64,000 nucleotides of DNA from Gemmatimonas phototrophica (GTDB lineage Bacteria > Gemmatimonadota > Gemmatimonadetes > Gemmatimonadales > Gemmatimonadaceae): assembly GCF_000695095.2 (NCBI RefSeq), contig NZ_CP011454.1:124001-188000 (forward strand), read 5' to 3'. This document shows, one piece after another, positions 1-64,000 of this stretch. The position numbers and the translations under genes were made by a program. The notes under the pieces are model-generated. The model did not search any database and was not told the DNA's origin. It worked only from the letters and a program-made list of their open reading frames with translations. Position 1 is the stretch's first letter. Each line of letters opens with the position of its first letter.

Positions 1-2337
1 ACGGGATCGGGGGCGGCTGCGCCGGTGGTGCTGCGCGGAGGTGCCGTGCCGTTCGCTCACATGCTGGCGATGTGGGGAGCCGCGACAACCGTGGTCCTGG
101 CGGTGACCTGGGCGGCGACTGTGACTGTGGGGCTGCCCACCTGGGCCATGACCGGTGCCTCCCTGCTGATGGGGATCGGACTCGTCGCGCTGCTATTCAC
201 GGGCTGGGTGCAACGCGCGAGCTATCGTCAGCTCACCACCACGCCGACGCTGACGCCGGGCGGCGGCGCGATGCCAATGGGCACGATGGCCACGCTGGCG
301 ATCAAGGCCAGCCCGCACGTGTCGTGGCAGCGCACGTGGAAGGGCGGGGTGGTGGCGGTGACCTCGTTCGTGCTGCTGCTGGGCGGGTTCATGACCGCGC
401 GCGCGTACGGAATCGGCCCCGTGGGCTCGCTGATTGCCAAGGGCGCGCTGGCAGCAAACGAGAAACTGATCCTCACCGACTTCAAGAGTCCGGCGAGTGA
501 TACGTCCCTTGGCGTCACGATCACCGAAGCGCTGCGCGCCGATCTGGCGCAGTCGCGCAGTATTCGCGTGCTGTCACGGGCGAACGTGCGTGATGTGTTG
601 CGGTTGATGCGGCGCAGCAACGATGCCGGCGTCGATTTGTCGCTCGCGCGCGAAGTGGCGACGCGCGAAGGCATCAAGGCGATCGTCGACGGAGAGATCG
701 TACAGCTCGGGAACGGTTATGTGGTCGCCGCACGATTGCTCACGACGCAGACCGGGGATGAACTTGGCGCGTTTCGGGAGACCGCGTCGAACCTTGACGA
801 GCTACTCCCGGCTGTTGAGCGCATGTCACGGGCACTACGTGAGCGTATCGGCGAATCGTTCAAGGATATTCGCGCCGCCGCGCCGCTCGAGCGGGTCACT
901 ACCTCCAGCGTAGAAGCGCTGAAGCTGTACGTACGCGGCATGCGGGCCATCGAGGAGCAGGATGACATCGGCACGGGCGGGCCGCTACTCGAGGAAGCCA
1001 TACGGCTCGACCCGGGCTTTGCCATGGCCTATCGCAAGTACGCGGTATCGCTCGGCAATCGGCGAACCGCGGATCGCTCAAAGATCGTACAGATGTTGGT
1101 GAAGGCGTATGAGTTGCGCGACCGCCTGAGCGAAAGCGAACGGCTGTTGACGACCGCTTCGTACTGGAGCACCGGTCCTCGGGAAGACATCCGTCAAGCG
1201 GTCGCCGCGCTCGAGGCGCTCCGTCAGCGCGATTCCACCTACTTCCCGGCCATTAACAATCTTGGCGTTCTGAAAACCGGCATCGGCGACTTCAGGGGGG
1301 CGGCTGACGATTTTCGCGCGGCGGCCCGACTGGAGCCCGGTATCGTAACCGGATGGACGAACCTTGCAGGCCAGCTGGTCGAGCTGGGTGAGTTCACGCA
1401 GCTCCTCGCCGCGGCCGATAGCGCCGAGAAGGCGTTGGGCGAGAACTCCGATGCCCCGTGGCGCATGCGAGCGTGGACGTTGGGGCGGCCAGAACAGGCG
1501 GCGGAAGCAGAAGCGTTCTTCACCAAGGCGCTCGGGCGCTTTGCCGATCGAATGACGTTGCGGATCGATTTCTCGCGGGGATTGTCCTCCGCGCTTCGTA
1601 GGCAAGGCCGTGTGCGTGAAGCCCAGCGGCTGCAGGCGTTGGCCGACAGTGGCGTCGCATCACAGGGGCAGACGCCAGACGGGCTGCAGACGACGCTCGA
1701 GCGTGCGCAGGATGCTGCCGTCCTGGGGAACGACACGGCATCAGCGCGCCGTCTCGCGCAGGAGGCAATCAAGCGGTACGACTGGCGAGCCGCCAACGAT
1801 GCCGATCGTCAATATGGTCGGTGGGGCGTGTCGCTTCTGCGGGCGGGCCTCCCTGATCTGGCGCGGCAAATGGCCGACTCGCTCGGGAAGCGCTTCGCCA
1901 CGTCCAATGTTCGGGACGACGGTCGCATGCTCGCCCTGCTGCGTGGTGAACTCGCCATGCACGAGAAACAGTTCGATACCGCCATCAATACGCTGCAGGC
2001 GGCCATTACGAACTACCCTGAGAATGGCGTCGGCCAGTTCGGGCCATCGCTGGCCCTTGCCTATATTCGCGCCGAGCGGCCGGATTCGGCGATCGCGGTC
2101 TTCGAGCGGTATCTCGCCAGCAACTCGCGCTCGCGCATCAACGGAACCGGGCCCCGCTTCGAGGCCGTAGCCTTTGAACGCCTCGGGTCACTGTACGAAG
2201 ACAAGGGCAACAAGGCCAAGGCGCTGCAGCACTACGAAATGCTGCTCGGGCTTTGGAAGAACGCCGATCCGGAACTGCAGCCACTTGTGCGGGATGTGCG
2301 CGCGCGTGTGGAGCGACTGCGGCGCGGCACGGGCTGA
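1..2337 (+). CDS. Membrane-anchored TolB/FlgO-like and TPR protein, probable C-terminal part of a Ser/Thr kinase (partial)
   Basis: The reading frame is open from base 1, so the true start lies upstream; the GTG at 25 is only the first start codon inside the window. Visible are three hydrophobic segments (within about residues 10-65 and 115-135 counted from base 25), a TolB/FlgO-like domain (about 150-270) that starts with an LTDF motif and contains VDGEIVQLGNGYVVAARLL, then TPR-like helical repeats to the end. This order matches the tail of the complete kinase at 13998-16415, so a kinase domain is expected upstream (inference). The TPRs probably bind partner proteins on the periplasmic side. 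No kinase motif is in view, so the kinase assignment rests on architecture alone. Confidence 0.75.
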   Translation, partial: TGSGAAAPVVLRGGAVPFAHMLAMWGAATTVVLAVTWAATVTVGLPTWAMTGASLLMGIGLVALLFTGWVQRASYRQLTTTPTLTPGGGAMPMGTMATLAIKASPHVSWQRTWKGGVVAVTSFVLLLGGFMTARAYGIGPVGSLIAKGALAANEKLILTDFKSPASDTSLGVTITEALRADLAQSRSIRVLSRANVRDVLRLMRRSNDAGVDLSLAREVATREGIKAIVDGEIVQLGNGYVVAARLLTTQTGDELGAFRETASNLDELLPAVERMSRALRERIGESFKDIRAAAPLERVTTSSVEALKLYVRGMRAIEEQDDIGTGGPLLEEAIRLDPGFAMAYRKYAVSLGNRRTADRSKIVQMLVKAYELRDRLSESERLLTTASYWSTGPREDIRQAVAALEALRQRDSTYFPAINNLGVLKTGIGDFRGAADDFRAAARLEPGIVTGWTNLAGQLVELGEFTQLLAAADSAEKALGENSDAPWRMRAWTLGRPEQAAEAEAFFTKALGRFADRMTLRIDFSRGLSSALRRQGRVREAQRLQALADSGVASQGQTPDGLQTTLERAQDAAVLGNDTASARRLAQEAIKRYDWRAANDADRQYGRWGVSLLRAGLPDLARQMADSLGKRFATSNVRDDGRMLALLRGELAMHEKQFDTAINTLQAAITNYPENGVGQFGPSLALAYIRAERPDSAIAVFERYLASNSRSRINGTGPRFEAVAFERLGSLYEDKGNKAKALQHYEMLLGLWKNADPELQPLVRDVRARVERLRRGTG

Positions 2338-2392
2338 ACAGCTGCCGTGGGTATGGCGCTACCGCCGCTGCCGTGTCCGGCGTGGAGTGCGG

Positions 2393-3643
2393 TTAAGCCG
2401 TAGTGTCCCAGAGGCTGCGTAGCGGAACGGCAAACAAGCCGTCGCCGAATGACGCCGTGGTTTCCCCGTCATACAGCACAACGCCACAGCGGAAGCGCGC
2501 TCCCGTAACGCTCTGGAGCTTCCGCAGTCCGCTGAAGTCGGCGGCCGTGACGGTTGCGCCGGCCTTTACCTCGATGCCAGCCAGCTGGTGCGCACCGCGC
2601 TCGATGACCACGTCCACTTCCACACCATCTCGGTCGCGAAAGTGAAAGAAGGTCAACGGGTCCTCGTACCAGCTTCCCTGGCGTCGCAATTCCTGATACA
2701 CGAACGTCTCCAGCAAATGGCCGAACGTCGTGCGGTCGGCCCGCAGCGCCTCAGCGTCCATCCCCAACAGTGCGCACGCCAATCCGGTGTCGCCGACATG
2801 CAGCTTGGGCGTTTTTACCAGTCGGCTCAGTCGGTTGGAATGCCACGGCGGCAAGCGGTCGAGCAGGAAGACCCGCTCGAGCAGCGTGATGTAGTCATTG
2901 ATGGTTGGCCGTGAGAGCTGAAATGGCGCGGAGAGTTCCGCCACGTTCAGCAACTGCGCCGTGTGCGCGGCGGCTACGGCCAACAGCCGCGGCAACGCAT
3001 CGAGTGAGCTGATACGCGACAGGTCGCGCACATCACGCTGCACCAGTGCGTCGAGGTAGTTCAGGTACCAGGTCGCCCGCCGTCGCGCGGTCGATCGCGC
3101 GAGCGCGGCAGGATATCCACCAGCCACGACACGGTCGATCAGACCGGCGGCGAGCCGCGGCTTTGGTGGCGCCTGGAACGCACCCGCAAACAGTTGCTCG
3201 AGAAACCGTGGCTCCTTTCGCTCGATCTCTGCCTGGGCGAGGGGATGCAGTCGCAGGACGTCCATGCGTCCGGCCAGCGAATCCGACAGCCGGGGCAGGA
3301 GCAGCACATTTGCCGAGCCCGTGAGGATGAAGCGGCCCGGCGTGCGGTCGCGATCGATCGCCGCCTTGAGTGTGGTGAACAGCTCAGGGACCCGTTGGAC
3401 TTCGTCGAGAATCGCGCGCGCCGGCAGATCCGCCACGAAGCCTACCGGGTCCGACAGCGCCGCTCCACGAACCGTATCGTCGTCACACGTGAGGTACGCG
3501 TAGCCCAGCCGGTCTCCCACGGTTCTGGCGAGCGTGGTCTTGCCCGATTGACGCGGTCCATGCACGAGCACGGCCGGCGAGTCGGCCAGCGCTTCGAGCA
3601 GCCGTGCTTCGGCGAATCGGGGATAATCGGCCGGATTTGACAT
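2393..3643 (-). CDS. AAA_14 / DUF4143 family ATPase
   Basis: A 416-residue protein with Walker A GPRQSGKT at residues 29-36, Walker B AILDE ending at E81, a sensor-like ILTGS segment shortly after, and a C-terminal DUF4143 region that ends in a nuclease-like fold (DGVEVDVVIERG, GIEVKAG). The family is widespread, often accessory, and its cellular role is poorly known. The ATG at 3643 is directly preceded on its upstream side by four 23-bp tandem repeats, which is an unusual promoter arrangement and suggests autoregulation. The protein is full length for the family. It stands alone on this strand and converges on the kinase-tail gene. Confidence 0.9.
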   Translation of the reverse strand: MSNPADYPRFAEARLLEALADSPAVLVHGPRQSGKTTLARTVGDRLGYAYLTCDDDTVRGAALSDPVGFVADLPARAILDEVQRVPELFTTLKAAIDRDRTPGRFILTGSANVLLLPRLSDSLAGRMDVLRLHPLAQAEIERKEPRFLEQLFAGAFQAPPKPRLAAGLIDRVVAGGYPAALARSTARRRATWYLNYLDALVQRDVRDLSRISSLDALPRLLAVAAAHTAQLLNVAELSAPFQLSRPTINDYITLLERVFLLDRLPPWHSNRLSRLVKTPKLHVGDTGLACALLGMDAEALRADRTTFGHLLETFVYQELRRQGSWYEDPLTFFHFRDRDGVEVDVVIERGAHQLAGIEVKAGATVTAADFSGLRKLQSVTGARFRCGVVLYDGETTASFGDGLFAVPLRSLWDTTA

Positions 3644-3644
3644 A

Positions 3645-3736
3645 CGGCTAATCGTAACCCTGATGAGCGGCTGATTGCAAGGTTAGATAGCGGCTGATCG
3701 TAAGGTTCGATATCGGCTAATTGCAAGGTTGAATAA
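3645..3736. repeat. Four 23-bp tandem repeats upstream of the DUF4143 ATPase
   Basis: Copies begin at 3645, 3668, 3691 and 3714, exactly 23 bp apart. The conserved core is CGGCTRATYGYAAGGTT, with the first copy slightly diverged; only about 6 bp between cores vary. There are no spacers of CRISPR length. The first copy begins one base after the ATPase start codon, so the array occupies its promoter/5' leader. Confidence 0.9.
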
Positions 3737-3759
3737 CCACATCAGGCTGGCGGTGGTCC

Positions 3760-3841
3760 GGGTATCTTTGGGGTGTCTTCCACCTCGAGCGCTGCCAATG
3801 GGTCAAACCGTTGAGCTAATGGACCGGATCACCGTGAACCC
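3760..3841 (+). repeat. Duplicated leader, copy A (before the DUF433 gene)
   Basis: About 82 bp that recurs at 4875-4955 with a one-base length difference and scattered substitutions. Both copies run from GGGTATC through GTCTTCCACC, an ATGGG start codon and an in-frame block encoding MDRITVNP. Each therefore carries the upstream region and the first residues of a different gene (DUF433 here, YjbR in copy B). Confidence 0.9.
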
Positions 3842-4031
3842 CGACCAATGCGGGGGGCGTCCCTGCGTGCGGGGAATGCGCATTCGGGTGAGCGATGTGC
3901 TCGATTTGCTGGCGGTAGGGCTCACCACCCATCAAGTGGTCGAGGAGCTCCCCGATCTGGAGCGCGACGATGTGGCGGCCTGTCTGCGCTTTGCCAGTCG
4001 TCGCCTGGGGCACCCCGTTCTCGCGGTGTAA
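3798..4031 (+). CDS. DUF433 family antitoxin-like protein
   Basis: A 77-residue DUF433 protein: MDRITVNPDQCGGRPCVRG is the typical N-terminal signature, followed by a small winged-helix-like body ending near RRLGHPVLAV. In this family the gene normally pairs with a DUF5615 PIN-like toxin. Here a DUF5615 start follows 3 bp after the stop codon but is cut short. The start at 3798 (MGQTVELMDRI) is chosen because the duplicated leader has its ATG at the equivalent place before the YjbR gene; 3819 is the alternative. The gene is probably an orphan antitoxin left after toxin loss. Confidence 0.8.
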   Translation: MGQTVELMDRITVNPDQCGGRPCVRGMRIRVSDVLDLLAVGLTTHQVVEELPDLERDDVAACLRFASRRLGHPVLAV

Positions 4032-4034
4032 GCT

Positions 4035-4088
4035 GTGCGGCTCTGGATAGACGCGCAGCTGCCACCAGCCCTCCTCCAGGTCGCGTTT
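4035..4088 (+). pseudogene. Truncated DUF5615 (PIN-like) toxin remnant
   Basis: A GTG three bases after the DUF433 stop opens with MRLWIDAQLPPALL, the characteristic N-terminus of DUF5615 toxins including the first acidic residue. Family members run to about 110-120 residues, but similarity ends after about 14-18 residues. The frame then runs as a shadow across the oppositely oriented PIN gene. No active toxin can be made from this fragment. Confidence 0.75.
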
Positions 4089-4126
4089 CCGGAGCGTACA
4101 GGTGGGCTTCAAGAACTCGGAAGAAG

Positions 4127-4149
4127 CTCGGAAGTCGAGCGCTTCCGAG
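4127..4149. terminator. Inverted repeat between DUF433 remnant and PIN gene
   Basis: CTCGGAAG (4127-4134) pairs with CTTCCGAG (4142-4149) around a 7-base loop; an extra CTCGGAAG lies at 4116. It sits just past the 3' end of the PIN gene on the opposite strand and could serve as a terminator. No U-tract follows, so rho-independent function is uncertain. Confidence 0.4.
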
Positions 4150-4160
4150 AGTCTCGTCGG

Positions 4161-4556
4161 TCACACGTTCGCCATCACCGCGTACTCCGTGGACTCCGTC
4201 AGGCGTGCGTCAGCGGTGACCAGCGTCAGTCCCAGCACCTGCGCGGTGGCCGCAATGAAGCGATCGGCCGGATCCTCATGCGAGAGTGTGAGGCGACGGC
4301 TGGCGACGGCGATGTCGGTGGTCAGGGCGGCTTCGCGCCGAGGGAGCGCCTGTACCATGCGCTCCACCCACACGGCCGGCGTTTCATCAATGGTGATGCG
4401 ACCGCGTTCGGCGAGCAGGTGCGCTTCCCAGACACTGACCGGCGAGAGCCACAGTTCGTTCTCGGCCGACGTCAGCGCCGATCGGACCGCTGGCGACAAG
4501 CGATCCGGGTCGAGCAGTGCCCACAGCCAGATGTGGGTATCGAGCAGCAGCTTCAT
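4161..4556 (-). CDS. vapC: PIN-domain toxin (VapC type)
   Basis: A 131-residue PIN ribonuclease. MKLLLDTHIWLW places the first acidic catalytic residue at D6; a conserved Glu lies in SVWEAHLL, and the C-terminal DPADRFIAATA and LVTADARL motifs complete the usual acidic Mg2+ site. VapC toxins cleave tRNA or rRNA when freed from antitoxin. It overlaps the antitoxin gene upstream by 4 bases, the usual co-translated toxin-antitoxin layout. Confidence 0.9.
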   Translation of the reverse strand: MKLLLDTHIWLWALLDPDRLSPAVRSALTSAENELWLSPVSVWEAHLLAERGRITIDETPAVWVERMVQALPRREAALTTDIAVASRRLTLSHEDPADRFIAATAQVLGLTLVTADARLTESTEYAVMANV

Positions 4557-4810
4557 GCGCTGAACACGTCCCAGTCGTTCGTGGCACTGGCCGGGGCGAT
4601 GAGATCGTCGGTCAGGGTGGCGGTGCCGGCCATGGATCCGAGCCAGGCCTCGCCGGTACTGGCGACCGACGGCGGGTTGATCTGTGCCACCGGCTCGCCC
4701 CGCTTCGTGACAACAATGGAGGTCCCGGTCCGCCGCACGCGCTCCAGGACCGCCAGACAGGTGGCCTTAAACTCGGAGATGGCAATGGTCTCGATGGGCT
4801 TGGAGGGCAT
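4553..4810 (-). CDS. Phd/YefM-type antitoxin
   Basis: An 85-residue protein whose N-terminus (IAISEFKATCLAVLERVRR, then VVTKRGEPVAQI) is the Phd/YefM DNA-binding fold; the C-terminal part should wrap and inhibit the PIN toxin encoded next. Proteins of this family bind palindromes in their own promoter, and a double palindrome lies 22 bp upstream (4832-4858). Confidence 0.9.
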   Translation of the reverse strand: MPSKPIETIAISEFKATCLAVLERVRRTGTSIVVTKRGEPVAQINPPSVASTGEAWLGSMAGTATLTDDLIAPASATNDWDVFSA

Positions 4811-4831
4811 ACCTCAAACGTACTTTGGCAT

Positions 4832-4858
4832 TTGACTATGGTCAATGACTATGGTCAA
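4832..4858. promoter_or_regulatory. Probable operator of the Phd/PIN pair
   Basis: TTGACTATGGTCAA (4832-4845) is followed at once by TGACTATGGTCAA (4846-4858): two 13-bp direct repeats, each with TGAC/GTCA dyad symmetry. Read on the minus strand the same DNA supplies TTGACC hexamers that could act as -35 elements, so antitoxin binding would block transcription. Confidence 0.75.
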
Positions 4859-4874
4859 TTGCTGTACATCGTCA

Positions 4875-4955
4875 GGGTATCTTGGGATGTCTTCCACCGT
4901 AAGCGCTTGCTATGGGCAAGACCGATCAGCCAATGGACCGGATTACCGTGAACCC
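4875..4955 (+). repeat. Duplicated leader, copy B (before the YjbR gene)
   Basis: Second copy of the 3760-3841 element, containing the start codon and first residues of the YjbR-family gene. The pair flanks the orphan antitoxin, toxin remnant and Phd/PIN module. Confidence 0.9.
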
Positions 4956-5319
4956 TCTCACGTTCGCCGACGTCTGCGCGCTGGCCGCCACGCTGCCGAG
5001 CGTGGAGGTGGGCACGAGCTACGGCACCCCCGCCCTCAAGGTGCGGGACAAAGCTTTCGCTCGGCTCTGGGAAGACGGCACGACGCTCGTGCTCAAAGTG
5101 CCGTTCGCGGTGCGTGACCATTTGTTGGCAAGCGCGCCGGCCACGTACTTCGTGACCGACCACTACCTCGGCTACCCGGCGGTGCTGGTGCGACTTGGCG
5201 CCGCCAACACGGAGGAGCTCACCCCGCTGCTGGAGGAGGCGTGGCGACAAGTCGCGCCCAAACGCCTGCTGCAGGAGCATGAGCGGCTCCACGGGGATTC
5301 AAAGAGTCAGCCTGGTTGA
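4912..5319 (+). CDS. MmcQ/YjbR family protein
   Basis: A 135-residue protein of the MmcQ/YjbR (CyaY-like fold) family: ALAATLPSVEVGTSYGTPALKVRDKAFARL, then a mid-protein LVLKVPFAVRDHLL block and a PAVLVRLG strand. Its exact function is unknown; the family is often annotated as DNA-binding. The first 15 residues (MGKTDQPMDRITVNP) are not typical of the family and match the DUF433 gene, so the natural start may have been replaced by the duplicated leader. Confidence 0.85.
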   Translation: MGKTDQPMDRITVNPLTFADVCALAATLPSVEVGTSYGTPALKVRDKAFARLWEDGTTLVLKVPFAVRDHLLASAPATYFVTDHYLGYPAVLVRLGAANTEELTPLLEEAWRQVAPKRLLQEHERLHGDSKSQPG

Positions 5320-5385
5320 AGAGCCTATTGTTCCACCTGGAGGCACCTGGCTGGTGCAACACCCGTAGCGTTCAACGACGCGGAC

Positions 5386-6720
5386 TTACTTGAGCCGCGC
5401 CTGCATCTCGCTGATGAGATCCTTGTAGCTGTTCAGCAGACGATCCCACGCCTCGAAGTTTTCGTCGTCGCGCGCGGACTTGAGCGGGTCCCGGTTCTGT
5501 TCGGAATCGATCTTGATGGCGTAGCGCAGCGGCGAGTCCCCCTGCCGCTTCACGATGACCCGCGTGCGCACCACCCGACCGGTCTCCTTCCAGGTGCGCA
5601 CCTGCCACGCCGTCCGCAGGTAGCCGGTCTGGCTATCGGAGTTCTCCAATACGTCGAAGGCGGAGAGCACGATGCTCGAGACCAGCTTCCACGCCTGTTC
5701 TTCGGCGAGCTTGGACGAGACCTCAACGGTGATGTTCACGTTGGCCTGATCGCTGGCCACTGAGGCGCCGTACGATTCGTCGGCGGCCAGCTGCACGTTG
5801 GCTTCCAGCGGCGGCGCCGGCGCGTTGTCCTGCACGCAGTAGGGCTCCTGCCACGGCATGAAGCCGGACTGCTCCACCCGCACCGTCACGCACCCGCCCT
5901 CGGGGATCTTCACGCTCACGGCGCCGGTGCCCGCCTGCCGGTTGTTTACGAACACCCGTGCGCCCTGGGGCGCGTTCACCGCGACCACACGCCCGGACAG
6001 CGGGACCTGGTCGCCCATGGGCGGGGGCGGGAACCCTTCCTTGTTGCAGTACTGCCGCTCGGTGGGGGTCCACCCGGCCTTCTGCACCCGGATGGTGGTG
6101 CACCCGCCGTTGGGGACCACGACGTCGGCCACGCCGTCCCCAAGCTTGGTGTCGCCCGTAAAGACCTCGGCACCGGGCAGTGCCGCCGTGACGGCCACGC
6201 GACGGTCCACCAGCTCAAGCTTGTCGGTGGACACCGGGTACTGGGTGGAGCCCTTGTCCCACTGGTAGACGCGGCGCACGGTGGCAAAGCCCGGCTTGCG
6301 CAGCTCCACGGTGGCGGAACTTCCCTCCTCCACCTCCACGTCGGCCTGTCGCTGTCCGGTGGCCGTCCCATTGATGTAGATCGTCGCATCAAAGGGGAGC
6401 GCGCTCACCTCCACGACGCGCCGGTTGAGGAACAGGGTGATGCGCTTGTCCTTGTAGTCGGGGCCCTTGGGGAAGGAGCGCCGGACCTCCTTGAACCCCT
6501 CGAGGCGCACGACCACGGTGTTCGACTCGTTCTTCTCGAGCTTGAGCTTCGCCGCGCCCACCCCAATGCGCTCGAGCGACCGGTCCAGCTCCTTGAGGCG
6601 GTAGATGGTGGCGGCCGCCGGGGAGGCGGTGAGTTCGAGCGTCTGTGCGCCGAGGGTGGAAGCGCCGGCGAGGGCGCCAATCAATACACCGGGCAGCGAC
6701 AGGGAGCGGCGGGAAGGCAT
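5386..6720 (-). CDS. Secreted PEGA-domain protein
   Basis: A 444-residue exported protein. The ATG at 6720 (MPSRRSLSLPGVLIGALAG) gives a signal peptide cut near STLGAQ; the upstream in-frame extension to 6864 overlaps the neighbouring hydrolase and is unlikely. PEGA-like beta-sandwich repeats follow: ATIYINGTATGQ, AEVFTGDTKLGDG and ARVFVNNRQAGTG each begin one, with paired cysteines in VVPNGGCTT and IPEGGCVTV. The C-terminal 110 residues form a separate domain with no recognised family. PEGA domains occur on surface proteins and near bacterial Ser/Thr kinases; a cell-wall role is plausible but unproven. Confidence 0.8.
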   Translation of the reverse strand: MPSRRSLSLPGVLIGALAGASTLGAQTLELTASPAAATIYRLKELDRSLERIGVGAAKLKLEKNESNTVVVRLEGFKEVRRSFPKGPDYKDKRITLFLNRRVVEVSALPFDATIYINGTATGQRQADVEVEEGSSATVELRKPGFATVRRVYQWDKGSTQYPVSTDKLELVDRRVAVTAALPGAEVFTGDTKLGDGVADVVVPNGGCTTIRVQKAGWTPTERQYCNKEGFPPPPMGDQVPLSGRVVAVNAPQGARVFVNNRQAGTGAVSVKIPEGGCVTVRVEQSGFMPWQEPYCVQDNAPAPPLEANVQLAADESYGASVASDQANVNITVEVSSKLAEEQAWKLVSSIVLSAFDVLENSDSQTGYLRTAWQVRTWKETGRVVRTRVIVKRQGDSPLRYAIKIDSEQNRDPLKSARDDENFEAWDRLLNSYKDLISEMQARLK

Positions 6721-6848
6721 GAGCAGAAGCGGAGGAGGGTGGGGCGGAACGATGCAATAAAGGTATGGGGGGTACCGGAAGGACGGAACGTCCGTGGCGC
6801 TGGTCACGGGGACCATCTGAGGGATCCGCGGACCCGTTACCCCTATCG

Positions 6849-7760
6849 TTACCGCCGCAGCCACATACGCATAGTGCGCGTGACTATGTCCGTCGCTTCA
6901 TGCTGCACAAAGTGCCCCGCGTTGGGCACGGTCACGATGGTGACGCTGTTGTCCACGAATTCCCACGTGCCATTGAGGCCGGCCGCGAGCAGGTAGCGGT
7001 CGGTGAGGCCGTGGATCATGAGCACCGGCGCCTTGACCTTCACCAGTGGCGTGGTGTCGAGCGTGTACGGTTCGCGCGGATAGTTGGCCTTGTAGTAGTT
7101 GAGCATCCCCTCCATGCTCGACTGCTTGAACGCCGTCACGTAGCGTGCGCGCGCGGAGGTATCGGTGACCCACCCGGCCAGCCCTTCGGCCGTGAGCGCC
7201 TGCGCGGCGTTGGCCTGCTGAAAGTTGCGCGCATACTGACTGTTGGCGGCCTGCTGCGGATTGTTCACCAGCTCTCGGCGCAGCGCGCGCAAATGCGGCA
7301 GGTTGAGAATAATGAGCTGCTCCACCACCTCCGGTTGTGCCATGGCCACCGACCAGGCCACAGCCCCGCCCCAGTCGTGCCCCACGACAATGGCCTTCTC
7401 GCGGCCAAGTGACTTGATCACGGCGACCACGTCGTTGACGAGCAGCGGCATGGCGTAGTTCGCCACGCCATCGGGTTTGTCCGACAGGTTGTAGCCACGC
7501 TGGTCAATGGCCACGGTGTAGTAGTCGCCTGACAGCGCAGCCATCTGGTGACGCCAGGTATACCAGAAGTCGGGGAAGCCGTGGATCATCACCATGAGCG
7601 GCTTGCGCGCATCGCCGAGCGCCGCGTAGTGGATGCGCACGCCATTGGAGCTGGCGTAGCCGTGTGTTACGCGGGTGATAATGTCGGCGGTGGCCTTAGT
7701 GGGCTGGGCCATCGCCGGCGCGGCGATGACGAGCCAGGCAAGCAGGAGCAGTCGGGTCAT
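6849..7760 (-). CDS. Exported alpha/beta hydrolase, epoxide-hydrolase type
   Basis: 303 residues from the ATG at 7760, chosen because [19 protein letters not shown] is a clean signal peptide. The fold shows the oxyanion HGFP motif at residues 60-63, the nucleophile elbow GHDWGG with Asp129, and a late NAGHFVQHE that supplies the catalytic His. An Asp nucleophile together with HGFP is typical of epoxide hydrolases and fluoroacetate-type dehalogenases rather than Ser esterases. Export of this class is unusual, since most relatives are cytosolic. The substrate cannot be told from sequence. Confidence 0.85.
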
Positions 7761-7915
7761 GGGCGCGTGGCAGCCGGCGAGGTGGCCGTGGTGAGTTGAA
7801 TGCCGTGTGCTGAATTGGCGGTTGGCTGGTAGAACTCGCAAGCGAAGAGCCCGCGGCCAGCTAATTTCGTGGGCGTGACCGCCCTTTCCATTTCGACCAG
7901 CTCCTCCCCAAATCG

Positions 7916-8824
7916 ATGGCTTCGTTCACACGCCACACCTTCTTGCTCTGTGTGCTCCTCAGCACATCCGTCAGCACGCGCCTCAGCGCCCAGGACGAGA
8001 AGTTCTCGGCGCCGCTGCTCTCGGACGTGCGTCGACTGGCCAATGCCATCCCGGGGGAGGCGCCGACTGCGATTCGGCTCGAGCTGCAGAACCCGTTCCT
8101 GATCCCGCGTGCCGACTGGGTGGAAGGGGCAGGAGTCGACACGATTCGGGCGGCTGTCCCCGTGTTTCAGCTGCGGTTCCCGCGCGGGTGGATAATGGTG
8201 GACGCAGCAATGGATCGTTCATTCGTCCCGACCAGCAAAACGTTCGATGAGTCGACGCACCAGCGAATTCACACGGCCATGCGCGACGCGCGTCTCGTGC
8301 TGGTGACCCATGAGCACTACGACCATATCGCAGGCGTATTGAAGTCGCCCTATCTCTCGACAATCCAGTCGCACACGCTGCTGTTGCGCGCACAGGTGCG
8401 CACACTGCTCGAACGTCCCAGTCGTCCCGATATTCGCATTGACTCGGCAACGGCTGCCAAATATCTGCAGTTCGATTATGACCGCCTGATGCCCTTGGCG
8501 CCTGGTGTGGTGCTGATCAAGTCGCCGGGGCATACGCCCGGTTCGCAGATGGTATTCGTACGCCTCAAGACAGGCGAAGAGCTTCTGCTGGCCGGGGACG
8601 TCGCGTGGACCATGGACGGCATCGAGAATCAGCGGCAGAAGCCCGAAGGGACTACGCGACGGTTCGGCGGTGAGGATCGGACGCAGGTTGCCGCGGAGCT
8701 TCGCTGGCTCCGCGATGTGCAGCGAGAAGGGGTGCACGTGGTCGTCGCCCACGATCTGGCGAATCTTGAACGGCTGATGGCGCTTAAGCTTCTCACGTTA
8801 GGCTTCGATACGAAGGCGCAGTGA
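7916..8824 (+). CDS. Secreted metallo-beta-lactamase-fold hydrolase
   Basis: 302 residues with an N-terminal signal peptide ending near STRLSAQ. The zinc motif THEHYDH carries His132, His134, Asp136 and His137; SPGHTPGSQ and LAGDVAW supply the third His and the bridging Asp. The late Gly-His motif is replaced by VVVAHDLAN. The arrangement fits an MBL-fold hydrolase acting outside the cytoplasm, for example on lactones or phosphoesters; the substrate is unknown. A short lipoprotein gene follows 52 bp downstream in the same direction. Confidence 0.88.
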
Positions 8825-8876
8825 GCGCTTACCGTCTGGAGCGCCTGCCCTTTCCCCTCCCCACACCCGCTGCGTC

Positions 8877-9347
8877 ATGCGCTCACTCGGCAAGCTCCAC
8901 ATTCTCCCGCTTCTCCTGGCCGGCGCGATGAGTGCGGTGGGGTGCGATGATGAACGCGAACAGGCGCCCCCGGTGCATCCCATTGTGGGGACCTGGCTGG
9001 TGCAGGACCCGAACGCGCCGTTTCCGCATCACCTGTATGTGTTCAACGCCGACGGCACCATGCAGCAGGCCAACCCGGATGCCGGCAATGCGCGCGGCAG
9101 CGACAGTGACGGCAAGGGCATCTGGGCGGATCGCGGGGACCGTATTGACGCCAAGTGGGTGGAGCTGTCGGCGGACCGCAGTACGCATCAGTACACCGGG
9201 CGGCTGGAGCTCACCATGCAGATTGTGGTGCAGGGGGATTCGCTTACGGCTTCTGAGACGGCCAAGCTGTTTGATGCGGCCGGGGCACCGGCGCCGGCAC
9301 CAGAAACACCAAAGCCGCTGCGTGGGGCGCGGGTTACGCTGCCGTAG
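8877..9347 (+). CDS. Small probable lipoprotein of unknown function
   Basis: 156 residues. The N-terminus is a signal sequence ending in a lipobox-like SAVGC, so the protein is probably a lipoprotein. The mature part has a VGTW motif and alternating strands (HHLYVFNADGTMQQ, QIVVQGDSLTA), reminiscent of small lipocalin-like beta-barrels, but no family is recognised with certainty. The C-terminus is rich in Ala and Pro. A strong terminator follows 48 bp after the stop. Confidence 0.7.
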   Translation: MRSLGKLHILPLLLAGAMSAVGCDDEREQAPPVHPIVGTWLVQDPNAPFPHHLYVFNADGTMQQANPDAGNARGSDSDGKGIWADRGDRIDAKWVELSADRSTHQYTGRLELTMQIVVQGDSLTASETAKLFDAAGAPAPAPETPKPLRGARVTLP

Positions 9348-9394
9348 ACCTATAACGGTAGCGGTGCGCACGGTGCGCGAACATGCGGTGAAAA

Positions 9395-9431
9395 GACAAC
9401 GCCCGGGTGCCTAAGCACGCCGGGCGTTGTC
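9395..9431. terminator. Bidirectional terminator hairpin
   Basis: GACAACGCCCGG (9395-9406) pairs perfectly with CCGGGCGTTGTC (9420-9431); GTGC (9407-9410) and GCAC (9415-9418) extend the stem to a CTAA loop. It lies between convergent genes. AAAA precedes it on the plus strand, which reads as a U-run for minus-strand transcripts, so it probably ends the 13885-9453 operon as well. Confidence 0.85.
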
Positions 9432-9452
9432 ACATCGCACTGCCACGCCGCC

Positions 9453-10760
9453 TTACGGCAAACGAATCTGCCAGAGCGATGGCTTGTCAGCCTGTGTCGT
9501 GGGCGGAAGGATCTTCTGGGTGAGCACACCGGCTTGCGACACGATGCCAAAGTCATCGTCGTTGATAACGAAGAGCATGTTGCCGGGCGCCATGGCCAGC
9601 CCTTCCGGCTTGTCGTGCGGATAGCCGAGGCGCGTGAGCTCAACGCGCTCGCGCTTGGTGACCGGCTTGATGCCAGCGGCCAACAGCTGTGCTTCGGTGG
9701 AGCGTTCGAGGGTTTTCCCCTCGACCGGCGTGGCGCCGAGCACACCCAGCGCGCTCACGTCAGTGGCGTTGGTGATGTCGATTTCGTAAATGCGCTTGAG
9801 CGTTGCGGGACGGGGGCCGAAGAGGAATGTGCCGTCGCGCTCGAGCACCAGGAAACGCGTGGCCGAGAGGGCCAGAATTTCGCTATTGCCCTGAATGGTC
9901 GGGCTGTCGAGCAGATAGAGGTATTCGCGTGTGCTGCCGTTGGTGAGATGCTTGAACAGGATACGCGTGACCAGGGACTTGTCGCGCACATCTTCCTGCG
10001 CCGGATTTTCCAACGGCGCCTGCATGATGCCCACCAGCCACTGCCCGTCGGGCGTAATGGTGAGCCCTTCCATGCCACGATTGGGGCGGCGCAGCTTGTA
10101 CACTTCCGGCAAGCCGCCGTTGTTGCACGGTGTATAACGTTCGATCTCGCGCCCCGTGGCGTCGAAGTGCACCATGAACGGGCCGTATTCATCCGACAGC
10201 CAGAAGCTGCCATCACGCAGGGCCACGATACCTTCGGGGTCGAGGCCGTTCACGTCGGACAGTGGGCCACTGCCATCGACGTTCTGGCCAATCTCCAGCG
10301 TATTGCCGCAGGCCAGACTCGGCAGCGGCAGCCCGGTCATGGGCGTACCGTTTTTTGCCTTGAGCACAATCTCGCCGTCCAGGCGCAACTTCGTGCCGCT
10401 GATGTGCGCACGATAGATGCGCGGCGCGTACGTGGGGTCGGGGAAGCGCTTCGGGGTGCCGGCGCTGCGCGGGCCGTCGTAATTGGGGCCGCGATCGGTG
10501 AGCAGATAGAAATCGCGCGACGTGCCCGGCACGAGAGCCATGCCGCTGCCGTAGCCGCTCTTGCTCACGACCACATCACCAACGGTCGTGAGCACGTCAG
10601 GGTCGCGGGTGGCCACGAACTGCACCGTGGGCGTCGCGCCGGCCTTGGCGCTGCGTGCGGCTACGTCGAGGTCGGATTCGGTCGCGAAGGGCTGACGCTC
10701 CGTGCACGCAGCCAGGCAGGTGGCAGCGACGGTGAGCAGCAGGGGTGTAGATGAACGCAT
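9453..10760 (-). CDS. Esterase-like phytase-family lipoprotein
   Basis: 435 residues. MRSSTPLLLTVAATCLAAC is a lipoprotein signal. The body belongs to the 'esterase-like activity of phytase' beta-propeller family: DFYLLTDRGPNYDG, LDPEGIVALRDGSFWLSDEYGP and LLAAGIKPVTKRERVEL are its hallmarks. Relatives hydrolyse phosphoesters or esters at the cell surface. It starts 36 bp after the stop of the lamin-tail lipoprotein gene and is probably its operon partner; that protein's C-terminal half is a distant relative of the same propeller type. Confidence 0.9.
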   Translation of the reverse strand: MRSSTPLLLTVAATCLAACTERQPFATESDLDVAARSAKAGATPTVQFVATRDPDVLTTVGDVVVSKSGYGSGMALVPGTSRDFYLLTDRGPNYDGPRSAGTPKRFPDPTYAPRIYRAHISGTKLRLDGEIVLKAKNGTPMTGLPLPSLACGNTLEIGQNVDGSGPLSDVNGLDPEGIVALRDGSFWLSDEYGPFMVHFDATGREIERYTPCNNGGLPEVYKLRRPNRGMEGLTITPDGQWLVGIMQAPLENPAQEDVRDKSLVTRILFKHLTNGSTREYLYLLDSPTIQGNSEILALSATRFLVLERDGTFLFGPRPATLKRIYEIDITNATDVSALGVLGATPVEGKTLERSTEAQLLAAGIKPVTKRERVELTRLGYPHDKPEGLAMAPGNMLFVINDDDFGIVSQAGVLTQKILPPTTQADKPSLWQIRLP

Positions 10761-10795
10761 GGGAAAGCTCGTTGGAAAGTTGAAAGGGGAATGTT

Positions 10796-13700
10796 TCAGA
10801 ATGCCGAACAGGTCACGAGCCCACGGCGCAGCGAGATGCCGCCGGTCTCGTTGTCATCCACCCAGAACACGGGCTTGCGGCCGCTCACGCACTCGGCCTG
10901 CGGTGCCAGCGTGAAGCCTTCGTTGTTCACGTCGGGCAAGCCGCTCGGCCGTTCGAAACGCTGGGTGACAACGAAGGAGCCCAGTGAGCTCGAACCGCTC
11001 TGGGTATCGATGGAGAGAATGGTGGAGCGACCGTTGCACCCGTTGTCGCAGATGGCCCAGAGCTGATTCAGTTCGCGGTCGAAGCTCAGCTCCATCACCA
11101 CAGGGAATCCGCTGGTGAAGGTGGCCAGTCGGGTGAACGACCCGGTCACCTGATTGAGCGCATATGCGTGGATGGCTCCAGTGGCCTCAACACCCACGAA
11201 GAACAGCCCGTCGCCGTGATCGGGGTAGTTGGCCGGATTGTAGAGGGCATTGGTACCCTGCACGCGGAAGCCGCGGGCCACCAGATACGCATCGGGAACG
11301 AAGGTGATGCCTTCGAGGCCGAGGTTGGCGCCGTTCGCCGGCAGGTCGGCGGTGATGTCCCACTCCATCGCGGCGGTGAGCGTGGTACCACTTACCGACG
11401 GATCGTAGCGCAAAATGCTGTTGCGGCTCACGGAGTTGCTGGCGTTGTTGCGTTCCGAAGCCACATAGATGGCAGAGCCTACCAGCGCAACGCCTTCGGC
11501 GTCGACATCGCCCAACCCGTTGGGGTAGCGCAGCAGCTTGCCGGCGCTCCAGTCGTTGGCCGCGTCACGCGCCCACGCGCTGCCGGTCCACACCAGGCGG
11601 AACAACGCACCGGGGCCGTTGCGCACCGCCCACATGACGCCCGGGGCCGAGGTGCCGGACGCCTGATAGGCGAGGCCGCTCATGTTGCCGCCAAACGTGG
11701 TGTTGCCGAACGTCTCGCTCACGACGGTGGCATCACCGGGCCAGGCAAAGAACGTTGGTGGAGCCGGGCAGTTGTTGGCGGCGCCCTTGGTGGATTCAAG
11801 CGTCGTGGCGAACGACCCGGTGCCATTGGGGCAGCGACCGTACGTGGTGGTGGCGTGTGCCGTCCACGTGTAGCTGTCGAGCACCGTGGTGCCGTCTGGG
11901 GCAATGAACTGCGCCTGGTCGCCGCCGCCGAGCCCAAAGGAGAACTGCGCCTGCTCAAGCACCAGATATGCACCCGGCGCGATGGTCGTGCCGGCGGGGA
12001 TGACATAGCCGCCAGTCACGACATTGTCGCGGAAGATGTATCCGGAAATGTCGGCGGTGGTTGCGCCGGTGTTGAACAACTCGACCCAGTCACCCGGTGT
12101 GCCACCGTCCGACTCGATTTCGTTGATCTTCACGGCAACCGCGAGAATCCCGCAGTTGTTCGGTGTGCCCTTGGTAGACGCAGGGCTGGTCACGAAGGCG
12201 CCGGTGCCATTGGGGCAGCGGCCATACGTGGTGGCCGCATGGGCGGTCCACGTGTAGCTGTCTACGAGTGTGCCGCCACCTGGTGCAAAGAGGCGCGCGG
12301 CATCGCCAGCACCCAGACCAAAGCCGAACTGCGCTTCGTCGAGTACGAGGTAACCGCCAGCGGCGATAATGGTGCCGGCCGGCAGCGTGTACGGCACGCG
12401 CGAGTCATCGTTGTCGCGGAACACGTAGCCGCTCAGATCAACGGCCGTAGCGCCAATGTTGATGAGCTCCACCCAGTCGCCCGGCGTGCCGCCGTTGGAC
12501 TCGACTTCATTGATCTTGACGGTGGTGGTGGCCACCACGCAGCTATTGGCTGCGCCCTTCGTTGCGGCCGACGTGACGATCAGCGCGCCAACACCATCGG
12601 GGCAGCGGCCGAACGTTGTGGCGGCATGTGAGGTCCAGCTGAAGCTGTCCACGAGCGCGGTGCCGTTGGGGCGATAGAGGCGCACCGCATCTGCGGCATC
12701 GAGCGCAAAGCCCAATTGCTCCTGCTCCAGCACCAGATAGCCATTGGCCGGAATGGTCGTGCCGGCCGGGAGAGTTGTACGGCTGGCGTCGACGTTGTCG
12801 CTCAGGACATAACCGGCGAGCGATACGGGTTGCGCGCTGGGGTTGTACAGCTCAATCCAGTCGGCCGGTGCGCCGCCATCGGACTCGATTTCGTTGATGC
12901 GAATGAGTACGTCACAATCGTTGGCACTGCCCTTGGTCACGATACTGGTGGTGGCAAAGGCGCCAGTGCCGTCTGGGCAACGGCCGTAGGTAGTGAGTGC
13001 GTGGGCGGTCCACTGATAGCTGTCGGCGAGCGTGGTGCCATCGGCCGCGAACAACCGCGCCTGATCGCCGCCGCCAAGGCCGAAGTCAAACTGCGATTCG
13101 TCGAGCACCAGGAACCCACGGCCGGGAATGATCGTGCCGGCCGGAATCACATAGCCGCGACTGTTGTCGCTATCGCGAAAGACGTAGCCGGACAGATCGA
13201 GCGGTCGATCGTTGGTGTTGTAGAGTTCCACCCAGTCGCCGGGCTCACCGTTGTTCGACTCCACTTCGTTGATCTTGACATAGTTGCGGGCGACCGGCTG
13301 CTCGAGGCGGAAGCGCACCGCGAACTGCTGACCGGCGACCAGTCCGGTAAAGCGCGACGCGTCGACCGAGGCGAGCGCCGGTGTATTGCGCACCATCATG
13401 ACATCCACAAAGCCCAGCGTTTGCCCGCTGCGCAGGACAGACACTCGATAGGCTTGTCCGGCCTGTGCCCCACTGCGGCCCGTGAGCCACTGCAACTCGT
13501 AGCGTTCACGCGTCGCATCCAACGTGAGGCGGCTGGGGGTGGGCAGGCTGGTGGCGTCGAATCGTTCAATGGCCGGGCCCTCGCACACGCTGGTGCTGTC
13601 CAGGGCACACACTTCGACGGAAAGTTCGCTCAGCGCGTCGGCGTCGAACGTGCCGCCGGTGGTGGGATTCGCGGCGACTGTCGGGGCGAGCCAGAAGAAC

Positions 13701-13885
13701 TCGGGCTGGCCACCGCGGGCGGCGTCGGAAATGGCGAAGCGGGGGGCGTCGCTCGGTGCTTCGACAGCTACCGGATTATCGGCGCAACTGGCGAGGAGGG
13801 CGGCACTGACAAGGGCAACGGCGCCCCGGAACAGTAGACGGGTCACGGACAGACTCCGGGAAGGCAAGACGTGGCGATTGACCAT
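10796..13885 (-). CDS. Lipoprotein with four lamin-tail domains and a C-terminal propeller
   Basis: 1029 residues. The signal ends in the lipobox ALLASC (Cys34). After an unrecognised region (about 50-200) come four lamin-tail (LTD) domains at about 202-326, 327-454, 455-583 and 584-706. Each opens with KINEVES or INEIES and DWxEL, continues through PAGTxI and LVLxxxQ, and ends in YGRCP-GTGAF-TKG--NxC. The last 320 residues form a propeller-like domain with LGLEGITFVPDAYLVA and NNEGFTLAP motifs, related to phytase-esterase/SdiA-regulated proteins. Bacterial LTD domains are usually attached to secreted nucleases or phosphoesterases and probably bind polymers or surfaces. Confidence 0.88.
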   Translation of the reverse strand: MVNRHVLPSRSLSVTRLLFRGAVALVSAALLASCADNPVAVEAPSDAPRFAISDAARGGQPEFFWLAPTVAANPTTGGTFDADALSELSVEVCALDSTSVCEGPAIERFDATSLPTPSRLTLDATRERYELQWLTGRSGAQAGQAYRVSVLRSGQTLGFVDVMMVRNTPALASVDASRFTGLVAGQQFAVRFRLEQPVARNYVKINEVESNNGEPGDWVELYNTNDRPLDLSGYVFRDSDNSRGYVIPAGTIIPGRGFLVLDESQFDFGLGGGDQARLFAADGTTLADSYQWTAHALTTYGRCPDGTGAFATTSIVTKGSANDCDVLIRINEIESDGGAPADWIELYNPSAQPVSLAGYVLSDNVDASRTTLPAGTTIPANGYLVLEQEQLGFALDAADAVRLYRPNGTALVDSFSWTSHAATTFGRCPDGVGALIVTSAATKGAANSCVVATTTVKINEVESNGGTPGDWVELINIGATAVDLSGYVFRDNDDSRVPYTLPAGTIIAAGGYLVLDEAQFGFGLGAGDAARLFAPGGGTLVDSYTWTAHAATTYGRCPNGTGAFVTSPASTKGTPNNCGILAVAVKINEIESDGGTPGDWVELFNTGATTADISGYIFRDNVVTGGYVIPAGTTIAPGAYLVLEQAQFSFGLGGGDQAQFIAPDGTTVLDSYTWTAHATTTYGRCPNGTGSFATTLESTKGAANNCPAPPTFFAWPGDATVVSETFGNTTFGGNMSGLAYQASGTSAPGVMWAVRNGPGALFRLVWTGSAWARDAANDWSAGKLLRYPNGLGDVDAEGVALVGSAIYVASERNNASNSVSRNSILRYDPSVSGTTLTAAMEWDITADLPANGANLGLEGITFVPDAYLVARGFRVQGTNALYNPANYPDHGDGLFFVGVEATGAIHAYALNQVTGSFTRLATFTSGFPVVMELSFDRELNQLWAICDNGCNGRSTILSIDTQSGSSSLGSFVVTQRFERPSGLPDVNNEGFTLAPQAECVSGRKPVFWVDDNETGGISLRRGLVTCSAF
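11768..13282 (-). repeat. Four tandem lamin-tail domain repeats in DNA
   Basis: Four modules of about 375-387 bp in the lipoprotein gene, each ending with the same short cysteine-containing linker. They match well enough to have arisen by tandem duplication and could still recombine, changing the domain number. Confidence 0.85.
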
Positions 13886-13997
13886 GCGTCAATCGCAGTC
13901 GCCCACACTCGGGGTCCCTGGTAACGGACTGCGTTCCTATGGTGTCACGGTGGCGTCACGGCGGCACTGCTGCTTCGTAGCAGCCTCAACTACTCCC

Positions 13998-16415
13998 TTA
14001 CCGCAACCGCCCACCATTCGCCTGCACCAGCGGCGAATTTTCAAGGTTGTACCGCTTCATTGCCGCTTTGAAGCGCGGCGCGGTGCGAATGGCATCAAAC
14101 CACGGGTTGGCGAGAATGACCGACGGCACGAGGTCGCCGTCGCTGGCGGCAGCGGCCTCGAGCGCAGCGAGCGCGCCGCTGGTATCTCCGGTCACGAGGC
14201 GTGAGCTGAGGCGGCCGTACCACACACCACGCACATCGTCGCCCATGCGCTCGAGGCGCTGCGATATGCGCGTGGCTTCGCCCAACTGCCCGCCCATCGC
14301 CAACGCGCGGGCCATGCCGCCCAGGTACATGGGATCGCTCACCAGCGGTGCCAACTTCGCGGCACGCTCGGCGCCCTCCGCATGGCGACCGGCCATGGCC
14401 AGCGCCGTCAGCATGATGGTCTGAATGGGCGCCACCGTTGGCGCGAGGTCATGTGCACGAATCGCGAGCGCCACGCCCTCATCAAATCGCCCGGCGCTCG
14501 CCAGCGTGGCTCCCTCCCACGCCAGAATGATTGCCGACAGTGGGTCCAGCACACGTGCGCGCGTGAACGCCACCAGCGCGTCTGCCACCCGCCCTTGATT
14601 GCTCCGGTTGAAGCCAAGCCGCCAATAGGCAATGGAGTTCGTGGAGTCGAGTGAGATGGCCCGTTTCGCTTCCCGCTCGGCGTTGGCCCAATCGAATTCC
14701 TCAGCGGCGATTGCTGAGAGCGCGATGTGCACATCGGGGTTGAGCGAGTCGAGGGCCAGCGCGCGCGCGGCGGCGACGCGCGCCACTGGCAGTACGTCGC
14801 GCATATGGCGCAGCACATAGTACGGCGTGGCCATGAGCGCGATGGACTTTCCGGCCCACGCGCGGGCGAACGATGAATCGGCGCGAATGGCGGCGTCGAA
14901 ATAGCGCTCGGCGTCAGTGAACACCGGCCCGCGGTTGCGATATACCTGCATGCCACGCAGGTACTGTTCGTACGCCTCCGGATTGCTCGTGCCCGCACTG
15001 ACCGTGGTGCTGCCAAGTCGGAGCTGCAGTTGCGCACCAATGGCCTGCGCCAGCAGCTCCTGCATGCGGAATACATCGCGCGCATCCTGCTCGAACGTAT
15101 CCTGCCAGAGTACGCGACCGTCGCTCGCGTTGCTCAATTCGGCGGTGACGCGCACCCGGTTGCCCTCGCGTCGCAAGCTGCCGAGCAGAATGGTGCGTAC
15201 GCCGAGGGTGTCCCCCAGTTGTTGGGCCGAGAGCGCTGAGTTCTTGAAGCGCGCCGAAGTGGAGCGGCCGGCGAGACGCAGTCCGGGTACACGCGACAAC
15301 ACGGTGGTGAGTTCGTCGGCAATGCCTTCGGCGAGATAGGTGTTTGCGGTGTCACCACCCACCGACGCGAAGGGAATGACGGCGAGTGAGGCGTCGCTTT
15401 CTGCAGTCGCCGGCGCTGCCGAAGCACTGCTGGCGGGAGCGGGGGAGCGCGAACTCCACCACGCCACGCCGCCGGCAACGGCAACGAGTGCGACCGCCAA
15501 CAGGGCAAGTGATGTACGCGATTGTGCGCTGGCGCGTGTCGGAGCCGCCGATACCTCGCCGCTGGTAGAGAGCGCAGCGAGCACTGCCTCCATACTCGAC
15601 GGGCGCGCCGCGGGATCTTTCGCGAGACATTGCGCAATAAGCGCGCGCACGGCTGGCGATGCACCCAATGCCGTGATGGCCGGCGCGGGGGTCGCGATGT
15701 GCGCCGCGGTCATGGCGGCAGGGGTGGTGCGATCGGCAAACGGATGCGCGCCCTGCAGCAGTTCGTAGGCCAGCACACCCCACGCGTAGATGTCGGCGCG
15801 GTGATCGGTGCTGCTGTCACCGGTGGCCTGCTCGGGGGCCATGTACGCGGGCGTGCCAATGGCCATGCCGGCTTGTGTGAGCGCGGTGCCGTCGCCGGTA
15901 TTGTTCGCCTGCGTACGGGATGCATTGAGCGCCTTGGCAATGCCAAAGTCGGCCACCACCGCGGTGCCACTCGAGAGCAGCACGTTGTCGGGCTTGATGT
16001 CGCGATGCACGATGCCGCGCGCATGTGCGTAGGCGAGCGCCTGCGCCACGTTACGCAGAATGCCCAGCGCTTCGGCGGTGGGGACAGTGCCGCGTGTGAG
16101 CACAACGCGCAGCGATTCGCCGGCAACAAACGGCATGGTGAACCAGGGGAGCCCGTCGCTGGTGGTGCCGGCCGTGAGCACCGGCACGATGTGCGGCTCC
16201 TGCAGCGACGCGGCCAGCTTTATTTCGCGGGTGAAGCGCTCCGTGCTGAGCCCCGCCGCCAGTTCGGGGGACAACACCTTGACCACCACGTCACGCCCCA
16301 GCGCTTCGTCGCGCGCCAGGAACACGCGCGACATGCCGCCCCCGCCCAGCTCGCGCTGGAGCAGGAGCGTGTCGCCGAGGGAACGTTGGAGTTGGTCGCG
16401 GAGAGGAGCGGTCAT
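13998..16415 (-). CDS. Membrane Ser/Thr protein kinase with TolB/FlgO-like and TPR domains
   Basis: 805 residues. Kinase domain 15-280: glycine loop GGGGMSRVF, ATP-anchoring Lys46 in VVVKV, catalytic HRDIKPDN (Asp139) and DFG Asp156, then GTPAYMAPEQ. One membrane helix follows (about 302-322, LALLAVALVAVAGGVAWW), then a TolB/FlgO-like domain (about 345-470, LAVIPFASVGGD) and TPR repeats to about 790. The layout suggests a kinase in the cytoplasm with a periplasmic TPR sensor or scaffold. Active-site residues are intact. It stands alone; substrates are unknown. Confidence 0.93.
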   Translation of the reverse strand: MTAPLRDQLQRSLGDTLLLQRELGGGGMSRVFLARDEALGRDVVVKVLSPELAAGLSTERFTREIKLAASLQEPHIVPVLTAGTTSDGLPWFTMPFVAGESLRVVLTRGTVPTAEALGILRNVAQALAYAHARGIVHRDIKPDNVLLSSGTAVVADFGIAKALNASRTQANNTGDGTALTQAGMAIGTPAYMAPEQATGDSSTDHRADIYAWGVLAYELLQGAHPFADRTTPAAMTAAHIATPAPAITALGASPAVRALIAQCLAKDPAARPSSMEAVLAALSTSGEVSAAPTRASAQSRTSLALLAVALVAVAGGVAWWSSRSPAPASSASAAPATAESDASLAVIPFASVGGDTANTYLAEGIADELTTVLSRVPGLRLAGRSTSARFKNSALSAQQLGDTLGVRTILLGSLRREGNRVRVTAELSNASDGRVLWQDTFEQDARDVFRMQELLAQAIGAQLQLRLGSTTVSAGTSNPEAYEQYLRGMQVYRNRGPVFTDAERYFDAAIRADSSFARAWAGKSIALMATPYYVLRHMRDVLPVARVAAARALALDSLNPDVHIALSAIAAEEFDWANAEREAKRAISLDSTNSIAYWRLGFNRSNQGRVADALVAFTRARVLDPLSAIILAWEGATLASAGRFDEGVALAIRAHDLAPTVAPIQTIMLTALAMAGRHAEGAERAAKLAPLVSDPMYLGGMARALAMGGQLGEATRISQRLERMGDDVRGVWYGRLSSRLVTGDTSGALAALEAAAASDGDLVPSVILANPWFDAIRTAPRFKAAMKRYNLENSPLVQANGGRLR

Positions 16416-16544
16416 TCAGGGACGGGAGGGGGCGTGCCGGAGTCTACCATCCCGGGTGGGCGGGGGTAATTACGGGATCGTTCATCATCAGATGGCGAAA
16501 TCGCTTACGCCCGAGGCTGCGCGGCCGAGAAAGCCAAAAGATTA

Positions 16545-16578
16545 TTGACGCGAAATTCGTGTAACACTAAATTCGTGT
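16545..16578 (+). promoter_or_regulatory. Promoter and repeat operator of the RHH/PIN pair
   Basis: TTGACG (16545-16550) and TAAATT (16568-16573) are spaced 17 bp, a near-consensus housekeeping promoter. A transcript would start about at the antitoxin ATG (16580), implying leaderless mRNA; no Shine-Dalgarno is present. Two direct copies of AAATTCGTGT (16553-16562 and 16569-16578) overlap the promoter and are likely bound by the RHH antitoxin. Confidence 0.7.
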
Positions 16579-16579
16579 C

Positions 16580-16822
16580 ATGAAGAACGTCACGGTAACC
16601 CTCGACGAAGAAGTCGCCCGCTGGGCTCGGGTCCGGGCGGCTGAGCTCGACATCAGCGTGTCGCGTATGCTGGGCGATCTGCTGCAGGAACAGATGCGCC
16701 GACAGGTGACGTACCAAACGGAAATGCGGCAGTTCCTGGTGCGAGAGCGCCGGCCACTCAATGCCGATGGCTCGGCGTACCCTTCACGCGACGAGCTGCA
16801 TGACCGCACCAATCTTCGTTGA
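16580..16822 (+). CDS. Ribbon-helix-helix antitoxin
   Basis: 80 residues. MKNVTVTLDEEVARWARVRA is the beta-strand/helix start of a CopG/ribbon-helix-helix DNA-binding domain; the charged C-terminal half (MRQFLVRERRPLNADGS) is the likely toxin-binding tail. The gene overlaps the PIN toxin gene by 23 bases. The ATG coincides with the predicted transcription start. Confidence 0.82.
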   Translation: MKNVTVTLDEEVARWARVRAAELDISVSRMLGDLLQEQMRRQVTYQTEMRQFLVRERRPLNADGSAYPSRDELHDRTNLR

Positions 16823-17234
16823 CACCAATGTGCTCGTGTACGCGGTCGATGCCGGCGCTGGCGTAAAGCATACGGCGGCGCGCGACTGGATGACCGTGTT
16901 GTGGGAGCGCCAAACCGGTCGGATAAGCGTGCAGGTGCTCCAGGAGTTCTACGTCACCGTGACGCGCAAACTCCGTCCGGGCATGTCGCCGACGGAAGCG
17001 CAGCGCGACGTGCGCGCCCTGATGCCGTGGGCGCCCATTGAGATCAACAGCCAGATTCTCGAACGGGCCTGGTTCATTGAGTCCCGCTACGGGTTGTCGT
17101 GGTGGGACGCGCTGATTGTCGCGAGCGCGCAAACCCTTGGCTGTCGCACACTGCTCACGGAAGACCTACAGCATGGGCAGCAGTTTGATGAACTGACGGT
17201 GGTGAATCCGTTCAAGGTTGCGCCGCCGGTGTGA
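16800..17234 (+). CDS. vapC: PIN-domain toxin
   Basis: 144 residues from the ATG at 16800, which gives MTAPIFVDTNVLVYAVD, the conserved PIN opening with catalytic Asp. LQEFYVTVTRK carries the second acidic residue; GLSWWDALIVASAQ and LLTEDLQHGQ supply the remaining acidic site. It is a probable Mg2+-dependent RNase controlled by the RHH antitoxin encoded just before it. The overlapping start suggests translational coupling. Confidence 0.88.
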   Translation: MTAPIFVDTNVLVYAVDAGAGVKHTAARDWMTVLWERQTGRISVQVLQEFYVTVTRKLRPGMSPTEAQRDVRALMPWAPIEINSQILERAWFIESRYGLSWWDALIVASAQTLGCRTLLTEDLQHGQQFDELTVVNPFKVAPPV

Positions 17235-17270
17235 ACCGCGACGCACGCCCTGCTCAATACCAGCACGCAC

Positions 17271-17840
17271 TTACGCAGGGCCCAGCACTTCAGAAAAAAA
17301 CGGCTCCAGTTCTATCACTATTGGCTGCAACGCGCCGTGTGGCTGCCACGTGATGTGCGCATCGTGAATCGTTGGCCGTTCGTCGCCGGGCATCCATCGT
17401 TCCACGACACGCGAATCGAGATCGACAATCCAATACTCGACATTGGCCCGCTGATAGCGCTCGCGCTTCACTACCCGATCGACGCGCGCGGTGCTGGGCG
17501 ACAAGACCTCGACAAACAGCAGCGCGTGGCCGCGTTCCTCGTACGTACGCGGCCGTCGGCCGTCCGTGAGCGGAACCACGTACAGGTCAGGGTGCACCAA
17601 GGTACGCGGGTCGAGTACCCACTCTGACGGCGACACGAACACCGTGCCGATTTCTGCCGGCCGCACGAGTGATTCGAGCACAATGGCCAAGGTCGTGACC
17701 GCGCCCTGATGAGCCAGCCGTGGCGTGGGGCTCACGAGCAGCACCCCGTCCACGCACTCGTAGCGGTGCGACGGGTCTTCCGGAAGCGCCTGCACTTCGG
17801 CGGCGGTCCAGACACGGGGCAGAAGCGCTGGCATGGCCAT
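17271..17840 (-). CDS. Uma2 family (DUF820) putative endonuclease
   Basis: 189 residues from the ATG at 17840 (MAMPALLPRVWTAAEVQALP). Uma2/DUF820 has a restriction-endonuclease-like fold: YECVDGVLLVSPTP, LVHPDLYVVPL (Asp), LLFVEVLSPST (Glu) and VKRERYQRANVEYWIVD are the conserved blocks and likely active site. Uma2 genes occur in many copies in some phyla with unknown role; a broken copy lies at 25332-25481. The longer in-frame extension upstream crosses the repeat/terminator region and is rejected. An alternative start is 17834. Confidence 0.85.
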   Translation of the reverse strand: MAMPALLPRVWTAAEVQALPEDPSHRYECVDGVLLVSPTPRLAHQGAVTTLAIVLESLVRPAEIGTVFVSPSEWVLDPRTLVHPDLYVVPLTDGRRPRTYEERGHALLFVEVLSPSTARVDRVVKRERYQRANVEYWIVDLDSRVVERWMPGDERPTIHDAHITWQPHGALQPIVIELEPFFSEVLGPA

Positions 17841-17954
17841 AGTGTGCGCCGAGGCGGGGGGAAACGGCAAGGGATCACGAGTCACGATGGCATGCGATCG
17901 CCAAGGATGTGTCATCGTTTCCATGCGCGTGCTATCCGTACTACGCGCACGATA

Positions 17955-18124
17955 AACCGCAGCAGCAGTACCCCAACCACCAAAAAGGCGCCGACCCGGC
18001 GAAGCCGGGCAGCGCCTTCCACACAAACCCCAACTGCCCTGTTCCCCAACCGCAGTGGCCGTCCAGAACCGCAGTGGCATTCCAAAAACCGCAGTAGCAG
18101 GTCAAACCCGAACCGCGGTTGCAG
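17955..18124 (-). repeat. AACCGCAGT repeat-rich intergenic region, possible small RNA
   Basis: The gap 17841-18179 has no gene. It carries AACCGCAG at 17955, 18048, 18067 and 18087 and a variant AACCGCGG at 18111. The three middle copies share AACCGCAGTRGC about 19-20 bp apart. Read on the minus strand, these ACTGCGGTT motifs lie just before a strong terminator, so a minus-strand RNA of about 150-190 nt starting near 18130-18180 is possible. No promoter could be assigned with confidence. Confidence 0.45.
17985..18018 (-). terminator. Rho-independent terminator with UUCG tetraloop
   Basis: On the minus strand AAGGCGC (18018-18012) pairs with GCGCCTT (17991-17985) and, inside, CCCGGC-TTCG-CCGGG forms a UUCG-capped stem; TTTTTGG follows. 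This is a textbook terminator, yet no annotated minus-strand gene ends here. Confidence 0.85.
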
Positions 18125-18179
18125 TAAGGGCAGATAGCGCAAAGAGCAGCCACCCCGCCCCGCCTGTACATTCTCCCCC

Positions 18180-19358
18180 ATGACCCGACTCTCCTTCCCC
18201 GCCGCCGCGCTCGCGCTGCTCGTGGCCTCGTCGCTGGGCGCCCAGCCCAAGCCGTTCACCTGGCCCACCTCCACGCCGCAAAAGCTTGGACTCAATGCCG
18301 CGGTACTCGATAGCCTGCACGCCGAAATCACGGCGGGGAAGTATGGCAACATCGACCGCATGCTGGTCATCCGTCGCGGCACCATCGTGATGGACAAGAC
18401 GTACGCACGCGACTACGACGGCATGTACGGCGACTCAGCGCGCTCGACCTCCACGCTCAACAACTCGCACGACCCCACGGGCCCGTTCAACTATTTCAAC
18501 CCGTGGTGGCACCCCACCTACCGGCGCGGCACACTGCACACGCTGCAGTCGGTCTCCAAAACGGTGGCTTCGGCGGTCATTGGTGCGGCGGTCACGCGTG
18601 GCGATTTCCCCGATCTCAATACGCCCATTCTCAAGTATTGGGACACCACGACGGTCGCGAATTTGGATGATCGCAAGCGGCGCATCACCATTCGGCACCT
18701 GCTGACTATGTCGGGCGGCTTCGACTGGAACGAAAGCATTCCGTACAGCGATCCGAACAACACGGCCGGCGCGCTCGAGGCCAGCCCGGACTGGGTCAAG
18801 TTCACCATCGATCGGCCCATGATGCGTGAGCCCGGCACCACGTTCAACTACAGCAGCGGCGAGAGCGCGCTGCTGGCGCACATCTTCTTCCGTGCCACCG
18901 GCATGGACATTGAGGAGTACGCGGCGCGCCATCTCTTCACGCCGCTCGGCATTACCAACTGGCAGTGGAAGCGCACGCCGTCGGGCACCATCGATACCGA
19001 AGGTGGTCTCTATCTCGAAGCGCGTGACCTCGCGCGCATCTGGCAGCTCTGGTTGCAGGGCGGACGCTGGAACGGCGCAACGGTGGTGTCGGAACAGTGG
19101 GTACGCGAGTCGGTCACGCCGCACATTCCCACCAGCGCCCGCGCCGGCGCGCCACAGTACGGCTACAAGTGGTGGCTGTACAGCAACCCGGTGCAGAAGG
19201 ACAAACTCATCTGGGCCGGCTCGGGTTTTGGCGGGCAGTTCCCCATGGCGTTCCCCGACCAGGAGATGGTTGTGGTGTTCAACGCCTGGAACATCACCGG
19301 TCCGCCGTCGCTGCCGCTGCGCGCAGTGCAGGAGCGACTGATCAAGGCGGCGAAGTAG
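18180..19358 (+). CDS. Secreted serine hydrolase (beta-lactamase/class C fold)
   Basis: 392 residues. The signal peptide MTRLSFPAAALALLVASSLG ends before AQ. The SxxK motif is SVSK (Ser124, Lys127); the second motif is Tyr-Ser-Ser in FNYSSGESALL rather than the usual YxN; GSGFGG near the C-terminus is the third. The family includes class C beta-lactamases, D-aminopeptidases and esterases; with YSS an esterase or peptidase role is more likely than antibiotic resistance. An aminotransferase gene follows after 24 bp. Confidence 0.9.
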   Translation: MTRLSFPAAALALLVASSLGAQPKPFTWPTSTPQKLGLNAAVLDSLHAEITAGKYGNIDRMLVIRRGTIVMDKTYARDYDGMYGDSARSTSTLNNSHDPTGPFNYFNPWWHPTYRRGTLHTLQSVSKTVASAVIGAAVTRGDFPDLNTPILKYWDTTTVANLDDRKRRITIRHLLTMSGGFDWNESIPYSDPNNTAGALEASPDWVKFTIDRPMMREPGTTFNYSSGESALLAHIFFRATGMDIEEYAARHLFTPLGITNWQWKRTPSGTIDTEGGLYLEARDLARIWQLWLQGGRWNGATVVSEQWVRESVTPHIPTSARAGAPQYGYKWWLYSNPVQKDKLIWAGSGFGGQFPMAFPDQEMVVVFNAWNITGPPSLPLRAVQERLIKAAK

Positions 19359-19382
19359 CGGCCTGCGTCATCGCCGCGCCCC

Positions 19383-20483
19383 ATGACTTCATCCATCATC
19401 GACTTCGGCAAAGGCCAACCGTCGCTGTCGTTGCTCCCAACGACCGCGCTGCAGACCGCGGCCGAGCACTGTCTGGCGCAGCACGACCCCCTCTGGTTGC
19501 GCTACGGCGACGATCAGGGGGAAGCACCTTTTCTGCATGTGCTCGCGGGCTTCCTCACGCGGCGCTACGCCGCCCCGGTAGACGCGTCGCAGCTCATGAC
19601 GACCAGCGGCAACTCGCAGGCGCTCAGTTTGTGCTGCACGCGTTTCACCACGCCCGGCGATACCATCTTCGTTGAAGCGCCTACGTACTTTCTCGCGCTC
19701 GATATTTTTCGCGATCACGGACTGCGCGTGGTAGGCATTCCCATCGACGACGAAGGGATGCAACCGGAGGCGCTGCACGAGGCACTGGCCACACACCGGC
19801 CGGCCATGTTGTACACCATTCCGTCATTTCAGAACCCCACCGGCATCACGCTGTCGGCGTCGCGACGGGAACAGCTGCTTGCCGCCTGCGCGGCGCACGA
19901 TGTGCTCGTCGTGGCCGATGAGGTCTATCAGCTGCTCGACTTTGGTACGCCGCCGCCGCCGTCGCTCGCGACATACGCCAGCGAGGCCCGCGTGCTGTCA
20001 CTGGGTTCGTTCTCCAAAATCTGCGCGCCTGGGCTGCGGCTTGGCTGGGTGCACGGCGCACCGGCGCTGCTGGAGCGCCTCATGAGTTCGGGGCTCGTGC
20101 AGAGCGGCGGGGGGCTCAACCCGTTTACGTCGGGCGTGATGCACAGTCTCATCACACTCGGCTTGGCCGACCGTGTGCTCGACGACCTCAAGCCGGTGTA
20201 CGCCGAGCGGAGCCGCGTACTCTGTGACGCGCTGCGAGAGGAGATGCCCGAGGCGCATTTTGTGGAGCCACGTGGCGGCTATTTCGTGTGGGTCCAGTTG
20301 CCGGGCGTGTCGGCGCGTGCGCTGCGGCCGCTCGCGCGCGACGAGGGAGTGTCGTTTCACGCGGGCACGCGCTTCGTACAGGGCGACCAGTTTGGCGATA
20401 CGATGCGGCTCAGTTTCGCCCACTACGACGGCCCGGTTTTGCGCAAGGGTGTGCAGCGGCTGGCGCGTGCGCGACGCCGCTGA
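19383..20483 (+). CDS. PLP-dependent aminotransferase, class I/II
   Basis: 366 residues, fold type I. LDFGTP-rich loops, FQNPTGITLS and VVADEVYQLLDF (Asp179 contacts the PLP ring) are conserved; the Schiff-base lysine is Lys212 in LGSFSKICAPGLRLGW. It resembles the catalytic domain of MocR regulators and 2-aminoadipate/aromatic aminotransferases but lacks a GntR domain, so it is probably a soluble metabolic enzyme. Amino-acid specificity cannot be read from the sequence. Confidence 0.9.
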   Translation: MTSSIIDFGKGQPSLSLLPTTALQTAAEHCLAQHDPLWLRYGDDQGEAPFLHVLAGFLTRRYAAPVDASQLMTTSGNSQALSLCCTRFTTPGDTIFVEAPTYFLALDIFRDHGLRVVGIPIDDEGMQPEALHEALATHRPAMLYTIPSFQNPTGITLSASRREQLLAACAAHDVLVVADEVYQLLDFGTPPPPSLATYASEARVLSLGSFSKICAPGLRLGWVHGAPALLERLMSSGLVQSGGGLNPFTSGVMHSLITLGLADRVLDDLKPVYAERSRVLCDALREEMPEAHFVEPRGGYFVWVQLPGVSARALRPLARDEGVSFHAGTRFVQGDQFGDTMRLSFAHYDGPVLRKGVQRLARARRR

Positions 20484-20646
20484 GGAGCAGCGGAACGGTC
20501 TGACGATTTCCACGTTTCGGGGCGGAACGCCACCCGTGACGGTGACCACCCCCCGACCAGCGGGGACGCTTGCGGGCCAAGAACCAACCCACTATCTACC
20601 TCGGAGGCTCATATCTCATTACTGAACTTGTTGACTCGGGGAGCAG

Positions 20647-21594
20647 ATGTCCAAGAAAATCATCGCCGTATTCGGTGCCACCGGTGCCCAGGGCGGCGGG
20701 CTGGCCCGCGCCATCGCCGCTGACCCCTCCAGTGGCTTCGTGGCCCGCGCCATCACGCGCAGCATCGACTCCGACAAGGCCAAGGCCCTCGCGGCGCTGG
20801 GCATTGAAGTGGTTGCCGCCGATGCCGACAAGCCGGAGACGCTTGCCGCGGCGCTGGACGGCGCGTATGGCGCCTTTGTGGTGACGAACTTCTGGGAGCA
20901 TTTCAGCGCCGAACGCGAAGGGGTGCAGGCGTCCAACATTGCGCGCGCCACGAAGGCGGCCGGCGTGCAGCACGTGGTGTGGTCCACGCTCGAAGACACG
21001 CGCCTCGCCTACCCGGCCGACGGCTCCAAGTTGCCGGTGCTCCATGGTCAGTACAACGTGCCGCACTTCGATTCCAAGGGTGCGGTGGATCATGTGTTCA
21101 CCAATGAAGGTGCCCCCACGACGTTCCTCGCGGCGGCGTTCTACTGGGACAACCTGATTCATTTCGGCATGGGTCCGCGCGCGGGCGAGAACGGCGACCT
21201 GGTACTGGCCTTCCCGTTGGGTGGCGCCAAGCTCCCCGGCATTGCGGCGCAGGACATTGGTGGCGTGGCGTACGGCATCTTCAAGCAGGGCCCGTCCACG
21301 GTGGGTCAGTACATCGGTGCTGCCGGCGAATCCCTGTCGGGCGAAGAGATGGCCGCCAAGCTTGGTCGCGCCATTGGCCGCACCGTACATTTCTTTGACG
21401 TGCCCTTTGATACGTACCGTGGACTTGGCTTCCCCGGCGCCGAAGATCTGGGCAACATGTTCCAGTACCAGCAGATGCAGGGCGAGACGTTCCAGGCAGC
21501 CCGCGACGCGGTCAAGAGTCGCACCCTGCACCCGGCGTTGCTCGACTTTGATGGCTGGCTCGCGGCCAATGCGGCGGCGATTCCCATCGGCTGA
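20647..21594 (+). CDS. NmrA-like NAD(P)-binding protein
   Basis: 315 residues. IIAVFGATGAQGGGLARAI is the Rossmann glycine-rich loop of the NmrA/HSCARG subgroup of atypical short-chain dehydrogenases; HVVWSTLEDTR and PTTFLAAAFYWDNL are family features. Members act as NAD(P)H sensors or reductases; this one lacks the usual YxxxK pair, suggesting a sensor or unusual reductase. A 53-residue membrane peptide gene follows 26 bp later. Confidence 0.85.
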   Translation: MSKKIIAVFGATGAQGGGLARAIAADPSSGFVARAITRSIDSDKAKALAALGIEVVAADADKPETLAAALDGAYGAFVVTNFWEHFSAEREGVQASNIARATKAAGVQHVVWSTLEDTRLAYPADGSKLPVLHGQYNVPHFDSKGAVDHVFTNEGAPTTFLAAAFYWDNLIHFGMGPRAGENGDLVLAFPLGGAKLPGIAAQDIGGVAYGIFKQGPSTVGQYIGAAGESLSGEEMAAKLGRAIGRTVHFFDVPFDTYRGLGFPGAEDLGNMFQYQQMQGETFQAARDAVKSRTLHPALLDFDGWLAANAAAIPIG

Positions 21595-21620
21595 GGCCAT
21601 CGTTCACCAGCGAACTCACC

Positions 21621-21782
21621 ATGAAAAAGCTGTTCGTCCTGATTGGTACAACGGCAGGGAGTTCGCTGGGCTGGTGGCTGGGGTCGCCGTTTGGGCTCTA
21701 CACCAGCTTTCTGGTGAGCATGTGTGGTCTTGGATTCGGCATGTGGTACGGAGCGCGAATGGCGGCGAGGTACGAGCCATGA
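21621..21782 (+). CDS. Small membrane protein, 53 residues
   Basis: The ATG at 21621 opens MKKLFVLIGTTAGSSLGWWL, followed by two hydrophobic segments (about 3-20 and 25-43) with many glycines, and ends ARMAARYEP. Positively charged ends and glycine-zipper-like spacing are typical of short hypothetical membrane proteins. It lies directly after the NmrA gene and may be co-transcribed. Function unknown. Confidence 0.65.
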   Translation: MKKLFVLIGTTAGSSLGWWLGSPFGLYTSFLVSMCGLGFGMWYGARMAARYEP

Positions 21783-21839
21783 GCGCTCCGTCTGCAGCAG
21801 TCCTGCGCAACGGGTAAGCCTCGAGCTCCGCGCGAGCTC

Positions 21840-22817
21840 TTACCGCCCCTGCGGGAGCCGGGCGAGCGCTTCGTCGAGCATGCCAATGAGCGCCGCGCGA
21901 TCATAGCTGAACTGGTGCCCGTGGTTGAGCTGCACGAGCTCCTCGATGGCTTTGCGAATGGTGACCGCGGCCTGATTGGCGGCCGGCACCACCATGTAGC
22001 GTACCCGTGGCTGCGGCGCGGTAAACGCGTGCAACGCCGCGGCGGCCACGCTGTCGGGGGCGGGGTAGTTGTCGTAGTTCCCCATGGCACGCACGAAGTT
22101 CTGCATGGCCGCCTCGAACGAGGTACCCTTGGCCCGATCGGCTGCGGCCACAGCGGCGCTCATGGTATTGCGTCCAATTTCCGAGCGATAGTTGCCCGGT
22201 TCAATGAGACTTGAACTCACACCAAGTCCTGCCATCTCCGCGCCCAGGGCATCGCCAAACGCTTCCACGGCGTGCTTGCTCATGGAGTAGACACCCAGCA
22301 TGGGGCCGGAGAGCACACCGGAGATGGACGAAATGGTGACTACGCGCCCCTTGGAGGCGATCAGCAGCGGCGACATGGCGCGCGTCACGCGCACCGGCCC
22401 CATGACGTTTACATCAAGGACACGACGCAGTTCGTCATCCTCCGTCGTCACGAGCGCCCCGCCGGTGGCCACGCCGGCGTTGTTCACGAGACCGAACAGT
22501 CCACGACCGTCGCGCTGAATCTGCTGCACGACCGCGGCAATCTCTTCGTTCGACGTTACGTCGAGTCGTACACCACGCATGTTGGGAATGGCCGACAGCG
22601 CCGATATGTCGCTGGGCTGTCGCGCCCCGGCGTACACAAAAAATCCTTCGCGCGCGAGTCGCTCGGCAATGGTGCGTCCAATACCTGAACTGGCGCCGGT
22701 GACCAGGACGGCACGCTGCGCGCCCGGCGATTGGGGTGCTGGCGTCTGGGCCACCACCGGCGACGTGAGCCCAAGCCACGTGGTGAGGGCGACAAGCAAC
22801 AGTGGTGCGCGGCGCAT
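21840..22817 (-). CDS. Short-chain dehydrogenase with an apparent signal peptide
   Basis: 325 residues from the ATG at 22817. MRRAPLLLVALTTWLGLTSP ending near VVAQ looks like a Sec signal. The SDR domain then has TGASSGIG (40-47), NNAG, Ser in SSISG and the YSMSK catalytic Tyr/Lys pair, all intact. SDRs need NAD(P)H and are normally cytosolic, so export would be odd; either the leader is a membrane anchor or translation starts later, but no good later start precedes TGASSGIG. The longer frame to 22949 is less likely. Confidence 0.85.
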   Translation of the reverse strand: MRRAPLLLVALTTWLGLTSPVVAQTPAPQSPGAQRAVLVTGASSGIGRTIAERLAREGFFVYAGARQPSDISALSAIPNMRGVRLDVTSNEEIAAVVQQIQRDGRGLFGLVNNAGVATGGALVTTEDDELRRVLDVNVMGPVRVTRAMSPLLIASKGRVVTISSISGVLSGPMLGVYSMSKHAVEAFGDALGAEMAGLGVSSSLIEPGNYRSEIGRNTMSAAVAAADRAKGTSFEAAMQNFVRAMGNYDNYPAPDSVAAAALHAFTAPQPRVRYMVVPAANQAAVTIRKAIEELVQLNHGHQFSYDRAALIGMLDEALARLPQGR

Positions 22818-22923
22818 AGGTGCGGTGGGCAAAAGTGGTGGTGAGGCAGCATGCTGGCCGAACGGCACGAAAAACATACGTTCCTGAGGGAGCTGCGACA
22901 TTACCCTCAACCGTCTTTGCACA

Positions 22924-23355
22924 ATGGCCGACGCCAAAACGAAACCCACCGCCGCCAGTGTAGACGAATACCTCGCGTCGCGCGCGACCGCACAGCAGCT
23001 CGTTGATTGTCACGCGATTATGGCCATCTGCGCGCGGGTCACCGGCCATCCCCCAGTAATGTGGGGGCCGAGTATCGTGGGGTTCGGGTCGTACAGCTAT
23101 CGCTACGACAGCGGGCACTCGGGCACGTCCTGTCTGACCGGTTTGGCCGTGCGCGGGAAGGAGTTGGTCGTGTATCTCATGGTCGAAGATCCGGCCCAGA
23201 TGGAGTTGCTCACCCGCCTGGGAAAGCACCGTCGCACCGCAGCGTGTCTGTATCTCAAGCGTCTGGCCGATGTGGATACGGCGGTGCTGGAGCAGCTCAT
23301 TGCGGCGTCGGTGGCGGATCTCCAGCGTCGCTACCCCGGCGCCACTCCCGCCTGA
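22924..23355 (+). CDS. DUF1801 family protein
   Basis: 143 residues. PTAASVDEYLASRATAQQLVDC, PVMWGPSIVGFGSYSYRYDSG and the C-terminal LADVDTAVLEQLIAASV match the DUF1801/YdhG-like family of small proteins with unknown biochemical role. It diverges from the SDR gene. Start ATG at 22924 directly precedes the family N-terminus. Confidence 0.85.
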   Translation: MADAKTKPTAASVDEYLASRATAQQLVDCHAIMAICARVTGHPPVMWGPSIVGFGSYSYRYDSGHSGTSCLTGLAVRGKELVVYLMVEDPAQMELLTRLGKHRRTAACLYLKRLADVDTAVLEQLIAASVADLQRRYPGATPA

Positions 23356-23441
23356 CACATCCGCACCTGGTTGCCGTACGGTTGCTTGCCCCCTTGCCTG
23401 GGGGGAGATAACGTCGCCTATCCCTACCTGCCGAGGCTGCT

Positions 23442-23861
23442 GTGTCCCCGCTCCCCAAGTGGTACAAGCCCGTTGCCATTGTGGCGCTGCTGTGGAATCT
23501 GATGGGCGTGGCCGCGTATCTCGCTGATGTGACCATGTCGCCCGAGGCAATTGCACAGCTCGACGCCGCGCAGCGCGCCATGTATGAGGCGCGTCCCATG
23601 TGGTTCGTGGCTGCCTACGCCATTGCGGTGTGGCTGGGTACGGCGGGCTCGCTGGGGCTCGTGCTGCGCAAACGCTGGGCGGGCGGGGTGCTGCTCGGAT
23701 CGTTGCTGGGGCTCATCGTGCAAGACGTGGCGCTGTTCACTCGCCCGGAGTTCACGGCGGCGGGTGCTGCAGTGATTGCCCTGCAAGGTTCGGTGCTGGT
23801 GATCGCCGTGTTGCTGGTGCTGCTGGCGCGCAAGGCCAACGCACAGGGGTGGCTGTCGTAG
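23442..23861 (+). CDS. Four-helix integral membrane protein
   Basis: 139 residues from a GTG. Four hydrophobic helices are visible (about 9-27, 53-72, 80-97 and 108-128), starting KWYKPVAIVALLWNLMGVAAY. The pattern matches uncharacterised small sugar-transporter-like or DoxX-like membrane proteins, but no family can be named with certainty. It converges on the histidine kinase gene with a 52-bp gap. Confidence 0.75.
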   Translation: MSPLPKWYKPVAIVALLWNLMGVAAYLADVTMSPEAIAQLDAAQRAMYEARPMWFVAAYAIAVWLGTAGSLGLVLRKRWAGGVLLGSLLGLIVQDVALFTRPEFTAAGAAVIALQGSVLVIAVLLVLLARKANAQGWLS

Positions 23862-23913
23862 AACGCGCGGCGAGAAGAGCAGGGACTGCTCGCGTGTGAA
23901 CGAGTACCAAAAG

Positions 23914-25185
23914 CTAGAGTGCGACTGCCGGCAGCCAGAGCGAGAACGTGGTTCCTGCGCCAGGCGTACTCGTGACCTGGACTCGTCCACCAGTGCTTTC
24001 GAGAATGCGCGCCACCATCGCCAGTCCCAGTCCGGTACCGCGGTCGGCGGACTTGGTGGTGTAGAACGGTTCCCAGATGCGCGCCAGCAGCTCCGGCTCT
24101 ATCCCCACGCCGCTGTCGGCCACTTCAATAGTGGCACCGCCCGGCGCCGCGGTGGCCGTAATGCGCAGGGTGCCGCCGTCGGGCATCGCGTCGCGTGCAT
24201 TGAGCGCGAGATTGAATAACAGTTGCTCAAGGCGCCCGCGATCGATGCCCAGCAGTGGCAGCGATGGGTTGAGATGGAGCGACAGCACAATTTGACGTCC
24301 CATGAGGGGACGCAGCAGCAGATCGAGGCGCGTGAACAGCTCGTCGAGAGACGCCTGACGTGGCACTCCCGAGGGGGGCCGTCCAACACTCAACACGGTG
24401 CGCAGCCGCAGCGCGGCCTCGTTCCCTACGCGCTGCAGATCCTGCACAGACTGCTTCGCCTCCTCGCGCAGTGGCTCGTCTTCAAGCAGTTCGGCGGTGG
24501 AGGTCATGACCTGCACGACGTTGGCGAGATCGTGCGTCAGTCCCGTGGTCACGGTGTTCACCAATTCACGACGCTGCAACAGTTCGGCTTCGCGTTGAGC
24601 TGCCAACAGCGCTTCCAGTCGCTGCTCGGACGCTGCGTGCGCATCGCGATAGATCTGCACGGTGCGCTGCAACACACGCGCGCTGAACCAGAGCCCGGAG
24701 AAGGTGACGCCCAGCGTGACGAGGCGGTACCGAATGGACAGTTCGGCGTCCGGGATGGTGGGGGGCAGTATGCCACGTGACGCGAGCAAGAGTCCCACCA
24801 TGGCTGCGGTGAGATAGGCGCCGAGGATGACGAGCCCCGTCCGCATTTGGTGGAACATCAAGGCGAGCGTCACCACGAGGGCAACGGCCATGGTGGTCAG
24901 CGTGCGCGGCCCATTGAACACGATGGCCGGGAGCGACAGGATCATGATTCCCACAATGGCCATCGACGCGCGCTGTTCGACGGGCCAGCGGGTGCGGCGC
25001 AGCGCCCAGCCGAGCAGCGGCACGCCGATCAGGACGATCACCAGCAGCAGCCGTCCGTTGGCTTCGCCCCAACGAATGAACGTCCCGAGCGCAAAGATCG
25101 GCGTCCAAAGCAGGAGCATCAGCCGTGACAACAGGAGCAGAGCCTCCTGTTGGGCGCGCAGCAGCGGATCGTCCGGAAGTGTCAT
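23914..25185 (-). CDS. Membrane sensor histidine kinase
   Basis: 423 residues. About five to six membrane helices fill the first 170 residues, without a large periplasmic loop. A coiled-coil linker follows, then the H-box THDLANVVQVM (phospho-accepting His218), N-box NLALNARDAMPDGG, and G-boxes ADSGVGI and GTGLGLAMV. The catalytic residues are intact. No response regulator is adjacent, so it is an orphan kinase. A membrane-embedded sensor suggests a signal in or near the membrane. Confidence 0.9.
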   Translation of the reverse strand: MTLPDDPLLRAQQEALLLLSRLMLLLWTPIFALGTFIRWGEANGRLLLVIVLIGVPLLGWALRRTRWPVEQRASMAIVGIMILSLPAIVFNGPRTLTTMAVALVVTLALMFHQMRTGLVILGAYLTAAMVGLLLASRGILPPTIPDAELSIRYRLVTLGVTFSGLWFSARVLQRTVQIYRDAHAASEQRLEALLAAQREAELLQRRELVNTVTTGLTHDLANVVQVMTSTAELLEDEPLREEAKQSVQDLQRVGNEAALRLRTVLSVGRPPSGVPRQASLDELFTRLDLLLRPLMGRQIVLSLHLNPSLPLLGIDRGRLEQLLFNLALNARDAMPDGGTLRITATAAPGGATIEVADSGVGIEPELLARIWEPFYTTKSADRGTGLGLAMVARILESTGGRVQVTSTPGAGTTFSLWLPAVAL

Positions 25186-25331
25186 TCAGGAATTCGATGG
25201 GAGGAACGCGCGCCGGCCCTGTTTGATACGATCGGTCGCGGCACTCCGTTCGGCAACTGGGCACCAGCGGCTGCCGCGGAGAGCAACGGCTCGGCTCGTT
25301 ACGTCTGTGCTGGTCTGTATGGTTGAGGCCG

Positions 25332-25481
25332 GTGTGGAGCGTCGATCCCGAGCGCGAGCAGGTGGTGGTCTATCGGGCCGATGGCCGTGTGTCGCTGCTC
25401 GGGCTTGGCGATACCCTGCGCAGCGACAGCGTGCTGCCTGGTTTTGCCTTGGCACTGGCTGAGCTGTTTGCCGATGACTGA
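25332..25481 (+). pseudogene. Uma2 (DUF820) C-terminal remnant
   Basis: Reads VWSVDPEREQVVVYRADGRV, then LGLGDTLRSDSVLPGF and ALAELFADD before a TGA: the usual C-terminal end of a Uma2 protein. The preceding VEAGV motif is present in another frame, pointing to a small deletion and frameshift, and the N-terminal two thirds are missing. The rest of the 25186-25571 gap shows no gene. Confidence 0.7.
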
Positions 25482-25571
25482 TGGGGATCACGCGCAGACC
25501 ATGCGGGGAAACTCGCCCTGCGGCCCCGCGTAGGGTGCAGTGGGCATCCGTCGTCCCCTGCTCCCATATCA

Positions 25572-26144
25572 TTGCTTACCGCTGCCGCTTTTCCATCCAC
25601 GCGCTGGGGCATCATTGCCCTCGCAACGCTCCCCTACTGGGGACTACTGGCGTACCAGCATACGCACGGTGGCGTCAGCGGGCATTCATTTTTGGCGCGC
25701 GCTGATATGCCCACCATCTCGAACTGGTGGGGCGGGCTGACGTTGCCACTGGTCGCCTACATACTCACGGGTCGTGTGCAGCGACGCCTTTCGGCGTTCG
25801 GTGCGCAGGCGGCGCAGGCCGACGAGGCTTTGCGCGTCGCGGCGGCCGCAATGGTGGGGGCCGCGCTGTACGGCGCGGCGATGGCTCTTGGTTTCTCCAC
25901 GGGACACGACGCGGTCTCGTCGTTCCTGTTCACGGCGCTGCCGCTGGTGGGCTTGTTGTTCCCCGTCTTTCGCGCCGAGTATCTGCTGGGGTTTATTGCG
26001 GCGCTGAGTATGGTCTTTGGCGGCGTGTTGCCGCTGATCATTGCCACCGGCGTGGCCATCATGTCGCTGGTGCTGCACGCCACGATCCGTCGCGGGGTGC
26101 GCTGGCTCTATGCGCGTCGTGCCACGAGTACGCCGGTGATGTAA
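25572..26144 (+). CDS. Integral membrane protein of unknown function
   Basis: 190 residues from a TTG at 25572. Five hydrophobic segments are visible: around 13-28, 52-67, 90-108, 115-135 and 140-168. No motif identifies a family. It is followed 12 bp later by another small membrane protein in the same direction, suggesting a two-gene unit. The TTG start is uncertain; internal starts would remove the first helix. Confidence 0.6.
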   Translation: MLTAAAFPSTRWGIIALATLPYWGLLAYQHTHGGVSGHSFLARADMPTISNWWGGLTLPLVAYILTGRVQRRLSAFGAQAAQADEALRVAAAAMVGAALYGAAMALGFSTGHDAVSSFLFTALPLVGLLFPVFRAEYLLGFIAALSMVFGGVLPLIIATGVAIMSLVLHATIRRGVRWLYARRATSTPVM

Positions 26145-26155
26145 ACGACGTCCAC

Positions 26156-26530
26156 ATGACACGAGATCTGCTGTGGGTTGATAGCCGCGCCGGATTGGCG
26201 GTCGGCGCCGCCATGTTTGCCCTGACGGGGTGGCTGAGCCCGTTCTACGGCCTGTCGCGCGAACTGTTGTGGATCATGGGCGCGGCGAATGTGGGCTACG
26301 GCCTGTACTCGGGATGGCTGTTCACGCGTCGCCGCCGTAAGCGGAGGGCGATTGTAGTATTGGTGGTAGCCAACGCCACGTGGGCGCTAGGTTGTCTGGT
26401 GGCCGCGGTGTATTTCGCGCCGGTGGCGACCGTGTTTGGCGTGCTGCACCTGGCCGGTGAAGGGCTCATTGTGGGGAGCCTGGCGGCGCTGGAGTGGCGT
26501 GCCCGTGACGTGCTGGCCACCTCTTCCTGA
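26156..26530 (+). CDS. Small four-helix membrane protein
   Basis: 124 residues starting [20 protein letters not shown]. Four hydrophobic helices with an RRRRKRRA cytoplasmic loop after the second. The pattern resembles small uncharacterised membrane proteins (SPW or DoxX-like). It lies 12 bp after the preceding membrane gene and 6 bp before the acetyltransferase gene, so all three are probably co-transcribed. The frame is open far upstream but the ATG at 26156 is the first one after the preceding stop. Confidence 0.75.
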
Positions 26531-26535
26531 TTTGT

Positions 26536-27003
26536 ATGGCTGCTGAAATAACCACCCGCGTGCTGGACCGCCATGACCTCCACGCGTTGCGCGCGCTTCT
26601 GACGGTCTTTGGCGAGGCCTTTGAGGACATGGAGACGTACACGGCGCAGCAGCCCAGCGATGCGTACCTGCAGGAGCTGCTGGCGAGCCCCACGTTTATG
26701 GCCGTGGCCGCGTTCGCGCGGGCCGAGGTGGTTGGCGGACTCGCCGGCTATGTGCTCCCCAAGTTCGAGCAGGCGCGGAGCGAGTTCTACATCTACGACT
26801 TGGCGGTGCGCGACGCATATCGGCGGCAGGGGGTGGCGACGGCGTGTATTGAGACGCTCAAGTGCGCCGCTGCCGAGCGTGGGGTCGTTGTGATCTTTGT
26901 GCAGGCCGACTACGGCGATGATCCGGCGGTGGCACTCTACACCAAACTCGGTACGCGAGAGGATGTGATGCACTTTGATATCACGCCTGCCAGTGCAGAC
27001 TGA
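26536..27003 (+). CDS. GNAT acetyltransferase of the AAC(3)-I aminoglycoside type
   Basis: 155 residues. The order [59 protein letters not shown] (acetyl-CoA loop) and [20 protein letters not shown] is that of aminoglycoside 3-N-acetyltransferase AAC(3)-I, which modifies gentamicin-type drugs. The C-terminal ED-x-x-HFDI also fits. Chromosomal, no mobile element nearby, so it may be intrinsic. Whether it acts on drugs or another amine is unknown. Confidence 0.88.
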
Positions 27004-27013
27004 TTCTTTTCAT

Positions 27014-27514
27014 ATGCAACGCATGCATCGCTTCCCGTTTGTTCGCGAGGTTGCCCGCCTGGCCGCCGGCATTGGAGTGGCATTCACGGTATTTGCCAAC
27101 CCAGCGCGTGCGCAAAGCACGCCACGCTCGGCCCCACCGAGTGGTCCCACGGTCACCTTGCCACCGGCGCTCGATAAGGTGCTGCGCGACTACGAGGCGG
27201 CGTGGCGCAAAGGCGATGCGGCGGCGTTGGCGGCGCTTTTTGCCGACGATGGGTTTGTCCTGCAGACCGGGCGCGCGCCCATTCGGGGGCGGGCGGCGAT
27301 CACGGCAGCGTACACCGGGCAAGGCGGGTCGCCGCTGGTGCTGCATGCGCTGGCCGGGTCGGTGGCCGATACCGTGGGGTACATCATTGGCACGTACGAC
27401 TACGGTTCGGCGGGGCCAGCGCAAGGCAAATTCACGCTCACGTTGCGGCGGCGGGCTGGTGGCCCGTGGTTCATCTTTTCCGATATGGACAACAGCACGC
27501 GTCGGCCTGAGTAG
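27014..27514 (+). CDS. Secreted SnoaL/DUF4440-like protein
   Basis: 166 residues from the ATG at 27014. The signal peptide ends at ANPARAQS. The mature domain is NTF2-like: LDKVLRDYEAAWRKGDAAAL, ALFADDGFVLQTGRAPIRGR, AITAAYTGQ and a terminal FSDMDNS. Members serve as small-molecule isomerases, hydrolases or ligand carriers; the catalytic residues here are not defined. It starts 10 bp after the acetyltransferase stop. Confidence 0.85.
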   Translation: MQRMHRFPFVREVARLAAGIGVAFTVFANPARAQSTPRSAPPSGPTVTLPPALDKVLRDYEAAWRKGDAAALAALFADDGFVLQTGRAPIRGRAAITAAYTGQGGSPLVLHALAGSVADTVGYIIGTYDYGSAGPAQGKFTLTLRRRAGGPWFIFSDMDNSTRRPE

Positions 27515-27567
27515 CGGCGTGGATCAACCACTCTGCGACTGCCACCGTCAATTCGTCGAGACTCTTT

Positions 27568-27927
27568 ATGTCTGATTTACCGGCTGTCTTTGCGGCGCTC
27601 ACCAAGATCATGCAGCCCTACGCCAGCACGCTGGACGTCAAGAAAGACGACACGAGCGAGCTGTACGTAGACACCACGCACATCCAGAAGAACAAGAAGC
27701 CGCTGTTCTTTGGTGCCGTGCAGATCAAGAAGTCGTACGTGAGCTACCATCTCATGCCGGTCTACGTGAAGCCCGAGCTGCTGGATGGGTTATCGCCAGA
27801 GCTCACGGCGCGCATGCAGGGTAAGTCGTGCTTCAACTTCTCCAAGGTGGAGGCGCCGCTGTTCAAGGAACTGGCGGCGCTCACCAAAGCGGGCTACGCG
27901 AGTTACAAGGCGCAGGGGTTCGTGTAG
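27568..27927 (+). CDS. Conserved small protein, DUF1801-like
   Basis: 119 residues, no signal. MSDLPAVFAALTKIMQPYAS, then VKKDDTSELYVDTT, FFGAVQIKKSYVSYHLMPVY and a C-terminal KVEAPLFKELAALTKAGYAS. The order of helix, sheet with YVSYHLMPVY and closing helices resembles the DUF1801/YdhG fold, but I do not recognise a named function. Downstream lies a YdeI remnant on the other strand. Confidence 0.7.
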   Translation: MSDLPAVFAALTKIMQPYASTLDVKKDDTSELYVDTTHIQKNKKPLFFGAVQIKKSYVSYHLMPVYVKPELLDGLSPELTARMQGKSCFNFSKVEAPLFKELAALTKAGYASYKAQGFV

Positions 27928-28254
27928 CGCCTGGTCAGCCCAGTCGGCCGCCAATACGAATGGTGCATCAAGATCAGGCAGTGTGGCGCGCCCGGCGTTC
28001 GTCATAGGCCCTAACGCAATGAGGCGACGGGCGCGCGCCTTGTGCAGTTCGGTCCAGTTGCTTTTGGGGCGCCGCGGAGAGAAGCGCTGCACCCGTTCGA
28101 TCGGGGTGATGCGTTTGGCGAAGCTGTCAATCCAGCCAAAGCAGAGGGCTTCCTCGACGGCATCGAGGTAGTCCACCGTGGGCACGTCGGCCCGGTCATC
28201 GGCCACCAGCCAGATGTCGCGCTTGTCGGCGTGGTGCGTGAAGTGAACCGGCCT
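27928..28254 (-). pseudogene. YdeI/OmpD-associated family remnant
   Basis: The minus strand encodes HHADKRDIWLVADDRADVP, then VDYLDAVEEALCFGWIDS, RFSPRRPKSNWTELHKARAR and LPDLDAPF, all YdeI-family blocks in order. The usual N-terminal 30 residues are shortened with no ATG, and the C-terminal helix region is lost where the frame runs antisense into the neighbouring gene. It follows directly, in the same frame, after the stop of the MBL gene, suggesting a decayed operon partner. Confidence 0.7.
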
Positions 28255-28290
28255 TCGGGCGTTGCTACCGTACGATCTAGTGACGTGTGA

Positions 28291-29232
28291 CTACCGGTAA
28301 CGGCGCATCCTGGAAAACACGGTGGTGTCGTGGGCGGGGAGCACCAGGGTGCCAGTGGTATCGAGCGCGGTGAGGGTCCGCTGCGTGGCCCGTGCGGCGC
28401 TGCGATTGGTTGCCACGCCTGTCACACCACCGCGGGCCGATTGTGCGAGGTCGAAGGTGGCATCGCCAGCCAGCAGAATGCGCTTGTCACCATCTTCGAT
28501 GACCACGCCCACATGGCCCGGCGTATGGCCGGGGACCGAAATCACCCGCACGCGCCCGTCGGTGGTCAGGGCTCGGCCTCCGGTCAACGCCGTGGAGAAG
28601 GGCGTCGCCGCTACGGTGTCCGGTGCAAAGTTCGTCGGCCACCGGCACGTGAAGCTGCCGCGATGTTTGGGCCAGTTCCCGGCGCCGGTGAGCACGGGGC
28701 GGTCCAGAAAGCGGTGCAGGCCGGCCGTGTGATCGGCGTGGAAGTGGGTAATGACCACCTGCTTTACCTGGTCTGCCCGCAATCCAACCGCGGCCAGTCG
28801 TGCGTCGAGATCGTCACCGGCGGGCACATCAAAGCGCAGATTCTTGCGATAGAAAAGCCCGGTGCGTTTGTCGCAGGCCCAGTATGGTTTTTGCGCGAAG
28901 GCGGAATCAGCGCCGGTATCTACCAGGATCAGGCCCTCGGGATGCTCGATGGCATAGACGACAATGGGCATCCAGGGCGTCCAGGAGCGGCCCAGGAAAA
29001 TGGCCGGAATAGCCACGAAGGCCGGGGCATCGAACTCGCGGTGCGCGCCTTTGACCCCCACCCATCCCACCCGTAGCGCATGCACGGCAATGCGGCCGTC
29101 GGCCGTGCGCACCGTGGCCATGGGAAGGGGTTCCGGTTGGCTGGGCACGGCAGGCGGGGCGGTCTGGGACGGGAAACAGGCACTGAGCAGGAGCAGACTG
29201 CTCGCGAGGAGCGAGACGGAGCGAATTGGCAT
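28291..29232 (-). CDS. Lipoprotein metallo-beta-lactamase-fold hydrolase, lactonase-like
   Basis: 313 residues from the ATG at 29232. The lipobox SAC (Cys19) follows a hydrophobic signal. Zinc motif HFHADH (His163, His165, Asp167, His168), then VPGHTPGH, LAGDATFD and LPAHD: a complete MBL site. Spacing and the DTGAD motif resemble AHL-lactonase-type enzymes, so it may cleave lactone signals outside the cytoplasm (inference). It is divergent from a TetR gene whose palindrome lies 26 bp upstream of this start. Confidence 0.88.
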   Translation of the reverse strand: MPIRSVSLLASSLLLLSACFPSQTAPPAVPSQPEPLPMATVRTADGRIAVHALRVGWVGVKGAHREFDAPAFVAIPAIFLGRSWTPWMPIVVYAIEHPEGLILVDTGADSAFAQKPYWACDKRTGLFYRKNLRFDVPAGDDLDARLAAVGLRADQVKQVVITHFHADHTAGLHRFLDRPVLTGAGNWPKHRGSFTCRWPTNFAPDTVAATPFSTALTGGRALTTDGRVRVISVPGHTPGHVGVVIEDGDKRILLAGDATFDLAQSARGGVTGVATNRSAARATQRTLTALDTTGTLVLPAHDTTVFSRMRRYR

Positions 29233-29257
29233 GGGACACCCGCGAAAGAGGTAGTAA

Positions 29258-29291
29258 ATAACACTGTTATTGAGTACAATAACAGTGTTAT
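29258..29291. promoter_or_regulatory. TetR operator palindrome
   Basis: ATAACACTGTTATTG (29258-29272) and CAATAACAGTGTTAT (29277-29291) are perfect 15-base arms around AGTA. Each arm also has an AACAC/GTGTT sub-symmetry. It covers the TetR start codon and the divergent MBL promoter, so it probably represses both. Confidence 0.9.
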
Positions 29292-29904
29292 GTCGCCAAA
29301 AGCAACCGCCCCCATTCCCGTCCCCGCCACGCCACCGTCGTTGGCCGATGCAGTGCTGTCCGCGGCGAGCCATCGTTTCCAGCACGGCGGAGTGGATGCC
29401 CTGTCGGTGCGGGCGATAGCCGCCGATGCGGGGTGCACGACGATGGCCGTGTACACGCACTTTGGTGGCAAAGACGGGCTGTTGCAGTACTTCTTTGATG
29501 AGGGCTTTGGGCGATTGAGCGCGGAGCAGCGCGCCGTGCCCGAAACGCTGGCCCCGCGGGAGCGCGTGGCGGCACTCTGTCGCGCGTACCGCAGGATCGC
29601 GCACACGTTTCCGCATCACTACGACCTTATGCTGGGTGCGCACAGCGGGCGTTTCACCCCGGCGCCGGAGAGCCGGCGACACGCCCTCAACACCATCGAC
29701 TATCTGGTGAATGTGCTGGCGCTGTTTGAAGCGCCGGGCGCTGCGCTGCGCGAACGCGCGCAGGCGCGGGCGCACGCGCTCATTGCTTTCTGCCACGGCT
29801 GGGTGATGCTCGAGCGGGCCGGACTCTATGCCGTGTCAGACGAAACGACGAGCGCGTTCGATCAGGCGGTCGGATTGCTCATCGCGCCGGCAGTGACGGC
29901 GTAG
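29290..29904 (+). CDS. TetR family regulator with WHG C-terminal domain
   Basis: 204 residues. The HTH is LSVRAIAADAGCTTMAVYTHF; the C-terminal ligand domain ends FCHGWVMLERAGLY with the WHG-type pattern. Its ATG lies inside the palindrome. It probably senses a small hydrophobic compound and releases repression of itself and the divergent lipoprotein hydrolase. The longer frame to 29080 is rejected because it crosses the operator and the MBL gene. Confidence 0.92.
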   Translation: MSPKATAPIPVPATPPSLADAVLSAASHRFQHGGVDALSVRAIAADAGCTTMAVYTHFGGKDGLLQYFFDEGFGRLSAEQRAVPETLAPRERVAALCRAYRRIAHTFPHHYDLMLGAHSGRFTPAPESRRHALNTIDYLVNVLALFEAPGAALRERAQARAHALIAFCHGWVMLERAGLYAVSDETTSAFDQAVGLLIAPAVTA

Positions 29905-29920
29905 GCGGAGTGAGTGGGGG

Positions 29921-29942
29921 ACCACCACGGTTCGCTGGTGGT
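29921..29942 (+). terminator. Hairpin after the TetR gene
   Basis: ACCACCA (29921-29927) pairs with TGGTGGT (29936-29942) around an 8-base loop, 17 bp past the TetR stop. No U-tract follows; rho-independent action is uncertain. Confidence 0.4.
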
Positions 29943-29971
29943 AATGTCGGGATAATCGTGGACGAGCCCCA

Positions 29972-30043
29972 GGGTCACGGTGGTGTGGCCAGCCATCTCA
30001 TGGGGCAGGTACCCGTGACCCCGTGGCACAGGCTACCCCATGA
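29972..30043 (+). other. Candidate structured leader RNA with pseudoknot geometry
   Basis: GGGTCACGG (29972-29980) pairs with CCGTGACCC (30013-30021), and TCATGGGG (29998-30005), inside that loop, pairs with CCCCATGA (30036-30043) outside it. The crossing pairs give an H-type pseudoknot. It lies 60 bp before a small secreted-protein gene. No known RNA family is recognised. Confidence 0.45.
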
Positions 30044-30104
30044 CAGGTACATCCCTGGCGGGGGGCAGCGTCCCCGTCCAGTAATCCCACATGCAATGAT
30101 CGCT

Positions 30105-30275
30105 ATGCGAACGATCGTGTCTGCCGTGCTGCTGTTCTGTACCTTCGGCACGCCCGCCGGTGGGGTTGCGCAGGACGGGGCGTCAACCACCCCTGACCGT
30201 ATTGACAGTTTGCTGGACCGTGAACAATGGGCCCTGGCCGACAGCGAGCGCTTTGACGGCAGGACCACCGAGTAG
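30105..30275 (+). CDS. Small secreted peptide, possibly truncated
   Basis: 56 residues: MRTIVSAVLLFCTFGTPAGG is a signal sequence, followed by VAQDGASTTPDRIDSLLDRE and a short hydrophilic end RFDGRTTE. It is preceded by the structured leader. The mature part is only about 33 residues and ends abruptly, so it may be the front of a longer lost gene. The start at 30096 is an alternative. Confidence 0.45.
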   Translation: MRTIVSAVLLFCTFGTPAGGVAQDGASTTPDRIDSLLDREQWALADSERFDGRTTE

Positions 30276-30361
30276 CGCATTGGCCTTGGTACCAGACGCT
30301 CGTGGCGACCATGACCATGGCGGGAGAGACACGGGGCGGATCAGCCGGTAGCTTTGCTGTC

Positions 30362-30646
30362 ATGCACCCCGCCAAAGTAGTCCGCACCCGGCTGCACACG
30401 TTTACTGACCTGCCCAACATTGGGCCGGCCATGGCCGGCGATTTTGCCGCGCTGGGGTATACGCACCCGCAGCAGTTGGCGGGGCTCGATCCGTTTGCCT
30501 TGTATCAGGCACTGAGCGCGCACACCGGGACGCGCCAGGACCCGTGTGTGCTGGATGTGTTCATATCGGTGACGCGTTTTCTGGCCGGCGAGGCGCCGCA
30601 GCCGTGGTGGGCGTATACGGCGGAGCGGAAACGACTCTACCCGTAG
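30362..30646 (+). CDS. Helix-hairpin-helix Cdd1-family protein
   Basis: 94 residues from the ATG at 30362. FTDLPNIGPAMAGDFAALGY is a helix-hairpin-helix element; LYQALSAHTGTRQDPCVLDV and the final PWWAYTAERKRLYP match the 'pathogenicity locus' Cdd1 family. Helix-hairpin-helix domains bind DNA non-specifically, but the role of these small proteins is unknown. Longer in-frame extension to 30302 lacks family similarity. Confidence 0.82.
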   Translation: MHPAKVVRTRLHTFTDLPNIGPAMAGDFAALGYTHPQQLAGLDPFALYQALSAHTGTRQDPCVLDVFISVTRFLAGEAPQPWWAYTAERKRLYP

Positions 30647-30683
30647 CCGACCGCCGTCAGCTACGGGTATTGCCGAGTCAACG

Positions 30684-32828
30684 TTATCGCACCACCCGAA
30701 CGGCATCGCTGCCGCGAACGTACGTGCACCCGTTGCGTTGGCGGCCTTGCACTGTCAGTTGCGTCGTGCTGCTGGTCACATCGCCGCTCTCGCGCACTGT
30801 GGCCATGTCAAAGCGCAGCAACAGGTCGGCTATGCCATCGCTGTTCACGTCCTCGACGCTGGCGAAGAGCGCGCCATTGTTTCGTTGGGCAACGGCGGCG
30901 TCTATGCCCACGCCATCACCCAGCGTGATCGTTGCCACATCCATCTCACGAACATCAACTGTTGATGATCCAAGGATGGCGGTACTCAGCAACCCCGGCC
31001 GCGACAGTGACAGGCTGTTGGTAGCGCTGCCCGGTAGCACGTCGATCGCGACACTGAGCGGCACAATGAGCAGCTCGCGCGACACAGAGCGACTCGCCCC
31101 CTCGCGATCGGTCACGGTGAGCGTCGTTGGCCAATTGCCAGGCATACACGCCTGCTGCGGCAAAGCAAAGCGCCCCAACGTGGACGTGGTCCCGGTGATT
31201 GGCGCGCGATAGCCGACGTCCCAGCTGTAGCTCCACGGCCCGTCGAGCAGACCGCTATCCTCAATCAGCATGGCGAAGGGGATGGTTTCTCCCGAGGTAT
31301 ACTGCGGAGCGAACGCGGCGATGCTGGCCGAGGGCGCACTGTTCTCCACGATCACCGGGAATCGCACAAGCGTGTTGGCCCCCTGGCTGTCGGTCAGATA
31401 GGCCGTGAGCGTAAACTCGCCGCTTTCCGGGAAAGAAACGGGGAGAAAAATGAGTCGCGTGTTGGGGCTGTCAAAGTTCGGACTCGACAGCGCCAGCGTT
31501 CTCGTGACGGTGGCCGCACCGGTGCCCGGGGAGAATTCGATCGTGACGTCATCCCGACCGGCGTCATCCACCAGCAGCGTGTAGTAAACGGTCGCCCCTT
31601 CCGCTACGCGTGCCGGCCCCTCGAACTGTCCACGCGGACGATCGTTCATGACCTCGATCACGAACGTGGCCCGGGCCAACGCAAACCCATCGGTGACGGC
31701 GACCCGTCCCGTGTATTTGCCGCTCTGCTCGTACCGATGCCACGGGTTGGTTCCCGAGCAGTCGGCCGGCTTGGGAGGCGCGACGTCGCAGGTGCCGTCG
31801 CCGAAATTCCAGAAGAATTGCAGCGACGGATCATCCGGATCGAACGTGCCACTCGCATCGAACTTGAACACCGTTCCCTCGAACTGCGAGCCAGGTGGTG
31901 TGAATACCAGGGTCGGCGCATCGTTGTTGTCGCCGTACAACGCCCCCACGGCGTCAATATCGCCGGGCGACAGAACGCGCGAGCCCATCAGGCCATCGCG
32001 ACCACGCAGGGAACGGATGGTCGGCTGCCCGTTGCGCGAGAAAAAGGACGTGCCGTAATGCATGATGGACGTTTCGTCGTACAGCCCATAATCATTACCT
32101 GAGATGTCGCCGGAATCGCACATGGATTCGAACTGACTCTCTTTCCCGCTCTCGACGTTCTCAAACAGAATGTCGATATAGTAGCGGCGGTCGCAGCGCT
32201 GATGCTCATGCATGTAACCAATCGCGTGCATGATTTCGTGTTGCACGGAGCTCGCATCGCAGTTCGGCGTGAGATTGATGTCCTGTCGTCCGCCGACTCG
32301 GCCATACTTTGACGAGCAGCCGGTGCTTGGCACAAAACGGATGTAATCCTCCTCGTCGGTTCGCGGGACGAGTACCACGCCGTTCGTTTCACGCACGAGC
32401 GTCTCGATGGCACGGAAAACGCGTCCGGAGTCTGGCAGGTCCGCGCTGATTTCAAATGGCACACGACCGTGGAGCCACCGGCGGTCGGAGCGATTCAGAA
32501 TCATGGAGGCGCGCGCCTCGCTCGGCAGGCGCAGCAGAGCTTCACGAGTGGTGGCAATACGGTCGGCCGGGCCAAGGTCGATGTCTCCGCTCCAAATGGC
32601 ACTGCCGTTGTGCACTTCGAACGTTACCTGGACGGGCTTTCCCGCCGCATTGAAAATCCAGCCGGTACGCTGGGGCCCCGCACTCTGGTACCCCACCCAC
32701 GGCGCATTCCGGGACGGGAGGAGCTGGTCTCCCACCGACATCGGCCCGGACGGGGTCTCTCGGCACGAGGCAAGCAAACCGAGGCAAATGAGCGCGCCGG
32801 TGCGCACGGACGTTCTGACGGGAGGCAT
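30684..32828 (-). CDS. Astacin-like (M12A) metalloprotease lipoprotein with PKD domain
   Basis: 714 residues. Lipobox LLASC at Cys22. The zinc motif QHEIMHAIGYMHEHQR places ligands at His197, His201, His207 and the catalytic Glu at 198; SIMHYGTSFFS is the astacin Met-turn with its Tyr. After about residue 320 a PKD-like domain (FDPDDPSLQFFWNFGDGTCD) and further Ig-like modules follow, which usually bind surfaces or polysaccharide. It probably digests protein outside the cell. It starts with the ATG at 32828 and is monocistronic. Confidence 0.92.
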   Translation of the reverse strand: MPPVRTSVRTGALICLGLLASCRETPSGPMSVGDQLLPSRNAPWVGYQSAGPQRTGWIFNAAGKPVQVTFEVHNGSAIWSGDIDLGPADRIATTREALLRLPSEARASMILNRSDRRWLHGRVPFEISADLPDSGRVFRAIETLVRETNGVVLVPRTDEEDYIRFVPSTGCSSKYGRVGGRQDINLTPNCDASSVQHEIMHAIGYMHEHQRCDRRYYIDILFENVESGKESQFESMCDSGDISGNDYGLYDETSIMHYGTSFFSRNGQPTIRSLRGRDGLMGSRVLSPGDIDAVGALYGDNNDAPTLVFTPPGSQFEGTVFKFDASGTFDPDDPSLQFFWNFGDGTCDVAPPKPADCSGTNPWHRYEQSGKYTGRVAVTDGFALARATFVIEVMNDRPRGQFEGPARVAEGATVYYTLLVDDAGRDDVTIEFSPGTGAATVTRTLALSSPNFDSPNTRLIFLPVSFPESGEFTLTAYLTDSQGANTLVRFPVIVENSAPSASIAAFAPQYTSGETIPFAMLIEDSGLLDGPWSYSWDVGYRAPITGTTSTLGRFALPQQACMPGNWPTTLTVTDREGASRSVSRELLIVPLSVAIDVLPGSATNSLSLSRPGLLSTAILGSSTVDVREMDVATITLGDGVGIDAAVAQRNNGALFASVEDVNSDGIADLLLRFDMATVRESGDVTSSTTQLTVQGRQRNGCTYVRGSDAVRVVR

Positions 32829-32954
32829 GTGACGCGGTGTTGTTGGTGGGCGGCCGACCGCTGGAGTTTTCCAGCGTCCTCACACACCATCGGATTTCCT
32901 GGTGGAAACCCGACATGCCGACAATCCGCATTCCCCAACGCCCGACAGGCTCAG

Positions 32955-33422
32955 CTACCAGACCGTTTGGGAATAGAACGCGCGAATCACCCTATCCGAC
33001 GACACCAGCGTGGCATGATGTTGCATCGCTGTTGCGACGATGATGCGGTCTACGGGATCCCGATGATCCCATTCCAGTGCGAGCACCTGGCGCCAGATGG
33101 CGAGATCGACCGGGAGGATGGACAGCCCACTCATGGATTCAATACGGGTCATAAATCCATTAAAGGTGTCGCCGAGGTCGAGCTGCCCCCGCTGTGCCTT
33201 GAGACCGATCTCCCAGAATGAGACCGCACTCACCAGCAGAGGTGTATCCTGCACCGTGGCGAGGCGCGACCGCGCAACCCGGCTCAATCGTGCCGGGTCT
33301 TGTAACCACCAGAGCAGGACCGCCGTGTCGAGTAATAGCGGTCGGACTGGAGTTTCCCGTACGTGCTTGGCAGCGGCCGCTTGGGACGGTTTCCGGTAGG
33401 TTTGCGCCTGGCGTTCAGGCAC
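32955..33422 (-). CDS. vapC: PIN-domain toxin (VapC type)
   Basis: 155 residues from the GTG at 33422, which overlaps the antitoxin stop by 8 bases. Catalytic-domain signs: PLLLDTAVLLWWLQDPARLS (first Asp), SAVSFWEIGLKAQRG (Glu), HRDPVDRIIVATAMQHHATL and LVSSDRVI. The 25-residue leader before PLLLDTA is longer than usual. A second Phd/PIN pair with the same gene order as the one at 4161-4810. Confidence 0.85.
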   Translation of the reverse strand: MPERQAQTYRKPSQAAAAKHVRETPVRPLLLDTAVLLWWLQDPARLSRVARSRLATVQDTPLLVSAVSFWEIGLKAQRGQLDLGDTFNGFMTRIESMSGLSILPVDLAIWRQVLALEWDHRDPVDRIIVATAMQHHATLVSSDRVIRAFYSQTVW

Positions 33423-33651
33423 CAGCCCACTCGTCAACAGTCGGGGCATTGGGATCATCGGTAAAGCGCACCGGCCCGATCGCGCGAAACTCTGCCAGTA
33501 CGTCGGCCATGGGCCGTTTCTCCGCAAACGGTACGACCTGCAGTACCGGCTTGCCGTGATCCGTGACGACCAACGGCTCGCCGGTCTCTTCGACCTGCCG
33601 GAAGTACTCGAGCATGCGCGCTTTCAGCGCACTCTTGGAAACGGTCACCAT
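33415..33651 (-). CDS. Phd/YefM-type antitoxin
   Basis: 78 residues from the ATG at 33651: MVTVSKSALKARMLEYFRQVEE, then VVTDHGKPVLQVVPF, the Phd/YefM fold, with an acidic C-terminus ending VDEWAGA. ATGs at 33657 and 33669 are in frame and equally possible; all three sit in an ATGACTA-rich stretch that also holds TGACTATGGT, the core of the operator at 4832-4858. No Shine-Dalgarno is seen. The longer frame to 33840 shows no family similarity. Confidence 0.8.
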   Translation of the reverse strand: MVTVSKSALKARMLEYFRQVEETGEPLVVTDHGKPVLQVVPFAEKRPMADVLAEFRAIGPVRFTDDPNAPTVDEWAGA

Positions 33652-33920
33652 AGTCATAATTCTAGTCATTTGGGAGAATCCTGCCAGCCAGGTGGTCCTC
33701 CGCCATGTTATTCGGCGCCAATCAGCTCGCCGCCGAGCAATTCGCGGCTTCAACATCCGATGCGTGTTCAGCACACGCTCGGCGAACCCATTGATGAAAT
33801 GTGGTTCGGTATACTTCGTGAGGAGTGGAGTGCGCAGCAACGCGCGCCGTCCAATAGCAAGTCTCTCTAACGCCCTATTGCCATGAAAAACGTGTTCACC
33901 ATGCTGGTTCCGGACGCGTC

Positions 33921-35168
33921 ATGACCCCGTTTGATCTGTTGGCCGTTCTGATGACGGTCACGGCGTTGTTTGCGTATGCGAACTATCGCTGGCTGAGGTT
34001 GCCCACCACGATCGGATTGCTGGCCATCGCGTTGGTTGGTTCCGTGGTGCTGGTGTTGCTCGGACGCGCCGAGGTCGTGGATCTGGCGCCGCTGTTGGCC
34101 TTCGTGAATGCCGTCGACTTTGATGCCACGCTGCTCAACGGTATCCTCGGCGCCATGCTGTTTGCCGGGGCGCTGCATGTGGACCTCAATGACCTGCGCG
34201 CCGAGCGCGTCCTTATAGGCGTGCTGGCCACCGTGGGCGTCATTGTGTCCACGCTGCTGGTGGGGTACGGGGCGTTCTTTCTCACGCGATCTGTTGGGGC
34301 GCCGGTGCCGCTGGCGTGGTGTCTGGTGTTTGGGGCGCTTATTTCGCCCACCGATCCCATTGCCGTCGGCGCGCTGCTCAAAACGGCAGGTGTCCCTCAG
34401 AAGCTGCAGACCACCATTACCGGGGAATCGCTGTTCAACGATGGTATTGGCGTGGTGGTGTTCCTGGTGCTCGCCGGCGTTGCGAGTCAGGGCGGCGGGA
34501 TCGATTGGCTGCACGTCGCCGAATTGTTCGGCGTCGAGGTGATTGGCGGCGTGCTGTACGGCTATGCGATAGGGTGGCTGGCCGTACGCATGTTGTCGCG
34601 CGTTGATGACTATCAGGTGGAGATCCTGCTGACCCTGGCACTGACCAGCGGTGGGTATGTGCTGGCCAACCGGCTGCATCTGTCGGGCGCGCTGGCCATG
34701 GTGGTGGCGGGACTCATGATTGGCAGCCGTGGCCGCGCCGTCGCCATGTCGCAGAACACGCAGGCGCGGCTCGACGACTTCTGGGAGCTGGTGGATGAGT
34801 TCCTCAACGCCATGCTGTTCGTGGTCATTGGCATTGAGGTGGTGATTGTGGACTTCACCCCAACTGCTGCCCTGCTTGGTGCCCTGGCGATTCCTCTGGT
34901 GTTGCTGGCACGCTGGCTCAGCGTAGGGATGCCGCTGATTGCCATGCGCCGCCGTGTGCCGGCACCGGCGGGGGCTCTCCCGATCCTCACATGGAGCGGA
35001 CTCCGTGGCGGCATCAGTGTAGCGCTGGCGCTGTCGCTACCCGTGTCCGAGCATCGGAGCATTCTGGTGACCATCACCTACGTGGTGGTGTGCTTCTCCA
35101 TTCTCGTGCAGGGGCTCACGGTGCCTATAGTGGTGAAGCGTGTGCTGGCGAACGCCCCGGCGAAATGA
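33921..35168 (+). CDS. Na+/H+ antiporter, CPA1/NhaP type
   Basis: 415 residues, about 12 membrane helices. The ion-binding motif SPTDPIAVG (Asp145) and GESLFNDGIGVVVF (Glu169, Asn173, Asp174) mark the CPA1 family, which exchanges Na+ or K+ for H+ and controls internal pH. A short hydrophilic end and no regulatory tail. The start is the ATG at 33921; its upstream gap (33670-33920) shows no other gene. Confidence 0.9.
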   Translation: MTPFDLLAVLMTVTALFAYANYRWLRLPTTIGLLAIALVGSVVLVLLGRAEVVDLAPLLAFVNAVDFDATLLNGILGAMLFAGALHVDLNDLRAERVLIGVLATVGVIVSTLLVGYGAFFLTRSVGAPVPLAWCLVFGALISPTDPIAVGALLKTAGVPQKLQTTITGESLFNDGIGVVVFLVLAGVASQGGGIDWLHVAELFGVEVIGGVLYGYAIGWLAVRMLSRVDDYQVEILLTLALTSGGYVLANRLHLSGALAMVVAGLMIGSRGRAVAMSQNTQARLDDFWELVDEFLNAMLFVVIGIEVVIVDFTPTAALLGALAIPLVLLARWLSVGMPLIAMRRRVPAPAGALPILTWSGLRGGISVALALSLPVSEHRSILVTITYVVVCFSILVQGLTVPIVVKRVLANAPAK

Positions 35169-35186
35169 CCGAGGGCTGCCGGCAAC

Positions 35187-36236
35187 TCACGCCTTGCTCA
35201 GTTGACGGTCAAGGATCCCGCGGGCATGCGTGGCATCTCCGGAGAGCTCCCCCTGTTCCCACAACCCGAACAGATCGAGCGATTCCCCTCGTGCCGCCGC
35301 TCTGGCCAAATGTTCGGCCACGAACAGTGTCTCGGCCAGCGGATGCTTCTCAGCGGGCGTATCCCGCCGATGATGCGTGCCAATGGCGTCGGCGGCATCG
35401 ACACCCAGCCCCCAGCGGTGCGCTGCGACCGCCCCAACAGGCTCGTGCAGCTCGGCCAGCACTAACTCCAGCCAGCCATCGGGCAGGGCCACATTGCGAC
35501 GATTGGCTGTGCGCACGGAGGCTAGGCGATCGAGAATAATGAGTGTGCCAACATCGTGGAGCAGCGCGCAGGCGAATGCTTCTTCGCCATCGGCGCCAAA
35601 GGCAGGGGCCAGGGCACGGGCCATTGGGCCGGTGTTCACCATGTGCTGCCAGGCGTTGGCCAGCATGCCGTCGTACACTCCGCCCGGCTTGCTGAGCAGT
35701 CCGTCCACGGACGCCGACACCACCACGGCTCGCGTTCCGGCCAGCCCAATGCGATCGAGTGCCGCGTCCACTCTGAGAATGGGAGACAGCCCAGCCCCGT
35801 ACGACGCGCTGTTGGCCTGACGCAGCAGCGCTTGAACGAGCGATGGGTCCTTGCTCAGCCGGATCACCAGCTCCGATCGCGGAAAGTTCTCCCGTTCGCA
35901 GAGCGACATGGCCTCGCGTGCGGTGCTTGGCAGCTGACGAATGAGATCTTCCGGTGGCGCGCTCAGCTGGGTGAGCACACTGGACACATCGGGCCACTTG
36001 GCCGTGTCAGCCGTCGCGCTCCAATCCTCGCGCAACTGGTGCAGCGTCCGTGAGGCGCGGTCGGTCCAATAGGAGGCGTCGCGCGCCAGCCACACCAAGC
36101 CACTCCCACGCGATACATCTGCCGAGGCTTCGTACGCCTGCAGAATCTCGTCGGATCGACGAGGCGCTCGAGGAGGCACCGTGGCAAGGGAGCGTTGCTC
36201 TTTGCCGCCCAACAACCTGGAAAAAAAGCCGGACAT
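35187..36236 (-). CDS. HDOD-domain signalling protein
   Basis: 349 residues from the ATG at 36236 (MSGFFSRLLGGKEQRS). The HDOD domain covers about 110-310: LPSTAREAMSLCERENFPRS, LVQALLRQANSASYGAG, and HD-like LLHDVGTLIIL with VGAVAAHRWGLGV. HDOD proteins lack phosphodiesterase catalysis and scaffold signalling such as motility or stress control. The first 80 residues are a separate low-similarity region. It converges with the antiporter gene. Confidence 0.9.
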   Translation of the reverse strand: MSGFFSRLLGGKEQRSLATVPPRAPRRSDEILQAYEASADVSRGSGLVWLARDASYWTDRASRTLHQLREDWSATADTAKWPDVSSVLTQLSAPPEDLIRQLPSTAREAMSLCERENFPRSELVIRLSKDPSLVQALLRQANSASYGAGLSPILRVDAALDRIGLAGTRAVVVSASVDGLLSKPGGVYDGMLANAWQHMVNTGPMARALAPAFGADGEEAFACALLHDVGTLIILDRLASVRTANRRNVALPDGWLELVLAELHEPVGAVAAHRWGLGVDAADAIGTHHRRDTPAEKHPLAETLFVAEHLARAAARGESLDLFGLWEQGELSGDATHARGILDRQLSKA

Positions 36237-36345
36237 CAAGGTGACGAAATGCGGAACGGCGGGGCGCTGACACAGTGCCCGGCACAACAGATTCGGGATC
36301 TCGTCGTCGAGCTCAACCGAAGATAGACCAAGTACGAAAAATCAT

Positions 36346-36375
36346 CCGATGTGTGCGCATTTGTGCCCACATCGG
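36346..36375. promoter_or_regulatory. Inverted repeat in the 36237-36551 gap
   Basis: CCGATGTG (36346-36353) and CACATCGG (36368-36375) are perfect 8-base arms 14 bases apart, about 180 bp upstream of the serine hydrolase gene and 110 bp from the divergent HDOD start. It may be an operator or an RNA hairpin. The rest of this 315-bp gap shows no gene. Confidence 0.4.
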
Positions 36376-36551
36376 AACGCTCGTACTGCTCTACTCTCAG
36401 AGGACGCGCCAGCGCGCAAATGTTTTCATTCCGAACCTCTTGTTCTCACGCCAAATTCGCCTGGCGGAAAACCTTGGCGCGGCGTCCCGTGTCTCACCGC
36501 GGTAGATGCTTGACCCCACTCAAAGCTCGCATCATCCCACCCGGAGTTGGC

Positions 36552-37922
36552 ATGCGTTGGCTTCCCTTCATGATGTTCGCCGCACTCAGCACCACGGCGG
36601 CCCAGCAACCCAACCGCCTCGCTGTGCAACTTGATTCGGCCATGCGTGACCTCGCCGCTCAGGGGTTCAGTGGCGTCGTGCGCATTGAACGGCAGGGCGC
36701 CACGTTGCTTGAGCGTGGCTATGGGCTGGCCAATCGCGCGCAGAAGGCGCCCTTCAGCGCCTCCACCGTGGTGCAGATCGGGTCGAACACCAAGGACTTC
36801 ACGGCGGTGGCGCTGCTCCAGCTGCAGGAGCGCGGAAAGCTCGCGCTCACCGACTCGCTGGCCCGCTTCTTTCCCAACGCGCCAGCCGACAAACGGGTCA
36901 TTACACTGGCCCAGCTCATGAATCACACCGCGGGCTTGCCCATTGGTCTTGGCGGAGACTTTGACGCGGTCACGCGCGAGCAGTTCCTGCAGACGGTCTT
37001 TGCGCGACGACTCGATGCGCCGCCCGGTGGGCGCGAGCAATACTCGAATACCGGGTTTGCCCTGCTGGCTGCAGTCATCGAAACGGTGAGTGGGCAGTCG
37101 TACGACGTGTATGTGCGCGACAATATTCTCCAGCCGCTGGGGCTCAAGGACACCGGGTTTTTGCTGCCCAAGTTCGACCCGAAGCGCTTTGCACACGGCT
37201 ATCGTGATGGCGTGGATCAAGGGGCCATTGTGGAAATGCCACATGCCGCAGACGGTCCGTATTGGAACCTGCGTGGCAACGGTGGCATGGTCTCCACCGT
37301 CAGCGATATGCACACCTTCTACAAAGCGGTCTTCGAGTCGAATACGCTGCTGCGTGCGGAGTCGCGGACCAAGCGCTTCAATCCCGACGTGCCCGTTGGT
37401 CTTGCCGGATCCGATCTGGTGAATTTCTTCGTCTTCGAGCGACTGCCACGCGAGCAGATCGAACTGATCGTCGCGACGAATAGCGCCGAGTTCCGGGCGC
37501 CACGGGTGCTGGACGCGATCAGGCCCATTCTGGGGCTGCCCAGCCCGCAACTGCGACAGCGCGTCATGGCTGGCGGCGGCGCCCGCCAAAACGCCAAAGC
37601 GCCTTCGGCAGCGGTCGCGGCGCTCGCGAACGAGTTCATTACCGTAGTGAACCGCGCCGACGCGGCAGCGCTCACGACGTTCATTGGCCAGCGCTTCGAC
37701 GCCGCGCCCGGTTCACCAACCGTGCCGCAACGCGTGGCCCGCATGGGTGAGATGCACAAAAACCTTGGCGTGCTCACTGTAACGGGAATGGACGAGATTG
37801 AGCCCAATGTTTTGGATGTCAGTGTCATGACGGCCAACGAAGGGCCAGCCACGCTGAAGCTTTTTCTGGAACCCGGCACGCCCCTCCGCATCAAATCCAT
37901 TCAAGTGCTGGTTGGGGGCTAA
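36552..37922 (+). CDS. Secreted serine hydrolase (beta-lactamase fold) with C-terminal NTF2-like region
   Basis: 456 residues from the ATG at 36552, giving the signal peptide MRWLPFMMFAALSTTAAQ. SxxK is SNTK (Ser78, Lys81) and YxN is in REQYSNTGFALL; LNHTAGLP-type and GNGGMVST motifs follow. The last 100 residues (SAAVAALANEFITVVNRADA) resemble the DUF4440/NTF2-like tail seen in D-aminopeptidase-like esterases. The substrate is unknown. The open frame to 36351 lacks similarity and crosses the inverted repeat. Confidence 0.9.
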   Translation: MRWLPFMMFAALSTTAAQQPNRLAVQLDSAMRDLAAQGFSGVVRIERQGATLLERGYGLANRAQKAPFSASTVVQIGSNTKDFTAVALLQLQERGKLALTDSLARFFPNAPADKRVITLAQLMNHTAGLPIGLGGDFDAVTREQFLQTVFARRLDAPPGGREQYSNTGFALLAAVIETVSGQSYDVYVRDNILQPLGLKDTGFLLPKFDPKRFAHGYRDGVDQGAIVEMPHAADGPYWNLRGNGGMVSTVSDMHTFYKAVFESNTLLRAESRTKRFNPDVPVGLAGSDLVNFFVFERLPREQIELIVATNSAEFRAPRVLDAIRPILGLPSPQLRQRVMAGGGARQNAKAPSAAVAALANEFITVVNRADAAALTTFIGQRFDAAPGSPTVPQRVARMGEMHKNLGVLTVTGMDEIEPNVLDVSVMTANEGPATLKLFLEPGTPLRIKSIQVLVGG

Positions 37923-38038
37923 GCCCCGCGACGTGACCGGAGCGACGAGACAGCTGTAATTGCCAGTGGCGGAGCGGGTCTGCACAATTACCGCACCGCC
38001 AGTGCCTCTGCTCTTCTCGTCCATTTGTCCCGTCGGCA

Positions 38039-39622
38039 ATGAGTGAAAAGAAGCGTCCCGCCCGGAAGTCCTCGTCTCCGCCCCGCATTGATCAGCAGGA
38101 GCAGCTGCATCTCAACATGCTCCGATCGGTGGTCACCGAGCCGCTGCGCTCGCGTGTGCTCGAGGAGCCGAGTGCCACGTACGACGTCATCATTGCGCTC
38201 AACGAGAATTTTGAGCAGGGATTGGCCCGTGCGCACGAACTAATGGAAGCGCGCGTCGCCCAATGGGACGTGATGACGAACAGAGCGGCGGGGTACTGTT
38301 TTGCGGCGCTGACCGGCCAGCAGATTCTCGCACTGGCCGATGAAACGCGGAGCCTTGCCGACGAACGCGGACGCGGCGCGGCGGTGGTGCATCGCATCTG
38401 GGAAGACAGCTCTGTGCAGTTGCTGCTGCACCGCTCGCTGGTGACCGTAAAAGCCGATGCGGCGCAACGTGCGTTCGAAGCGCTCGGCGACGGGATTACC
38501 TGGGCGGTGATGGACAGTGGCATCGCGCAGTCGCACCCGCATTTCCGTCGCGATGCGTCCCCGGTTGGCCCCATCGATACGCTGGCGGTGTCCTCGCCAC
38601 TCACGCACGAAGACTTCACCCCCGACGGTCGTGCACGGGCATCAGACACCGCCCATCCCTCGGCACTCGAAGATCGGCTCGGCCACGGGACGCACGTGGC
38701 GGGGATCATTGCCGGCTACTGGGAATCGTCGCACCCCGACGGTGAGCCGGTGCTGGGGACCGAGACACAGAATGAGCGGACCGGCACCCCGGACACGCGT
38801 CGTGAGTCACTGCGTCGCATATCCGGCGTGGCGCCCCGGTGTCGGGTGGTGAGTCTTAAGGTCATTGCCGATCGGGACCGCACGGATGCGGTGAAGCAGA
38901 CGCGTGGGGAAGGGAAGGTCAGCTGGATGCTCATGGCCATTGATCGCATTCAGGAGTGGAACCAGCACGGCCGGCGGCTGCAGGTACACGGCGTGAACAT
39001 GAGCGTGGGCTATGATTTTGATCCCCGCTGGTTTGCCTGCGGGCAGAGCCCGTTGTGCGTCGAGGTAAATCGCTTGGTGAAAAGCGGCGTGCATGTGGTG
39101 GTGGCAGCGGGCAACAGCGGCTATCCCATGTTCATTTCGTCGGCAGGGCGTCCGGATGCGCGCTACATGGATATGAGCATCACCGATCCCGGCAACGCCG
39201 ATCTGGCCATCACCGTGGGCTCCACGCATCGCGAGAGCCCGCATTTGTACGGTGTGTCGTACTTCTCCTCCCGCGGTCCAACCGGCGATGGGCGCATGAA
39301 GCCCGACCTGGTGGCGCCGGGTGAGCGCATCCGTTCGTGTGCGGCCGGTGCCGAGGCGGACAAGTACACCGGCGGTGTCGATAACACATCACCGGCCGGT
39401 TCGGCATCGCCCGCACTGTACTGCGAACTCAGCGGCACCAGCATGGCCGCGCCACACGTGTCAGGGGCTATTGCGGCGTTTCTGTCCGTGCGCACCGAAT
39501 TCATTGGACAGCCGGAACGAGTAAAAGCACTGCTGATGGCGAGCGCCATTGACCTTGGGCGCGAGCGACACTTTCAGGGCGCGGGACTGCTCGACCTGAT
39601 GCGTACGCTGCAGAGCGTCTGA
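38039..39622 (+). CDS. Cytosolic subtilisin-like serine protease (S8)
   Basis: 527 residues without signal peptide. A basic, Ser-rich N-terminus (KKRPARKSSSPPR) and about 130 residues of unrecognised helical domain precede the peptidase. Catalytic triad: Asp159 (VMDSGI), His216 (GHGTHVAG) and Ser468 (SGTSMAAPH), with oxyanion Asn359 (VAAGNSG). An intracellular subtilase with an extra N-terminal domain is unusual. The next gene, an alpha/beta hydrolase, starts 21 bp after the stop, so the two are probably one operon. Confidence 0.92.
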   Translation: MSEKKRPARKSSSPPRIDQQEQLHLNMLRSVVTEPLRSRVLEEPSATYDVIIALNENFEQGLARAHELMEARVAQWDVMTNRAAGYCFAALTGQQILALADETRSLADERGRGAAVVHRIWEDSSVQLLLHRSLVTVKADAAQRAFEALGDGITWAVMDSGIAQSHPHFRRDASPVGPIDTLAVSSPLTHEDFTPDGRARASDTAHPSALEDRLGHGTHVAGIIAGYWESSHPDGEPVLGTETQNERTGTPDTRRESLRRISGVAPRCRVVSLKVIADRDRTDAVKQTRGEGKVSWMLMAIDRIQEWNQHGRRLQVHGVNMSVGYDFDPRWFACGQSPLCVEVNRLVKSGVHVVVAAGNSGYPMFISSAGRPDARYMDMSITDPGNADLAITVGSTHRESPHLYGVSYFSSRGPTGDGRMKPDLVAPGERIRSCAAGAEADKYTGGVDNTSPAGSASPALYCELSGTSMAAPHVSGAIAAFLSVRTEFIGQPERVKALLMASAIDLGRERHFQGAGLLDLMRTLQSV

Positions 39623-39643
39623 CCAAGACTCTTCGAGGGACGC

Positions 39644-41005
39644 ATGGAGCAGCTGGCAGGATTCCCGTGCATCGCCATTGCAACGAACAAGAGCGGCTCC
39701 CCTGCAGGGGATGCCGCTGTGGATGCGGTGGTCGCCTCGCTGCAGCCGTCGGGTGTTTCCGATGTGATCGTAATGGTACACGGTTTTCGCAACAGCGATG
39801 CCGAGGCGCGCGCGTTGTACGAACAGTTTCTTGCCACGTTTCGTGTGCATCTGGAGTCGGGGCGCTTTCCCCAGCTCGCACAGCGCACTATTGCGGTCGT
39901 TAGCGTTTTTTGGCCGTCCAAATCGTTCAAGGAAATGCCAGAGCTGACCCGGAGCGCCGAAGGTGGTACGCTCACTGTGCGCGACGATGCCGTGGAAGAC
40001 GCCGCTACCGCCTACGCCCTCGATGCGCTCGAGCGGTTCGCCGAGGAGCAGCCGGACAACGCCGCGGACGTGCGTGCCGCCACGGCTGCGCTCATGCACA
40101 CCCCTCACGATCCGGCGTTGCAGGACGAACTGTTGTCGGTACTGCTCGCCCGTCTTGGCACCAGCGACGACGACGTAGCGGAGGGGCTGACGGCGCTGCG
40201 CAGTCGTGCAGGGCATGAGGTTGTCGCCTCCCTGGCTGTCCCTATCATCCTGCCGCTCGCGCACCATGGTGCTGAGGGGGGCACGGCCGTGCTGGGTAGT
40301 ACGGGTACTTCCGCCGATGCGCGTGGCGAGGCGCTGTTCATCGGGTCGCTGTTCCGTTCCATTCGCGGGCGGGTGGGGCAGCTGCTCAACATGGGAACCT
40401 GGTACACCATGAAGCAGCGTGCTGGCGATGTGGGGGTCCATACCGTTGCACCGCTGGTGCGCGCCATTGCCCGCACACCGCGGGTGCCGCGCGTGCATCT
40501 GGTGGGGCATAGTCTCGGCGGTCGGGTCATGGCATCGGCTGCGGCCACGCTGGCTGGTACACCTCCGGTTGATTCACTGCTGCTACTGCAGGCGGCCTTC
40601 TCCCATTACGGACTCGCGGCCACCGTGCCCGGTCGAGAGGGCGCCGGTGCCTTTCGCGCCGCGGTTGCCCCCACGCGCGCCGTTGCCGGCCCGTTTGTAG
40701 CCACATACTCGGCGCGCGACACCGTGGTCGGGCACGTGTATGCCATCGCGTCGCGGCTGGCGGGAGACAACTACCGGGCCATTGGCGATGCGAGGGACGC
40801 GTACGGTGGCATAGGTCGTAACGGAGCCCAGCAAACGAACGAAGCACGGGCCATTGTGCTCGGCGACGAGATGCAACACTACGCGCTGGATTACACGGGC
40901 ATTGTGTGCGTTGATGGTACGCCAGACGACGGCATCACCCACCACAGCGATGTCACCAATCGGCGGGTGACCAATCTGTTTGCGCAGATGATGGCAGCCA
41001 CCTGA
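39644..41005 (+). CDS. Serine alpha/beta hydrolase paired with the subtilase
   Basis: 453 residues, no signal peptide. VIVMVHGFRNSDAEAR is the oxyanion region and LVGHSLGGRVMA the nucleophile elbow (Ser290). A helical insertion (about 90-240) separates these, larger than in typical lipases. Late YALDYTGIVC and DGITHHSDVTN may give the acid and His. It resembles DUF900/AB_hydrolase proteins that act on unknown esters or lipids. The tight spacing with the subtilase gene and the downstream terminator hairpin mark a two-gene unit. Confidence 0.85.
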   Translation: MEQLAGFPCIAIATNKSGSPAGDAAVDAVVASLQPSGVSDVIVMVHGFRNSDAEARALYEQFLATFRVHLESGRFPQLAQRTIAVVSVFWPSKSFKEMPELTRSAEGGTLTVRDDAVEDAATAYALDALERFAEEQPDNAADVRAATAALMHTPHDPALQDELLSVLLARLGTSDDDVAEGLTALRSRAGHEVVASLAVPIILPLAHHGAEGGTAVLGSTGTSADARGEALFIGSLFRSIRGRVGQLLNMGTWYTMKQRAGDVGVHTVAPLVRAIARTPRVPRVHLVGHSLGGRVMASAAATLAGTPPVDSLLLLQAAFSHYGLAATVPGREGAGAFRAAVAPTRAVAGPFVATYSARDTVVGHVYAIASRLAGDNYRAIGDARDAYGGIGRNGAQQTNEARAIVLGDEMQHYALDYTGIVCVDGTPDDGITHHSDVTNRRVTNLFAQMMAAT

Positions 41006-41010
41006 CAGGG

Positions 41011-41038
41011 CGGGCCGCGGGGAGTGCCTCGCGGCCCG
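41011..41038. terminator. GC-rich hairpin between convergent genes
   Basis: CGGGCCGCG (41011-41019) pairs with CGCGGCCCG (41030-41038). It lies 5 bp past the hydrolase stop and 10 bp before the stop of the convergent gene. Only TT follows on the plus strand, so strength is uncertain. Confidence 0.55.
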
Positions 41039-41048
41039 TTGGGGTGTG

Positions 41049-42215
41049 TCAGAACCGGTAGATCGCCGCCACGCCGGTGATGCTGGGCATCTTGTCGCGC
41101 GGGACCACCACTACATCGCCACCCATACGCAAAGCGAGTTCGGCCAGATCGTCCACAATGTCGTCGGTGTGGGGATCGTCGAGTGTGCCCGGCGTTACCT
41201 GTCCGGTGGCGCGATCAACTGATCCTGGCACGGTGCGGTCGGCGTCCACCAGCAAGGTGCGCACGCGCCCACCGAGCGCGGCCAGCGCCACTGCAGAGAG
41301 GTCGTCGGAGGCGAGTGCGCGCGGATGCGCGGCATTGAAGTCGTCGAGCAGTCGCTGCAGCCGTGCGTCGAACGTTGGCCCCAGAATCTCCCAGGCACGG
41401 GCGCGGAGTTCATCGGCACTGATCGCATCCGGGTTGATCCCAATGGCCTGCTCTACCAGGTGCGGGTTGTGACTGACCGAGCGGAACGCGGCGTGATACT
41501 CGGGCAGCGCAGCCAGCACGAGTGGCAGATCAGACAACGGCGAATGACTGTCGATGATGGCACGGTCTACCACGCGGAAGAAGCGCTCCGTGTCCTTGTC
41601 GATCTCGTCACTCTTGGAGCCACTGCCATAGTGCACTGCGGTGCTGCTCCCTCCGCTGCCGGACGCACTAATGGCGCGGGTTGAGGAGTACGGTTCAGTG
41701 AGCTCGCTGCCAAGCGCGTCCGTGAGCGAGCGCGGTACGGTGGGACTGAGCTCCATCTCGTCGAGCGCGTCGCGGTTGCCGTGAAAGAGGCGTACGTGCT
41801 CCCGCGTGATGGCAAGAATTTCGAAACGATCGGCCGACTGCAGCACACGCAAAAGCGGTTTGATGTGAAAGCTGTCGGCCACCATGGTCCGCGTGGAGAC
41901 CGCGCGCTGCAGCTTGTACACCTTGTAGAAGTCGGGAGCTCGGAAGATGGCGAGCCCGTCCAGGGTGTGATGCCAGAAGCGATCGCTCTCCAGCAGCTCA
42001 TGGAGCGGCGCGAACAGCGCCTCGCGATCCGATTGACTGAGTGGCATATCGAGCGACGCCAGCGACTGTTCCGCCTCCTGCAACTGATTCTTGAAGCGAA
42101 TCACATTCTGCTTCTGATCGGGGAAGCGTCGCTCGGTGGTGAGATAGAGGGAAATGCACGGTCCCGCTCGTTCACTGAGCAGATCACTGAACTGATGCTG
42201 GGCGATTGTGGTCAT
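41049..42215 (-). CDS. baeRF family-3-like protein (eRF1-related)
   Basis: 388 residues from the ATG at 42215, supported by AGAGG about 7 bases upstream. GPCISLYLTTERRFPDQKQN, VIRFKNQLQEAEQSLASLD and a C-terminal DIVDDLAELALRMGGDVVVVP identify the bacterial archaeo-eukaryotic release-factor-like (baeRF) family, probably family 3. Relatives share folds with eRF1/Vms1 and are predicted to release or cleave peptidyl-tRNA or act in ribosome rescue; the biochemistry is unproven. The region around 210-230 is Gly/Ser-rich and flexible. It is divergent from the ATP-grasp gene. Confidence 0.85.
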   Translation of the reverse strand: MTTIAQHQFSDLLSERAGPCISLYLTTERRFPDQKQNVIRFKNQLQEAEQSLASLDMPLSQSDREALFAPLHELLESDRFWHHTLDGLAIFRAPDFYKVYKLQRAVSTRTMVADSFHIKPLLRVLQSADRFEILAITREHVRLFHGNRDALDEMELSPTVPRSLTDALGSELTEPYSSTRAISASGSGGSSTAVHYGSGSKSDEIDKDTERFFRVVDRAIIDSHSPLSDLPLVLAALPEYHAAFRSVSHNPHLVEQAIGINPDAISADELRARAWEILGPTFDARLQRLLDDFNAAHPRALASDDLSAVALAALGGRVRTLLVDADRTVPGSVDRATGQVTPGTLDDPHTDDIVDDLAELALRMGGDVVVVPRDKMPSITGVAAIYRF

Positions 42216-42536
42216 AGCGAACCTCTTTTGGGGAATACGATTGGTACCCCATCGCAACCGTATCTGGTCCGGCCAGGCGACATGAACACACGCTGGCAAC
42301 AAAAGCGTTGCTGCTGCTCGACGCTGCAAGCAATCCCAGCCGCAGAACGCTCCCACGCCGTCCCGTATAAACGCATGACGATGTCCACTATTGGTGAGGG
42401 TCTGCGGTGGTGCCGCCGGGTTGGTTGCGTCCGTTGCGCAGAGATCGCAGGATATGGGGAACGGTGGTTTGCGTCACGGCCGCCGCGACCTGCACCGCTG
42501 TGCATGCACCTTGTCTCAGCATTCCGTTACCGCGTG
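42216..42536. other. Intergenic region between divergent baeRF3 and ATP-grasp genes
   Basis: About 320 bp with no gene. AGAGG at the edge near 42215 is the baeRF3 ribosome site. A TATAAA lies near 42366 on the plus strand but has no convincing -35 partner. No repeat or terminator seen. An alternative ATP-grasp start at 42504 would shorten the gap. Confidence 0.5.
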
Positions 42537-44072
42537 ATGACGCCAGCCCCTGGCTCCGAGAATGAGCGGCAGCAGTTTGCGGCGCTGCAGCAACGGCTGC
42601 CGCAGCTCTTCACTCGCGTATTTCGCGATCGTCATGCGCCGCAAACGATTGTCGTGATCCCCAGCATGTCGCTGGATCACGAGGAGCTGCGGAAGCTGGA
42701 GGGCGCTGGGCACTATGAAGAGCGGCTGCTCTGTCTTCTCATGCTGCTGCGCTTCCCTCGCGCCAACATGGTGTATGTCACCAGCGAGCCTTTGTCGTCC
42801 ACCATCGTGGACTACTACCTGCACTTGTTGCCTGGTGTGCCGCCTTCGCATGTGCTCCCGCGTCTGGCACTGCTCTCGTGCAACGATGGGTCGTCGCTTC
42901 CGCTCACCGAAAAGATTCTCGCCCGTCGCGAGCTGATTGATCACATTCGCGGTCATATCGCGGACCCCATGTCTGCGCATATGACCTGCTTCAACGTGAC
43001 CGCGCAGGAGCGCACGCTGGCGGTGCAGCTGGGCATTCCCCTCTACGGCTGCGATCCGGACTTCGCGCAGATTGGCACCAAGAGCGGCAGTCGCGAAACG
43101 TTTCGTCGGGCTGGTGTTCCCTTGCCGTACGGCCATGAGCGGCTGCGCGACGCGAACGACATCGTGCACGCACTGGCCGACGTCAAGCGCGCGGACCCCA
43201 CCCTCCGCCGCGCCATGGTCAAACTGGATGACGGGTTCTCCGGAGAAGGGAACGCCATCTTTTCGTTTGAGGGAGTCCCGGATGCCACCGTGGGTGCCTC
43301 GACGGCGGACCCACTGGTACGGTGGGTTCGCAAGGTGATTCCGACGCAACTGAAGTGTGTCGCCGAAGTGGAGTCGTGGGAAACGTTCTCGCATCGGTTT
43401 GCCACCATGCAGGGAATCGTCGAATCGTTCGTGTCAGGCGACATCATCCGCTCCCCGTCGGTGCAGTGTCGTATCGATCCCTTGCATCACGCCACGGTCA
43501 TTGCGACCCATGACCAGATTCTGGGGGGATCATCAGGGCAGGTGTACCAGGGTTGCACGTTCCCTGCAAATCCGGCCTATAGCGCCGACCTGCATGAATA
43601 CGGCGCGCGCGTGGCCCGCCTCCTGGCACAGGATGGTGTCCTGTCGCGGTTTGCGGTCGATTTCATGACGGTCCAGCGCGACGGTGCGTGGCACACTACC
43701 GCGATAGAAATCAATCTGCGCAAGGGTGGCACGACGCATCCCTTTCTCATGCTGCAGTTTCTCACCGATGGCGAGTACGACGTGGCCTCCGGCGTGTTCT
43801 ACTCGCTCAATGGCAATCCCTGCTACTATCACGCCACGGACAATCTGCGGCATCCGTCGTACGTGGGGCTGACGCCTGAACGCCTCATTGATATCGCGGT
43901 CAGTCACGACCTGCACTTCGATGCCGCCAGTCAGGAGGGGGTGATGTTTCACCTCATGGGTACGCTCGCCGAGCATGGCAAGGTGGGCACGCTCTGCGTT
44001 GGGCGCACCCCCGAAAACGCGGGCCAATTGTATCAGCAGACCGTCGCTGCACTGACTGGAGCGCTGGAGTAA
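42537..44072 (+). CDS. ATP-grasp peptide ligase, PGM1-related
   Basis: 511 residues from the ATG at 42537 (42504 also possible). A pre-ATP-grasp domain (about 20-150: IVVIPSMSLDHEEL, ANMVYVTSEPLSSTIVDYYL) precedes the ATP-grasp core: GTKSGSRETFRRAGVPLPYG, AMVKLDDGFSGEGNAIF, SPSVQCRID and the Mg-binding FMTVQ-TTAIEINLRKGGTTHP. A C-terminal domain follows (VSHDLHFDAAS). It matches the family of the pheganomycin ligase PGM1, which joins amino acids or peptides with ATP. No ribosomal precursor peptide gene is visible nearby, so its substrate is unknown. Confidence 0.88.
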   Translation: MTPAPGSENERQQFAALQQRLPQLFTRVFRDRHAPQTIVVIPSMSLDHEELRKLEGAGHYEERLLCLLMLLRFPRANMVYVTSEPLSSTIVDYYLHLLPGVPPSHVLPRLALLSCNDGSSLPLTEKILARRELIDHIRGHIADPMSAHMTCFNVTAQERTLAVQLGIPLYGCDPDFAQIGTKSGSRETFRRAGVPLPYGHERLRDANDIVHALADVKRADPTLRRAMVKLDDGFSGEGNAIFSFEGVPDATVGASTADPLVRWVRKVIPTQLKCVAEVESWETFSHRFATMQGIVESFVSGDIIRSPSVQCRIDPLHHATVIATHDQILGGSSGQVYQGCTFPANPAYSADLHEYGARVARLLAQDGVLSRFAVDFMTVQRDGAWHTTAIEINLRKGGTTHPFLMLQFLTDGEYDVASGVFYSLNGNPCYYHATDNLRHPSYVGLTPERLIDIAVSHDLHFDAASQEGVMFHLMGTLAEHGKVGTLCVGRTPENAGQLYQQTVAALTGALE

Positions 44073-44108
44073 CCCCTCCGGCGGGCGGTCCTACCGCGTC
44101 GTGTCGGG

Positions 44109-44684
44109 CTACGACACCCGATCGAGGGTGGCCACAAACAGATCATACAGCGCACGCAACCGCGCCGGATCGTCAATGTGCCCTGACACATCGAGCGCGA
44201 GCGGATCGGCGTCCGGTGTGGGGTCGTGGAACGTGCCCGCATCGTCGTGGCGGTGCAGCTGCCCTTCAAAATGGGCGAGGTACTGCTGACGCAACGCCTC
44301 GTCAGCGAAGAGCTGCCGCACCAGATCGGGGGTATCGCCTTTGAGGACAAAGGCTTCGTCGAAGGTGGCGTCGTCCACGTGAATGTCGAGTGCCCCGAAC
44401 CACTGCGCCACGGAGCTGGCGAAGTTCGCGCGCGATACCGAAAAGCGGTGCGCCGGCAGCGACGGCAGCGTGGTGGAGAAGCGGGTGGACAGCACGGGAA
44501 TCATCACCTTGCCCGTCATGATCATGGTGACATGCCCTTCAATGCGAATCACATGGCCGCCGTGCGGAATCTCCATGACCGACTGATTCCCAAACCCTAC
44601 CGCGGTGCACGTTCCCCCCAGCTCCTTGGCAAACGTCGGCCACGTGTCGTCCGGCTCGGAACGAAAGAACTCGGCAATCTTCAT
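44109..44684 (-). CDS. Hypothetical protein of 191 residues
   Basis: I do not recognise a family. The N-terminal half is a compact alpha/beta region with GGHVIRIEGHVTMIMTGKVMIPVLS and RFSVSRANFASSVAQWFGAL; the middle VLKGDTPDLVRQLF and the end PARLRALYDLFVATLDRVS are amphipathic. No signal peptide or membrane helix. It is oriented opposite to the ATP-grasp gene and converges on it with a 36-bp gap; an ABC-F gene diverges from its start. Confidence 0.7.
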   Translation of the reverse strand: MKIAEFFRSEPDDTWPTFAKELGGTCTAVGFGNQSVMEIPHGGHVIRIEGHVTMIMTGKVMIPVLSTRFSTTLPSLPAHRFSVSRANFASSVAQWFGALDIHVDDATFDEAFVLKGDTPDLVRQLFADEALRQQYLAHFEGQLHRHDDAGTFHDPTPDADPLALDVSGHIDDPARLRALYDLFVATLDRVS

Positions 44685-44746
44685 ACCCTGGCCCCCAGCC
44701 GTTTAGTTTTCCTGCGACCTACTCCACCTGTCGCCTCAATTACCGC

Positions 44747-46360
44747 GTGACGCTTCTTTCCTGTTCCAATATCGGGATCTCCTTCGGAGCCACCGAACTG
44801 CTCAAGAATATCACCTTCACCGTCGCCGAGGGTGAGCGGTGGGGGATCATTGGGCGGAACGGCGCCGGCAAGTCGTCGATCTTCAGCGTGATTACCGGCG
44901 ACCGTCAGCCCAACGTGGGCGCGGTGGCGCGCAAGCCGGGGCTGCGGCATGCGTTGCTCGACCAGCACCGGGCCTTCGAGGGCGCCACCACGGTGTGGCA
45001 GGCCGGCGCGGCGGCGTGGCGTGACGTGATTGCCCTGGAGCAGAGCATCGCCGATCAGGCCATGCAGCTGGGAGAGCTGGGCGACAAGGTGACCGACGAG
45101 ATGCTCGAGAAATTCGGGCACGATCAGGAACGGTTTGCCGACATGGGTGGCTACGAGTACCACGCCCGCGTGGATGCGGTCTTGCAGGGGTTGGGCTTTG
45201 ACGCCGAGGAATCCAAGACGCGGCTGGTGTCTACCCTGTCCGGTGGCGAACGCGGGCGTGTGGGACTGGCGGCGCAGCTCATTGCGCCGGCCGACCTGTT
45301 GATGCTCGACGAACCCACCAACCACCTTGATCTCGATACCATTGCCTGGTTGCAGGAGTGGCTCAAGGATGCGGGAGAGACGGTGCTGGTGGTGTCGCAC
45401 GATCGTGCCTTTCTCGATGCCATCTGCACCCACATCCTGCACATCGAGGCGAAATCGAGCGAGTGGTACAAGGGCAACTACAGCCAGTTTGTCCCGCAGC
45501 GCGCCGAACGTCGCCTCACGCGCGAGCGCGAACTGGAGAAGCAGCGCGCGTACGTGAAGAAGGAGGAGGAGTACATCAAGCGGAACATTGCCGGCGTGAA
45601 CTCCTTCCAGGCCAAGGGCAAGCGCAAGCGTCTTGAGCGCTTGCCGCGCCTGGCGCCACCGCCGGGTGATCCGGCGGCCATGTCGCTGGAGTTCAAGGTG
45701 GGTGACCGTGGTGGCGACCAGGTGGTTGCCATCAAGGATCTGCGCGTGGAAGTGCCCGGCCGTGTGCTGGTAGACGATTTTACGGCCGTGTTGCGCCGCA
45801 ATGACTTCGTGGCGCTGGTAGGCCCCAACGGCGCCGGCAAGTCATCGTTCATTTCCACGATGCTTGGCGATCTGGCGCCGGCCCAAGGCACCACGAAAGT
45901 GGGCAGCTCCATTACCCCCGCGTATTTCCGACAGGACCTTGGCGACCTGCCGCTGCAGATGGCCATGTTTGACGCGATTCAGGCGCAGCGGCCGCTCTGG
46001 AACCGCGGGCAGGTGCAGAATCACCTCGGGGCGTTCGGTTTCAGCGGTGAGGAAGTGTTCCGCGAAATCCGTACGCTGAGCGGTGGCGAGCGCGCACGCA
46101 TGGCGCTGGCGCTCATGACGCTGTCAGGGGCCAACCTGTTGGTGCTCGACGAGCCCACCAATCACCTCGACGTGGAGAACATCGAGGTGCTGGAAGATGC
46201 ACTCGATGAATACGAAGGCACCGTGCTGATCGTAAGTCACGATCGGGCCTTCCTGCGTCAGGTGGCCACGCGTGTGTGGTGGTTCAACGGCACGCGGCTC
46301 ATGGACTTCGACGGCCCGTTTACGGAGTGGGAAGCGGATATGGCGCGCCGCGGGCAATAA
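44747..46360 (+). CDS. ABC-F family ATPase
   Basis: 537 residues from a GTG. Two ABC cassettes: Walker A GRNGAGKS (36-43) with LSGGERGRVGLA signature and LLMLDEPTNHLDL Walker B; the second has GPNGAGKSSF, LSGGERARMALA and LVLDEPTNHLD. The linker region (RRLTRERELEKQRAYVKK) is charged and helical, as in ribosome-binding ABC-F proteins, which adjust the ribosomal E-site or protect against antibiotics. No membrane domain, so it is not a transporter. The exact subtype cannot be told. Confidence 0.92.
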   Translation: MTLLSCSNIGISFGATELLKNITFTVAEGERWGIIGRNGAGKSSIFSVITGDRQPNVGAVARKPGLRHALLDQHRAFEGATTVWQAGAAAWRDVIALEQSIADQAMQLGELGDKVTDEMLEKFGHDQERFADMGGYEYHARVDAVLQGLGFDAEESKTRLVSTLSGGERGRVGLAAQLIAPADLLMLDEPTNHLDLDTIAWLQEWLKDAGETVLVVSHDRAFLDAICTHILHIEAKSSEWYKGNYSQFVPQRAERRLTRERELEKQRAYVKKEEEYIKRNIAGVNSFQAKGKRKRLERLPRLAPPPGDPAAMSLEFKVGDRGGDQVVAIKDLRVEVPGRVLVDDFTAVLRRNDFVALVGPNGAGKSSFISTMLGDLAPAQGTTKVGSSITPAYFRQDLGDLPLQMAMFDAIQAQRPLWNRGQVQNHLGAFGFSGEEVFREIRTLSGGERARMALALMTLSGANLLVLDEPTNHLDVENIEVLEDALDEYEGTVLIVSHDRAFLRQVATRVWWFNGTRLMDFDGPFTEWEADMARRGQ

Positions 46361-46405
46361 CGCGCGAAGCGGGCACGAAGTCGCCCACGCCGGGGCTGCG
46401 GCGCT

Positions 46406-47179
46406 TCACCCCGTGAGCTGCCGCAGCACCTGCGTCCCGGATCGACTGGCCACGATCTTGGCGCCATCGCGCAGCTCCACGAGATAGCGCCCCGCGTCGT
46501 GCGGACGAATGGCGATGACACAATCGAGATTCACCACATGAGAGCGGTGAATGCGGATGAACCGCGCCGGGTCGAGCCGCGGCAGTAATGCACTCAATGT
46601 CATGCCCAGCAGTTGGCGTCGTCCGTCTACCACGAGGGCGACATAGTCGCCGTCGGCATCCAGTCGGCTCACATCGGCCAGGCGAATGGGCACCAGCCGC
46701 TGGCCGGTGCGCACGAACACGCGCTCCAGCGGTGCGCCACCCTGCTCCTGCACTTCACGCAGTCGATCGAGCGGCTCCACATCGGCAGGGAGTGCGACCC
46801 GGTCGCGCAGACGCGCCACGGCGGTGGCAAAGCGCGCGGTGCCAAAGGGCTTGAGCAGGTAATCCACCGCGCCCAGCTCAAACGCCTGCACGGCGTGCGT
46901 ATCGTGCGCGGTCGTGAACACGATGTGCGGGCGGTGAACCAGCGCGGTGAGCACGCCAAAACCATCGCGACCCGGCATGCGCACATCGAGAAAGAGCACA
47001 TCGGGACGCACGGCATTCACCAGCGCCACGGCCGTATCGCCATCAGCGGCTTCGCCCACCAGTGTGAGGGCGTCATGCGCCTGCACCAGCGCGCGCAGGT
47101 GATCGCGGGCCACGGGTTCATCTTCCACAATGACCGCCCGCAAGGGCGTGGGCGGTACCGTCAGTTCGGTGCTGGTCAT
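46406..47179 (-). CDS. LytTR response regulator
   Basis: 257 residues. Receiver domain: VIVEDEPVARDHLR, phospho-accepting Asp65 in LFLDVRMPGRDGF, then YLLKPF. The C-terminal LytTR DNA-binding domain reads IHRSHVVNLDCVIAI and VELRDGAKIVASRSG. It overlaps the LytS-type kinase gene by 4 bases and is the last gene of the receptor operon, so it probably controls that operon or a linked envelope function. Confidence 0.93.
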   Translation of the reverse strand: MTSTELTVPPTPLRAVIVEDEPVARDHLRALVQAHDALTLVGEAADGDTAVALVNAVRPDVLFLDVRMPGRDGFGVLTALVHRPHIVFTTAHDTHAVQAFELGAVDYLLKPFGTARFATAVARLRDRVALPADVEPLDRLREVQEQGGAPLERVFVRTGQRLVPIRLADVSRLDADGDYVALVVDGRRQLLGMTLSALLPRLDPARFIRIHRSHVVNLDCVIAIRPHDAGRYLVELRDGAKIVASRSGTQVLRQLTG

Positions 47180-48252
47180 ACGGGCAACAGCAGGCGAACG
47201 CTAAAGCCCTCGCCGGGCGCCGTGGTGACCTGCAGGGATGCACGCGCGCCGTATTTAGCGGCCAGGCGTTTGCGCAGCGCATCCAGACCAATACCGGTGC
47301 CGCCAGTGGACGAGCTGCCAGAGGCCGGCGACGACGGCATGCCAAGGCCATTATCGGCCACCGAGAGCACCATCTGCTGTTCGTGCACCTCGGCGCGTAC
47401 CACAATGGAGCCACCATTGGCGCGCGGGGCCAGCCCGTGCCGAATGGCGTTCTCCACCAACGGTTGCAGCGAAAGACTGGGGACCATGAGATCTCGTGCA
47501 TCGTCATCGATCTCCATCACCACCTGCAAGCGGTCGCCGAGTCGCGCACGCTCGATGGCGAGATAGAGCTCCACAAACCGCAGCTCTTCGTCCAGCGGGA
47601 CGGTTTCACGGGCCCCGCGCGTGGGGTCGAGGACATAGCGCAGCAGCATGGCCAGCTGCTCCAACGCCTGCTCCGCCGCTTCGGGATCGCGTCGCACCAG
47701 CGCCGTGGCCGTGTGCAGCGCATTGTACAGAAAGTGCGGGTCCACCTGCGCACGCAGCACCGCCAGTTCGGCGCGCGCCCGCTCGGCTTCGGCGACACGC
47801 AACCGGGCTTCGCGTTGACGCGTGCGTTCACCGGCCTGCATGGCCCACGTGACACTCGCAATGGTGGCATAGACGACGATGCCAAAAAACAGTTGCCAGA
47901 GAATCCACGGACGCACCTGCGCGACCGTGGTGCTCCAGTCCCCGAACGCGAGACGAATGTCGTACACGATGTACGCGGACCAGATCAGCGTGTACAAACT
48001 GGCGCCCAGCACGTGCGCCGGCCGCGGCGACCATGTGGTATTGGCATCCTGCGCGTCGAGTACGCGGCGGCCCAGGGTGCGCACCCACCAGAGCGCCGCC
48101 ACGCCCAGCCCGGAGGCGATACCTACAGTGCTGAGCGCGCCAATCACCGCCTCGTTGATGGGCATGGCGTTTGGTGCACCTATGAGAATGGCGTACACCA
48201 ACACCAGCGGTACCCACAGCACGAGATAGATCAGCGCGCCCCGCATGGTCAT
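47176..48252 (-). CDS. LytS-type sensor histidine kinase
   Basis: 358 residues from the ATG at 48252. Four membrane helices in the first 140 residues without a large periplasmic loop, then a coiled coil and the His_kinase block RAQVDPHFLYNALHTATALV (His173), typical of LytS/YehU kinases. The ATPase has PLVENAIRHGL and VADNGLGMP. It overlaps both the response-regulator gene (4 bases) and the TPR gene (4 bases). The membrane domain may sense a signal passed from the TPR or receptor protein (inference). Confidence 0.92.
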   Translation of the reverse strand: MTMRGALIYLVLWVPLVLVYAILIGAPNAMPINEAVIGALSTVGIASGLGVAALWWVRTLGRRVLDAQDANTTWSPRPAHVLGASLYTLIWSAYIVYDIRLAFGDWSTTVAQVRPWILWQLFFGIVVYATIASVTWAMQAGERTRQREARLRVAEAERARAELAVLRAQVDPHFLYNALHTATALVRRDPEAAEQALEQLAMLLRYVLDPTRGARETVPLDEELRFVELYLAIERARLGDRLQVVMEIDDDARDLMVPSLSLQPLVENAIRHGLAPRANGGSIVVRAEVHEQQMVLSVADNGLGMPSSPASGSSSTGGTGIGLDALRKRLAAKYGARASLQVTTAPGEGFSVRLLLPV

Positions 48253-49079
48253 CGCGTACGCTCCAGCGACGGCTTGAGTACGTATTTCACCCACGCGTAG
48301 TCGGGAGCGAGGTTCAGCGCCTTGTCATAGGCGGCTCGGGCGGCGTCGCGCTTGCCGGCCTTGCCTTCCATCTGCCCAAGCCACGCATAGGCCTCGGCCT
48401 GTCCCCACGCCGGGAGCGGGCGCTGTGGGGCGTCGGCCGCAAAGGCCCGCAGTGACTGTTGCAGCAGATCGCGCGCCTTGTCTTCGCCACCGCCAAAGGC
48501 ACTGGGCTTGTACCAGGCCGAGACGGCGCGCAGCAGCAACACGCGTGGATTGTTGGCGCCCAGCTCGACGGCACGGTCTTCGGCGGCGTTGGCCTTCATG
48601 CCAAAGCGCACGCCGCGCAACATGCTGTCGCCAATCATGGAACCCGTGGCCGACGCAATCAACGCATGGGTCTCCGGCAAAGGACGGATAGCGGCGGAGC
48701 GCTCAAAGAGCGACACCGCTTCTTCGTACAGCGGCAGCGCCGTGTCGAAGTCACTGAGGCGCTGCGCCTGACGATAGCGGATATACCCCTGATAGTGCAG
48801 CAGCAGCGGTTCATCTGGAAATACGGTGAGCGCCCGCTGGGCCAGCTTGTACGCCTGGGCGAGCCCGGTGGTGTCGCCCGCGAGATAGGCGCGGTCGGCC
48901 ACGGTGCGCACACTGTCGGCCAACCGAGCGGCGCCGGCGAGCGCCCCGGCGGGGGCCTCGGGTTTGGTGGCAGCCGTCTGGGCGTGCAGGGTACCCGCCG
49001 TGGCGAGCGTGAGCGCCAAGACGGCAGCCGCACGAAAAGGCACGCGGGCGTTACGGCAGCAGGAGAGTGGCACCAGCAT
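48249..49079 (-). CDS. Secreted TPR-containing protein in the receptor operon
   Basis: 276 residues from the ATG at 49079. The signal peptide ends near TLHAQ. TPR-like helices fill the mature protein (AYKLAQRALTVFPDEPLLLH, SLFERSAAIRPLPETHALIA, KRDAARAAYDKALNLAPDYA). It starts 29 bases inside the end of the TonB-receptor gene and overlaps the kinase gene, so it is translated with both. It probably sits in the periplasm between the receptor and the kinase (inference from position). Confidence 0.8.
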   Translation of the reverse strand: MLVPLSCCRNARVPFRAAAVLALTLATAGTLHAQTAATKPEAPAGALAGAARLADSVRTVADRAYLAGDTTGLAQAYKLAQRALTVFPDEPLLLHYQGYIRYRQAQRLSDFDTALPLYEEAVSLFERSAAIRPLPETHALIASATGSMIGDSMLRGVRFGMKANAAEDRAVELGANNPRVLLLRAVSAWYKPSAFGGGEDKARDLLQQSLRAFAADAPQRPLPAWGQAEAYAWLGQMEGKAGKRDAARAAYDKALNLAPDYAWVKYVLKPSLERTR

Positions 49080-51240
49080 AAATACTCCGGTTGAAGGGAG
49101 AGCGGACCGGCGTGCGTACCGTGTAGTCGGCATTCCACGTGTAGCGCATGATGTTGCGCCGGTCAAAGACGTTGGAGAGAGAGGCCCAGAACACCGCGGT
49201 GGGCCCGGTGCGCCGCGCGAGCAACCAGCTCACGCTCACATCACTGCGCCAGTAGCCTGGCAGGCGCTCGCCGTTGGGGGCGCCGTACTCCGGTAGCACG
49301 CCATTGGCGGTACTGGTGCGCCCCACGATGTTGGTGAACGGGCGACCGGTGGCGTAGCGCAACGCACTGTTGATGGAGAGGCGTCCCAACTCGCGCTCCG
49401 TGAGCCAGATGACGGAGTGCGTGATGCTGGTGGGCGCGGTGGCGAGCACCCCTGAGCGCGGGTCGGTGCGACGCGCATCCAGCACACTCCACACCAGACG
49501 GCTGCGTGAGCGTTTGCCGAACTGCCAGCGCAGTTCACTGTCCACACCAACGGCGTCGCCTTCACCACCGGTGACTACACCAAACGATGGCGTGAACTGT
49601 GCCAGCGACTGCCAGCGGCGGGCATAGGCTTCAATGCGCAGCCGAGTGCCACCCATCTGTCCGCGTTCAAGGGCGATGGTGCTCTGCACCACGCGCATTG
49701 GTTCGGCGATGGTATCGCGCACCAGAATGGGTTCGGGGATCTGATGGTACGCGCCCACCGACGCCACGATGCCCCACGGGCCACGCTGCGTGGCCAACGC
49801 CACGCGCGGGTCGAGCGTGGTACGCTGCGTGTAGTTGCTGCGATCGGCGCGCAGACCGGTAGTGAGTTGGGCCCACGGCCGCACCCGCCACGTGAGTTCA
49901 CCATGTACGCCACTGCGCGTGGTGGGCGTATTGGTCGAGAACAGCGTGCTGCCGGTGGTGACGGTGCCGCGGTAGGTGGCGGTGAACCGCTCGTGTTCCA
50001 CACCCAGCATCACGCCCAGGCGTCTGCCTGGGGCCCGACGCACGGAGGCCACGAGGTGATCGCTGGCGAGAGTGGTGCCAAGATCGATGCCAGGCAGCTG
50101 TTCGTCGCGGGAAAAGCGGCTGCGCCCGGCCGACACACTGGGGCGCCAGGCATAGGTGGTGTCACGCCACGACAGCACCGTGAGCCCTTCGGTGGAGGAG
50201 GCCGCGTAGCGGCTGGCGCCGGTGATATCGGCCGCGCCCACGCCAAACTCCTGCTGTTGCTGCACGGAGAACAGCTTCAGCCGGCTGTGTGTTGATGTGG
50301 CGTATTCAAGCGTGACCGCGGCATCACCGCCGCGCGGTGGCGGATCGTACGGTTGCGCCTGTCCAAAGGCCGCTGTAAGGGGCCCCAGGTCGGAGATGTT
50401 GGCCAATACGCGCACACCAAGCTTTGGCGTGACCGCGATGGCTGCATTGGCCGACGCCCCGCCGATACTGGCACTCAGCGAGCCGGTGCTGCGCGACGGG
50501 CGACCGGCGGTTTCCATGCGGACCACGCCACTGAGCGCGTTGCCATAGGCCGCGCCGAAGGCGCCGGCGGAGAGCGTCGCGTTGGCGAGGAGAAACGGAT
50601 TGAGCGAGGCCCCCACGTGGCCGGTGGGATTCCCGAAGCGGGCCGGCGAGAGCATGACGACATCGTCCACCAGCACGCGGGTTTCGGTGACATCACCGCC
50701 GCGCACAAAGAGGCCGGTGCCTTCGTCCACGTTGCTGACGCCGGGGGCAATCTGCAGGGCGCGCGCCACGTTGGCGGCGGCGCCTGGCGTTTGTACCACA
50801 TCGAGTGGGCTGAGGGCTTCGCTGCTGCTGGCGTTGCTCAAGCGGAACTCGCCCGGCGGCAGCACGGTGAACGACGCGAGCCGCGGCACCCCCTTGGGAA
50901 GCACCAGCACCACCTCGCTATCGACCGGGAACGTCAATTCCACCTGCACCGGCGGATCGCCAAGTGCTCGGGCCACGAGCATACCGCGTCCGATCCACGC
51001 GGTGGGGAGCCGAAAGCGCCCCGTGCTATCGGTGAGCGTGCGCTCTTCCGATTCGAACAGCTCAATCGTGGCCCCAATGACCGGTTGTCCGGTGGGGCGA
51101 CGCACCACACCCTGCACGACGCGCTGTGCCGCGCTCGGCGTGGGCGCGGGAAGCATCGGTGCCGGTGATTGCGCGCCGGTGGCGGCGGGGGCGAGCCCCG
51201 CCAGCACCAGCAGCACGAGACGATGACGCGTGAGGTTCAT
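49051..51240 (-). CDS. TonB-dependent receptor with carboxypeptidase-like N-domain
   Basis: 729 residues from the ATG at 51240. Signal MNLTRHRLVLLVLAGLAPAA; then a carboxypeptidase-regulatory-like/CarboxypepD domain (about 35-115, GVVRRPTGQPVIGATIELFE), a plug with LQIAPGVSNVDEGTGLFVRG and LVDDVVML, and a beta-barrel to the end. There is no visible TonB box or terminal aromatic F, ending LLP. The receptor imports a large substrate across the outer membrane; sugar or protein ligand is unknown. First gene of a four-gene operon with a LytSR system. Confidence 0.88.
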   Translation of the reverse strand: MNLTRHRLVLLVLAGLAPAATGAQSPAPMLPAPTPSAAQRVVQGVVRRPTGQPVIGATIELFESEERTLTDSTGRFRLPTAWIGRGMLVARALGDPPVQVELTFPVDSEVVLVLPKGVPRLASFTVLPPGEFRLSNASSSEALSPLDVVQTPGAAANVARALQIAPGVSNVDEGTGLFVRGGDVTETRVLVDDVVMLSPARFGNPTGHVGASLNPFLLANATLSAGAFGAAYGNALSGVVRMETAGRPSRSTGSLSASIGGASANAAIAVTPKLGVRVLANISDLGPLTAAFGQAQPYDPPPRGGDAAVTLEYATSTHSRLKLFSVQQQQEFGVGAADITGASRYAASSTEGLTVLSWRDTTYAWRPSVSAGRSRFSRDEQLPGIDLGTTLASDHLVASVRRAPGRRLGVMLGVEHERFTATYRGTVTTGSTLFSTNTPTTRSGVHGELTWRVRPWAQLTTGLRADRSNYTQRTTLDPRVALATQRGPWGIVASVGAYHQIPEPILVRDTIAEPMRVVQSTIALERGQMGGTRLRIEAYARRWQSLAQFTPSFGVVTGGEGDAVGVDSELRWQFGKRSRSRLVWSVLDARRTDPRSGVLATAPTSITHSVIWLTERELGRLSINSALRYATGRPFTNIVGRTSTANGVLPEYGAPNGERLPGYWRSDVSVSWLLARRTGPTAVFWASLSNVFDRRNIMRYTWNADYTVRTPVRSPFNRSIYAGATLLLP

Positions 51241-51353
51241 GCCGCAGCCTACGCCGGCGGCGGCCCCGTGATTCAAGTCAGTCGACGAATCGACAGCACG
51301 GGTCGGTGAATGGGGAGGTGGCGCCCAAACCGGGCTCGGCTTACCCCGTCAGC

Positions 51354-51923
51354 TCATTTCGTGGTCGGCGCGAGCAGCGTCTGCACCCCCTTCACAATTT
51401 CATCGGCGGTGGCTTCGTACGGGAACGTGAGCCGCACGGTGCCCTGCTGGTCGAGCACATACAACGACGTGGAGTGCGTGACGCTGTATTTGGCGGCCGA
51501 CTCGGGGGTAGGGACGATCTTGTACGACGCGCCGTACTGTGCCACTACCGAGTCGATCTGTGCCCGTGTGCCGGTGAGCCCCAGCGCATCGAGGCTGAAC
51601 AATTCCAGATCTGCCTTGAGTACCGCTGGCGTATCGCGATCAGGATCGACCGTGACGTACAGCGTTTTCACTTGCGCGGCGCCCGGCCCCAATCGGCTGG
51701 CCACCGCCGACAGCTTGGACAGCGTGGTGGGGCAGACATCGGGGCACATGGTGTAGCCGAAGAACAGCATGACCACCTTGCCTCGCTGCGAACTGAGCGA
51801 GAACGGCGCGCCGGTGTGATCGGTGAGTGAGAAGTCCCCGCCAGCAGGATCGTCGCCTTTGCTGCAGGCGCTGAGCCCGGCACTCAGCGCCAGCGCCACG
51901 GTGAGAAATGCGCGTCGCCGCAT
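51354..51923 (-). CDS. SCO1/SenC copper chaperone lipoprotein
   Basis: 189 residues. Lipobox LSAC (Cys20). Thioredoxin-like fold with the copper-binding CPDVC (Cys60, Cys64) and His150 in YSVTHSTS. It delivers Cu to the CuA site of cytochrome c oxidase or reduces its cysteines. The ATG overlaps the stop of the PCuAC gene by one base. Last gene of the copper operon; it ends 110 bp after the TonB receptor operon begins on the same strand. Confidence 0.93.
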   Translation of the reverse strand: MRRRAFLTVALALSAGLSACSKGDDPAGGDFSLTDHTGAPFSLSSQRGKVVMLFFGYTMCPDVCPTTLSKLSAVASRLGPGAAQVKTLYVTVDPDRDTPAVLKADLELFSLDALGLTGTRAQIDSVVAQYGASYKIVPTPESAAKYSVTHSTSLYVLDQQGTVRLTFPYEATADEIVKGVQTLLAPTTK

Positions 51924-52393
51924 TACATGCCGCCCATCTTGCGGACCGTCGCCACCACCGGCACGCGGGTGCCGTCATCGAGCGTGAGCTCGACTCGCAC
52001 GGTATCGCCGGGCACCAGCGGCTTCTTGAGACCGAACAGCATGAGGTGCAGTCCGCCCGGACGGAGCTCCACCTGTCCGTTGGCCGGCACCGCGATGCTC
52101 TTCACCGGCGACATCTGCATCATGCCACCGTCGCGCTTCATCTCGTGCAGTTCCAGCGTATCACCAACACTGGCCTTGCCGCTCACGATGGTGCGTGTGG
52201 TGGCCCCTGCGTTCTGGACCGTGAGGAACATGCCGGTCACCGCCCGCCCGGCCGGTGCTTCGCGTACCCACGCATCGCGGGCGGTAACAACCGTGGTTTG
52301 TGCCAGCACTGTTGATGCCCCAGTGTGCATGGTTACAAGCACCAGGGCCGGGATGATCAGGGGCAAAGAGATGCGGCGAAACAAGCCGTTCAT
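51923..52393 (-). CDS. PCuAC copper chaperone
   Basis: 156 residues with a signal peptide ending near VLAQ. The Cu(I) site is intact: His83 and Met85 (ELHEM), Met94 (MMQM) and His116/Met118 (GGLHLML). It belongs to the PCuAC family, which delivers copper to the CuA centre with SCO1. It overlaps the fusion gene upstream by 4 bases and the SCO1 gene by one base, a compact copper-delivery operon. Confidence 0.93.
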   Translation of the reverse strand: MNGLFRRISLPLIIPALVLVTMHTGASTVLAQTTVVTARDAWVREAPAGRAVTGMFLTVQNAGATTRTIVSGKASVGDTLELHEMKRDGGMMQMSPVKSIAVPANGQVELRPGGLHLMLFGLKKPLVPGDTVRVELTLDDGTRVPVVATVRKMGGM

Positions 52394-53247
52394 GGAGTAA
52401 CCTCACTGGAGAGTGGAGTGCCACGCAGCGATACGATGTACATACCGATCGCGAGTCGTTGATTGTTGGTGAGATGTGCGTACAGCGGCATCGCGCCGCC
52501 GTTGGGAATACCGGTGGCCAGTGTCTGGGCAATCGCCTCTGCCGTGGTGCCATTGCGAAACGCCTGCACCATCCGAAAGTCGCGGGGGGGTGGCACCAGC
52601 GTACGCCCAACTGGACCGGTTCCATCGCCAGCCAGACCATGACACGCCGCACAGCCGTTGCCTTTGAACAACTGTTCACCGGTGGATATCGAAGGGGCGG
52701 TTTCCGACACGGTCGCCACCACGGATGCCGGTGCAAGTGACAGCGCCGAATCGAGATCGCTGTACGACACAACACGCGCCACGGCAGAGCGCGACCACGC
52801 GTTGGACAGTCGTACGACAATGCGCACCGAATCACCACGGGTGTGAGGCGTGGCCAATCCGTCCACCGAAACGGTGTAGCCGCCGGGGGCGAATCGCACG
52901 GCGCCACCGGCGGGAACGACCACGCCCGCAAGAGGTGACATCATCGCGGTGGCTCCCCGCATCGCGCTGGCGCTCGGCATACGATGCGCGGTGACCGACT
53001 GCAGGGTGGTACCAGACGCGCCTTCGACGTCCACACGAACCACCTGCAGCTCAATGGCGCTGGTATTGCGCACCGTCATGTATACCGCCGCTGGCATCCC
53101 CCCCGTTGGTAGCGTGAGGACCGCCTGCTCAATCTCCAGGACGCGCGTTTCCGTGCCGCACGCGCTCAGCAGCAGCGTGATGCCGACGGTGGCCACCGCA
53201 CGGAACGCACCAAGATTGACGAGGCCCAACAGAGACCCGCGAGGCAT
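52390..53247 (-). CDS. PCuAC-like lipoprotein fused to cytochrome c
   Basis: 285 residues from the ATG at 53247. Lipobox LLSAC (Cys30). A PCuAC-like domain (about 35-150) is followed by a class I cytochrome c with CAACH (199-203) and the Met in GGAMPLYAHL. In the first domain the copper site is incomplete: HRM (88-90) and MM remain, but the second His-x-Met is replaced by GGYTVSV. It probably passes electrons or stabilises a partner rather than binding Cu(I) strongly. First gene of the copper operon. Confidence 0.88.
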   Translation of the reverse strand: MPRGSLLGLVNLGAFRAVATVGITLLLSACGTETRVLEIEQAVLTLPTGGMPAAVYMTVRNTSAIELQVVRVDVEGASGTTLQSVTAHRMPSASAMRGATAMMSPLAGVVVPAGGAVRFAPGGYTVSVDGLATPHTRGDSVRIVVRLSNAWSRSAVARVVSYSDLDSALSLAPASVVATVSETAPSISTGEQLFKGNGCAACHGLAGDGTGPVGRTLVPPPRDFRMVQAFRNGTTAEAIAQTLATGIPNGGAMPLYAHLTNNQRLAIGMYIVSLRGTPLSSEVTP

Positions 53248-53279
53248 ATACCCTGAAGCTACCTGCGCGGTTTTCCGCT

Positions 53280-54248
53280 TCAATCGGGCATTGGCTGACA
53301 ACGGACCAGCAATTCCTCCAGCTTGTCGAACGACCCCGTCCACCCCTGTGTCATGCCGCCACGCTCGGCGATAAAGGCGGCAATTTCCTCTGGCGTCGCA
53401 TGGCCGTGCGGGTTCCAGCGAACGGTTACCCGTGTTTGTGTCGGCCCTTCCTCAGTCAGCTGCACCAACGTGCGCATCGTCTCGGGCCAGACCGGTGCGC
53501 CAGGGTGACGCGACATCTGCTCGTGTTCGTCGGTGAAGCACTGTGTGTACTCCAAGCGATGCGGCGCCTCCACCGCGAGATACTCCACGCGGCCGTACAT
53601 CGTAAACGCGCCGTTGGTCATGGCGTAAAAGCCATCGCCGCCAGGGGCGATATTGATGCGATGGAACTCCATGGAGAATTCCGTGGGCGGCAGCCACTGC
53701 GCAAAGTGCTCCGGCTGCGTCCACATCTCCCACACGATCGCAATGGGCGCGTCAAAGCTGCGATTGATCACGAACACATCGGCGCCCGACACCGTCTTCT
53801 CGAGATGTTCGCCTAGACGATCCCACGTGCTATTGCCACCAGCCGCTTTGATGAAGCCGCGCGTTTGCTGTGCCTGCTCCGGCGTGGCGAGCGTCATGCA
53901 CAGCTCCAGCTGCGTGCGTTCACCGAGGTCGTGAAAGTCCACCGTCACGCGGAAGAGCGGTGCGCTGTCGGCGGCTGAGGCGCCGTGATCGTACACCAGT
54001 CGCTTCTGTGGCTCCACCACGTGATAGCGCGTGAAGTTGGGCCAGTCTTTGCCGTCGGGACCGTGCATGGTGTATACCCACGTGCCATCCACCCGCAGCT
54101 CCTTGCTGTGGGTGGTGATGGTAAAGCCACGCGGTCCCCACCACTGCGCCACCTGCGCCAGATCGGTCCACGCGTCCCACACCAGCGCGACGGGTGCGTC
54201 GTAGACGCGGGTGAGGCGAATGTCGCAGCTGCTATCGGCTGACGTCAT
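53280..54248 (-). CDS. Tandem AHSA1/SRPBCC protein
   Basis: 322 residues with two SRPBCC/AHSA1 domains: about 8-150 (VYDAPVALVWDAWTDLAQVA, WWGPRGFTITTHSKELRVDG) and 155-320 (RSFDAPIAIVWEMWTQPEHF, AQWLPPTEFSMEFHRINIAP). Both have the deep ligand cavity of the START-like fold. Single-domain relatives accompany ArsR regulators, as here; a double copy in one chain is a duplication. It overlaps the ArsR gene by 17 bases. Ligand unknown. Confidence 0.9.
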   Translation of the reverse strand: MTSADSSCDIRLTRVYDAPVALVWDAWTDLAQVAQWWGPRGFTITTHSKELRVDGTWVYTMHGPDGKDWPNFTRYHVVEPQKRLVYDHGASAADSAPLFRVTVDFHDLGERTQLELCMTLATPEQAQQTRGFIKAAGGNSTWDRLGEHLEKTVSGADVFVINRSFDAPIAIVWEMWTQPEHFAQWLPPTEFSMEFHRINIAPGGDGFYAMTNGAFTMYGRVEYLAVEAPHRLEYTQCFTDEHEQMSRHPGAPVWPETMRTLVQLTEEGPTQTRVTVRWNPHGHATPEEIAAFIAERGGMTQGWTGSFDKLEELLVRCQPMPD

Positions 54249-54639
54249 CGGGGTGGCTCGGGGTGGGGGTGGGGGTGGGGGTGGGCGTGGGCGTGGTCAC
54301 GGGAGCTGTGACTTGGGCTGTGACGGTCTTGAGGTACTCGCCCAGGCGATCGAGGCTCGCTTCCATGTGGGCGCGATACTCGTCCATCCAGGCGGCGGCG
54401 TCTTTGAGCGGCGCGGCGTTGAGCGTGCAGGGGCGCCATTGGGCCTCGCGCCCTTTGGTGACGAGCCCGGCCCGCTCCAGCACCTTGAGGTGCTTGGTGA
54501 CTCCCGGGAGCGTCATCTGCCCCAGAAACGGCTCGGCGATCTGGGTGACACTGGCCTCCCCCTGCCGCAGGCGCGCCAGGATGGCGCGGCGGGTGGGGTC
54601 GGCGAGGGCGGAGAAGGTTTGGCTCAGCGTGTCCTGCAT
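54232..54639 (-). CDS. ArsR-type regulator with a Pro-Thr tail
   Basis: 135 residues. Winged helix: FSALADPTRRAILARLRQGE, VTQIAEPF and MTLPGVTKHLKVLERAGLVT, a standard ArsR of the AHSA1-linked type without cysteine metal ligands. After about residue 108 the protein ends in a (PT)-rich tail encoded by a hexameric repeat. It probably represses itself and the AHSA1 gene through the palindrome at 54642. Confidence 0.9.
   Translation of the reverse strand: MQDTLSQTFSALADPTRRAILARLRQGEASVTQIAEPFLGQMTLPGVTKHLKVLERAGLVTKGREAQWRPCTLNAAPLKDAAAWMDEYRAHMEASLDRLGEYLKTVTAQVTAPVTTPTPTPTPTPTPSHPDDVSR
54260..54285 (+). repeat. Hexamer repeat with G-quadruplex potential
   Basis: GGGG, three runs of GGGGG and a GGG separated by single T bases on the plus strand. 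This encodes the Pro-Thr tail of the ArsR protein on the minus strand and overlaps the end of that gene just before the AHSA1 start. The single-base loops make a stable quadruplex on the template strand plausible. Confidence 0.75.
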
Positions 54640-54641
54640 GA

Positions 54642-54673
54642 TATACCAGTTGGTTAATTAGCTGACTGGTATA
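54642..54673. promoter_or_regulatory. ArsR operator palindrome
   Basis: TATACCAGT (54642-54650) and ACTGGTATA (54665-54673) are perfect 9-base arms with a 14-base AT-rich centre, next to the ArsR start codon at 54639. Typical for autoregulated ArsR repressors. Confidence 0.82.
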
Positions 54674-54680
54674 GTAAGTG

Positions 54681-54718
54681 GCGGGGTATATTCTGCAAGG
54701 CGGGGTATATTCTGCAAG
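54681..54718. repeat. Exact tandem 19-bp repeat
   Basis: GCGGGGTATATTCTGCAAG occurs twice without gap (54681-54699, 54700-54718). It lies between the ArsR operator and the divergent secreted-protein gene and contains a TATATT that could serve as a -10 element. It may be a duplicated promoter or regulator site. Confidence 0.9.
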
Positions 54719-54765
54719 ACGGTACGCTCGGAATCGGTGGCCCCCAATTTTCTGGTACTGACCCA

Positions 54766-56127
54766 ATGCGCCTGCGAAGCTTGCTGACACGCCCAAAACT
54801 GGCCGCACTGCTGCTGCCAGCGGCCGGTGCTGCCGCCCTGCTGTTTTCGCCCGCCGGCAAGCTGCCGGCCAGTGCTCGCTGCTCATTGGCGCCTGGTGGT
54901 ACGATGGCGTTGCTCAAGGTCGAGCGAGACACCCTGTTGCCATTGACCGAGTCGCGTCAGTCGCCCGTCTTCTCAAGTAGCGCGCCGGCCGGTGGCCGCG
55001 GCGAAATGACCGACACCATGATCATGCCGGCGGCGCGGGTGCGGCTGCTGAACGTGGATGATGTCACGCGCGCCGCGTTCACCGCGGCGGGGATTTCGGA
55101 CACGCAGCCGCACGCGTATATCGTGGCCGCACCGTATGGCGCCGACTGCCGCACCATTCCGTGGTCGGACACCGTGACCTTCGCCGTGCCAGGCGAAATT
55201 GGTTATGTGCGTGCAACGCTGGCGGCGCGGGATCGCTGGATCGGGAACGTGCCCGTGCTCGTCATCCCCGACTACTGGAACTATCCGTATCCACGGCGCG
55301 GTCGCCCGTATGGTGTGCCGGTCAATGCGCCGCTCGCGCCCGCTGCCGCGATGTTTGATGCGCAGCGTCTGCTGCATCGCCCGTACTACACCACACGACC
55401 GTCGCCGTCGGAGATTGATGCCGCGGGTGGCGAGCGTGGCGCGCGAGCCATGGACTGGGCGCGCAGCAATCTCCAGCACGCCGAACTGGAACCGATCCGC
55501 ACGCTTGTGCGCGATGCTGTGTTGGAAACCGATTGGCGCGTCGCTCAGCGCACACCCAGTCAGCTGCGCGGTACATACCGTGTTGAGCTGCACGCCGACA
55601 CCACGACGTACACATGGTACTTTCGCACGCAGCCGCAGCTTGCCTATCGCTGGGACGGGGAGAGGCAGCGTACCACAGCGGAGCTGCTTTCATCTCCGCA
55701 CATTGGCGGCTACCGCATGGTGGGGTATGCCGCCGAGTCGCTGTCGGCGCTGACTGGTGATCCGGGCAGCGGGAGCAATCGTCGACCATTGGTATGGCTT
55801 GTCGTGAACGACCGTCCCACCACGCCCGGCAATGAGGCGCGGCGGGAGTTCACCGGCGTGCTGGAGTTCATGCAGAGCGCCACGGCCGAAGCGGCGTGGG
55901 ATGCACTGGCGCCGTTCACGCCCCCGCTGAGCGTCGCGGACAGCACGATGCTGGCCCGCATGGGGCGCCCCTTGCCACGCGGCAACCGGCAGCCGCGGTT
56001 GCCAATCACCGTGCAGCTTGGTGCCAATGAGAGCGTGCGTGCCGACAGCACGTGGGTGACCGCAGGCCGTCGCTTGCGGGTGGTGCTGACGCGAGTGGAT
56101 ACCACGACCACCCGCCGCACGTTCTGA
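54766..56127 (+). CDS. Secreted protein of unknown function
   Basis: 453 residues. The N-terminus MRLRSLLTRPKLAALLLPAA with following hydrophobic stretch is a signal or anchor. The mature part is rich in strands (TYRVELHADTTTYTWYFRTQ, MVGYAAESLSAL, ITVQLGANESVRADSTWV) and Arg/Thr, without recognised motifs. It looks extracytoplasmic. It diverges from the ArsR gene and shares its repeat-rich promoter, and is followed 82 bp later by the triple-fusion kinase gene in the same direction. Confidence 0.75.
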   Translation: MRLRSLLTRPKLAALLLPAAGAAALLFSPAGKLPASARCSLAPGGTMALLKVERDTLLPLTESRQSPVFSSSAPAGGRGEMTDTMIMPAARVRLLNVDDVTRAAFTAAGISDTQPHAYIVAAPYGADCRTIPWSDTVTFAVPGEIGYVRATLAARDRWIGNVPVLVIPDYWNYPYPRRGRPYGVPVNAPLAPAAAMFDAQRLLHRPYYTTRPSPSEIDAAGGERGARAMDWARSNLQHAELEPIRTLVRDAVLETDWRVAQRTPSQLRGTYRVELHADTTTYTWYFRTQPQLAYRWDGERQRTTAELLSSPHIGGYRMVGYAAESLSALTGDPGSGSNRRPLVWLVVNDRPTTPGNEARREFTGVLEFMQSATAEAAWDALAPFTPPLSVADSTMLARMGRPLPRGNRQPRLPITVQLGANESVRADSTWVTAGRRLRVVLTRVDTTTTRRTF

Positions 56128-56209
56128 CCGGTTCTCGCCGGATATTGCACGGGTCAGGTGTGCAACGGTTCATTGCGCCGAGCTGCCACGCTCGGCGTAC
56201 ATTTCGGGC

Positions 56210-59119
56210 ATGACCGACATTGCCAGCCGGCTGGGCGCTGCCCTTGCAGAACGTTACGAGATTGAGCGGGAGCTGGGGCACGGGGGTATGGCCACCGTGC
56301 ATCTGGCGCGCGATATCCGCCATGGTCGTACCGTGGCCATCAAGGTGTTGCGCCCCGAGCTTGCCCAGGCGGTAGGTGCGGCGCGTTTTCTGCGGGAGAT
56401 CAACATCGCCGCGCAGCTGCAGTCGCCGCACATTCTGCCGCTGCTCGATTCGGGGGAGGCGGACGGGCTTCTGTACTACGTCATGCCGTACATCGAGGGC
56501 GATTCACTGCGTGGTCTGCTCGCCAAGGAGGGCACGCTGGCGCCGTCGGACGCAGTGCGTCTGTTGCGCGATGTGGTGGACGGGTTGGCCCACGCTCACC
56601 GTGCTGGCGTGTTGCACCGTGACATCAAGCCAGACAATGTCATGATTGCCGATCGGCACGCGTTGCTGGTGGACTTTGGTGTGGCCAAGGCCATGCGCGA
56701 TGCCACGAAGCAGCACGATCTCACCAGCATCGGCTTTTCGCTTGGCACCCCGAGCTACATGGCGCCGGAGCAAGCCGCCGCCGACCCCCTCATCGATCAT
56801 CGTGCCGACATTTATTCAGTTGGCGTGATGGCGTATGAAATGCTGTCGGGTACCCTGCCGTTCACCGGTGCACCACAGGCCGTCATGGCGGCGCATATCT
56901 CCAAAGCGGTTCCGCCGCTGCTCACGGTCACGCCGCATGTCCCGCCTGCGCTGGCGCAGCTGATCATGCGCTGCCTCGAGAAGGATCCGGCGTTGCGCTA
57001 TCAGTCGGCAGCAGAACTGCTCGAGGCCATGGAGTCGCTGGCGACGCCATCGATGTCCACCGTGGTGTCACGACCTCCGGCCGCTCGCCGCTCACGCATG
57101 GTCTTGCTGGCCGGAATGGGAGTGGCCCTCGTGGCCGTGGCAGGCTATTTCGGAACGGCGGCGCTGCGTCGCGACCAATGGGTGAACAGCACCGGCAAGC
57201 CCATGCTGGCGCGGTTGATTGAAGCCAGCGATATCGACAGCATCGTGACTGTCGCACTCGAAATTGATCGTATTGCGAAGAACGATTCCGTCACGGCGAG
57301 TTTGCCGGGATTTATGGTGCGTCGTGCGGTGATAACGACCATGCCGGCCGGCGCGACGGTCTGTCGCGCCTCGTTTGCCGATACCACGCAGTGGCGATGC
57401 CTCGGCACCACCCCCACCGATTCCGTGTGGTTGCCGAATCGTCCCGGATTGTTCCGGTTTCAGAAGACGGGTTATCGCACCACCTATCGCGTGGAGGGGC
57501 CGCGACCCGCGCTCGTCCCGCTCGATAGCGCGTCGGCTCCGCACGCGGAAATGGAACGGATTGCCGCCGGGAACTTCGACACCTTTCTGGTAGGAACCGA
57601 CGGGAATCCGGAGTTGCCCTTGGGCGAATTCCGGCTCGACCGCTTTGAAACATCCAATCGTCAGTACAAGGCGTTTGTCGACGCCGGCGGCTATCGGGAC
57701 TCGAGCTACTGGGAGCATCCGTTTCGCGAGGATGGTACCGCGCTCTCGTGGGCGCAGGCCATGGCGAAGTTCGTCGATCGCAGTGGACTTCCTGGGCCGG
57801 CAACATGGGAAGGTGGCGACTACCCGGCGGGGAAGGGCGATTTCCCCGTGGGTGGTGTAAGCTGGTACGAGGCCGCGGCGTTCGCGAAGTTCGCCGGCAA
57901 GTCGTTGCCGACGCTGTATCACTGGGCCCGGGCCGCCAGTGTATACCAATCGCGCTTTGTGGTGCCGTACAGCAACCTCGAAAGCAAAGACGCACTGCCG
58001 GTTGGCACACTGCGCGGCGTGAGCTGGGCTGGTGTGTCCGATATGGCCGGCAATGTGCGCGAGTGGTGCTTCAACGATGCGGGCGCGAGTGGCCGGTACA
58101 TTCTGGGCGGCGGGTTCAGCGATGCGACGTATTCGTTTGTGGATGCGTACGCACAGCCTCCCATGAGTCGTGCGGCCATCAACGGTTTTCGCCTCGCACT
58201 CTACGCGCCCAACGAACCCAGTCTCGCCGCCGCATCGGCACCCATCTCACGCGCGGTGACCGACTATGCCAAGGAAACCCCGGTATCCGCGGCGATCTAC
58301 GCCGCCTACCTGCCGCAGTTCGACTACGACAAGAGTGCGCTCAACGCCAAGGTGGAACAGCGCGATACCACGCCGGAGAACTGGATTGTTGAGCGGGTGA
58401 GTTTTGATGCCGCGTACGGTGGGGAGCGCATGGCGGCGTGGATCTACCTGCCCAAACGCGCGACCCCGCCGTATCAGACCGTCGTGATGTTTCCGGGATC
58501 GGGGTCGATTGGAGCGGCGCCCAGCACCAGTACACCCGATACGCGGATCAGCTTTTTGCCGCAGGCCGGTCGTGTGGCCGTGTTCCCGATTTTCAAGAGC
58601 ATCCACGAGCGAAGCGACAGCCTGCGCAGCGACATCCCCGACCGCTCCATCTTCTGGCGCGATCACGTGATCATGTGGGTCAAAGACTATCGCCGTACGC
58701 TCGACTACCTGAGCACGCGGGCCGATATCGACAGCACGAAGTTAGCCTATTTCGGCTATAGCTGGGGTGGCAACATGGGTGGGATCATTCCTGCCGTCGA
58801 ACCGCGCATCAAAGCGAGCATGTTGTACGTCGCCGGCTTGACCATGGAGCGCAGTCGACCGGAAGTGGATCCCTTCAACTATCTGCCGCGCGTGACATCG
58901 CCGGTGCTGATGCTCAACGGCAAGTACGACTACTTCTTCCCGTCGGAAACGGCGCAGAAGCCGTTCTACCAACTCCTGGGCTCTCCGGCGGCCGACAAGA
59001 AATACAAGGTGTACGAAGGTGGTCATGATGTGCCGCGCACCGAATTGATCAAGGAATCCCTGGCGTGGCTGGACAGGTATCTGGGGCCGGTGTCCAGCCG
59101 GTCACCTGGACGGCGCTAA
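56210..59119 (+). CDS. Ser/Thr kinase fused to FGE-like domain and alpha/beta hydrolase
   Basis: 969 residues. Kinase 16-275: HGGMATV loop, Lys45 (VAIK), HRDIKPDN (Asp138), DFG Asp155 and GTPSYMAPEQ. A membrane helix at about 297-316, then a PEGA-like stretch (370-435). Next a formylglycine-generating-enzyme/SUMF1-like domain (about 448-665: VGGVSWYEAAAFAKFAGKSL, DMAGNVREWCFND, ILGGGFSD). A dienelactone-hydrolase-type alpha/beta domain ends the protein (about 725-958) with Ser851 in FGYSWGGN, Asp907 (KYDYFF) and His939. All three sets of catalytic motifs look usable. The FGE and hydrolase parts would face the periplasm. Confidence 0.92.
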   Translation: MTDIASRLGAALAERYEIERELGHGGMATVHLARDIRHGRTVAIKVLRPELAQAVGAARFLREINIAAQLQSPHILPLLDSGEADGLLYYVMPYIEGDSLRGLLAKEGTLAPSDAVRLLRDVVDGLAHAHRAGVLHRDIKPDNVMIADRHALLVDFGVAKAMRDATKQHDLTSIGFSLGTPSYMAPEQAAADPLIDHRADIYSVGVMAYEMLSGTLPFTGAPQAVMAAHISKAVPPLLTVTPHVPPALAQLIMRCLEKDPALRYQSAAELLEAMESLATPSMSTVVSRPPAARRSRMVLLAGMGVALVAVAGYFGTAALRRDQWVNSTGKPMLARLIEASDIDSIVTVALEIDRIAKNDSVTASLPGFMVRRAVITTMPAGATVCRASFADTTQWRCLGTTPTDSVWLPNRPGLFRFQKTGYRTTYRVEGPRPALVPLDSASAPHAEMERIAAGNFDTFLVGTDGNPELPLGEFRLDRFETSNRQYKAFVDAGGYRDSSYWEHPFREDGTALSWAQAMAKFVDRSGLPGPATWEGGDYPAGKGDFPVGGVSWYEAAAFAKFAGKSLPTLYHWARAASVYQSRFVVPYSNLESKDALPVGTLRGVSWAGVSDMAGNVREWCFNDAGASGRYILGGGFSDATYSFVDAYAQPPMSRAAINGFRLALYAPNEPSLAAASAPISRAVTDYAKETPVSAAIYAAYLPQFDYDKSALNAKVEQRDTTPENWIVERVSFDAAYGGERMAAWIYLPKRATPPYQTVVMFPGSGSIGAAPSTSTPDTRISFLPQAGRVAVFPIFKSIHERSDSLRSDIPDRSIFWRDHVIMWVKDYRRTLDYLSTRADIDSTKLAYFGYSWGGNMGGIIPAVEPRIKASMLYVAGLTMERSRPEVDPFNYLPRVTSPVLMLNGKYDYFFPSETAQKPFYQLLGSPAADKKYKVYEGGHDVPRTELIKESLAWLDRYLGPVSSRSPGRR

Positions 59120-59126
59120 GCGTTGT

Positions 59127-60248
59127 TCAGGAGGCAGGCGGCCCACTCAAAAACGCGTCTGCCGGGCTGAGGAGCACCCCCGGCGCGAAGCCGAGCAGCA
59201 ACAGCAGCAGAATGAGCATGGCCGCCACCACGCGCTCGCGCGTGAGCAGATCGGGGGCGAGCGATGGCGTACCGCGCCCCAGAAAGACGGTGGAGTACGT
59301 CATGAGCGTGGCCACGGCGAGGAAGGCGCTGGAGAGAATCATGGCCACGGTGCTCGTGGGACTCTCCATCCACAACGTGTGCAGCAACAGATCGTCGGCC
59401 ACAAAGCCGGCCATGCCGGGCAACCCCACACCCGCGCCACCAAAGAGCGCAAAGGCAGCGGCCAGCACGGGAAACGCCGCCACGCGCCCGCCGCGCCCCA
59501 CAAATGACACCGCACCCACGCGCGATTCGAGGGCACTCGTCATGATGCCCAGTCCGCCAAGGGCCAGCCCCATGGTGACGGCCACCAGCAGTGCCGCGCC
59601 GAAGTTGCCAATGCTGGCCGTGCCCAGCGCTGCCAGCAACATGCCGCCGTGCATGGCGGTGGTGCCGCGTACAAAGCCGCGCAGATCACGCTGCACCAAG
59701 GTAATGAGGGCTGCCCCCATGGCCGCGCCGGCGCCAATGCGCACCAACCAGGGCGCCGCCTGAATGGCCACGTTGTGGTGATCGACGAACCGCAGATGCA
59801 CAAACACCAGCGCAATGAGTGACGCCATCTGCTGTGTCTGCACGAACGGCGCGCGATCATTGAGCGCCGCCACGCCCACATGCAGCGGCATGACACCGGC
59901 GCGCAGAGCAATGGCGACTCCCGAGAGCGCCAGCGCCACGCTCATATGGTCGCCTCCTACCGCCACTGATGCGCCGATGGCAAGGATAGCCGAGAGCACC
60001 AGCATCACGCCGCCGGTTCGCGTGGCGGACCACGCCGTCGCGGCATGCATGAGCGCACTGGCCGCCACGGCCGCGTAAGCTACGGATCCATTGCCCGCAA
60101 AGAGTGCCACCGCTTGCACGACCATGAGCGACAACAGCATCCACGTACGATGACGTTGCGGCTGCGCCACCACCGGGGCCGCGCTCAACAGTGCGCACAC
60201 CAGCAATGTCTCCCACGGCGCCGAGACCGTACTCGTGAGATCCATCAT
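59127..60248 (-). CDS. Second antiporter-like membrane subunit of a Dab-type operon
   Basis: 373 residues with about 11 membrane helices. GVMPLHVGVAALNDRAPFVQ, then SLIALVFVHLRFVDHH correspond to the proton-translocating core of NuoL/M/N-type subunits, but it is shorter than NuoM or NuoN. It overlaps the DabB-like gene by 4 bases, so the two membrane proteins are made together. A second subunit of this kind is not part of the described two-component DabAB complex. Confidence 0.8.
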   Translation of the reverse strand: MMDLTSTVSAPWETLLVCALLSAAPVVAQPQRHRTWMLLSLMVVQAVALFAGNGSVAYAAVAASALMHAATAWSATRTGGVMLVLSAILAIGASVAVGGDHMSVALALSGVAIALRAGVMPLHVGVAALNDRAPFVQTQQMASLIALVFVHLRFVDHHNVAIQAAPWLVRIGAGAAMGAALITLVQRDLRGFVRGTTAMHGGMLLAALGTASIGNFGAALLVAVTMGLALGGLGIMTSALESRVGAVSFVGRGGRVAAFPVLAAAFALFGGAGVGLPGMAGFVADDLLLHTLWMESPTSTVAMILSSAFLAVATLMTYSTVFLGRGTPSLAPDLLTRERVVAAMLILLLLLLGFAPGVLLSPADAFLSGPPAS

Positions 60249-61591
60249 GACGCCGATGACGTGGACGATGCATCTGTACCCGTCGCCTGCGGGACATCGG
60301 CCGAGCAGACCCGCCGCCAGCTACGATCGGCCCGATCCAGCAGGCGCGCAAAGCCCATGAGTGGAGCCAGCAGCCTATCGATGAAATCATCCAGCCGCAG
60401 CCGATGCAACGACGCCGCATACACGCGCGCCGACAGCGACGGCGACAGGCGATCGAGCCACGTGGGGTGACGAGGCACATGTCCCAGCCGGTGGCTGTCG
60501 TGAATCATGTTGGGCGCCTTGAGGTACTGTCCAAGACGCAACAGCGCATGACACACCAGATGCGCCAGCGCGAGCGTGGTCCACCCCATGCCGATCTCGG
60601 CAAGAATGAGCCCCACCTGCGCCAGCGTCGCGTGGGCCAGCGCCCCCTTGGCATCGGTGTGCACGCGCACCACGGCCGCCGCGTAGAGCGCGGTACTGAG
60701 CCCTACCACCACCGACATGGTGCGCGCAATGACTGACGTTTCAAGCACTGGCCACACGCGCAGCAACAGAAACAATCCGGCGTGAATGGACACGGCGCCG
60801 TAGAACAGCGCACTGGAGGGCGTGGGCCCTTCCATGGCGCGCGGCAACCATCCGGAGAAGGGGAGCTGCGCCGACTTGCCCATGGCCGAAAGCAAAAATA
60901 GTAGGGCAATGGCGGTAGACTGCACCATGGGTAGCGCCGCCGCCCCCGACATGGCGGAGAAGCGCGCGGAGCCCAACAGCTCGAACGTGGCCACGGTGGC
61001 GATCAGCAGCCCGGCATCGGAGAAGCGATAGGTGGCGAATGCGCGCACCGACGAGCGCACGGGTTCATCACGCTCGTGAAAAAAGCCAATGAAGAACGCC
61101 GACGAAATGCCAATGAGCTCCCACCCGGCGAAGAACAGCTCCAATGCCCCCGCCAGTGCCACCAGCTGCGTACCCGTGGCAAACACGCCAATGAGCGTGA
61201 AGAAGCGCGTGAAGCCTGGCTCCTTGTGCAGATATGTGCGGGAGAAGCGTGCTACCAGCGCCGTGAGCACGGCCGCGAAGAGCGCAATGGTCACCGAAAT
61301 GCGATCAACCAGCAGTACGGCGGGAATGCGGAAGTCGCCAATACGCAGCCAGTCGCCAAACTCGACGTCACCTCGCACGGCGTCGCCACCGATGCCGAGA
61401 AACCCCGCAGTCACCGCGACCACCGACGCGATGGATATCATGAGGCCACTGTTCACCACGCGCATGACCCACCCTTCGCGTACGGGCGCCCGCCGCAACA
61501 GCACGCGCGCGCCTACCAGCACCACGCTGCACAGCGGCGCCAGAATGGCGAGGGCAAGCCCCCAGCGAACCATCAGCACGGTATTACTCAT
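60245..61591 (-). CDS. dabB: DabB-like proton-conducting membrane subunit (NuoL-type)
   Basis: 448 residues from the ATG at 61591 (61603 is also in frame), about 13 membrane helices. KSAQLPFSGWLPRAMEGPTP followed by SALFYGAVSIHAGLFLLLRV is the NuoL/MrpA-type proton-channel core with its lysine and histidine. In the DAB system DabB supplies proton-motive force to drive CO2 hydration by DabA. It is 9-22 bp downstream of dabA. DabA precedes DabB here, the reverse of the order usually described. Confidence 0.88.
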   Translation of the reverse strand: MSNTVLMVRWGLALAILAPLCSVVLVGARVLLRRAPVREGWVMRVVNSGLMISIASVVAVTAGFLGIGGDAVRGDVEFGDWLRIGDFRIPAVLLVDRISVTIALFAAVLTALVARFSRTYLHKEPGFTRFFTLIGVFATGTQLVALAGALELFFAGWELIGISSAFFIGFFHERDEPVRSSVRAFATYRFSDAGLLIATVATFELLGSARFSAMSGAAALPMVQSTAIALLFLLSAMGKSAQLPFSGWLPRAMEGPTPSSALFYGAVSIHAGLFLLLRVWPVLETSVIARTMSVVVGLSTALYAAAVVRVHTDAKGALAHATLAQVGLILAEIGMGWTTLALAHLVCHALLRLGQYLKAPNMIHDSHRLGHVPRHPTWLDRLSPSLSARVYAASLHRLRLDDFIDRLLAPLMGFARLLDRADRSWRRVCSADVPQATGTDASSTSSAS

Positions 61592-61612
61592 GGTACCATT
61601 CACGGCGAGTGC

Positions 61613-64000
61613 TCATGCTGGCTGATGGTGTCCGGGGCCCACGGCAGCAAAGGGCAGCGCCCGCCGCACCAGCGCCGGCGCCAGATGTCCGCGGCTTTGC
61701 ATGTGCCACTCCGGCGATCTCTCCACCACCGGCAGCAGCATGGGCTGCGGTTCGTACGGCACAAAGCCGCCGTCCTGAAAGAGCTGCATGGCACCGGTCT
61801 CGGGATGCACCGACACCAGCTGAATCCACTGCTTCACCACCAGCTCGGCCACCTCAGCCTGTCGTCCGGCTACGGTGAGCAGCGCTTCCGGTGTGGCGTC
61901 TACAATGAGCAACAGACGCATGGGCTCATGGATCTCCACCATCTGCCGCGGCAGCCCTGTGCGCAGATCGCTCTGGTGGCCGTTCATGACACCAATGAGC
62001 CCCGTCACATTATGCGGCAGTTTGGTGCCACAGCCAAACGTCTCGTTGTCCACCGAGGAGAAGTAGTACTCGAGGCTGATGCCCGCGCCCACCGGCCCGA
62101 CCGCCGCCAGAATGCGCTCGAGTACTTTGTCATCCTGATCGATCGTGGAGTCGTAGCTCACCAGAAAGGCGCGACGGTCGAGATGCAGCCCGCGCGTGAG
62201 CGTACGGGGCCCCACAATACAGATGGCGTTGGTGCAGTGTCCGTATTCCGGGCGCGGCTGCGCCAGGTGCGATGACCGTGCTTCCACGTGACGCAATGCG
62301 CCCTCAGCGGTAATGCTGAGCGGCGCGTCGTCGAAGCGCCGACACCGTTCCTGCGCATCATCGCGCCGCGCCAGCTCAAGCGCGCCGTAGACCTCCTGAA
62401 AGGCGCCCGCCAACGCGGCGGGCAGTGTTTCGAGATCGTAGTAGCGCACACTGTCGTTGGCGGTGTCGTGCAGTGCGCCAATGAACCAGGTGTCGGCGGG
62501 AATGGTGATGCCTCGTTGGCGCACGCCGTCACGCACGTCGGGGCGATTGGCCATATCGGCAAACACGCGCGCATTGGCGCCGCCACGACGTCCGCCGCAG
62601 GCGCCGCAATCATGCGCCGACTCATGCGGGTTGTTGAGACTGGTGGAGCCATGGCCGAGGAACACCACAATGGGCGCGAAGTCCCGCACGAGGCCCAGGT
62701 TGGTGAGGACGGCGGTCACGCGATCCACGGATTCGTCGAGCGAAAAGCCCACGGGTTTCTCGCCGGCGTCCATGCGTGCGCTGTCGCTGACCCGGAACGC
62801 GGAGACGCGCGTGGCTGGCACCGGTGCCAGTCGCGAGACCAGCCGTTGGCCCCACTCCAGCGACGAGCGTGGGGCGGCAACTCGGGCCAATGTTTTGAGC
62901 CCGGACAACGGCCCGAGGAGGAAACTCAAGCCGGCACCACCGGTGAGGGTGCGCGACGCGACCGCCGCACGACGTTCCCACCCCAGCCAGCGTTCGCGCG
63001 CGCGGGCCCGCAATGCATGCGTCCCAAGCGCGGTATACACAGGGCGCTCGTGCACTTCGTGCGCCGGCGTGACCACCACCGGGCAGTGCGCCGCCGGCGC
63101 GTGGTCATCGAGCCCCATGTAATCGATGGCTACGCCAAAAAAGCCAGCGGTGCCGTAGGTGATGTATCCGGGGTGCTGTTCTTCCAGGGCGCGCCGAATG
63201 GATTCTTCGCGCTCGTCGATGCAAAACACGAACTGCCCGCGCGGCCGTTCGGCGGAAGGCGTCTCGGCGGGCAGTGCCCGTCGCGCCGCCATGGCGTCGA
63301 GAATGACCGTGCGGTACGCGCGTTCGTACGCCTCCTGAAACAGCTGCCGGCGCACCATGCCACTGCACGTTGAACACTCGTGCCACAGCGCACCGAGCGC
63401 GTCGCCGGTGAGCGACTGCACGTCGGTGGCTGTGAGCTGGGCGGCACGGGCAATCTCCCAGAGCAGTCGCGCATCCAGGAGCGCCGGCCGCGCCGGGGGC
63501 GCTGGTGTACGGGACTGCAACGCCGCCCATTCGTGCGGAAGGCCCGCCTGCGTGCACTGCTGCTGCACCGCGTGCCATTCGAAGAGCAATCGCACGGCCA
63601 GAAAGTCTTCGAGTGACACCGGGGTGCCAGACGGATGCTCTTCGGGGTGTCGTTCCAGACGCGCAAACATGCCGCTCCAGCCTGGCAGGGCGAGTGCCGT
63701 TGCCACCAGAAACGGTTCGATGGCGGCCCCAGTGACACCGAGGAGCGCCAGCATGCGGTCAATCACGGAGCGCGCCGATTCGTGGGTCGCGGCCACGGTG
63801 CGCATGGCATCGTCTACCCCGCGGCAGGCACGCGGCGGCGCGGCGCCTACCCCGTACGTCTGCGCCACCGCGTTCAGAAATCCCTGCTCGCAATAGGGGG
63901 CCGCAACCTGCGCCTGTCCCTGATCCAAAAATCCCGACGCCAGGCGAATGAGTTCACCGTGCACGGCGATGTCGGTGTCCGGCTGTCCGTGCGATACCAG
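61613..64000 (-). CDS. dabA: DabA (UPF0753/DUF2309) inorganic-carbon uptake subunit, partial
   Basis: The frame is open to the window edge, so the N-terminus is missing; at least 795 residues are visible. Zinc-site motifs of the beta-carbonic-anhydrase-like core are present: FVFCIDEREESIRR (Cys and Asp) and FLGHGSTSLNNPHESAHDCG, continuing CGG (His and Cys). DabA with DabB turns CO2 into bicarbonate in a vectorial, energy-driven way, letting cells concentrate inorganic carbon. First gene of the three-gene operon on this strand. Confidence 0.93.
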   Translation of the reverse strand: MVSHGQPDTDIAVHGELIRLASGFLDQGQAQVAAPYCEQGFLNAVAQTYGVGAAPPRACRGVDDAMRTVAATHESARSVIDRMLALLGVTGAAIEPFLVATALALPGWSGMFARLERHPEEHPSGTPVSLEDFLAVRLLFEWHAVQQQCTQAGLPHEWAALQSRTPAPPARPALLDARLLWEIARAAQLTATDVQSLTGDALGALWHECSTCSGMVRRQLFQEAYERAYRTVILDAMAARRALPAETPSAERPRGQFVFCIDEREESIRRALEEQHPGYITYGTAGFFGVAIDYMGLDDHAPAAHCPVVVTPAHEVHERPVYTALGTHALRARARERWLGWERRAAVASRTLTGGAGLSFLLGPLSGLKTLARVAAPRSSLEWGQRLVSRLAPVPATRVSAFRVSDSARMDAGEKPVGFSLDESVDRVTAVLTNLGLVRDFAPIVVFLGHGSTSLNNPHESAHDCGACGGRRGGANARVFADMANRPDVRDGVRQRGITIPADTWFIGALHDTANDSVRYYDLETLPAALAGAFQEVYGALELARRDDAQERCRRFDDAPLSITAEGALRHVEARSSHLAQPRPEYGHCTNAICIVGPRTLTRGLHLDRRAFLVSYDSTIDQDDKVLERILAAVGPVGAGISLEYYFSSVDNETFGCGTKLPHNVTGLIGVMNGHQSDLRTGLPRQMVEIHEPMRLLLIVDATPEALLTVAGRQAEVAELVVKQWIQLVSVHPETGAMQLFQDGGFVPYEPQPMLLPVVERSPEWHMQSRGHLAPALVRRALPFAAVGPGHHQPA

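Follow-up and report, generated by a model that had tools for sequence, protein, structure and literature searches.

The gene at 56210..59119 (+) of the window, by which we mean the whole 64,000 nt stretch of DNA that was analysed, encodes a 969 aa protein that we read as a one-piece transmembrane receptor working from the outside in, and not as an enzyme controlled by its kinase. The direction of signalling is inferred, and we give this reading a probability of roughly 0.6. Among the relatives of this protein, the outer module stays nearly constant while the inner head is exchanged.

According to the ORF listing of the window, the reading frame starts with ATG and is uninterrupted for 969 codons. 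It encodes a kinase, a transmembrane helix, a linker with a PEGA-like domain, an FGE-fold domain and an alpha/beta hydrolase, in this order. The original prediction took this for a real fusion within a single ORF and named a joining of separate genes as its possible flaw. In some related loci the hydrolase gene stands apart from the kinase-FGE gene, which would speak for a joining of genes by a sequencing error or a missed stop codon. Against this, full-length fusions with conserved junctions are present in many independent genomes and phyla, and the host genome is complete, a single contig of 4.72 Mb. We rejected a fusion by sequencing error because the same architecture recurs independently, and the chance of an artefact is negligible.

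A search for the triple architecture, as originally proposed, found full-length fusions in many genomes from at least 12 phyla. In the scan of named genomes, fused relatives outside Gemmatimonadota were present in Bacteroidota, Acidobacteriota, Planctomycetota, Verrucomicrobiota, Myxococcota and Pseudomonadota, and further in Latescibacterota, Zixiibacteriota, Calditrichota, Ignavibacteriota, Rhodothermota and Fidelibacterota. The named records are almost all metagenome bins, with Eudoraea adriatica DSM 19308 as the cultured exception; bins can misassign contigs, and placements in a single phylum are therefore less certain than the overall spread. At E 1e-10 the outer half has matches, some of them partial, in 89 of the 395 Gemmatimonadota genomes; at E 1e-60 it is present in 33 of 297 Acidobacteriota and 5 of 395 Bacteroidota genomes. 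Its distribution is patchy, mostly with one copy per genome, and within the genus of the window's own genome it occurs in 3 of 30 genomes. In one locus of this genus (L051, 2585-4484, -) the fusion copy is apparently decayed and split across two ORFs. Another locus (L076, 5659-10644) has a single ORF of 1661 aa that combines a membrane domain, TPR repeats, a kinase and the whole outer module.

The kinase, predicted to be cytosolic, comprises aa 16-271 (56255..57022, +) and is of the PknB-like Hanks type (Pfam Pkinase, E 1.6e-50; PknB structures, 4e-53). The catalytic lysine (VAIK, K45), E63, HRD138, DFG155 and APE187 are all present and are conserved in the relatives, in agreement with the claim of an intact kinase. 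As to the PknB/Stk1 PASTA subfamily, the Pfam scan found no PASTA repeat in the protein, and model NF033483 was matched by the kinase part alone with 289 bits against a cut-off of 450. The whole protein used as query gave 46 matches in the same genome. The 45 outside the gene were confined to the kinase part and represent a large Ser/Thr kinase repertoire. A single transmembrane helix follows at aa 297-315 (57098..57154, +) as the sole hydropathy peak above 1.6. The hydropathy scan found no second hydrophobic helix in the 969 aa, the C-terminal half included, so that one membrane helix separates the kinase from the outer domains, as had been stated.

We modelled the outer half (aa 321-969) with AlphaFold2 on an alignment of 58 related sequences. 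The structure prediction called for originally thus gave a model with a mean pLDDT of 93.7 and a pTM of 0.91, which consists of two main helices, a PEGA-like beta domain, an FGE fold and a CE7-like alpha/beta hydrolase. The first two of these elements had been overlooked in the earlier domain list, which was otherwise correct in naming kinase, helix, FGE and hydrolase. The helices form a juxtamembrane linker (aa 322-363; 57173..57298, +) in a region common to all head types. The PEGA-like domain (aa 370-429; 57317..57496, +) gave no Pfam PEGA match in the window protein and is named from the beta strands of the model and from matches in relatives, which are above cut-off in L133 and weak in others.

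The FGE-fold domain (aa 446-666; 57545..58207, +), similar to C-type lectins, matches Pfam FGE-sulfatase over aa 472-622 (E 1.3e-19). Among re-scored Foldseek matches it is nearest to the FGE-like domain of EgtB, with a Z score of 23.1 that, like all Z scores given here, speaks for fold and not for function. The EgtB-type NCBIfam models are matched by the FGE part alone and far below cut-off. Unlike EgtB, the window protein has no domain of the DinB type, which in EgtB and OvoA carries the iron-binding histidines; the Pfam scan gave no DinB match. SUMF1/FGE and lectin-like variable proteins share the fold, but the window protein does not have the cysteine pair of FGE. The two copper-binding cysteines of FGE are Cys336 and Cys341 in human numbering. 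When the sequences are matched manually at the GG motif that they share, the corresponding positions of the window protein are D638 and F643. Across the 117 relatives, with the window protein counted among them, cysteine occurs at neither position, and the first is Asp or Glu in 110 of them. We therefore call this part an FGE-fold domain rather than an enzyme. An active FGE was rejected because both catalytic cysteines are missing in all 117. The fold of the FGE/SUMF1-like domain proposed originally was thus confirmed, and the label of a three-enzyme fusion was dropped. Judged by its residues, the protein would be better called a kinase and a hydrolase with a lectin-like fold between them. For other bacterial systems, a role of FGE-fold domains as lectin-like sensors has been proposed (PMC8195603).

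The alpha/beta hydrolase occupies aa 682-960 (58253..59089, +). Pfam models of this superfamily (PETase, DLH, Abhydrolase_1) match weakly over aa 822-958 (5e-6 to 1e-3). The best fold match was to CE7 acetyl xylan esterases (Z 25.7, rmsd 2.8, 265 residues, 17% identity), and for the CE7 acetyl xylan esterases and cephalosporin C deacetylase overall, Z was about 25 with 262-271 aligned residues and 16%-20% identity. This is the closest solved fold, and the likeness includes part of the N-terminal extension. The CE7 enzymes differ in being free and soluble, at 17% identity, and are not parts of receptors. Pfam AXE1, which marks CE7 membership by sequence, had no match in the window protein at E 0.01 and weak ones in some relatives.

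Together with the CE7 fold, the domain has the complete Ser-Asp-His triad that had been claimed, with Ser851 as nucleophile (GYSWGG; 58760..58762, +), Asp907 as acid (58928..58930, +) and His939 as base (59024..59026, +). We counted its conservation across 117 relatives, window included. Among the sequences reaching the respective position, Ser is kept in 116 of 117, Asp in 116 of 116 and His in 114 of 115, and R801 is invariant (117/117). Loss of the triad in homologues, which had been named as a result that would speak against the idea, was hence not the pattern found. This near-invariance argues that catalysis, or at least acylation, matters, and the hydrolase module probably cleaves an ester-bearing ligand. 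A protein from Sedimentisphaerales (L140, 980-4678) has lost both Ser and His and represents a natural hydrolase-dead version.

Some relatives have the hydrolase as a separate gene. Genomes G327, G185, G271, G225 and G020 each have a kinase-FGE gene with a hydrolase gene behind it in the same orientation, at an intergenic distance of -4 to +25 nt in the cases with an unambiguous start. In G081, G149 and G297 the separate hydrolase gene accompanies an anchor-FGE gene. All these separate hydrolases are matched by the fused-hydrolase profile at 1e-34 to 1e-40, and they have the N-terminal extension of the fused form, the ER motif at R801 and the triad. Several of them start with a signal peptide that was evident by eye. 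The split hydrolases support both that the hydrolase lies outside the cytosol and that the two parts belong to one function. An extracytoplasmic location of the fused hydrolase, as originally assumed, is thus supported by comparison of sequences. In locus L044 (1747-3684, -), and likewise in L045, one kinase-FGE gene is followed by two tandem hydrolase genes.

The type of head could be read in 110 relatives with a readable N-terminus. A kinase was present in 83 of these. Three proteins (L101, L133, L158) have a class III nucleotidyl cyclase head (Guanylate_cyc, 1e-12 to 1e-14), and L107 has a TIR head by Pfam (TIR_2, 1.4e-23). The heads of L102, L105 and L109 obtained no class from the Pfam or PDB profile searches; TIR domains were the top Foldseek matches of a low-confidence model (pLDDT 68), and we call these heads TIR-like only. 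A CadC-type winged-helix head was found in L136 and L153 (Trans_reg_C, 1e-15 to 1e-16), with L207 as a further winged-helix-headed match found by BLAST, and a SARP/BTAD head in L073 and L096 (BTAD, 9e-14 and 6e-11). The remaining type, 16 of the 110, is a membrane anchor of 2-4 predicted helices without a recognised cytosolic output. Signalling heads are therefore present in about 85% of the labelled relatives.

On a maximum likelihood tree of the outer module the head label switches 15 times, the least possible number being 5. The tree comes from a quick search and has many weak forks, which makes the 15 changes approximate; even if only the starred branches are counted, the kinase label must change at least 8 times, and cyclase and TIR heads both fall inside one fully supported clade. 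Exactly one helix was predicted in all proteins with cyclase, TIR, winged-helix or BTAD heads and in 74 of the 83 with a kinase head. Among the kinase-headed exceptions, 5 have no helix and 4 have at least two; some of these ORFs were truncated or lengthened by the start codon chosen. Where a helix was found, the last one lies about 160 aa before the FGE domain (group medians 157-164).

The exchange of heads bears on the direction of signalling. The original prediction had suggested that phosphorylation inside controls hydrolysis outside, for instance if the kinase phosphorylated itself or the juxtamembrane region and so switched the extracytoplasmic hydrolase on or off. The kinase is the commonest head and has conserved catalytic residues, and the triad is conserved as well, which would suit such a control. 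The same module is, however, also found with DNA-binding, cyclase or TIR heads and on anchors that lack any kinase, and a DNA-binding head has no means of controlling the hydrolase in this way. We consider such inside-out control improbable. The other wording of that prediction, in which phosphorylation inside reports hydrolysis outside, may hold. Sensing from the outside in is favoured because a head that binds DNA can act only as the recipient of a signal, and the cyclase, TIR and kinase heads are outputs as well. It is likewise favoured by the arrangement of a constant module behind exchangeable outputs, which is the pattern by which RsbQ-PAS was identified as a sensing module.

Alternatively, the outer module could be an ordinary extracytoplasmic esterase with the FGE fold as a lectin-like accessory for substrate binding and the head as a loose passenger. 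The 16 of 110 anchor-only versions keep this alternative alive, and the separate secreted hydrolases at the split loci and the CE7 deacetylases as closest fold also agree with it. We nevertheless consider it rather unlikely: a signalling head is present in about 85% of the labelled relatives, every swapped head is a signalling output, and the distance to the helix stays constant. On the anchors, the module may also serve simply as an enzyme tethered to the membrane.

The gene neighbourhoods gave few indications. A co-oriented ECF-sigma-like gene, assigned by eye, precedes kinase-headed copies in L122, L156, L159 and L163, which is compatible with a transcriptional output of these copies. No conserved neighbour that would point to a substrate was found across the loci of the relatives. 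Genes of a serine beta-lactamase-like family occur in 12 loci, recognised by eye, at varying positions and with their background frequency uncounted. None of the neighbours in the window recurs beside relatives. The upstream neighbour on the same strand (54766-56127, +), a 453 aa protein without a Pfam family, is absent there. Downstream, 59127-63964 (-) contains a gene for a DabA-type inorganic carbon transporter (Pfam, 3e-210) and then two separate Proton_antipo_M ORFs on the same strand, and reads as a Dab-like set whose NuoL-like subunit is divided. At 52390-53343 (-) a PCuAC copper chaperone domain is fused to a cytochrome c domain, with a second PCuAC gene adjoining (51923-52393), and at 53280-54248 (-) a tandem double AHSA1 protein is adjoined by an ArsR-type regulator (54232-54639). 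The lack of a consistent substrate among the neighbours, the 16 anchor-only relatives and the triad loss in L140 are the points against the receptor reading.

If the protein is a receptor, the outer module of helical linker, PEGA-like domain, lectin-like FGE fold and CE7-type esterase would bind an ester-bearing ligand, the FGE fold presumably making the contact, and would probably cleave it. The resulting change in the module would pass through the linker and the single helix to the cytosolic head. A Ser/Thr kinase head would report it by phosphorylation; in other relatives the same module on a nucleotidyl cyclase, TIR, winged-helix or BTAD head would lead to other outputs. The CE7-like and lectin-like folds suggest an acylated carbohydrate as ligand, which is a guess, and our guess is also that hydrolysis triggers or resets the signal.

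In RsbQ-PAS systems (Bacillus subtilis RsbQ-RsbP and relatives) the triad of the hydrolase is needed for signalling, and the sensing module occurs with swapped outputs (PMC3183031). The window protein and its relatives resemble them in a triad-bearing hydrolase partnered with a sensory domain on alternative outputs. RsbQ, though, is a cytosolic protein of its own whose partner is a PAS domain, while the hydrolase here is fused, is predicted to be extracytoplasmic and has an FGE-fold partner, and the outputs here are Ser/Thr kinase, cyclase, TIR, winged helix and BTAD. Pfam scans found no PAS domain in the window protein or its relatives. Fusions of Ser/Thr kinases with FGE/DUF323 (NirV), for example in chlamydial kinases, are already known, as had been noted, with no mention of a hydrolase (PMC1262709). 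Like our protein, they have an FGE fold behind a Hanks-type kinase within a single chain; the window protein has in addition a PEGA-like domain and a complete CE7-like hydrolase outside the helix. The full-text literature searched, which mostly leaves out subscription journals, held no report of the triple fusion or of the head swapping. Modular receptors with swapped outputs are thus a known kind, and this sensor module is undescribed in the literature searched.

The plant hormone receptors D14 and KAI2 are triad-bearing alpha/beta hydrolases that serve as receptors. They are soluble and have neither a membrane helix nor a fused output, so the comparison with the window protein is an analogy only. 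We tentatively propose, at lower confidence than the receptor reading itself, a widespread receptor class with a catalytically competent extracytoplasmic esterase on a lectin-like FGE fold, in which ligand binding and hydrolysis would drive interchangeable outputs and which would be the membrane-spanning counterpart of the hydrolase-type hormone receptors. To our knowledge, it is not known for most bacterial Ser/Thr receptor kinases which signal they sense. Because the same outer module is connected here to five or more kinds of output, a ligand identified in a member whose output is easy to follow, such as the cyclase of the cultured Eudoraea adriatica or a winged-helix protein, may also apply to the kinases. 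Few receptors built from a triad-bearing alpha/beta hydrolase are known, and the present one would be a further case, in which the hydrolase is fused and the protein spans the membrane.
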